From contig JALTZY010000306.1 in assembly GCA_027045905.1 (NCBI GenBank), positions 1 to 36,526 on the forward strand: 36,526 bases of DNA, read 5' to 3'. The position numbers were made by a program, and so were the translations under genes. Every line of letters begins with the position of its first letter. Within the stretch, counting starts at the first letter, position 1. The notes beneath the pieces were generated by a model that was not told where the DNA came from, did not search any database, and worked only from the letters and a program-made list of their open reading frames with translations. The stretch comes from Paracoccaceae bacterium. Its GTDB lineage: Bacteria > Pseudomonadota > Alphaproteobacteria > Rhodobacterales > Rhodobacteraceae. This document shows positions 1-36,526 of the stretch, piece by piece.

Positions 1-230
1 GCATCGAGGCGGGCGAAGCTGTCCTCTGTCTCTTCGGACAGCCAGCCATAGGAAGGTCGCTCGGCCAGAAGCGCCTCGCGCAGCATCCTGTCCACCGCCA
101 GATCGGCTTCGCTGACCGGCCCCGCACTGTCGGGCTTGTCCCAGACGGCGGGCTCGGCCCTGAAAAAGCCGAGCGCAATCTCGCCCGCCCGGCGTGCCGC
201 GTCCACCAGCAGGGCGAGATCGTCAGGCAC
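1..230 (-). CDS. Inositol monophosphatase/3'(2'),5'-bisphosphate nucleotidase (CysQ-like), N-terminal part only, runs off window
   Basis: Minus-strand reading from a GTG at 230 gives PDDLALLVDAARRAGEIALGFFRAEPAVWDKPDSAGPVSEADLAVDRMLREALLAERPSYGWLSEETEDSFARLDA; IMPase-like 'VSEADLAVD' and 'WLSEET'. Overlaps the end of the TldD-like gene. Confidence 0.7.
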   Translation of the reverse strand, partial: MPDDLALLVDAARRAGEIALGFFRAEPAVWDKPDSAGPVSEADLAVDRMLREALLAERPSYGWLSEETEDSFARLD

Positions 231-1569
231 CGGCCAGCACCATGCCATCGAGCAGGATCGAGGGCACCCGGCGGCTCAGATGCTCCTCGGCATCGTTGGA
301 AGGCACGATCCGCCCCAGCATCTCGCGCAGGTTGCCGGCGATGGTGCACTCGTTGACCGGATAGGCGATCTCGCCGTTTTCGACCCAGAAGCCGGCAGCT
401 CCGCGGGAATACTCGCCGGTGGTCGGGTTGATCGTCGCGCCGAGAAAGGAAGTGACCACCAGCCCGGTGCCCATATCGCGCAACATCGCCCCGGGAGCGG
501 TTTCGCCGGGGGTCAGGGTCACATTGGTCACTGCGGGAGAGGGTCCGCCGGAAGTGGCACGCACGGCATTGGCGGTGCTTTTCATGCCCAGTCTGCGCCC
601 GGTGGCGAGGTCGAGCACCCAGCCGGTCAGCACACCTCGGTCGATGATCAGGCGCTCCGCCGTGGGCAGGCCTTCGGCGTCAAAGGGCCGGGAGGCGGAG
701 ATGCGCGGGCGCAGCGGCTCCTCGATCAGCGACAGGCCTTCCGGCAGGATGCGCTCGCCCAGCGCATCGCGCAGCCAGGAGCTGCCGCGCGTGATGGTGG
801 CACCGTTGATTGCATTGAGAAGATGACCGATCAGCGAGGAAGAAACCCGCCGATCGAACAGAACAGGAAAGCTGCCGGTGGGCGGCTGGCGCGCGCCTGT
901 CCGGGCAGCGGCGCGCCTGCCGGCCTCGCGACCGATCTCCTCGGGCGCGGGCAGGTCGGCCTGGAAGGTGCGCGTTTCGCTCTTGTAGTCGCGCTCCATC
1001 GCGGCGCCTTCGCCCGAAATCGCCACCACATGGGTGCTGCGCGAGCTGCGCGCATAACCGCCGGAGAAACCGTTGCTGGCGGCCAGATGGATCACGTCGC
1101 GGCCATAGCCGGCGCTGGCTTCCTGGACCTGGGTGACACCGGGAACCGACAGCGCCGCATCCTCCGCCCGCCGCGCGTCCTCCTCGAGCGCCGCCGGGGC
1201 CGGTTCGGGTGCCGGATCGGCGAGCTCCAGCGCCGCCACATCCCAGTCGCGGGCCAGCTGTGCAGGATCGGCGAGGCCGATATGGGGGTCCTCCGGCGCT
1301 TCGTGCGCCATGGCCACGGCACGCTCGGCCATGGCGGTTATGGTTCCGGGGGCGCCATCGGAAGCGCTCACCACCGCCTGGCGCTGGCCGATCATCACCC
1401 GCAGGCCCAGGTCGATTCCCTCGGCGCGCTCGGCATGTTCGAGCCTGCCCCCCCGCACGTCGATGGAGAGCGACGTGCCCTGCACCACCAGACAGTCGGC
1501 CGCATCTGCTCCGGCTCTTTTGGCCGCTTCCAGCAGCGCGCCGGCGAGATTTTCCGGGGTGTCGGTCAT
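223..1569 (-). CDS. TldD/PmbA family metallopeptidase-related protein
   Basis: ORF 223..1623; likely start MTDTPENLAGALLEAAKRAGADAADCLVVQGTSLSIDVRGGRLEHAERAEG..; C-terminal GTGLVVTSFLGATINPTTGEYSRGAAGFWVENGEIAYPVNECTIAGNL typical of PmbA/TldD. Confidence 0.9.
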   Translation of the reverse strand: MTDTPENLAGALLEAAKRAGADAADCLVVQGTSLSIDVRGGRLEHAERAEGIDLGLRVMIGQRQAVVSASDGAPGTITAMAERAVAMAHEAPEDPHIGLADPAQLARDWDVAALELADPAPEPAPAALEEDARRAEDAALSVPGVTQVQEASAGYGRDVIHLAASNGFSGGYARSSRSTHVVAISGEGAAMERDYKSETRTFQADLPAPEEIGREAGRRAAARTGARQPPTGSFPVLFDRRVSSSLIGHLLNAINGATITRGSSWLRDALGERILPEGLSLIEEPLRPRISASRPFDAEGLPTAERLIIDRGVLTGWVLDLATGRRLGMKSTANAVRATSGGPSPAVTNVTLTPGETAPGAMLRDMGTGLVVTSFLGATINPTTGEYSRGAAGFWVENGEIAYPVNECTIAGNLREMLGRIVPSNDAEEHLSRRVPSILLDGMVLAGA

Positions 1570-1685
1570 GCGGAGCCCTTTCCTGCTGGCGCAAGAGGTA
1601 ATGCGCCGCGGGGACGGGCGCAAGAGAAAGGGCCGCGAGTTCCCCCGCGACCCCGATCCTTCAGCTGATGCGTTTGTCGCCGCGC

Positions 1686-3206
1686 TTACTGCAGGCGCTG
1701 GCCATTGGCGAGGATCTGGCCGTCGGACCGGATCTCGATGGTCGAAAGCACCTCGTCCTCGCCCGGCCCCGGGCGGCCGAACAGACCCAGCATCATGCGC
1801 GCACCCATGGCATCGTCCTCGCTCATCAGTCCCATGGAGACCAGCGTGTCCATCAGCCCATTGGCCCCGGTCAGCTTCAGGTCCACGGAGCCGTCGGGCG
1901 CGGGCATCCCGTCGAAGGTCTCCAGGTCGTCATTGTTGAAGATGAAGCTGCCGGTGCCGGTCAGTTCGGCACCCGCGGCGCTGACCCGAAGCTGGTTGAG
2001 CGTCAGGTTCTGCAGCGCAAAGGGGATCTCCGCACCGTCAAAGGCGGCGACATTGGCCGGATCGAGGATATCGAGCAGCCAGTTGGCCTTCCCGGCCAGA
2101 TCAATGATCAGGGTTGCCGGGTCATGCGGCAGGGTGCCGGTCGGGTCGATGATGCCCCAGATCATGTCATCCGGTGCGAAATCCACCAGCTTGAACAGCG
2201 TGACGAAATCGCCGGGCATGTCGGACCTGGAGACCGGCATGGCGAATTCCACTGCCAGCTCTCCGGTGGAAAAGCTGACCGGGATCGGGATCTCGGAGCC
2301 CGTGAGGAAGGCCTTGAGCTCCTGCAGGCTGGTAGTATAGGCGAGCTTATCCGCATCCATGGCAAAGGAGAAGCTGCTGCCCCCGGTCGAGGTGGAGCCG
2401 GAAGCGTTCTCCTCGCCATCCCTGAAGGAAAACTCGCTCGCCCCCGCACCGAATCCCATGCTGCCCTCGACGGCGAAGCCGTTGCGGAAAGCGGCGAGCA
2501 TGTCATTGGGGTCATAGTCCATGGGCAGGGCTACCGTGCCCGACAGACTTATCCGCGAATTGCGGCCGCGGAGCACGAAGAAGCCGTCCCCCCCTGGCTC
2601 GCTGGCGGAGAATTCGTAGCGCATCCCGCCGCTGGCGATCATGCTCTGCTCGACGATCTGCAGATTGCCGCTCCGGATACGCCCGTCCCCGGACAGGCCC
2701 GACAGGCCCATCTGAAACTTGACGATATCCAGCGGCTCGCCGCCGATATCCAGGGAGCTGAGCGCCAGGGAGACCTCGTCACCGGAGAACTCGTATTTCA
2801 TGTCTTCGGGCGTGCCTGCGACCGTCATCTTCATGCCCGGCTGGCTGTAGGTGAAGGTCACCTGCACCATTTCGCCTTTTTCCGGGAGCGCCTGGACCCC
2901 GATTTGGGACGAATCCGGCATGACGATGGAAACCGTGCCATCGCCATTATCGACGAAGCGCATCCCCTCCATGGTAATCGCAACCGAGCCCTCGCCCTCC
3001 GGTATCCGCATGGTCATGCGCAGCCCCCGGACATCCAGGCTGCCGCCATCCGCGGTTTCGGTGGCGCTGACGCTGTAGCCGTTACGCTCCATGTAACCAC
3101 GCCAGTTGTCCCATACCTGCCGGGGGGTGACTTCGGCAAGGCTGGCGGTACTGGCAAATAATGCAGCGATCAGGGCGCTACTGCCCAAGGAATATCTGGT
3201 GTTCAT
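1686..3206 (-). CDS. DUF2125-like secreted/periplasmic protein
   Basis: ORF 1686..3236 with signal-peptide start MNTRYSLGSSALIAALFASTASLAEVTPRQVWDNWRGYMERNGYSV; resembles DUF2125 proteins of Rhodobacterales. Confidence 0.7.
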   Translation of the reverse strand: MNTRYSLGSSALIAALFASTASLAEVTPRQVWDNWRGYMERNGYSVSATETADGGSLDVRGLRMTMRIPEGEGSVAITMEGMRFVDNGDGTVSIVMPDSSQIGVQALPEKGEMVQVTFTYSQPGMKMTVAGTPEDMKYEFSGDEVSLALSSLDIGGEPLDIVKFQMGLSGLSGDGRIRSGNLQIVEQSMIASGGMRYEFSASEPGGDGFFVLRGRNSRISLSGTVALPMDYDPNDMLAAFRNGFAVEGSMGFGAGASEFSFRDGEENASGSTSTGGSSFSFAMDADKLAYTTSLQELKAFLTGSEIPIPVSFSTGELAVEFAMPVSRSDMPGDFVTLFKLVDFAPDDMIWGIIDPTGTLPHDPATLIIDLAGKANWLLDILDPANVAAFDGAEIPFALQNLTLNQLRVSAAGAELTGTGSFIFNNDDLETFDGMPAPDGSVDLKLTGANGLMDTLVSMGLMSEDDAMGARMMLGLFGRPGPGEDEVLSTIEIRSDGQILANGQRLQ

Positions 3207-3342
3207 GACAAACCTTTTCCTGTTAATCTCGTGCACAATACAATGACTCGGAGCCGCGGCGGGATCAAGAGCGGGATCAGGACACGTCTTTCACGGCATT
3301 TTCCTGTATCCGCTGTGGAGACAAGAAAGGGCATGGGGGAAC

Positions 3343-4107
3343 ATGGCTGACATTGCCGACCTTGGGGAACAGACCGTCATCATTACCGGGGCCAGCCGGG
3401 GGATCGGCGAGGCGGCTGCGCGGATTTTCGCCGAGCGGGGGGCGAATGTGGCGCTGCTGGCGCGCAGCGGCGGCGAAATCGCCCGCATCGCCGGAGAAAT
3501 CGGCACCCGGGCGCTGGCGATTCCCTGCGACGTGGCCGACTGGGGCCAATGCGCGGCGGCGGTGGCGCAAGCGGTCAAGACCTTCGGCCGGGTGGATGTG
3601 CTGGTGAACAATGCCGGCGTCATCGAGCCGATCGGCCCGCTGGCCGATTCGGACCCCGCCGCCTGGGGCCGCGTGATCGACGTGAACCTCAAGGGCGTCT
3701 ATCACATGGCGCGCGCGGTGCTGGGGCAGATGCGTGCCCAGGGCGGCGGGACGATCCTGAATATCGGCTCTGGCGCCGCTCATCGCCCGCTCGAGGGCTG
3801 GGCCCATTACTGCGCGTCCAAGGCCGGGGTGCACATGCTCACCCGTTGCCTGCATCTCGAAGAATCCGGGCGGGGGATCCGGGTGATGAGCCTTTCGCCC
3901 GGGACGGTGGCCACCGAGATGCAGCGCGAGATCAAGGCATCCGGGATCAACCCGGTCGCCGCTCTGGACTGGAGCGACCATATCCCGCCCGAATGGGTGG
4001 CAGAGGCGCTGGTCTGGATGTGCGGCGCGGATGCGAATGCGTTTCTCGGTCAGGAAATCTCCCTGCGCGAGGAAGAGATCCGCCGCCGCGTGGGGGTCGG
4101 CGCATGA
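3343..4107 (+). CDS. SDR family oxidoreductase
   Basis: TGASRGIG cofactor motif, NNAGV, YCASK catalytic motif, SPGTVATEM. Confidence 0.92.
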   Translation: MADIADLGEQTVIITGASRGIGEAAARIFAERGANVALLARSGGEIARIAGEIGTRALAIPCDVADWGQCAAAVAQAVKTFGRVDVLVNNAGVIEPIGPLADSDPAAWGRVIDVNLKGVYHMARAVLGQMRAQGGGTILNIGSGAAHRPLEGWAHYCASKAGVHMLTRCLHLEESGRGIRVMSLSPGTVATEMQREIKASGINPVAALDWSDHIPPEWVAEALVWMCGADANAFLGQEISLREEEIRRRVGVGA

Positions 4108-4715
4108 TCCGGCTCGAGCGGGAGGGCGCGCTGTGGCTGGTCACGCTGGAGCGCCCCGACAAGGCCAATGCGCTGACCCGCGAAATGCTCACCCGCCTTG
4201 CCGACATCGCCGAGGCGGCGGCGGGCGAGGCGCGGGCGCTGATCCTGACCGGGACGGGCGAGGTCTTTTCCGCCGGGATGGACCTTGCCGCCGCGCGCGA
4301 GGGCCTTGCCACCGATCCGGTCTGGGAGCGCCTCTCCGGCGCGCTGGCCCGCGCGCCATATCTCAGCATCGCCGCGCTAAACGGCACGCTCGCCGGCGGC
4401 GCCTTCGGCATGGCGCTGGCCTGTGACCTGCGTATCGCTGTCCCCGGCGCCAGATTTTTCTACCCGGTGATGAAGCTCGGCTTCCTGCCTCAGCCTTCGG
4501 ACCCGGGGCGCCTGGCGGCGCTGATCGGCCCGGCGCGGGCCAGGATGATCCTCATGGCCGGGCAGAAGATCACCGCCGAAGAGGCGCTTTCCTGGGGACT
4601 GATCGAGCGCATCGTCTCGCCCCGCGACCTGCTCGCCACCGCCCGCGCGCTGGCCGCCGACACGCTCGCCGCCAACCCCGAACACGCCGCCGCGATCCGC
4701 TCGCTCCTGTCCTGA
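4104..4715 (+). CDS. Enoyl-CoA hydratase/isomerase family protein
   Basis: ATGA overlap with upstream SDR; MIRLEREGALWLVTLERPDKANALTREML..., FSAGMDLAA, GGAFGMALACDLRIA crotonase motifs. Confidence 0.88.
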   Translation: MIRLEREGALWLVTLERPDKANALTREMLTRLADIAEAAAGEARALILTGTGEVFSAGMDLAAAREGLATDPVWERLSGALARAPYLSIAALNGTLAGGAFGMALACDLRIAVPGARFFYPVMKLGFLPQPSDPGRLAALIGPARARMILMAGQKITAEEALSWGLIERIVSPRDLLATARALAADTLAANPEHAAAIRSLLS

Positions 4716-4865
4716 CCCCCCAGGCGCTTGCCCGCGCGCCGGTTCCGTGGCAGATCGGCCGCGCAAGCTGCAGAGGGTGCACATGTCAGCACAGCCGGAA
4801 ATCGCTGCCGCGGCATTGGGCCATGCCCGGCAAGGCCGGGAAATGGCCCGGGGCGGGCTGCTCTG

Positions 4866-6050
4866 GTGAAACAGGCGCTGGTGATCGGCGCCGGCCCCGC
4901 CGGCCTGATGGCCGCCGAAGAACTGGCGCGAACCGGGCTTGCGGTCACCATTGCCGAGGCCATGCCCAGCCCCGGGCGCAAGCTGCTCATGGCCGGAAAA
5001 AGCGGGCTGAACCTCACCAAGGACGAGCCGCTCGCCGATTTCCTCGCCGCTTACGACCGCGCGCCGATCCGCGAGATCGTCGCCCGCTTCGGCCCCGAAC
5101 AGGTGCGCGCATGGGCGCGCGGGCTGGGGGTCGAGACCTTTGCCGGCACGTCGGACCGCGTCTTTCCGCGCGAGATGAAGGCCTCGCCCCTGCTGCGCGC
5201 CTGGCTTGGCCGGATGCAGGGCGTGCGCCTCATGACCCGCTGGCGCTGGCGCGGCTGGGAGGGGGCGGCGATGACCTTCGACACGCCCGAGGGGCGGCAG
5301 GTGGTGAAGCCCGATGTGAGCGTGCTGGCGCTGGGCGGGGCCAGCTGGCCGCGCCTTGGCAGCAGCGGCGAATGGGTCGAAATCCTCGGCGCCCGCGGCG
5401 TGGCGATCACCCCGCTTGCGCCGGCCAATGCGGGGCTCGGCGTGGACTGGTCGGAGCACATGCGCCCGCTGTTCGGGGCACCCGTCAAGGTTGCAAAGTT
5501 GACAGCTGTCAACTTTTCCGTGCGCGGCGAATTCGTCATCTCCCGCCACGGGCTGGAGGGCAGCGCGATCTATGCGGTCTCTAAAGCCGTGCGCGAGGGG
5601 GCGGTGCTCCATCTAGACCTGCTGCCTGATCTCACCCTCGCCGAGGTCACCGCCCGCCTCAGCCGCCCGCGCGGCAAGGCCAGCCTGACCAACCACCTGC
5701 GCAAGACCCTGCGCCTGGACAAGCCCCGCCTCGCCCTGCTCAACGAATGCGCCCGCCCCCTGCCCCGGGGCGCGGCCCTCGCCCGACTGCTGAAAAACCT
5801 GCCGGTCCGCCACCAGGGCCTGCGCCCGCTTGCCGAGGCGATCTCCACCGCCGGGGGCGTGGCCTTCTCGGGCCTCACCGAGGGCCTGATGCTCGCCGCC
5901 CTGCCCGGCACCTTCGTGGCCGGCGAAATGCTCGACTGGGAGGCCCCGACCGGCGGCTACCTGCTCACCGCCTGCCTCGCCACCGGCCGCCATGCCGGAC
6001 GCGCCGCCGCCCGGTTCGCTCTGTCCGGCCCCGACGACCGGGCCGGGTAA
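4866..6050 (+). CDS. NAD(P)/FAD-dependent oxidoreductase, HI0933/BaiN-like flavoprotein
   Basis: Probable GTG start VKQALVIGAGPAGLMAAEELARTGLAVTIAEAMPSPGRKLLMAGKSGLNLTKDE; C-term TGGYLLTACLATGRHAGRAAA. Confidence 0.85.
   Translation: MKQALVIGAGPAGLMAAEELARTGLAVTIAEAMPSPGRKLLMAGKSGLNLTKDEPLADFLAAYDRAPIREIVARFGPEQVRAWARGLGVETFAGTSDRVFPREMKASPLLRAWLGRMQGVRLMTRWRWRGWEGAAMTFDTPEGRQVVKPDVSVLALGGASWPRLGSSGEWVEILGARGVAITPLAPANAGLGVDWSEHMRPLFGAPVKVAKLTAVNFSVRGEFVISRHGLEGSAIYAVSKAVREGAVLHLDLLPDLTLAEVTARLSRPRGKASLTNHLRKTLRLDKPRLALLNECARPLPRGAALARLLKNLPVRHQGLRPLAEAISTAGGVAFSGLTEGLMLAALPGTFVAGEMLDWEAPTGGYLLTACLATGRHAGRAAARFALSGPDDRAG
5495..5516. repeat. Perfect 22-bp palindrome AAAGTTGACAGCTGTCAACTTT inside the BaiN-like CDS
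   Basis: Read directly: AAAGTTGACAG is the exact reverse complement of CTGTCAACTTT. Confidence 0.9.
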
Positions 6051-6051
6051 C

Positions 6052-6840
6052 TCAGAGATCGAAGCTGGCGAAAAGCGGGGCGTGGTCGCTCGGCTTCTCC
6101 CAGCCGCGCGCAGCCCGCAGCACCCGCGAGCCATGCCCGGAAGCGGCGATGTCCGGGCTGGCCCAGACATGGTCGAGCCGGCGCCCCTTGTCGGCGCGGT
6201 CCCAGTCCGGCGAGCGGTAGGACCACCAGGTGTAGAGCCTGCCTTCGGGGATGTCCTTGCGGGTGATATCAACCCAGCCGCCCGCCTCCTGCACCTCGGC
6301 CAGATGCTCCACCTCGATCGGCGTGTGGCTCACCACCTTGAGCAATTGCTTGTGGCTCCAGACGTCATCTTCGCGTGGGGCGATATTGAGATCGCCCACG
6401 AGGATGGCCCGCTCCGGGCGCTCGGCGGCGAAATGGTCGCGCATCTCGGTCAGATAATCGAGCTTCTGGCCGAATTTCTCGTTTACCTCCCGGTCTGGCT
6501 TGTCGCCCCCGGCAGGCACATAGAAATTGTGGATCACCACGCCGTTATCAAGCTGCCCGGCGATATGGCGCGCGTGCCCCAGCGCGGCGAAATCGTGCCG
6601 CGCCACCTCGCGGATCGGCAGGCGCGACAGGATGGCGACGCCATTATAGCCCTTCTGCCCGTTGGCGATCATGTGGCGGTAACCCAGCGCGGCAAAGCCT
6701 TCGGTCGGGATCCTGTCCACCGGGCTCTTGCATTCCTGCAGGCAGAGCACGTCCGGCGCTTCTTCACGGAGCAGCTTTTGCACCAGGTTTTCGCGCAGGC
6801 GGACCGAGTTGATATTCCAGGTGGCAAGGGTGAAGGGCAT
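6052..6840 (-). CDS. xthA: Exodeoxyribonuclease III
   Basis: MPFTLATWNINSVRLRENLVQKLLREEAPDVLCLQECK... GDLNIAPREDDVW ... RRLDHVWASP ... PSDHAPLFASFDL; AP endonuclease family motifs. Confidence 0.93.
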   Translation of the reverse strand: MPFTLATWNINSVRLRENLVQKLLREEAPDVLCLQECKSPVDRIPTEGFAALGYRHMIANGQKGYNGVAILSRLPIREVARHDFAALGHARHIAGQLDNGVVIHNFYVPAGGDKPDREVNEKFGQKLDYLTEMRDHFAAERPERAILVGDLNIAPREDDVWSHKQLLKVVSHTPIEVEHLAEVQEAGGWVDITRKDIPEGRLYTWWSYRSPDWDRADKGRRLDHVWASPDIAASGHGSRVLRAARGWEKPSDHAPLFASFDL

Positions 6841-6889
6841 GGCGGGCTCCTGTTGGGTCCGCCTGTTCTAGGCCCTACACCCCTGCGGC

Positions 6890-7261
6890 TCAAGCGTAGC
6901 TGACCACTTCCCACTCCACATTGTCGTGGTCGCGGAAATAGAACCGGCGACCGGGTTCGTAATCGCCGTGATCGACCGGCACGAAGCCCTCGGCGACCAC
7001 CCGCGCCTCGGTCGCGTCCAGGTCGTCCACCACCACGCCCACATGGTTGAGCGCGGCGCGCGTTTCATAGCTCGAGCTGCCATCCCGGAGCGGTGTCGCC
7101 GGGCAGTAGAGCGCCACATAGCTTGCATCGTCGCCCACATGATAGGTGGTCCCGCCCGACAGCGCAGCGCCGTGCCAGCGCGTGTGCCAGCCGAAAACCC
7201 GGCCGAGCCAGTCCGCAGTCGCGGCAGGATCGGCTACCGTGATATTGACATGTTCGAGCAT
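6890..7261 (-). CDS. VOC (glyoxalase/bleomycin-resistance-like) family protein
   Basis: MLEHVNITVADPAATADWLGRVFGW... LNHVGVVVDDLDATEARVVAEGF... FYFRDHDNVEWEVVSYA. Confidence 0.88.
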   Translation of the reverse strand: MLEHVNITVADPAATADWLGRVFGWHTRWHGAALSGGTTYHVGDDASYVALYCPATPLRDGSSSYETRAALNHVGVVVDDLDATEARVVAEGFVPVDHGDYEPGRRFYFRDHDNVEWEVVSYA

Positions 7262-7291
7262 TTTGTTCTCCTTACATTTCTGATTTATCCT

Positions 7292-7321
7292 TGGTAATTG
7301 CTCAAGCTAACTTGAGGTCAA
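7292..7321 (-). promoter_or_regulatory. SoxR-type promoter for the VOC-xthA unit: SoxR box with -35 TTGACC and 19-bp spacer
   Basis: Minus-strand read: TTGACC-TCAAGTTAGCTTGAGCAAT-TACCAA; palindrome CTCAAGCTAACTTGAG on + at 7301-7316. Closely resembles the E. coli soxS promoter as I recall it (TTTACC-TCAAGTTAACTTGAGGAAT-TATACT). Confidence 0.85.
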
Positions 7322-7332
7322 GGAGAATTATC

Positions 7333-7785
7333 GTGGCTGAGAAAGAAATTTCCATCGGCATGCTGGCGCGGCGCACCGGGCTGGCTGTATCCGCCATCCG
7401 GTATTATGAAACGCTCGGGCTGGTGCGCCCCGGGCGCAATGCCGGCGGGCAAAGGCGTTTTCGGCGCTCTGACATCCGGCGGCTGAGCTTTGTCGCCATT
7501 GCCCAGCGGCTGGGGTTCCCGTTGGCGCGCATTGGAGAGCTTCTGGCCGGCCTGCCCGATGAGCGCACGCCGACCCGGCGCGACTGGACGCGCATGTCGC
7601 AAATGTTTCGCACGGACCTGGACGCGCGCATTGCCGAGCTTGAGCGCCTGCGCGACCAGCTTGACGGGTGCATCGGTTGCGGCTGTCTGTCGCTGAAACG
7701 CTGCGCGCTTTACAACCCTGGCGACCGGGCACGCGCCAAGGGGCCAGGGCCGCGCTATCTGCTGGGGGACCGCGCCGAGGGATAA
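7333..7785 (+). CDS. soxR: Redox-sensitive transcriptional activator SoxR (MerR family, [2Fe-2S])
   Basis: MerR helix-turn-helix (SIGMLARRTGLAVSAIRYYETLGLVRPGRNAGGQRRFRRSDI) and SoxR cluster motif CIGCGCLSLKRC; probable GTG start at 7333 downstream of the SoxR box. Confidence 0.92.
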   Translation: MAEKEISIGMLARRTGLAVSAIRYYETLGLVRPGRNAGGQRRFRRSDIRRLSFVAIAQRLGFPLARIGELLAGLPDERTPTRRDWTRMSQMFRTDLDARIAELERLRDQLDGCIGCGCLSLKRCALYNPGDRARAKGPGPRYLLGDRAEG

Positions 7786-7810
7786 AAAAGACCCGGCTCG
7801 AGGCCGGGTC
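7784..7810 (-). terminator. Rho-independent terminator for the minus-strand response regulator gene
   Basis: Stem GACCCGGC/GCCGGGTC (7790-7797 / 7803-7810), 5-nt loop; followed on the minus strand by a T6 run (7784-7789). Confidence 0.75.
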
Positions 7811-7938
7811 AGTCCAACAGGGAGGTAGTGCCATGACCCCGGCACCAGGGGAACTGATGAAACCGGAAACAATCCCGGTCATTATCCATCATAGTTTCGA
7901 ATTGTGCCGAAAATATGACGATATGCAAATATATGGGA

Positions 7939-8625
7939 TTACGCGACCAGTTTGTAACCCCCGGACTCCGTGACAAGGAGTCGCGCATTGGATGGATCGG
8001 GCTCGATCTTCTGGCGCAGGCGGTAGATATGGGTCTCCAGCGTGTGGGTGGTGACGCCCGCATTATAGCCCCAGACCTCGTGCAGCAGCACATCGCGCGC
8101 CACCACGCTTTCGCCGGCGCGGTAGAGAAACTTGAGGATATTGGTTTCCTTCTCGGTCAGGCGAATCTTGCGCTCGTCTTCGGTGATCAGCATCTTCATT
8201 GCCGGCTTGAACGTATAGGGACCAAGCTGAAACACCGCATCTTCGCTCTGCTCGTGCTGGCGCAGCTGGGCGCGGATGCGTGCGAGCAGGACCGGGAACT
8301 TGAACGGCTTGGTCACGTAATCGTTGGCCCCGGCATCGAGCCCGAGGATGGTATCGGCATCGCTGTCATGGCCGGTCAGCATCAGGATCGGGCATTTCAC
8401 CCCCTGCTTGCGCATCAGCCGGCACAGTTCGCGGCCATCGGTATCGGGCAGGCCCACATCGAGAATCACCAGGTCATAGAGCGCTTCCCTGGCCCGGCGC
8501 ATGGCCTCGACGCCATTGGCCGCTTCGAACACGTCGAAATCCTCGGTCATCACCAGCTGTTCGGCTAGTGCATCGCGCAGGTCGTCGTCGTCATCCACCA
8601 GCAGGATCTTCTTGACATTTGGCAT
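7939..8625 (-). CDS. OmpR/PhoB-family response regulator, no adjacent histidine kinase
   Basis: [24 protein letters not shown]... [20 protein letters not shown]... [17 protein letters not shown]; winged-helix C-term [27 protein letters not shown]. Confidence 0.92.
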
Positions 8626-8773
8626 CGCCTCTCCTCCGTCCTGCCCCAGAGATGTGCCGGATGCTTGCTTTTGGCAAGTTTTGCGGCAAAGGCTCACGCG
8701 CATGTGTCGAAATCGCGGGATATGTTTCAAATTCCCACATTCCGGCCTATGTAGGGCGGAAAACGGAAGCGAC

Positions 8774-9856
8774 ATGACCCTTGGCCCCGACATATCCCAG
8801 CGTATCGCCCGCGCCCGTGCCGACCTGCGCATGGGGGTGCCGGTGGCGCTGACCTCCGAGGACGGCGCCGCGCTGGTGGCGGCGGCCGAGACGCTGGGCG
8901 CGGCGCGGCTGGCGGAGATGCGCGCGCTGGGGGCGCTGGTGCTGGCGGTGACCCCGCGCCGGGCCGAGACGCTCAAGGCCCGCCCCTACAGCAGCGAAGT
9001 CGCCCGCATCGCGGTGCCTGAAGCGGCGGGGCCCGACTGGATCGCCGCGCTGGCGGACCCGTCCGGCGACCTGATGACGCCGCTCAAGGGCCCGCTGGCC
9101 ACCCTGCGCGGAGGCGAGGAGCGCTTTGCCCGGGCGGCGGTGGCGCTGGCGAAGTCGGCGCATCTTCTGCCCGCCGCACTGGTGGTGGAGATCGGCGAAG
9201 GCGAAGCCCTTGCCGCGCGCGCCGGGCTTACGCTGGTGCCGCTCGAAGGTCTCGAACAGGCCCTGCGCAGCCCGCTCGCCCATGTCGTCGGCGCGCGGGT
9301 GCCGCTGGCGGTGAGCGAGGCGGGACGGGTCAGCGTGTTTCGTCCCGCCGACGGGGGCGAGGAACATTACGCGGTGGAGATCGGCCGGCCCGACCGCCAG
9401 AAGCCGGTGCTCGCGCGCCTGCACAGCGCCTGCTTTACCGGCGATGTGCTGGGCAGCCTCAAATGCGATTGCGGCCCGCAGCTGCACGCCGCGCTCGAGG
9501 CGATGGGGCGCGAAGGCGCGGGCGTGCTGCTCTACCTCAACCAGGAGGGGCGCGGGATCGGCCTTGCCAACAAGATGCGCGCCTATTCGCTGCAGGACCA
9601 GGGCTTTGACACGGTGGAGGCCAATCACCGGCTGGGCTTCGAGGATGACGAGCGCGATTTTCGCATCGGCGCCGACATCCTCAAGGCGCTGGGTTTCGGT
9701 GCCGTGCGGCTGATGACCAACAATCCGAAAAAGGTCGCCATGATGCAGGCGCAGGGGGTCGAGGTGGCGGAGCGGGTGCCGCTGCTGGCCGGCCACGGCG
9801 AGCACAACCGTGCCTATCTGGCGACCAAGGCGAAGAAGTCCGGGCATCTGCTGTGA
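8774..9856 (+). CDS. ribA: GTP cyclohydrolase II (RibA-type) with N-terminal extension
   Basis: C-terminal half: [28 protein letters not shown]...[43 protein letters not shown]...RLMTNNPKK. Confidence 0.9.
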
Positions 9857-10383
9857 GGCCGTCACGCCACGACATGGTGGTGAATCGCTGGGGCGCGCGG
9901 TTCATGGGGCGGCGCATCCCCTGCGCTCTGGGACGCGGCGGGATTACCGCCCAGAAGCGCGAGGGCGACGGGGCCAGTCCCGCAGGCATCTGGCGGCTCA
10001 TTGGCGGCATGTATCGGGCCGACCGGCTGCGCGCGCCGGCAATCGCGCCGGGCGGTCCACCGCTCGCCCCCGCGGGGCACCGCGACCTCTGGTCCGACGA
10101 TCCGCGCGACCCAGCCTATAATCGCCACATCCGCGCCCATGCCCACCCCTTCAGCCACGAGCGCCTGCGCCGGAGCGATTCGCTCTATGACATCGTGCTG
10201 TTTTCCGACTGGAACCGGCCCGAGGCCATCCCCGGCGCGGGCTCGGCGATCTTCGTCCACCTCTGGCGGCGGCCGCGCTTTCCCACCGCCGGCTGCATCG
10301 CCTTTGCCCGCGCCGATCTCGCCTGGATCCTCGCCCGCTGGACACCAAAAAGCCGGATCTTTGTCAGCGCCTATTCCGGGTAA
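9853..10383 (+). CDS. L,D-transpeptidase family (YkuD-like) protein
   Basis: GTGA overlap with rib[39 protein letters not shown] and [25 protein letters not shown] catalytic-type region. Confidence 0.82.
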
Positions 10384-10769
10384 TTGCGCCGGGCGCGGGC
10401 GCGGGCCAGGGTCTTCGTCCCGTGCTTCGCCGTGGCGCGCCATTCATATCTGTGCACACCGCCCGGCGGGCAAGGGCTCTTGTAGGTGAAGGCACCGGCG
10501 GGGATCACCCCGTCCCTGTCGATACGGACCTTGCCGCCGCCATGGTTGTAATTCGGCGCGTCCAGATCCTTCAGACGAAACACGATCGTATCGGTCCCCT
10601 CCGGCAGGCCCGAGACGACGAAACGCGGGCTCGGCACCCGGCCCGGATGACCGCTGGTACAGCGGGGAATATCGCCCCAAGTGAAGCTGAAGGTAAAGTC
10701 CGCGGCCAGAGCCGGGGCGGAACCAAGCGCCAGAAGAGCAAATGAAAGTGCAAGTTTCTGCATTCTCAT
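10371..10769 (-). CDS. Secreted YbhB/YbcL (PEBP)-like protein
   Basis: Signal peptide MRMQKLALSFALLALGSAPALAADF; SGLPEGTDTIVFRLKDLDAPNYNHGGG... YKSPCPPGGVHRYEW. Confidence 0.8.
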   Translation of the reverse strand: MRMQKLALSFALLALGSAPALAADFTFSFTWGDIPRCTSGHPGRVPSPRFVVSGLPEGTDTIVFRLKDLDAPNYNHGGGKVRIDRDGVIPAGAFTYKSPCPPGGVHRYEWRATAKHGTKTLARARARRNYPE

Positions 10770-10806
10770 CTCCTTTCGTCAGCGTCCCTCCTCTGATTCG
10801 CCCAGG

Positions 10807-11460
10807 TTAATCATACACCCTTTCGCCAAAGATGGCGCTGCCCACCCGCACATGGGTCGCCCCCTGGGCAATGGCGCGCTCGAAATCGCCGCTCATCCCC
10901 ATCGACAGGCCGGCAAGGCCATTGCGGGCGGCGATCTTGGCCAAGAGCGCGAAGTGGAGGCTCGGCTCCTCGTCCACCGGCGGGATGCACATCAGCCCCT
11001 CGAGCGGCAGGCCCAGCGCGCGCACTTCTGCGATGAACGCATCGGCATCGGCGGGCGCGACCCCGGCCTTTTGCGGCTCCTCGCCGGTATTCACCTGCAC
11101 GAACAGGCGCGGGCAGTGGCCGGTCTCGTCGGCGATGCGGGCAATGGCGCGGGCAAGTTTCGGACGGTCCAGCGTGTGGATGGCGTCAAACAGCGCCATG
11201 GCCTGGCGGGTCTTGTTGGACTGCAAGGGGCCGATCAGGTGCAGCTCTACGCCTGCGAATCGCTCCCTGAGCGCGGGCCACTTGCCAGCGGTCTCCTGCA
11301 CGCGATTCTCGCCAAAGACCCGGTGGCCTTCCTCCAGCACCGCCTCCACCCGCTCGAGCGGCTGCAGCTTGGAAACGGCGATCAGCGTGGTGGAGCCCGG
11401 CGCGCGGCCGGTGCGGGCCTCTTCGGCGGCGATGCGGGACTTGATCTCGGAAAGGGACAT
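10807..11460 (-). CDS. YggS-family PLP homeostasis protein
   Basis: TTLIAVSKLQPLERVEAVLEEGHRVFGENRVQE...LHLIGPLQSNK...FVQVNTGEEPQKAG...LSMGMSGDFERAIAQGATHVRVGSAIFG. Confidence 0.93.
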   Translation of the reverse strand: MSLSEIKSRIAAEEARTGRAPGSTTLIAVSKLQPLERVEAVLEEGHRVFGENRVQETAGKWPALRERFAGVELHLIGPLQSNKTRQAMALFDAIHTLDRPKLARAIARIADETGHCPRLFVQVNTGEEPQKAGVAPADADAFIAEVRALGLPLEGLMCIPPVDEEPSLHFALLAKIAARNGLAGLSMGMSGDFERAIAQGATHVRVGSAIFGERVYD

Positions 11461-11493
11461 CGGCGGCCTCACTCTTGTCTGCCCCGATATGCA

Positions 11494-11526
11494 CAAAAGA
11501 AAAGAGCGGGCGCAAGGCCCGCTCTT
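11494..11526 (-). terminator. Rho-independent terminator downstream of the porin gene
   Basis: Stem AAGAGCGGGC/GCCCGCTCTT (11502-11511/11517-11526) with T-rich run TTTTCTTTTG following on the minus strand. Confidence 0.8.
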
Positions 11527-11548
11527 CCCGTGAACCGATCCGTCAGGA

Positions 11549-12418
11549 TCAGAAGCTGATGCGGATACCCAGATCGGCGGTCGGACCGGCAGCGGTGCTC
11601 AGGCGAGCAACGCCACCAGCGATGGTCGCACCGCCGAGGTCGTAGGCAGCGCCGATGCCGTAGGACGAAACACCGCCGTCCTCGCCGGAGTAGAAGGCAT
11701 TCACGGAGATGTCGTTCATGCTGTACTTGCCGCCGATGGTCCACTTGTAGGCAGCGCCGGCGTTGAAGGAAGCGTAGGACGCGTTCACGCCGAAGTCACC
11801 CAGCGAGCCGGTCACACCCAGAACGACGAAGTCCTGCATGGTGGCGCCAGCGGCATCTTCCTGGATACCGGCGGCAACGGTCCAGTTGCCGAAGGAGTAC
11901 GAACCGGACAGAGCGGTCAGGGTGTTGGTCACGTCGTAGGACAGGTGCACGCCCAGATCGCCGGTGGAGTAGTCGACGGCGATGCCCTGCACGCCGGCAC
12001 CGGCGGACGAGAAGGCCTGCCAGCCCCACATGGAGGTGTTGTGGTTGGCCCAGACGCCGTTCCAGCCGAGGCCGGTGAGGCCGACGCCGTTGGAGTAGAG
12101 GCCCGGCATCATTTCGATGGCGCCGTTCACGTTGCCGACCGACAGGCGCAGACCGTTGCTCTCGATCCAGGCATTGGCGCCGGACAGGGCGGCAGCGCCG
12201 AAGTTCGTGGCGCGCAGGCGCACACGGCCACCATAGGCCAGGCCGCCGTCGGTCTCGCCGGAACCGTCGAAGTTCAGGGTGAAGCGGTTGGTCAGGGACC
12301 AGACGCCGGCGGTGTTCATCATCACGCCGAAGCGCGCGCCACCGGAGATGCTGACATCCGCAGCAGCCACACCGGCCGTGCCGACCAGGATCGAAGTGGC
12401 AAGGAGGATCTTCTTCAT
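11549..12418 (-). CDS. Outer-membrane porin (alphaproteobacterial type)
   Basis: MKKILLATSILVGTAGVAAADVSISGGARFGVMMN signal peptide and beta-barrel pattern ending in ..ADLGIRISF (terminal Phe). Confidence 0.88.
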   Translation of the reverse strand: MKKILLATSILVGTAGVAAADVSISGGARFGVMMNTAGVWSLTNRFTLNFDGSGETDGGLAYGGRVRLRATNFGAAALSGANAWIESNGLRLSVGNVNGAIEMMPGLYSNGVGLTGLGWNGVWANHNTSMWGWQAFSSAGAGVQGIAVDYSTGDLGVHLSYDVTNTLTALSGSYSFGNWTVAAGIQEDAAGATMQDFVVLGVTGSLGDFGVNASYASFNAGAAYKWTIGGKYSMNDISVNAFYSGEDGGVSSYGIGAAYDLGGATIAGGVARLSTAAGPTADLGIRISF

Positions 12419-12695
12419 TTCGTTTTCCCTCGTTTATCTCAAAGTGCACCTCAATTCAGGGAATCCGAATTGAGTATGCCCCTGTCTCCCCCAACGGCCC
12501 GGACATTGCAAGCGGCGGGGCCGGCCTGGGCAAACCTCATGGCGAAATGATGCAGCTTTGCCACAGTCGGAAATCGCGACGCTTTCGGGACAGGGGCGCG
12601 CATTTCGCCGCAAATCGCTTCCCCGGCGGGAAAACGCTTGTGCGCATCATGGGGCTTGGGTAGTTAGGTGATGAGTCAAGGAGCGGGGCCGGATC

Positions 12696-13190
12696 ATGGC
12701 GATCAGACGATATTTCTGGGCTGTACTGATGGGGCTTTCCCTGCTGAGCCTGTCCGCCTGCGCCACCGGCGGCGGGCTGTTCGGCAAGTCGGGCGCAAAC
12801 ACGCGCAGTCAGGGAAGCCAGGCGCAGACCGGCCCCGAGCCCCAGGGCAGCAAGATCTGGGATCTGTTCAGCAACACCGAGAATCCCAACACCACCGTCG
12901 AGGTGAACAAGTATCTCTGGGATGCTTCCCTCGACGTGCTGAATTTCCTGCCGCTCGAGGCCGCCGATCCCTTTACCGGGATCATCGTCTTCGGCTACGG
13001 CAAGCCCCCGGGCGGCGGGCGCGCCTACAAGGCCACCGTATATATAAGCGACCCGGCGCTGGATGCCCGCTCCCTGCGGGTGGCGCTGCTGACCCGCTCC
13101 GGGCCGGCCAGCACCGAGGCGACCCGGGCGATCGAGGATGCGATTCTCACCCGCGCCCGGCAGCTCAGGATCGCCGACGGCAGGCTCTAG
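12696..13190 (+). CDS. DUF3576-like lipoprotein
   Basis: Lipobox LLSLSACATGG; WDLFSNTENPNTTVEVNKYLWDASLDVLNFLPLEAADPFTGIIVFGYGKPPGG; adjacency to leuS. Confidence 0.8.
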   Translation: MAIRRYFWAVLMGLSLLSLSACATGGGLFGKSGANTRSQGSQAQTGPEPQGSKIWDLFSNTENPNTTVEVNKYLWDASLDVLNFLPLEAADPFTGIIVFGYGKPPGGGRAYKATVYISDPALDARSLRVALLTRSGPASTEATRAIEDAILTRARQLRIADGRL

Positions 13191-13219
13191 ACCGGCGCAT
13201 CGCATCGCATTACCAATGA

Positions 13220-13244
13220 CGCCGGGTGACAAGCCCGGCGTTTT
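13220..13244 (+). terminator. Rho-independent terminator between the DUF3576 gene and leuS
   Basis: CGCCGGG-TGACAAG-CCCGGCG followed by TTTT. Confidence 0.75.
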
Positions 13245-13261
13245 CATTCGAAGGACCCCCC

Positions 13262-15808
13262 ATGGCACGCTATATTCCCGCCGAGATCGAGCCCAAATGG
13301 CAGGCCGCCTGGCAGGAGGCCGGCATCTTCCGCGCCGAGCGCGACCCGCAGCGGCCCAAATATTATGTGCTGGAGATGTTTCCCTACCCGTCCGGCCGCT
13401 TGCATATCGGCCATGTGCGCAATTACACCCTGGGCGACGTGGTGGCGCGCTACAAGGCCGCGCGGGGTTTCTCGGTGCTGCACCCGATGGGCTGGGATGC
13501 GTTCGGCCTGCCCGCCGAAAACGCCGCCATTGCCACCGGGGTGCATCCGGCCGACCACACCTATGGCAATATCGCCGAGATGAAGGAGCAGATGGCGCCG
13601 ATGGGCTGGTCGCATGACTGGAGCCGCGAATTTGCCACTTGCGACCCGGAATATTACGGCCAGCAGCAGGCGATGTTCCTCGACTTTCTCGAAAAGGGGC
13701 TGGTCTATCGCAAGAGCGCGATGGTGAACTGGGACCCGGTGGATATGACCGTGCTTGCCAACGAACAGGTGATCGACGGGCGCGGCTGGCGCTCCGGGGC
13801 CGAGGTGGAGCGCCGCGAGCTGACCCAGTGGTTCTTCCGCATCAGCGATTATGCCGAGGATCTGCTGGCGGCGCTCGACGGGCTTGAGAACTGGCCCGAA
13901 AAGGTGCGTCTGATGCAGGCCAACTGGATCGGCAAGAGCCGCGGCATCGAGCTTTACTTCCAGCGCCGGGACGGAGCGGGCGAGATCGTCTGCTATTCGA
14001 CCCGGCCCGACACGATGCGCGGCGCGAGCTTTATCGCCATTGCCCCGGATCACCCGGTGGCGCGCGAGCTTGCCGAGAAGGATCCGGCGCTTGCCGACTT
14101 CATCGCCGAGTGTCGCAAGGGCGGCACCAGCGAGGAAGCGATCGAAAAGGCCGAGAAGCTGGGCTATGACACCGGCCTTCGCGTGGCCCATCCGCTGGAT
14201 GATACGCGCGATCTGCCGGTCTGGGTGGCGAACTTCGTGCTGATGGATTACGGCACCGGCGCGGTATTCGGCTGCCCGGCCCATGACCAGCGCGACCTTG
14301 ATTTTGCCCGCAAATACGACCTGCCGGTGCAGAATGCCTTTTACCTGCCCGGCCAGCCGGTCGAGGTGGAAAACGAGGCACTGGTGCCGCCCAAGAGCGA
14401 AAAGGTCGCCTATATCGACCATTTCACCGGCCTCGAGGAAGCCACCGGCGAAGAGGGCATCAATGCCGCGATCGACTGGTTTGAAGCGCGCGGGCTGGGC
14501 AAGGGCAAGGTCCAGTATCGCCTGCGCGACTGGGGCATCTCCCGCCAGCGCTTCTGGGGCTGTCCGATCCCGGTGGTGCATTGCAAAAGCTGCGGCGTGG
14601 TGCCGGAGAAGAAGGAAAACCTCCCCATCGAACTGCCGCGCGACGTCACCTTCGACCAGCCCGGCAACCCGCTCGACCGCCACCCCACCTGGCGCGACGT
14701 GCCCTGCCCGGCCTGCGGCAAGCCCGCGCAGCGCGAGACCGACACGATGGATACTTTCGTCGATTCGTCGTGGTATTACGCCCGCTTCACCGCGCCCAGG
14801 GCCGCCACGCCCACCAGCGCCGAGGATGTGGATTACTGGATGAACGTGGACCAGTATGTGGGCGGCATCGAACACGCGATCCTGCACCTGCTCTATTCGC
14901 GCTTCTTCGCCCGCGCCATGCATGAATGCGGCCACCTGCCGGCAAAGAGCGTCGAGCCGTTCGACGCGCTGTTCACCCAGGGCATGGTCACCCATGCGAT
15001 CTACATGAGCGAGGGCGAGGATGGCCGCCCGGTCTATCATTACCCCGAAGAGGTGGAGCTGCGCGACGGCCGCGCCTTCCTGCGCGAGAGCGGCAACGAG
15101 GTGCAGGTGATCCCGTCGGCGAAGATGTCGAAATCCAAGAACAACGTGGTCGATCCGCTGCGGATCGTCGAGCGCTATGGCGCCGATACCGCGCGCTGGT
15201 TCGTGCTGTCCGATTCGCCGCCCGAGCGCGATGTGGAATGGACCGCCGCCGGCGCCGAGGCCGCGCACAAGCATCTGGGCCGGGTCTGGAGCCTGAGCGA
15301 GCGCATTGCCGGGATGGAAGGCGCGGGCAGTGGCGACGAAGACCTGCTGCGCGCCATGCACAAGACCATCCATGACGTGACCATGGCGATCGAGAGCTTC
15401 GGCTTCAACGCCGCCATTGCCAGGCTCTACGCTTTCACCAATACCTTGCAGAAATCCAAGGCCGGCGCCGACACCCAGCGCCAGGCGATGCGGACCATGG
15501 CCCAGCTGATGGCCCCCTTCACCCCGCATCTGGCCGAAGAAATCTGGGCCCGGCAGGGCGGCGAAGGGCTGATCGCAAGCGCCCCCTGGCCCGAGGCCGA
15601 CCCGGCGATGCTGGTCGAAGATACGGTGACCCTGCCGATCCAGATCAACGGCAAGCGGCGCTCGGAAATCACCGTCGCCCGCGATCTTTCGCGCGAAGAG
15701 GTTGAAAAACTGGCGCTCGCGGACCAGGCTGTAGAAAGGGCGCTCGATGGGCAGGCGCCCAAGAAGCTGATCGTTGTCCCGGGGCGAATCGTCAATGTCG
15801 TCATCTGA
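13262..15808 (+). CDS. leuS: Leucyl-tRNA synthetase
   Basis: [24 protein letters not shown] (HIGH motif), [13 protein letters not shown] (KMSKS), LeuRS-specific [10 protein letters not shown]. Confidence 0.98.
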
Positions 15809-16283
15809 CCGCCGCCTGTTCCTCACCTCGCTGCTGGCGCTCGGCGCCTGTGGCTTCAGCCCGGTTTACGGGCCGGGCGGCGCGGCGCGGGGGCTTAACG
15901 GCGCGATCGAGGTCGAGGCGCCTCAGACGGGCGACGAATACGAACTGGTCAAGCGGCTCGAGGAACGACTCGGCCGGCCCGAGGCCACTCGCTTCACCCT
16001 TGGCTACCGGCTCGAGACCCACGAAGAGGCTTCCGGCATCACCGCCAGCGCCGAGACCACCCGCAAGCAGCTATTCGGCACCCTCACCTTCACCCTGACC
16101 GAAGACGCCACCGGGCAGGTGGTGCAATCGGGCTCGGTCACTTCCTTCACCTCCTACTCGCAGCAGGGCACCACGGTTGCGACTGCCAGCAGCGCGCAGG
16201 ATGCGCATAAGCGGCTGATGGTGGCGCTCGCCGATCTGCTCACCACCCGCCTCATCGCCGGCGCGGCGGACCGGGCCGGATGA
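15795..16283 (+). CDS. lptE: LPS assembly lipoprotein LptE-like
   Basis: Lipobox [17 protein letters not shown]; position between leuS and holA. Confidence 0.82.
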
Positions 16284-17254
16284 AGGAGAGCGCCCTGCTG
16301 ATCTTCGGCGCCGACGCCATGCGCGTGGCGCTGAAGCGCCAGGACATCATCGCCGGCATCATCGGCCCCAATGGCGAGGACGAAATGCGCCTCACCCGCA
16401 TCCCCGCCGCCGACCTGCGCAAGGACGGCGCGCTGCTGCTCGATGCGATCAAGGCGCAGGGCTTCTTCCCCGGCCCGCGGGTGGCTTTTGTCGAGGACGC
16501 GACCGACGCGCTCGCCAGGGTGATCGCCCCGGCGCTCGACGAATGGCGCGAGGGCGACGCGCAGGTGGTGGTCACCGCCGGTGCCCTGCGCAAGGGCTCG
16601 GCGCTGCGCAAGCTGTTCGAGCGCAGGCCCGGCCGCCGCGCGCTTGGCCTCTACGACGACCCGCCCTCGCGCGCCGAGATCGAAGCCGAGCTGAAGCGCG
16701 CGGGCCTCAGCGCGGTGAGCCCCGAGGCGCTGGACGATCTGGTCGCGCTCTCGCGTACGATCGGCCCCGGAGACTTGCGCCAAACCACTGAAAAGCTGGC
16801 GCTTTACAAGATCGGCGACGACACGCCGCTCAGCCCCGAAGACGTCTCCGCCCTCTCGCCCGCCTCCACCGGGGCCGGGCTTGACGAAGTGCTGCACGCC
16901 ACTGCCGAGGGGCGCGCGGGCGAGATCGGCCCGGTGCTCGCCCGCCTTGCCGCGCAGGGCGTGAGCCCGGTGAGCCTCTGCATCGCCGCCAGCCGCCACT
17001 TTCGCACCCTGTTCGCCGCGGCAAGCGACCCGGCCGGCCCGTCGCAGGGGATCGCCCGCGCCCGCCCGCCGGTGCATTTCAAGTCTCGCGACCGCATGGT
17101 GCGGCAGGCGGGCAAATGGGGCACGGCCCGACTCGAACGCGCCCTCAGGCTGCTGGTCGATACCGACCTGCAACTGCGCTCCGCCGATACCGCGCCGCAA
17201 ATGGCACTGATGGAGCGGGCATTGATCCGGCTGGCAATGATGGGAGGAAGGTAG
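16280..17254 (+). CDS. holA: DNA polymerase III subunit delta
   Basis: HolA-like; LLIFGADAMRVALKRQDIIAGIIG..; position after lptE, ATGA overlap. Confidence 0.88.
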   Translation: MKESALLIFGADAMRVALKRQDIIAGIIGPNGEDEMRLTRIPAADLRKDGALLLDAIKAQGFFPGPRVAFVEDATDALARVIAPALDEWREGDAQVVVTAGALRKGSALRKLFERRPGRRALGLYDDPPSRAEIEAELKRAGLSAVSPEALDDLVALSRTIGPGDLRQTTEKLALYKIGDDTPLSPEDVSALSPASTGAGLDEVLHATAEGRAGEIGPVLARLAAQGVSPVSLCIAASRHFRTLFAAASDPAGPSQGIARARPPVHFKSRDRMVRQAGKWGTARLERALRLLVDTDLQLRSADTAPQMALMERALIRLAMMGGR

Positions 17255-17851
17255 ATGCATGAAGTGATCGGCGCGCGGCAGACCCGCGCCTTCCGGGTGC
17301 TGTGGATGCTCGAGGAACTGGGGCTGGAATACATGCACCACGATGCCGCGCCGCGCTCGGATGCGTTGCTCAAGCACAACCCCACCGGCAAGGCCCCGGT
17401 GCTGCTGGTCGATGGCGCGCCGGTGATCGATTCGACCGCGATCATCACCTTCCTCGCCGACCGACACGGGGCCGAAAGCGGCACCATGACCTACCCCGCC
17501 GGTACGCTCGAGCGCGCGCATCAGGATGCCTTTACCCATTTCGTGCTGGACGAGATGGATGCCGTGCTCTGGACCGCCGCGCGCCACTCCTTCGTACTGC
17601 CGGAGGAAAAGCGGGTGCCGGCGGTGAAGGATTCGCTGAAATGGGAGTTCGAGCGCTCGCAGTCCGTGCTGCTCGAGCGGATGGGCGAGGGGCCATACCT
17701 GATGGGCGAGCGCATGACCGTGCCCGACATCATCGCCGCCCATTGCGTACCCTGGGCGATGCTGTCGAAATTCCCCCTGCTCGATGATTTCAAGGCCTAC
17801 GGCAAGCGCCTTTCGCAGCGCCCGGCCTATCAGCGCGCCGCCGGGAAATAG
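17255..17851 (+). CDS. Glutathione S-transferase family protein
   Basis: RQTRAFRVLWMLEELGLEYMHHDA... NPTGKAPVLLVDGAPVIDSTAIITFLAD. Confidence 0.9.
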   Translation: MHEVIGARQTRAFRVLWMLEELGLEYMHHDAAPRSDALLKHNPTGKAPVLLVDGAPVIDSTAIITFLADRHGAESGTMTYPAGTLERAHQDAFTHFVLDEMDAVLWTAARHSFVLPEEKRVPAVKDSLKWEFERSQSVLLERMGEGPYLMGERMTVPDIIAAHCVPWAMLSKFPLLDDFKAYGKRLSQRPAYQRAAGK

Positions 17852-17852
17852 G

Positions 17853-19148
17853 CTACCCCCGGCGTTCGACCCTCTTGCCGCGCCTGATGTCGCGGCTGGC
17901 CTTCTGCGCCTTGCGCAGCTTCAGCGCCACGTTCACCGCAAAGGCGGCAAAGGCCAGCGCGCCGACGAGCCCGCTTGTCGCGCCGAGGCGAATCACCAGC
18001 GTATCGCTCAGCACGATCCCCGCCGCGATCAGGACAATGGCGGCGAAATGGGTAAAGGCGTGGATCCTGAGCGGGGTTTCGGCGGTGAGTTCCGAGATCA
18101 GGAGCGGCAGGCCGGAAGCGCCCGAAGCGTGCATCGAGGCGAGGAATGGCATGATCCGCTGCAATACAGCCATGAGGAAGGTCAGGAGCCAGCCCGCGAC
18201 GAGCAGGAAGCCGATCAGCGTGGGGGCGTTCGGGATCGGAGCCGTGGCCCAGAATACTGCGGTTACGGCCAGGGCAATCAACAAAATGTAGCGCCCTCCG
18301 CGCAGCAGGGCAAAGGAAAGCCCCAGCCGGCGGCGCATTGAATTCCGCTCGGCATGGCGCATCAGCCACAGATGCGCCGCCGCCGCGCCTCCGGCCCCGG
18401 CGAGCGCCACCCACCAGAGCCCCGCACTCGCCGCCGCCAGCCCCGCGAGCCCCATCGCCAGCCCCGCCCAGCCCGGCCGCGCGGGCAGGCTGCGCGAGAG
18501 CACGAACATCGGCACCAGCACCATGGAAAACCCCGCCACCAGCAGCCCCATGAAGCCGAACACCGCCCAGACCATGTGCAGCCGCGCGAGCCCTTCACGA
18601 TCGGCAAGGAAGCCGCCGGCGAAGTCCCAGACCAGCGTCAGACCCAGCCCCGCCAGCACCAGTACCGCGCCCAGTGCCGCCCAGCCATGCGCCGCGATCA
18701 CCGCCACCGAGCCCGCCCGCGCCAGGTTGACCGCCGTCAGCCCGGCAAAGAGCAAAAGCCCCGCGCCGGTCATGGCCGCCCCGATCTGCATATGCGCGAC
18801 CAGCCCCGCCTCCATCCCCCAGGTCAGCAGCAGCACCCCCGGCGCCGCCAGCCAGAAGGAGCCGCGCGCGGGCCATGTGCTGGCCAGCGCCGCGCGGGTC
18901 ACGACGGGCAACAGCTGGTAGCTCGCCCCCATGGCGGTCATGGCAAAGACCCCGAGCGTGGCCAGGTGCAGGGCTGCGAGCACCGGGCCGGGGCCGCCGG
19001 CCCAGCCGGGAAGCTCCCCCGCGCCCAGCAGAAGCTCGGCCCAGGCGGCGACGTGAAACAGCGCCGCGGCGAGGAAAAAGCGGAAAGGGATCGAGGCGGG
19101 CAGGAGCCGGTCCTTTGCGCCGCCGAGAAAGGACGTGGCCATGCTCAT
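17853..19148 (-). CDS. Multi-TM membrane protein, NnrS / heme-copper-oxidase-subunit-I-like
   Basis: About 431 aa, highly hydrophobic; conserved-looking HLATLGVFAMTAMGASYQLLPVV, LHMVWAVFGFMGLLVAGFSMVLVPMF, HAFTHFAAIVLIAAG; starts in a 4-nt overlap with the DUF2249-like gene. Confidence 0.7.
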   Translation of the reverse strand: MSMATSFLGGAKDRLLPASIPFRFFLAAALFHVAAWAELLLGAGELPGWAGGPGPVLAALHLATLGVFAMTAMGASYQLLPVVTRAALASTWPARGSFWLAAPGVLLLTWGMEAGLVAHMQIGAAMTGAGLLLFAGLTAVNLARAGSVAVIAAHGWAALGAVLVLAGLGLTLVWDFAGGFLADREGLARLHMVWAVFGFMGLLVAGFSMVLVPMFVLSRSLPARPGWAGLAMGLAGLAAASAGLWWVALAGAGGAAAAHLWLMRHAERNSMRRRLGLSFALLRGGRYILLIALAVTAVFWATAPIPNAPTLIGFLLVAGWLLTFLMAVLQRIMPFLASMHASGASGLPLLISELTAETPLRIHAFTHFAAIVLIAAGIVLSDTLVIRLGATSGLVGALAFAAFAVNVALKLRKAQKASRDIRRGKRVERRG

Positions 19149-19393
19149 CGCGCGGGCCTCAGGATCAGGCGGGTGTCGCCGGGGGCTTCGGCGACCAGTT
19201 CCCCATGCCAGCCGCGCTCGGCAAGCTCCGGGTAGAGATGCACCGGATCGCGGTCCATATGGGCGATGATCGGCCCCGGTGTATTCTCCACATGCCAGAG
19301 AATCGCCACCATCGGCTCGGGCGGGGGCAGGCCGCGGGTGTCCACATGCCAGACGCTTCCTTCGCGCCAGAACTTGCCGGGCAGGTCGCTCAT
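19145..19393 (-). CDS. DUF2249-like small protein
   Basis: [82 protein letters not shown]; 'D.RGLPPPEPM..IL' and 'HMDRDPVHLYPELAERGW' pattern. Confidence 0.75.
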   Translation of the reverse strand: MSDLPGKFWREGSVWHVDTRGLPPPEPMVAILWHVENTPGPIIAHMDRDPVHLYPELAERGWHGELVAEAPGDTRLILRPAR

Positions 19394-20328
19394 GCCAGCG
19401 CCCGCGCCTTGCGCGCCGCCAGCGCGGCAATGGCGAGGCGGCGGTAATGGGGCTGGATGGTGGTGGTGCGCTGGGGCGAGGCGGCCTTTTGCACCGCCTT
19501 TTCCAGCGCGGTGAAATAGGCGTCATCCGGCGAAAACGGCACATCGAACTCCACCATTTTCGGGCAGGAATTGGTGCCGGTTAGCGCAATGTCATAGCCA
19601 CGCTCGGTACGCGCCAGCGCCACCCCGGCCAGCGGAAAGTCGATCGACTTGCGAACACGCAGCTTGGCATAGACCGAGGGCCCGGCGGGCGCAGGCAGGT
19701 GAATGGCCACAAGCAATTCGCCCGGCGCGAGCGTGAGGAAGGCAGCGCCGTCCTCGACGTAAAACGCCGCCAGCGGTACATGGCGCCTGCCCTCCGGCCC
19801 GGCGATCTCGAGCGTCGCCCCATGGACCATGAGCGCGGGCGCAAGATCCCCGGAAAAGGCCGCGCGGCAGCGATTGCCCCGTGGCGCCACATGGCAGACA
19901 GTTCCTTGATATTTCAGGCAGAAATCATTGCTCTGCCGCCACCAATGGCTCTGGTTGTAGTAAAGGCAGCGGGTGTCGAGGCAGAGATTGCCGCCAATCG
20001 TCGCCACCGCCCGATGCCCCGGCGCGGCGACGGAGGCGGCGGCCTCGGTGACGCTGGCATAGGCGCGTGCGAGCGGATCGTGCGCAAGGCTTGCCAGCGT
20101 CACCGCCGCGCCGATGCGCAGGCCCGCGCCCTCGGCCGCGATCCCCTGCATCTCGCTGATCGCGCCGATATCCACCAGCACATCCGGCACCGCCAGCCCC
20201 CGGCGCAGCTGCACCAGCTTGTCGGTCCCGCCGGCAAGGACCTGCGCGCGCTCCCGGGCCAGCGCGGCCACGGCCTCGGCCACGGTCGCGGGCCGGATCA
20301 GGGTGAAATCGGGTAGAAGCTCGCTCAT
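19390..20328 (-). CDS. hcrB: 4-hydroxybenzoyl-CoA reductase, FAD (beta) subunit with [4Fe-4S] loop
   Basis: FAD-binding molybdenum hydroxylase subunit with insertion [34 protein letters not shown] (Cys spacing 16/8/9), diagnostic of 4-HBCR beta. Confidence 0.92.
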
Positions 20329-22637
20329 GACGCACCTCCCGCGCGCTTCTGCGCGCGCCGCCACTTGATCAGCGCCTCCAGCAGGCGGTCGGGCGTGACC
20401 GGGAGGAAATTCACGTCAAGCCCCAGCGCGTCGGCCACCGCATTGACCAGCGCCGGCGGGAAGCCCGACAGCGCGCCCTCGCCCGCCTCCTTGGCGCCGA
20501 AGGGGCCGAGCGGGTCGATGCTCTCGACGATATGCACCTCCACCGGCGGGCTCTCGGCGATGGTGGGAAAGCGGTAGTCGAGCATGTTGGCATGGGCATG
20601 CAGGCCGTCGCGCCAGGCGGTCTCCTCGCTCATCGCCTGGGCCATGCCCATCCAGACCGAGCCTTCTATCTGGCCCTCGACGGCGAGCGGATTGATCGCA
20701 TAGCCCACGTCCAGCGCGCTCCAGACCTGCTCCACGGTGATCTGGCCGGTGGCCTCGTCCACGCTCACCTCGACCACCTGCGCGCCATAGGAAAAGCCCA
20801 TGGTCGAGCCCACCGCGCCGCCGCGATGCTTGCCGCCCTGGGCCTTTTCGGGGGTGCGGAAGGTGCCCTTTTCGGTGAGCGTGCCCTCCCTGGCCAGCGC
20901 CGCATAGACCACCTCCTGCCAGGGCAGTTCGGACTGCGCCGCGCCGGGGATGAAGAAGCTCTCGCCCTCGCAGACCACATCGACCGGGTCCGCCTCGAGC
21001 TTCTCGGCGGCGGCGAGGATCAGCTTTTCGCGCAGGGCGCGCGCCGCCTCGATCGCCGCATTGCCGACCATGAAGGTGACGCGCGAGGAATAGGAGCCGT
21101 TATCCTTGGGCGTGACCTCGCTGTCATTGGCCACCACGCGCACGCGGGCCATGTCGATGCCCAGCACCTCGGCGGCGGCCAGCGCAACGATGGTCGAAGA
21201 GCCCTGGCCGATATCGGAAGCGCCGGTGAGCACCGTCACCGCCCCATCGAACTCCAGCCGCATCTGCACCACCGCATGCGGCTCGCCGGTCCAGTGCACC
21301 GGCTTGGCGGCGCCCGAGACATAGTGACTGCAGGCCATGCCGAGCCCCCTGCCGCGGGGCAGCTTGCCGCGCCGCTCAGTCCAGCCGGAAGCGGTCTCGA
21401 CCCGATCCAGCGCCTCGGGCAGGCCGTAGGAATTGACCATCAGCCCGTTGGCGGTGAAGGTCGGCGCTTCGAGCAGATTGGCCCGGCGCAGATCGAAAGG
21501 ATCGAGGCCGAGCTCGCGGGCCATGCGGTCGAGCAGGCATTCGAAGGCGTGGCGCATGTCCACCGTGCCATGGCCGCGCATGGCCCCGCAGGGGGGTGTG
21601 TTGGTATAGACGCGGTAGCCGTCATATTTCACGTTTTCAATGGCATAGAGGCCGTGGATCAGCGCGCCGGCATAGAGGATCGTGACCAGCCCGTAGCCCG
21701 CATAGGCGCCCCCGGCCATCACCGCTTCGGCCTCGACGGCGGTGAGGGTGCCGTCGCGCTTCATGCCGATTTTGAGCCGCACATCGGTCTGCGGGCGACC
21801 GCGATGGGTGAGGAAGGTCTCTTCGCGGCTGAGCCGCAGCAGCACCTTGCCCCCGGCCTTGCGCGCCAGCAGGGCGGCGATGATCTCGAAGTTCAGCGTC
21901 TCGGTGCGGTGGCCGAACCCGCCGCCGACAAAGGGCTTGACCACGCGGATGCGGGAAGTGTCCATCTTCAGGCAGCGGGCCACGGCGAGGTGAACGTAAA
22001 AGGGAACCTGGGTGCAGCTGTGCAGCGTCAGGCGGGCGCGCTCGGGGTCGTATTCGGCCAGCGTGGCATTGGGCTCCATCATCGCGTGGTGGACCTCGGC
22101 GCAGGAGAAGGTCTCGTCGCGGATCAGGTCGGCCTCGGCAAAGCCCGCCTCGACGGAGCCGAATTCATGATGCACCTCGCGCTCGATATTGCCGGGCTTG
22201 TCGTCATGCAGAAGCGCGGCGTCGGGCGCGCGGGCCTCGGCGGCGGTGGCATGGGCCGGGAGCGGGTCGATCTCGAGCGCGATCAGCGCGAGGGCGGCCT
22301 CGGCGGTGCCGGCGTCCACGGCGGCCACGGCGGCGACGGGCTCGCCACGGTAGCGGACCTTGTCGCGGGCGAGGGGAAATTCGTTCTGCGCAATGGGGAT
22401 CACGCCATAGGGCACGTCGCAATCGGCGCCGGTGACCACGGCGAGGACGCCCGGCAGGGCTTCGGCGCGGGAAGTATCGAGCCGGACGATGCGCCCATGC
22501 GCCACGGGGCTGCGCAGGATGCGGGCGGTCAGCGTGTCGCGGTCGGCGAGGTCGGCGGTGTAGCGGGCGCGGCCGGTGACCTTTTCGATCCCGTCAACCA
22601 GCGGGGCGGGGCGGCCGATGGTGGAATGGTCCTTCAT
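20325..22637 (-). CDS. hcrA: 4-hydroxybenzoyl-CoA reductase, molybdopterin (alpha) subunit
   Basis: Xanthine-dehydrogenase-type large subunit: [24 protein letters not shown]..., [32 protein letters not shown]; flanked by hcrC and hcrB with 4-nt overlaps. Confidence 0.9.
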
Positions 22638-23101
22638 GCCATCGCCTCCGCTGCGGCCCGGACGGAGCGGATGATCTTCACATAGCCGGTGCAGCGGCAG
22701 AGATTGCCGCCCAGGGCTTCGCGTATCTCTGCTTCGCTCGGGTCGGGATTGGCGCGCAGAAGGGCCTCGGCGGCCATGATCATCCCCGGCGTGCAGTAGC
22801 CGCACTGGGTACCGAGATGCTCGTGAAAGGCGCGCTGGAGGGCCGAGAGCCTGCCGCCGGGCGCCTGGCCCTCGATGGTCTCGACCGCGCGCCCGTCCGC
22901 CGCTGCGGCAAGAGTGATGCAGGAGAGCCGGGCCACCCCGTCGATCAGCACCGTGCAGGCGCCGCATTCGCCACCGTCGCAGCCCATCTTGGTGCCGGTC
23001 AGGGCGAGCCGCTCGCGCAAGTAATCGACCAGCAGAAGGTTGTCGGGCACGAGGTCCTCGACCTCGCGGCCATTGACCTCAAGCTTGATGATCCGGCTCA
23101 T
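22634..23101 (-). CDS. hcrC: 4-hydroxybenzoyl-CoA reductase, 2x[2Fe-2S] (gamma) subunit
   Basis: [15 protein letters not shown]...SCITLA and CGYCTPGM...[11 protein letters not shown] motifs. Confidence 0.92.
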
Positions 23102-23150
23102 CGGCGCTACTCCCTGTTCTGCGCGGTTTCTTGACGAAGAAAGCAATAAA

Positions 23151-23168
23151 CCGGTACCATTATACTGG
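23151..23168. promoter_or_regulatory. Candidate operator CCGGTACCATTATACTGG between hcrC and the GNAT gene; contains a minus-strand TATAAT
   Basis: Imperfect inverted repeat CCGGTA-N6-TACTGG; shares GGTACNNNNATAC with the had/korA intergenic region. Confidence 0.45.
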
Positions 23169-23194
23169 AAAATGGGAAAGGGTATAGACTCTTC

Positions 23195-23674
23195 ATGGGC
23201 CAGCCACCGCAAGATACCCGGGACGACACACCGGAAATCCGCCGGGCCACGGAGGATGACCTCGCCGCCGTGGTACGGCTCGATGCGCGGGTGACCGGCC
23301 AGGCCAAGCCTGACTACTGGGCCGACATCTTCGAGCGCTTCGGCACACGACGCCAGGACAAGCGGTTCTTTCTGCTGGCCGATAGCGGCGGGAAGCTGGC
23401 AGGGCTCATCGCCGGCGAGGTGCGCGGCTGGGAATTCGGCTCGGAGCCCTGCGGCTGGGTCTTTGCCGTCTCGGTGGACCCGGAGCGGCGCGAGCAGCAT
23501 ATCGGCGAGGCCCTGTTTCGCGAGATCTGCGCCCGATTCCGCGCTGCCGGGGTCAGCAAGGTGCGCAACATGGTGCGCCGCGACGACCGGCTGCTGATGT
23601 CTTTCTTCCGCTCCGAAGGCATGGTCGCCGGCCCCTATATCCAGCTGGAGCTCGACCTGGACGACGCCCCGTAA
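23195..23674 (+). CDS. GNAT-family N-acetyltransferase (possibly BadL-like)
   Basis: PEIRRATEDDLAAVVRLDARVTG... VFAVSVDPERREQHIGEALFREICARF; next to Rrf2 gene in an aromatic-catabolism locus. Confidence 0.8.
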   Translation: MGQPPQDTRDDTPEIRRATEDDLAAVVRLDARVTGQAKPDYWADIFERFGTRRQDKRFFLLADSGGKLAGLIAGEVRGWEFGSEPCGWVFAVSVDPERREQHIGEALFREICARFRAAGVSKVRNMVRRDDRLLMSFFRSEGMVAGPYIQLELDLDDAP

Positions 23675-23694
23675 CCGCCTGCAAGGAGCACGCT

Positions 23695-24132
23695 TTGCAA
23701 AAATCGAGCCGCCTCGCCATCCTCGCCCTGATCGAGCTGGCCGCCAACCCGGACCGGTCGATCTCGACCGCCGAAATCGGCGAGAAATACCGCGTCTCGG
23801 CGCATCACCTCGCGAAGGTTCTGCTGACATTGGGGCGTGCGGGCCTGGTGCAGTCGATCCGGGGCGTGGGCGGGGGCTATTCCTTTACCGGCAATGCGCG
23901 GCGGGTGACGCTCCATGACATCATCAGCCTGTTCGAGGAGACCGAGGTGAAATGCCGCCTCGCCGATCCGTCAGAGGCCAACCCCGAGGAATGGGCGCTC
24001 TTTGACGTGGCCAAGGAAATCAACGACATCGCCAATGCCACCTATGGCTCGATCACGCTGGCCACCATGCTGATGCAGATCGAGAAGCGCAAGAGGGCGC
24101 AGGAGCGCCGCGCCGAGGTGGCCGCGAAGTAA
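23695..24132 (+). CDS. Rrf2-family transcriptional regulator (possibly BadM-like)
   Basis: TTG start after AAGGAG; QKSSRLAILALIELAANPDRSISTAEIGEKYRVSAHHLAKVLLTLGRAGLVQSIRGVGGGYSFTGNARRVTLHDII. Confidence 0.87.
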   Translation: MQKSSRLAILALIELAANPDRSISTAEIGEKYRVSAHHLAKVLLTLGRAGLVQSIRGVGGGYSFTGNARRVTLHDIISLFEETEVKCRLADPSEANPEEWALFDVAKEINDIANATYGSITLATMLMQIEKRKRAQERRAEVAAK

Positions 24133-24173
24133 GGCCACGGGTCTTTCGCCGGGCATGCGCCCGGGAGCCGGGG

Positions 24174-24195
24174 CGATTTTTCTCTCGAAAAATCG
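24174..24195. terminator. Hairpin CGATTTTTC-tctc-GAAAAATCG downstream of the Rrf2 gene
   Basis: 9-bp perfect stem, 4-nt loop; preceded by GC hairpin CCGGGC-atgc-GCCCGG. Confidence 0.45.
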
Positions 24196-24291
24196 GAGCC
24201 TCCGGCGGGAGTATTTATGGAAAGATGAAAGGGCGGCTTGATTTCGGTATTTTGGTATTGTAATGCTTGTTTTAAGGAAAGAGGCCGCGAC

Positions 24292-24792
24292 ATGATGTTT
24301 TCACGCCGTACCGCGCAGCTGTTGCACGAGGATCACCGGGCCACGATCGAGGTGATCGAGGGGCTGGACGATCTGCTCGCCCGCGCCCGCAGGAGGGCGC
24401 CGGATGTGGCCGATCCACAGGTGCAGAAGGTGCTGAAGGCCGCTTCCGGCGCCATTCAGGACGAGATCGACGGCCACTTTGCCTTTGAGGAAAACGAGCT
24501 TTTCACCCGGCTCGAGGAGCTGGGCGACGTGGCGATCGGCGAGCATTTGCGCGGCGAGCACGCGGCGCTCCTGCCGCTGGGCCGGCAGGTGGCGGGGATG
24601 GCCCGCGCAGCACTGGGCGAGGGGTTCGGCCCGGAGAGCTGGGGACAGTTTCGCGCTCTGGCCGGGGAGCTGATCGAGCGGATGCTGATGCATATCCAGA
24701 AGGAAGAAATGGCGCTGCTGCCGGCGCTCGACGATCTGCTGGACGATGACGAGGACATGGCGCTTTCCACTCTCTATGCCGGCACCCACTGA
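24292..24792 (+). CDS. Hemerythrin (HHE) domain protein
   Basis: LLHEDHRATIEVIEGLDD..., DEIDGHFAFEENELFTRL, EHLRGEHAALLPL, LMHIQKEEMALLPALDDLL: His/Glu ligands of hemerythrin-like domains. Confidence 0.85.
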   Translation: MMFSRRTAQLLHEDHRATIEVIEGLDDLLARARRRAPDVADPQVQKVLKAASGAIQDEIDGHFAFEENELFTRLEELGDVAIGEHLRGEHAALLPLGRQVAGMARAALGEGFGPESWGQFRALAGELIERMLMHIQKEEMALLPALDDLLDDDEDMALSTLYAGTH

Positions 24793-24799
24793 GGAAATC

Positions 24800-25774
24800 A
24801 TGCACAATATCAGACCCTTGAACGCTAACGACCTGGAAGCGGTCATCGCCATGGACCAAGCGGCGACGGGCATATCCCGGCGTGGCTATTTCGAAAAGCG
24901 CCTGGCGGCGGCAACCAGCCGGCCGAAGGATTTCGTCTATTCGGGGCTCGAGGAAGGGGGTACGCTGGCGGGCTTTGCCTTTGCCAAGCTGGTCAGTGGC
25001 GAATTCGGCAAGCCCGGCGCCAGCGCGGCGCTGGATGCGATCGGGGTGGATCCGGCTCATGGACGAAAGGGCTACGGGCAGGCGCTGCTGGGTGACGTGG
25101 CGCGGGTGCTTGCGGCCAAGGGTGTAACCACGCTTTCGAGCCAGGTGGACTGGGGCAGCCCGATGGCTGGCTTTCTGGCCAAGGCCGGCTTTGCCCTCGC
25201 GCCGCGGCTGGTCCTGACCCGCACCACCGAGCCGATGGTCCAGCAACTGGGCAGCGCGCGCGAGGATCGGTGGGATGCGGAGCCGGATTACTCTTCGCCC
25301 GAGGGCGATGCGGCGGATGCGCTTTCCCATGACAAGGTGCTGGTGCGGTCGATGCGGGAGAGCGACCTTGGCAAGATCATCGCCATTGACCGCGAAAATA
25401 CCGGGGCCAACCGCAGCGATTATCTCAGCCGCAAGATGCACGACACGCTGCATGAAAGCGGAGTGCGGGTTTCGCTCGTGGCCGAGATGGAGGGCTACCC
25501 GGTCGGCTTCATCATGGCGCGGGTGGATTTCGGCGAGTTCGGCCATACCGGCACCGAGGCCGAGATGGACACGCTCGGGGTCGATCCGGGCTATCGGGGC
25601 CAGGGCGTGGGCCGGGCGCTGATGGCGCAGCTGATCGCCAATCTCGCCACGCTGCGCGTCGAGACCATTCGCACCGAGATCAACTGGGACGATACCAGCC
25701 TCATCACCTATCTGGGGGCGATGGGCTTTGCCCCGGCGCAGCGCCTGGCGCTGGTGCGCAAGCTGAAAGGGTGA
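24800..25774 (+). CDS. Tandem GNAT-domain N-acetyltransferase
   Basis: Two GNAT modules: IRPLNANDLEAVIAMDQAATG...GVDPAHGRKGYGQALL and VRSMRESDLGKIIAIDRENTG...GVDPGYRGQGVGRALM. Confidence 0.85.
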   Translation: MHNIRPLNANDLEAVIAMDQAATGISRRGYFEKRLAAATSRPKDFVYSGLEEGGTLAGFAFAKLVSGEFGKPGASAALDAIGVDPAHGRKGYGQALLGDVARVLAAKGVTTLSSQVDWGSPMAGFLAKAGFALAPRLVLTRTTEPMVQQLGSAREDRWDAEPDYSSPEGDAADALSHDKVLVRSMRESDLGKIIAIDRENTGANRSDYLSRKMHDTLHESGVRVSLVAEMEGYPVGFIMARVDFGEFGHTGTEAEMDTLGVDPGYRGQGVGRALMAQLIANLATLRVETIRTEINWDDTSLITYLGAMGFAPAQRLALVRKLKG

Positions 25775-25779
25775 GGAAA

Positions 25780-25803
25780 GGCGCCCGGGCCGAGCCGGGC
25801 GCC
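25780..25803. terminator. Hairpin between converging tandem-GNAT and ferredoxin genes
   Basis: GGCGCCCGG-gccgag-CCGGGCGCC, 9-bp stem; no strong T tract. Confidence 0.4.
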
Positions 25804-25820
25804 GATCCGCAGGGCCGTGC

Positions 25821-26063
25821 CTATTGCATCGCGTCGTATTTGGCCTGGAGTTCTTCCCTGCTCTCTTCCCAGTCCGGGTTCGGCACGATGCACTCCTCGG
25901 GGCAGACAAGCTGGCATTGCGGCTCGTCCTCGGCGCCGACGCATTCGGTGCATTTCATCGGATCGATCACATAGTAGGGATCGCCCGGGCTGATCGCCTC
26001 GTTCGGGCAGACCGGCTCGCAGGCGTCGCAGGCAGTGCAGGGGTCAACGATCATCAGGGCCAT
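25821..26063 (-). CDS. fdx: 2[4Fe-4S] ferredoxin (Allochromatium type), likely electron donor of benzoyl-CoA reductase
   Basis: CTACDACEPVC and CTECVGAEDEPQCQLVCPEEC (CxxCx8CxxxC) motifs; directly downstream of bcrD. Confidence 0.92.
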   Translation of the reverse strand: MALMIVDPCTACDACEPVCPNEAISPGDPYYVIDPMKCTECVGAEDEPQCQLVCPEECIVPNPDWEESREELQAKYDAMQ

Positions 26064-26074
26064 TTTTCTCTCCT

Positions 26075-26920
26075 TCAGGATGCTTCCAGGACTTGTCCGG
26101 TAGCGGCCAGCTTGTCAAACCGGAACGCCCCCCAGAGCGCCGCGCCGATGGCGCCGGCATAGATGCTGTCGGGGTGGTTGACCACTTCGGCATCGACTCC
26201 CCTGAGTGCTGCGAGCTTCTCGCGCAGGGCCTCGCAGAGCCCCTCGTCGGTGGCGAGCCCCCCGGTCATCATCACCACGTCGTTCCTGACGCCGATCGCC
26301 TTGAGCAGGCGGGCGAGCCGGCCGGCCATGGACAGGTGGATACCCTTGAGGATATTGGGCGCGGTGATGCCGCGGCTGACCATGTTGATCACGTCGGTCT
26401 CGGCCAGAACGGCGCAGATCGAGCTGACTTCCTCCGGGTCGTCGGCCTGCATCGAAAGCGCGCCGATCTCGTCCTGGGCGATGCCCAGATAGCGGGCGAT
26501 GTTTTCGAGGAACTGGCCGGAGCCCGAGGCGCATTGGCTGGTCATCTTGTAATTGATGACCTTGCCCTTCTCGTCCATGATCATGGCGCGACCATGCAGG
26601 GCGCCGCAATCGAGAATGGCGCCGGCGCGGGGCTCGAGATAACGCGCGCCGCGGGCGTGGCTGGTCATGGAGTAGAAATGGCCGGTATGCCACTCGAGGC
26701 TCTCGCCCTCGCCGGTGGTGGCGATATAGTCGATGTCGCTCTCCTTGAGCCCCGCTTCCTCCAGCACCTGGTCGAAGGCCTCGCGCGAAAGCTGCATCGG
26801 GTCGCGGCTGCGGATGCGCAGGGTGGCCCTGGAGAGCCATTCTTCCTTGCCGTCCCCGACCCGGAAGATCGCCGCCTTGACCGCGCCGGTCCCCAGGTCA
26901 ATGCCTGCTGCCAGTGTCAT
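26075..26920 (-). CDS. bcrD: Benzoyl-CoA reductase subunit D (ATPase/activator type)
   Basis: [21 protein letters not shown]..., [21 protein letters not shown]; BadF/BadG/BcrA/BcrD family; 4-nt overlap with bcrA. Confidence 0.92.
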
Positions 26921-28251
26921 GCTTCCACTCCTTCCATGCGCCCCTCGGCGGCGCGGCGGGCGAATTCCGCCGCACCCAGCGAGCCGGTATAGATCGAATC
27001 CGGGTCGATATTGATGGTGACGTCACCATAGTTTTCGCGGATGAGCTTCTTGAGTTCGCGCACGGCGGCCTCGTTCTTGGCCACGCCGCCGGTAAAGGTC
27101 ATCTGATCCTGCACGCCGCCGGAGCGCGACAGGATCGAGATGGCGCGCAGGATGATGGCGCGGTGCAGGCCGGCGAGGATGTCCTCGCGCTTCTCGCCCA
27201 GCGCCAGCCGGTCGCGCAACTCGGCGCCGGCAAAGACGGTGCAGGTCGAGTTGATCCGCGCAGGCCGCGACGACTTCATGGCCAGCGGCCCGAGCTCGTG
27301 CAGGCCCATGTTCATCTCGTCGGCGATATAGCCCAGATAGCGGCCGCAGCCGGCGGCGCAGCGGTCGTTCATCTGGAAATTCTCGACGATGCCGTTTTCA
27401 TCCACCTGAATGCCCTTGGTATCCTGCCCGCCGATATCGAGCACGGTGCGGGTCTTGGGATACATCATGTGCGCCCCCAGCCCGTGGCAGAGGATCTCGG
27501 AGCGGATATGCTCTTTGGAAAAGGGCAGGGTGACGCGCCCGTAGCCGGTGCCGACCAGATATGTATCTTCAAGCTCCACGCCAAGCGCGTTCTTCGCCTT
27601 TTGCGCCAGATCGTCGGTGACCCCCTCGCCGGAGGACGTGACCCGCTCCAGCGCGCGCCGGAACTTCTCGTCCAGCGAGCCCGAGGGCGGACGGTTCTCC
27701 ACCGCGATGATCGACTTGTCGTAGAGGTTGATCAGCGCGTCATTGGCGACCCCCATCTCGCGCGCCACCTCTTCGGCAAGGTTGATGTAGCGCGAGCCGG
27801 CAATGTCGCGGAAGAAATCCGACTTGCGGGTGGAATTCGGCCCGTAAAGCGCCGGGGCCTCGGCGCGCAGGCGGCTGAAGATTTCGGCCAGCGCCGCCTT
27901 GAGCCCGTCGCCAGTCTTTGCAAAGCGCTCGCCGCGCACCAGACGGGTGCAGGTCTCTTCGAGGTCGGCAAGCTGCTCGAGGTATTGCTCAAGGCGGAAA
28001 TTCTGCTCCAGCGCGTCGAGAAAGGCCTCGGCCTCCTCGCTCAGCGCCTGATCGGAGCCGAACTGGCGGCGAAACAGGGTGAAGCGCGCATCCACCAGCG
28101 CCTCCTGCTGGGCCACCCGGCAGGCGGTGTCGTAATTGGAGCGCGAATTGGTGATGCCGCGCCCCAGCACCTGGCCGTCTTCGTCGAGCAGCACCGCCTT
28201 GGTGGTGGTGGAGCCCAGATCAATGCCGACAAAGGTCTTCATCGCGCTCAT
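26917..28251 (-). CDS. bcrA: Benzoyl-CoA reductase subunit A (ATPase/activator type)
   Basis: [22 protein letters not shown]..., [37 protein letters not shown]. Confidence 0.94.
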
Positions 28252-29555
28252 GCCGCCGCTCCTTTCCCAGAACGTTTCTGTTCGACCATCTGGAAGTAGC
28301 TCTCGAGCCGGTTCTTCACGTTCGCGGCCGAGAAATAGCGCGGATCCACCAGATCGGTCTCGATGAAGGCCGCGGGCTTGCCGGTGCGCTTTTCCACCTC
28401 GCGCATGATCAAAAGCTGGCCTGCCGAGAACGAATTGCACGACTTGATCGAATTGATCAGCAGCCCGTCGGCCTCGTATTCGTTGATGTAGTTCACCAGC
28501 ATGTCGATGCGCATGGGCAAGGAGCGGTTCGTATAGACGTTCAGGCAGTATTCGGCGAGGCTCTCGAGCGGGCGCTCCGGGTCATGGCGGAAGCCGAAAT
28601 CATAGGTGCCGCCGACCTTGGTGTAGGACGAGGCGACCACGGTCGCGCCTTCCTCGTAGAACATCTTCCAGAACTGACGGAAGGAGGTGTAATTGGGCGG
28701 GCCTTCAACCACGAGGCGGTATTTCTCGCCCTCCATGGTGCCGTCGGGCGTGATCGGGCCGAGCCCCTTGGCGATGCGCTCTTCCACCTCGCGGCGCAGG
28801 AACTTGTAGTATTCGATCGCGTCATCCGTGCCGCGAAAGGCGCCGAAGATCGGGCCGATATAGTAGATGCCGCCGAAATAGGCGTCGATCGGGCTGGGCT
28901 TGTGCTTGGCGCTTTGCAGCACGGCCACCAGATCGTCCTCGGCCCGGGCGGATTTCTTCAGATATTCGCGCAGGCGGTCGATGTCGAAATTCACGCCCGA
29001 GACTTCCTCCAGCGTCGGGATCACGTCTTCCTTCAGCTGCCTGACCATGTACTGGATCATGTTGGGCGTGATCCTGCCGTCGGCCATGTAGGGCGTCTGC
29101 AAGAAGATGGTCGGGCATTTGTACTGCTCGCGCAGCAGTTCGAACCACTTGAGAAAGGTGAAGCAGCCGGTATAGCTCAGGAGCAGCACGTCGGGCCTGG
29201 GAAGCTCGCGGGCATTGGGGCCGATATTGCCCTTCATCATCATGCCGATGTCCGATTTCACATAGGTGCAGACATCCTCGGAATGGCCGGCGCGCTCGGC
29301 CTCCATGATGTACTGGCCCGATTTCTTGCGCAGGCCGGACTGGATCGCGTTGACCTCGGGCAGGTTGTTGACGAGATCGAAGCACATGATCAGTTCGTTG
29401 AGGTTGCCCGGCACGAAGGTCGAGGCGACCTTCTCCCCGGTCATCGGCGCATCGCACAGGCGGTCATAATGGCGCGCCATCATCTCTTTTTGCAGGATCA
29501 TCGAGGCGTCCTTCTGGACGTCTTCGGGCCGGGCTTTCACGATGGCAGGTTTCAT
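28248..29555 (-). CDS. bcrB: Benzoyl-CoA reductase subunit B
   Basis: 2-hydroxyacyl-CoA dehydratase D-type family; [31 protein letters not shown]..., [58 protein letters not shown]. Confidence 0.93.
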
Positions 29556-30727
29556 GCCGCGCTCCACAGTTTGATAGAATCGACGAAGGTGCCCGCCTGC
29601 TCGCGGATGGGCTGCATCTGGCCGCTGTTCTCGGCGTATTTGAAGGCGATGTAGGGGATGTTTACCTCGTCCAGAACATGCTGGAGCATGGGACGGTCGA
29701 GCAGCGCCGGGTCGCAGAAGGAGGTGGAGGCGAAGATCACCCCCTCGGCCCCGGTGCGCTCCATGGCCCGGATCAGGAAGCGGCCCTTCTCCGCCTCGTC
29801 CGGCTCGTACTTGGCGGCGGTGGACATGGAGTGATGCAGGAAGGCGTGGCTCAGCGCCTCAAGCGGGTTGCCGTCGGTGGGGACTTCTTCGGTCAGCCAG
29901 CGGGCCACCAGCATGAAATCGTCATCCACCACATAGCAGCCGGCAAGCTCCAGCGACTTGATCAGGTTGAGCGGGGGCTGTTCGCAGAACATGCCGGTGA
30001 GGATCACCTTGGCGTTGTCCTTCATCGGGCGTCTGGTGGCGCGCGCCGCGTCGATATAGTCGCGCAGCATCGTGTTGTGCTCCTCCACCGGCAGCACCAG
30101 GCCTGCGCGTGCCACCAGATAGGCTTCGGAGGCGGGGGCCCGCCAGGGCAGCTCGGCGCGCAGGGCGTAAAGCGCGCGCAGGAGCGCGCGGTTTTCGTTA
30201 TAGACGGCGATCGAGGCGTTGATGTCGTCATCCGTGACCTTGCGCCCCGAGATCCGCTCGAGCCCCTCGAGAAGCTCGCGCATCTCGCCGATATAGAAGC
30301 GCCCGCCGATCTCGTCGTCGAAGGTCTGGGGGGTGTCGAAATACTTGACATAAACATCCGGGAAAAGCGTCATCCACATGCCGGAAAGGTTGCGGATCAC
30401 ATCGCAGATCGAGGGAAACAGCATCCCCGAGACGAAATCGAGCCGCCCCGACAGGCCAAGCTCGATGGTCGAGCGCGGGATGCGACAGATGTAGCTCTGA
30501 TAATAGGCGTCGCCATGGATCACCTCGAGCCGGTCGCCCCCGCCCATGACGCCCAGAGGCAGCATCCCGGCGGCATGGATCAGCTCGCGCGGCACATAGA
30601 TCGGCAAATGCCCGATCACATGGCGGCCCGGCTCGGCCTCCTTCCACGCGCGCGCGGCGGTGAAATCGAGATCGTCGTAAAGCGCCTCGGCGCGGGCGAC
30701 GATTTCTTCTGTGGTTTTCCCGGTCAT
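29552..30727 (-). CDS. bcrC: Benzoyl-CoA reductase subunit C
   Basis: GHLPIYVPRELIHAAGMLPLGVMGGGDRLEVIHGDAYYQSYICRIPRSTIELGLSGRLDFVSGMLFPSICDVIRNLSGMW; 4-nt overlaps with dch and bcrB. Confidence 0.93.
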   Translation of the reverse strand: MTGKTTEEIVARAEALYDDLDFTAARAWKEAEPGRHVIGHLPIYVPRELIHAAGMLPLGVMGGGDRLEVIHGDAYYQSYICRIPRSTIELGLSGRLDFVSGMLFPSICDVIRNLSGMWMTLFPDVYVKYFDTPQTFDDEIGGRFYIGEMRELLEGLERISGRKVTDDDINASIAVYNENRALLRALYALRAELPWRAPASEAYLVARAGLVLPVEEHNTMLRDYIDAARATRRPMKDNAKVILTGMFCEQPPLNLIKSLELAGCYVVDDDFMLVARWLTEEVPTDGNPLEALSHAFLHHSMSTAAKYEPDEAEKGRFLIRAMERTGAEGVIFASTSFCDPALLDRPMLQHVLDEVNIPYIAFKYAENSGQMQPIREQAGTFVDSIKLWSAA

Positions 30728-31491
30728 CTGTTCTCCCACCTGGCTGGGCGCTTGGCGAGGAAGGCGTTCAGCCCCTCCACCGCGTCGCGGGTTTGCATGA
30801 GCTCGGTCAGATAGATCCGCTCCACCTCGTCGAGGCGCGGCAGGACGCGGGCGAGGAAAGGCTCGCGCGCCGCCCGCACCGCGAGGCGCAGAGACGAGGT
30901 GCTTTTCACCGCCAGATGTTTCTCCACATAGGCGCGCGCGGCATCCTCCGGCGTATCGGTCAGGTGGTCGATGAGGCCCGCCTCCAGCGCCTCGCCCGCC
31001 CCCATGGAGCGGCCCGAGAGCAGCAGATCCTGCGCCAGAGCCTGGCCCATGCGCTCGGGCATGAGCACGCTTGCGGCAGGCGCAAAGACGCCGAGCTTCA
31101 TCTCCGGCTGGCCCAGTTGCGCATCCGGCGCGGCAAAGATCATGTGCCCGGCCATGGCAAGCTCGAGCCCGCCGCCCAGGCACTGGCCGCGCACCGCCAC
31201 CAGCACCGGCAGCGGAAAGGCCAGCATCATGCGGATGAGCCTGTGCAGGCTCGTGAGCATTCCCTCGCATTGCTCGGGCAGATGCTCCTCGACCGAGGCA
31301 CCGAAGGAAAAGTGCGGCCCCTCGGCGCCCAGCAGCACCGCGGCGAGAGCGCTGTCATGGGCGGCCGCATCGAACGCATGGGTGAGCGCGGCGATCATCC
31401 CGGCATCGACGATATTCGCCTTGGGCCGATCGAGCGTCAGGCGCAAAAGCTTGCCGTCAAGCTCGGTATTCGCTCTCAGGCACTCGCTCAC
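30724..31491 (-). CDS. dch: Cyclohexa-1,5-diene-1-carboxyl-CoA hydratase
   Basis: GTG start (GTGAGCGAGTGC); crotonase fold with LTLDRPKANIVDAGMIAALTHAF, RGQCLGGGLELAMAGHMIFA, LGQPEMKLGVFAPAAS; gene order with oah/bcrC. Confidence 0.9.
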   Translation of the reverse strand: MSECLRANTELDGKLLRLTLDRPKANIVDAGMIAALTHAFDAAAHDSALAAVLLGAEGPHFSFGASVEEHLPEQCEGMLTSLHRLIRMMLAFPLPVLVAVRGQCLGGGLELAMAGHMIFAAPDAQLGQPEMKLGVFAPAASVLMPERMGQALAQDLLLSGRSMGAGEALEAGLIDHLTDTPEDAARAYVEKHLAVKSTSSLRLAVRAAREPFLARVLPRLDEVERIYLTELMQTRDAVEGLNAFLAKRPARWENR

Positions 31492-32600
31492 TTGCGCACC
31501 CCCGGCATGAAGCTGTCGATGAATTCGGGCGTCCACTTCGCTCCCGCCGCAAGCTCCTGGCGCAGGGCCACGAAATCGACCTCGCGGCCCACTTCACGGT
31601 TGCCTTCATTGAAGGCGCGGAAGCCCATATTGGCCTCGGTCATCATGTTGTTTGCCAGCCAGGCGCGGGAATTTTCCTTGTTCATGTTCCAGGCATTGAG
31701 CTTGGGCTTGCGCAGCTCCTCGAGCGTCTTGGTGGTGCAGTCCGGGAAGGTGAGCAGCAGCTTGCCGGCAAGCTCTTCCACCTTCGCATCCAGCGCGCTC
31801 AGGTCCACCTCGCCGCGCGCAAGCAGCGCCTTGCCCTCGGCGGCGGCTTCGCCGGTCCTGAATTCGCCATGCAGGATGCGCCCGTAGGCATCGGTCTTCA
31901 TCTCGGTCTCGACCAGCGGATTGGCGACATATTCGCCATCCACCTTCAGCCCCGGCACGATATCGGTCAGGATGCCCAGCCGCTGCGCCTGGTGCGCCGA
32001 AAAGGGCTCGCAGAGCACGCCCGAGACAAAGGCCTGCTCGCAGCCGATCATCACCGGCAGGAAGTCGGTGGAGCCGCCGATCGGGGCCGAGCCGTGCTTG
32101 GGACCGGCCTGGCCGAAGCGGGAAAGGTCCTGGGCCACGGAGAAATCGCAGGCCATGCCGATCTCCTGCCCGCCGCCGATACGCATGCCGTTCACCCGAC
32201 AGATCACCGGCTTGTCGCAGGTGAGGATACTGCTTACCATGTCGTTGAAAAGCCGCATGTACTGGCGATATTCCTGCGGGCGACCGGCGTAATATTCGGC
32301 GTATTCCTTCGTGTTGCCGCCGGTGCAAAAGGCCTTGTCGCCCACAGCGGTGAAAATAACCGCATTCACGTCGCGCATGTTGGACGCGGCGCGAAAGGCG
32401 AGGATCACGGCCTTGACCATATCGGTGGTGTAGGAATTGTACTGGGCCGGATTGTCGAGGATGACCCAGGCATTGTAGAGCCCTTCCACCTCGCTGCCGT
32501 CGGGCAGGGTCGCAGGCCGGCGCTCGAAACGCACCTTGTCGGAAATCCGGGTCAGCGTTTCGGGGCTGATCAGGTCATGCTCTTCAAACTGAAAACTCAT
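31488..32600 (-). CDS. oah: 6-oxocyclohex-1-ene-1-carbonyl-CoA hydrolase (ring-opening)
   Basis: NAWVILDNPAQYNSYTTDMVKAVILAFRAASNMRDVNAVIFTAVGDKAFCTGGNTKEYAEYYAGRPQEYRQYMRLFNDMV..., BamA/Oah family. Confidence 0.94.
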   Translation of the reverse strand: MSFQFEEHDLISPETLTRISDKVRFERRPATLPDGSEVEGLYNAWVILDNPAQYNSYTTDMVKAVILAFRAASNMRDVNAVIFTAVGDKAFCTGGNTKEYAEYYAGRPQEYRQYMRLFNDMVSSILTCDKPVICRVNGMRIGGGQEIGMACDFSVAQDLSRFGQAGPKHGSAPIGGSTDFLPVMIGCEQAFVSGVLCEPFSAHQAQRLGILTDIVPGLKVDGEYVANPLVETEMKTDAYGRILHGEFRTGEAAAEGKALLARGEVDLSALDAKVEELAGKLLLTFPDCTTKTLEELRKPKLNAWNMNKENSRAWLANNMMTEANMGFRAFNEGNREVGREVDFVALRQELAAGAKWTPEFIDSFMPGVRK

Positions 32601-32611
32601 CTCTCTCTCCT

Positions 32612-33670
32612 TCAGGGCACCAGAATCTGGCGCTTGATCGTCTCGCCCGCATGGACGGCGCGAAAGACTTCGTTGATCTCGTCGAGCGGCCTGTGCTCGA
32701 TGAAGGGCGCGAGCTTGACCTTGCCCTCTTCGACCAGAGCCAGCGCGCCGGGGTAAAGCTCGGGCGGGCAGCCCCAATTGCCCAGGAGGCGGGCGTGAAA
32801 GGCCATGAGGTTCGAAAGCCTGACCTCCACCTTGTCCATGGTGAAGCCGACCACGCACATGGTACCGCCATGGGTGAGCAGCCCGAAGGCGGCCTTCTGC
32901 CCGGCCGCCGTGCCGGAACATTCCATGACGATCCATTCGCGCGTGCGCAGACCGTTTTCGCGGGCGAAATCGAGAATCGCGCCCTTGAGGCTGCGCGGGT
33001 CATGTTCGCGGGCATCGAGCGTCAGCGCGGCACCGTATCGGGCCGCGGCGGCGAGCTTTTCAGCCACCACGTCGATGGCCACCACCGTCGCCCCCAGCGC
33101 GTGCGCCACCTGCACCGCATAGCCGCCGACCCCGCCCACGCCGTTGACGATCACCAGATCGTCCTCACCCACACCCGCCTGCACAGCGGCCTGCCAGGGC
33201 GTGGTGAGCGCATCTGCCACCACCGAGACATCGGCGAGGCCCAGCCCCTGGGCGGCGAGCTTTTCGGTATCCACCGGGCAGAGCCCGCGCGCCGGCACGG
33301 TGATGTGGGAGGCAAAGCCGCCCTCTATGTCGTTGCCCGGCATCTTCTGCGCCTTGCAGATCGTGCCCTTGCCACGCTTGCAGGCATCGCATTCGCCGCA
33401 GGGCATGACGGCGGGGATGATGACCGGCTTGCCGATCCACTCCTCGCCCCCCTCCCCGGCGGCCGTGACCACGCCGGAAATCTCGTGGCCCAGGGTGAGC
33501 GGCAGGGCACGATTGGTGCGCACGCCATCGTAGTAGAAGCCCAGATCGGTGTGGCAGACGCCACAGCCCGCCACCTCCACCACCACCTCGCCGGGGCCCG
33601 GGGGGGCGGGCTCGAATTCGACCATCTGCAGGGGCTCTCCCTGCGAAACCATCTGCCAGCGCCGCGCCAT
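32612..33670 (-). CDS. had: 6-hydroxycyclohex-1-ene-1-carbonyl-CoA dehydrogenase (zinc ADH family)
   Basis: [34 protein letters not shown]..., [52 protein letters not shown]; first gene of the bcr operon. Confidence 0.92.
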
Positions 33671-33758
33671 GATTCTCCCCCGTTTGGGCCCGTTTTCCCG
33701 GATTTTCCCGCGGTCAGGACCTTGTTGACATGCTGCGCGCTCTTAATTACCGTAAATT

Positions 33759-33771
33759 GGTACTCGAATAC
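33759..33771. promoter_or_regulatory. Candidate operator GGTACTCGAATAC in the had/korA divergent intergenic region
   Basis: Shares 9 of 13 positions with GGTACCATTATAC at 23153-23165; lies close to a TTGACA at 33724-33729. Confidence 0.4.
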
Positions 33772-33816
33772 ATGATTTGGGTCAACCGTCAAATTCACCA
33801 CGCGGGAGGCAGCCGG

Positions 33817-35541
33817 ATGGCAGATACCAGATCAGCGCGTGAAAATGTCTCCTTTGCCGTGGTCGGCACCGGCGGCAAGGGGGCAATCACCGCAGGCGCG
33901 ATCCTGCTGGAGGCAGCCGGCAAGGGCGGCTGGCACGGGCTGCTGACCCGCTCGGTCGGCCCGCAGATCCGGGGCGGTGAGGCCGCGGCGCTGGTGCGGC
34001 TGGCGACGAAGCCCGCCTTTACCATGGCGCGCGATTTCAACATCCTCGTCGCGCTCGACTGGAAGAATGCCGACCGCTTCATCTCGGCCATGCCGGTGGC
34101 GCGCGGCGGACTGGTGATCGCCGATCCGGCCTCTGGCTCCGCGCCCCGCGCGGTGCAGGAGGCCAGTTGCACCATCGCCGAAGTGCCGATCGCCGCCCTG
34201 GCCAAGGAGATCGGCGGCGGGCGGGAAAACATGGTCGCGGTGGGGCTGGTCGCCCGGCTGGTCGGACTTGAAGAGGAGGCGGTGATGGAGGTGATCGCCG
34301 CCAGGCTCGGGCGCAAGGGGCGGGCGGCAGTCGATAGCGGCCGCGCCTGCCTCGAGGCCGGGATGGAGGCGGCCGAGGCGCTCGTCCCCGCCTTCCCGCT
34401 CGCACCGGCCCCGGAGCGCGATTCGCCGCGCTGGCTGATCACCGGCAACGAGGCGATGGGGCTCGGCCTCCTGCGCGGAGGCATCCGCTTCGCCGCCGCC
34501 TATCCGATCACTCCGGCGACCGACCTGCTCGAATACCTCGCCCCGGCGCTCTCGCGCATCGGCGGGGCGCTGTTGCAAGCCGAAGACGAACTGGCCTCGA
34601 TCAATATGGCGCTGGGCGCCTCCTTCGGCGGGCGCCCCTCGGTCACGGCCACTTCCGGGCCCGGGCTCGCGCTGATGATGGAGAGCCTCGGGCTCGCGGC
34701 AGCCTCGGAAACCCCGGTGGTGGTGGTGGACGTGATGCGGGTCGGGCCTTCGACCGGGATTGCCACCAAGTCCGAGCAGTCGGACCTCAATATCGCCGTC
34801 CATGGCTTCCATGGCGATGCGCCGCATGTGGTGCTGGCGCCGCTCGGCGTGGCCGACTGCCTCTTTGTCGGTCAATGGGCGGTGCACCTGGCCGAAAGCC
34901 TGCAAACCCCGGTGATCGTGCTTTCGGACCAGTCGATCGGCCAGGCCCGTGTGGTGATCGACCGGCCAGCCGACATGCAGTTCCTCACCCGGCGCAAAGC
35001 GTTTCGCGCCACGGGCGAGCCCTACCTGCGCTATGCGCTGACCGCGGACGGCGTGTCGCCCATGGCGATCCCCGGCCAGCCCGGCGGCCAGTACACGGCC
35101 GACGGCCTGACCCATGCCCAAAGCGGCGCGCCTTCTTCGGCGGCCAAAGATCAGAGCGAGCAGATGGCCAAACGCGCGCGCAAGATCGAGCTGTTCGATT
35201 TCGGCGACTACTGGGGAGAGATCGAAGGGCCGGAAGAGGCGGAAACGGTGATCCTCACCTGGGGCTCGATGGCCGGCGCCGCACGCGAGGCATTGGGCGG
35301 CGATACCCGCCTCATCGCCCTGCGCCTGATCTCGCCCCTGCCGGTTGGCCAGATCCAGCCCGCCCTGAAAGGGGCGAAACGGGTTCTGCTGGTCGAACAG
35401 AATGCCTCGGGCCAGCTCTATCGCCACATCCGCGCCCATATGGACCTGCCCGGCGAGGTCCGCCAGCTGAACCGCGAAGGGCCCGACCTGATCGGCCCAC
35501 AAGAGATAGCCGCCACCCTGCGCGATTGGAGCCCAGCATGA
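33817..35541 (+). CDS. korA: 2-oxoacid (2-oxoglutarate):ferredoxin oxidoreductase, fused gamma-alpha subunit
   Basis: FAVVGTGGKGAITAGAILLEAA (gamma domain), GNEAMGLGLLRGGIRFAAAYPITPATDLLEYLA, ATSGPGLALMMESLGLA. Confidence 0.9.
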   Translation: MADTRSARENVSFAVVGTGGKGAITAGAILLEAAGKGGWHGLLTRSVGPQIRGGEAAALVRLATKPAFTMARDFNILVALDWKNADRFISAMPVARGGLVIADPASGSAPRAVQEASCTIAEVPIAALAKEIGGGRENMVAVGLVARLVGLEEEAVMEVIAARLGRKGRAAVDSGRACLEAGMEAAEALVPAFPLAPAPERDSPRWLITGNEAMGLGLLRGGIRFAAAYPITPATDLLEYLAPALSRIGGALLQAEDELASINMALGASFGGRPSVTATSGPGLALMMESLGLAAASETPVVVVDVMRVGPSTGIATKSEQSDLNIAVHGFHGDAPHVVLAPLGVADCLFVGQWAVHLAESLQTPVIVLSDQSIGQARVVIDRPADMQFLTRRKAFRATGEPYLRYALTADGVSPMAIPGQPGGQYTADGLTHAQSGAPSSAAKDQSEQMAKRARKIELFDFGDYWGEIEGPEEAETVILTWGSMAGAAREALGGDTRLIALRLISPLPVGQIQPALKGAKRVLLVEQNASGQLYRHIRAHMDLPGEVRQLNREGPDLIGPQEIAATLRDWSPA

Positions 35542-36362
35542 ACAAACCGAACCTGAAAGCGAGCGATTTCAAATCGGACCTGACGCCGATCTGGTGCCCG
35601 GGCTGCGGGGATTTTCATGTGCTGATGTCGATCACCCGGGCGCTCGCCGCCACCGGGCGCCCGCCCGAACAGGTGGCGGCGATCTCCGGCATCGGCTGCT
35701 CCTCGCGCATCCCCGCCTATACCAATTGCTACGGCTTCCACGGCGTACACGGCCGCGCCCTGCCGGTGGCCGCAGGGCTCAAGGTCGCCCGACCCGACCT
35801 CACGGTGCTGGCGCTCTCGGGCGATGGCGACGGCTTCTCGATCGGCGGCAATCACTTCCTGCATGCCTGCCGGCGCAATATCGACATGACCTATATCGTC
35901 ATGGACAACCGCGTCTATGGCATGACCAAGGGCCAGCCCTCGCCCACCACCGAGCCCGACTGGGATAGCGCCCTCTCACCCGGCGGCACCGGGCTCAGCC
36001 CCTTTCACCCGCTGGTGATCGCGCTGGCCTCGGGGGCGAATTTCGTCGCGCGGGAATTTTCCGGCGATATCAAGGGCTGCACCGCCACCATCGCCGAGGC
36101 GATCAGGCATCCCGGCTTTTCCTTCGTCGAAATCCTCAGCCCCTGCGTCACCTTCCGCCCCGACGAGCGCGAGTGGAAGGGCAAGGTACACAAGGCCAGC
36201 GTACCCGAAACCGACGACCCGGCCCGCGCCGCGCGCCGGATCATGACCGATGACGGCATGAATACCGGCATCCTCTACCGCGGCAAACGGCGCCCCTACC
36301 ACACCAGCGTCAGCGACGAAGCCGGCGACATCGCCGCGCTGGAAACACGTTTCGAGATCTGA
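35538..36362 (+). CDS. korB: 2-oxoacid (2-oxoglutarate):ferredoxin oxidoreductase, beta (TPP) subunit
   Basis: TPIWCPGCGDFHVLMSITRAL, GIGCSSRIPAYTNCYGFHGVHGRALPVAAG, LSGDGDGFSIGGNHFLHACRRNIDMTYIVMDNRVYGMTKGQPSPTT. Confidence 0.93.
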   Translation: MNKPNLKASDFKSDLTPIWCPGCGDFHVLMSITRALAATGRPPEQVAAISGIGCSSRIPAYTNCYGFHGVHGRALPVAAGLKVARPDLTVLALSGDGDGFSIGGNHFLHACRRNIDMTYIVMDNRVYGMTKGQPSPTTEPDWDSALSPGGTGLSPFHPLVIALASGANFVAREFSGDIKGCTATIAEAIRHPGFSFVEILSPCVTFRPDEREWKGKVHKASVPETDDPARAARRIMTDDGMNTGILYRGKRRPYHTSVSDEAGDIAALETRFEI

Positions 36363-36425
36363 GGCGGGGCCTGACCCGCCGCCCGATTGGCCGGTACTCG
36401 GTAACCGCACGATTGCTACCGCCAT

Positions 36426-36526
36426 TCAGGCGGCGTTTTCGAGTTTGGCGCCGGGTTTTCTGTTCCAGGGGAGCAGTTCGTCGATGCGGTTGATCTTGTG
36501 ATCCTGGATGCGGTCGAGGACGTCGG
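36426..36526 (-). mobile_element. IS66-family transposase, C-terminal fragment, element continues beyond window
   Basis: Minus-strand translation ...DVLDRIQDHKINRIDELLPWNRKPGAKLENAA* matches the IS66 TnpC C-terminal pattern; possible element end near 36401 (GTAACCGCAC...). Confidence 0.75.

Follow-up and report, generated by a model that had tools for sequence, protein, structure and literature searches.

The window, a 36,526-nucleotide stretch of Paracoccaceae DNA, carries two GNAT acetyltransferase genes, an Rrf2 regulator gene and a hemerythrin gene next to a class I benzoyl-CoA reductase cluster. We consider it probable (about 0.6) that this region provides control and support functions within an anaerobic benzoate/4-hydroxybenzoate regulon, in which a switch of the BadL-BadM type is combined with a co-made accessory of hemerythrin and tandem GNAT. 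Judged from sequence comparison, the three GNAT domains are two old, separately conserved parts that share one predicted DNA control site, rather than a recent expansion. The part formed by the single-domain GNAT (GNAT1) and Rrf2 is known in kind, and the hemerythrin-tandem-GNAT unit is conserved, reductase-linked and apparently undescribed. Benzoyl-CoA reductase, which is highly sensitive to oxygen, is a central enzyme in the anaerobic breakdown of aromatics, and BadL-BadM is, to our knowledge, the sole described acetylation-based switch for its expression.

Gene content of the region

Four co-directional genes on the forward strand make up the region: GNAT1, a single-domain acetyltransferase of putative BadL type (23195..23674; Pfam Acetyltransf_1, orthologues beside Rrf2), a putative BadM-type Rrf2 regulator (23695..24132; PF02082, 7e-25, with a TTG start and GGAG upstream), an HHE hemerythrin-like di-iron protein (24292..24792; PF01814, 5e-14) and a 324-aa tandem GNAT protein (24800..25774). 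The tandem protein has two Acetyltransf_1 stretches above the Pfam cut-offs and consists of half A (24800-25222), a linker and half B (25331-25771). The initial annotation had placed all four genes correctly, including the tandem GNAT end at 25774. Its start is most likely the ATG at 24800 (TGAGGAAATCATG), which lies behind TGAGGAAATC and 7 bp past the hemerythrin stop, and not 24746.

The surroundings comprise the class I benzoyl-CoA reductase cluster with its ferredoxin, a 2-oxoacid oxidoreductase of the KorAB type and 4-hydroxybenzoyl-CoA reductase. On the reverse strand are a YfhL-type ferredoxin gene (25821..26063; NF033683 above cut-off), bcrD, bcrA, bcrB, bcrC and dch (26075..31536; TIGR02261, TIGR02259, TIGR02260 and TIGR02263 above cut-off), and oah and had (31488..33670; TIGR03200 and TIGR03201 above cut-off). 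Within this run, dch belongs to the ECH family and is the presumed dienoyl-CoA hydratase gene by its position and its ECH_1 match, and had is the start of the bcr operon, divergent from korA. The genes for 4-hydroxybenzoyl-CoA reductase, hcrB, hcrA and hcrC (19390..23128), are also on the reverse strand (TIGR03194 above cut-off, TIGR03193 and TIGR03195 just below). The source genome is in 425 contigs, and its nearest named record is a Rhodobacteraceae MAG whose tandem protein is 92% identical.

GNAT1 and Rrf2 have the layout of badL-badM

GNAT1 scores 41.6 bits against PF00583 (cut-off 20.7), and its orthologues are 45-72% identical. In all 22 genomes with an intact GNAT1 gene, the Rrf2 gene follows directly 3' on the same strand. 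All 22 orthologues keep E80 (in WEFGS) and, in the pyrophosphate loop, R99; G104 is likewise conserved, and the clade also conserves K38, W42, R77, W79, W88, F90 and F137-F138-R139. The three acetyl-CoA loops reported earlier (RREQHIG, GRKGYGQ and YRGQGVG) were all found in the sequence; their divergence had been read as a sign that one domain may be degenerate or ligand-binding. For GNAT1 this reading was dropped, as the Arg of RREQHIG is the invariant R99 and neither of the other loops is as well conserved; with E80 also invariant, GNAT1 was rejected as the degenerate domain. The Rrf2 protein scored above the cut-off of TIGR00738. An Fe-S type regulator (IscR, NsrR or RirA) was considered and rejected: the corresponding models scored far below cut-off, and the alignment of orthologues contained no conserved Fe-S cysteines.

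The initial annotation had compared the region to R. palustris BadL and BadM, and this held up: as in badL-badM, a single-domain GNAT gene is paired with an Rrf2 gene inside a benzoate/benzoyl-CoA reductase locus; the closest known systems also include the BadL proteins of M. magneticum (amb3392) and G. metallireducens (gmet_2096) (PMC6191541). It had also named BadR as the target of the BadL product; this was wrong, as the acetamidobenzoates made by BadL bind BadM, the Rrf2 repressor of badDEFGAB, an operon that AadR activates (PMC6191541). By analogy, we regard GNAT1 and Rrf2 as a further pair of the BadL-BadM type, with orthology to BadL and BadM resting on layout and pathway linkage. Compared with the BadL-BadM loci, the window has two additional genes, for a tandem GNAT and a hemerythrin, that share the predicted operator. 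One genome of the same genus as the window (G069, locus L115) has BcrD and the ferredoxin, and neither GNAT1 nor a tandem GNAT was found in its 300-contig assembly, which reflects either real loss or an assembly gap.

The tandem GNAT is an old and separate lineage

That the two genes encode three paralogous GNAT domains, as first proposed, was borne out by BLASTP and a common EFG motif. Half A and half B are 32% identical (E 2e-23), and GNAT1 is 28% identical to half A (9e-11) and 27% to half B (1e-11). The shared N-terminal motif is also real, but its proposed spacing was one residue too long: the actual form is [IV]R-x(5)-DL-x2-[VI]-x2-[LMI]-D-x3-TG, with x5 rather than x6, and the second tandem half opens with VR instead of the proposed IR. 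In a maximum-likelihood tree, GNAT1 (98/92), half A (82/92) and half B (97/94) each formed a clade, with A and B as sisters (98/93). These are three orthologous clades across alphaproteobacterial families; therefore the duplications are older than the sampled families, and a lineage-specific triplication was rejected. Duplication thus stands, but the idea of a single expanded triple set does not: the GNAT1 clade goes with Rrf2, and halves A and B form an older pair of sister clades, separate from it, that goes with hemerythrin.

Full-length orthologues of the tandem protein are 37-70% identical. In five genomes, halves A and B are separate neighbouring genes, and some of the B genes open with the linker motif. 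Both halves keep the core (D, G and EFG), and both are missing the GNAT1-clade invariants W42, R77, W79, W88, F90 and R139. Because these BadL-clade pocket residues are missing, the substrate of the tandem GNAT probably differs from that of GNAT1, and an aminobenzoate is an unlikely substrate for either half. By analogy with GNAT enzymes in general, the Glu of EFG would have a catalytic role. Half A has Ala at this position in 5/21 orthologues (the window's half A keeps Glu), and half B has an invariant Asp ahead of G-[ED]-F-G. Half B is therefore probably the surer catalyst and, if any domain is degenerate, it is probably half A.

Structure prediction, suggested earlier as a check, worked in part. 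AlphaFold2 gave a pLDDT of 38.7 for the whole tandem protein from two sequences and 78.5 for half B with its own paralogues, so half B folded acceptably. By sequence and fold it was nearest to acetyltransferases of the YpeA, RimI and Ard1 type, but such a match to generic GNATs does not fix the substrate. Two GNAT domains per chain are also found in mycothiol synthase MshD (TIGR03448), one of whose domains is non-catalytic. The tandem GNAT differs from MshD in scoring 25.5 bits against the equivalog cut-off of 163.1, in its genomic context and in having separate halves in five genomes.

Gene order and the hemerythrin

The comparison covered about 20 genomes of alphaproteobacteria, from which we took the loci of bcr and of the tandem GNAT; a phylum-wide sample contributed one useful genome (G842). 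The hemerythrin gene adjoins the tandem GNAT gene in 15 of 22 tandem loci and is not adjacent in the other 7. In bcr-linked loci, the tandem GNAT gene and the bcr operon usually converge, the operon facing it with its ferredoxin end. The hcr genes separate the two modules in most Rhodobacteraceae, and the modules adjoin in the window and in its near relative L009. G842, from another family, has tandem GNAT-HHE-GNAT1-Rrf2 in one run on one strand; this order differs from that of the window and L009, and the link between the modules is therefore seen in two arrangements. A contig search with the tandem protein returned L009, a close relative, as the sole match, and a plasmid search found nothing.

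The His/Glu metal-ligand positions of the hemerythrin are invariant across 16 sequences, and the HHE ligand set is complete. The nearest solved relatives of the family are YtfE structures (PDB 5fnn and 7bha, E 6e-9). Unlike YtfE/RIC, the window's protein does not have the N-terminal part of YtfE and scores 19.4 bits against the RIC equivalog TIGR03652 (cut-off 204.7). By analogy with YtfE, its most likely role would be to protect or repair iron-sulphur enzymes against O2 or NO. In two relatives, the hemerythrin gene adjoins a gene for a membrane-like protein (L032:7773-9092, between hcrB and HHE, and L046:7670-9001) that is absent at this place in the window; NnrS was considered as its identity and rejected, as neither Pfam nor NCBIfam matched. 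G842 has a rubrerythrin/ferritin-like gene (L144:5216-5911) between korB and the Rrf2 gene.

A predicted operator shared with the reductase genes

A 20-bp dyad with the consensus TTnnGTAynnnrGTACnnAA was first spotted by eye in the window's promoters, and a symmetrised matrix was then trained on ten hcrC promoters only. The best predicted operator in the window (23150..23169, 16.7 bits) is in the divergent hcrC/GNAT1 promoter, which was among the training promoters and in which the dyad is conserved across Rhodobacteraceae. Two overlapping predicted operators precede the hemerythrin gene (24243..24270, starting at 24243 and 24251; 12.3 and 12.5 bits), where less than 0.1% of local shuffles reach 10 bits. 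Another, of 9.0 bits, lies between the divergent had and korA (33756..33775) and is conserved upstream of had elsewhere. The next unrelated site in the window scores only 3.1 bits, and shuffled windows yield 0.03 sites at ≥8 bits.

Over the 715 kb of loci, we found 60 matches at ≥10 bits, compared with 1-2 in shuffles; hcr and GNAT1 share a single promoter in these matches. Nearly all of these lie before HHE, GNAT1/hcrC, had/korA, bcrC or tandem GNAT. In G489 and G581, which do not have an adjacent HHE gene, the dyad is upstream of the tandem GNAT gene itself. It also precedes benzoate-CoA ligase genes in three relatives and bcrC in the bad-like G421, and it is absent from the HHE upstream regions of G383, G575, G620 and G842. 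In the window's own genome, the best match in 267 kb outside the window (15.2 bits) precedes a benzoate-CoA ligase gene on contig C64. With the dyad before hcrC/GNAT1, hemerythrin, had/korA and benzoate-CoA ligase, the hemerythrin-tandem-GNAT unit very probably belongs to the same regulon as hcr/GNAT1 and bcr. By analogy, this regulon is probably that of the BadM-type protein: we infer that Rrf2 binds the dyad from their linkage and from the repression of badDEFGAB by BadM (PMC6191541).

Three further sites are beside genes of the Rid family (RidA-like; L045:115, L116:10292 and L031:17928), the last of them between the Rid gene and a divergent benzoate-CoA ligase gene, and Rid proteins may be part of the regulon. 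Additional sites are at L041:2249 (11.5 bits), adjoining a gene for a fluoroacetyl-CoA-type thioesterase, and at L161:1390 (11.2 bits) in the window's own genome.

Co-occurrence with class I benzoyl-CoA reductase

Almost all carriers of the tandem GNAT also have class I benzoyl-CoA reductase, which supports the proposed link to the benzoate pathway. Among 298 genomes of the family, 8 had the tandem GNAT, 10 had BcrD, 8 had both and 288 had neither; the two with BcrD and no tandem GNAT are fragmented assemblies. Among 385 genomes of the class, the tandem GNAT and BcrD were each found in 13, with 11 having both, two exceptions in each direction and 370 having neither. Fisher's test gave 3e-14 (family) and 1e-17 (class), with genomes treated as independent though they are not. 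For the tandem GNAT without BcrD, one exception is explained by a contig break, as bcrABC is at a contig end (G607). The other (G620, locus L113) has korAB-HHE-tandem GNAT, and neither BcrB nor BcrD was found in this 95% complete genome; either the reductase was lost or another ring reductase is present. G421 and G575 have BcrD and no tandem GNAT.

Discussion

In the reading that we favour, GNAT1 would acetylate an aromatic amine, with an acetamidobenzoate as the ligand expected by analogy to BadL. Once acetylated, this amine would bind Rrf2, and the repressor would then leave the dyad before hcr/badLM, the bcr operon, benzoate-CoA ligase and the hemerythrin-tandem-GNAT unit. Release from this common site would cause the unit to be made together with the ring-reducing enzymes. 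The di-iron hemerythrin would guard or repair the iron-sulphur enzymes against O2 or NO, and the tandem GNAT would act as a two-domain acetyltransferase whose substrate differs from that used by GNAT1, with half B as the main catalytic half and half A partly degenerating.

Other readings differ in what the tandem GNAT does or what binds the dyad. The tandem GNAT could be a protein acetyltransferase, made with the pathway, that acetylates lysines or the N-terminus of benzoate-CoA ligase or of a subunit of benzoyl-CoA reductase and in this way acts as a brake. Benzoate-pathway acyl-CoA synthetases of R. palustris are lysine-acetylated (Crosby 2010, as cited in PMC6191541), half B is closest to acetyltransferases of the YpeA, RimI and Ard1 type, and the dyad precedes both the ligase gene and the hemerythrin-tandem-GNAT unit. 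However, similarity to YpeA and RimI is generic among GNATs and nothing ties the tandem protein to any target, which leaves such a brake possible but doubtful. It is considerably less likely that the tandem GNAT serves as another BadL, supplying BadM or a different regulator with a further ligand of the acetamidobenzoate type. It does belong to the same GNAT subfamily, with common N-terminal and EFG motifs, and to the same predicted regulon, but its halves form a separate clade with long branches and without the GNAT1-clade invariants, and in most genomes the unit has no adjoining Rrf2 gene.

The dyad itself could belong to another regulator, such as one of the CRP/FNR type, in which case promoters would not join the tandem GNAT to the BadL-BadM-type pair. 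Sites of FNR have the form TTGAT-N4-ATCAA, which the dyad does not resemble, and in most Rhodobacteraceae loci it is the badLM-type pair itself whose divergent promoter holds the dyad. Since the pairing of Rrf2 with the dyad is indirect, and AadR, a protein of this type, activates badDEFGAB in R. palustris (PMC6191541), we regard another regulator as unlikely rather than implausible. GNAT genes are common and could lie near a bcr cluster by chance, but given the co-occurrence with BcrD (Fisher 3e-14 and 1e-17), the conserved position beside the ferredoxin gene and the common operator, coincidence is extremely improbable.

A bolder extension of the favoured reading is that the di-iron protein senses O2 or NO and thereby gates an acetyltransferase of pseudo-heterodimeric build, which in turn would switch the machinery of ring reduction, or its CoA ligase, on or off; the two proteins would form a module dedicated to class I benzoyl-CoA reductase systems. 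We consider this a speculative proposal with low odds; if true, the hemerythrin-gated tandem GNAT would add a second level of control by acetylation below the BadL-BadM switch. The literature comes closest with BamK (Gmet_2077), an N-acetyltransferase that belongs to the bam cluster of G. metallireducens and is 21.8-fold up on benzoate (PMC1924859). Like the tandem GNAT gene, the BamK gene is a GNAT gene present in a benzoate locus in addition to that of BadL, but it is part of a class II (BamB) reductase cluster (PMC1924859), and the likeness drawn here is one of description. Our literature search, which excluded most subscription journals, found no papers on the hemerythrin-tandem-GNAT unit and none that join benzoyl-CoA reductase, GNAT and hemerythrin. 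With a hemerythrin and a double acetyltransferase in the predicted regulon, this is a small gene set open to deletion and assay, and the predicted operator allows a direct test of Rrf2 targets.

Other features of the window

The window has an Rfam match to SorX, a singlet oxygen resistance sRNA (7784-7853, reverse strand, 70 bits). A short interspersed repeat (24169-24237) comprises a hairpin, CGATTTTTC...GAAAAATCG, followed by GCCTCCGGCGGGAGTATTT...GAAAGATGAAAGGG. Rfam gave no match for this repeat; it has at least 39 further copies in the same genome (80-97% identical) and sits directly ahead of the hemerythrin operator.
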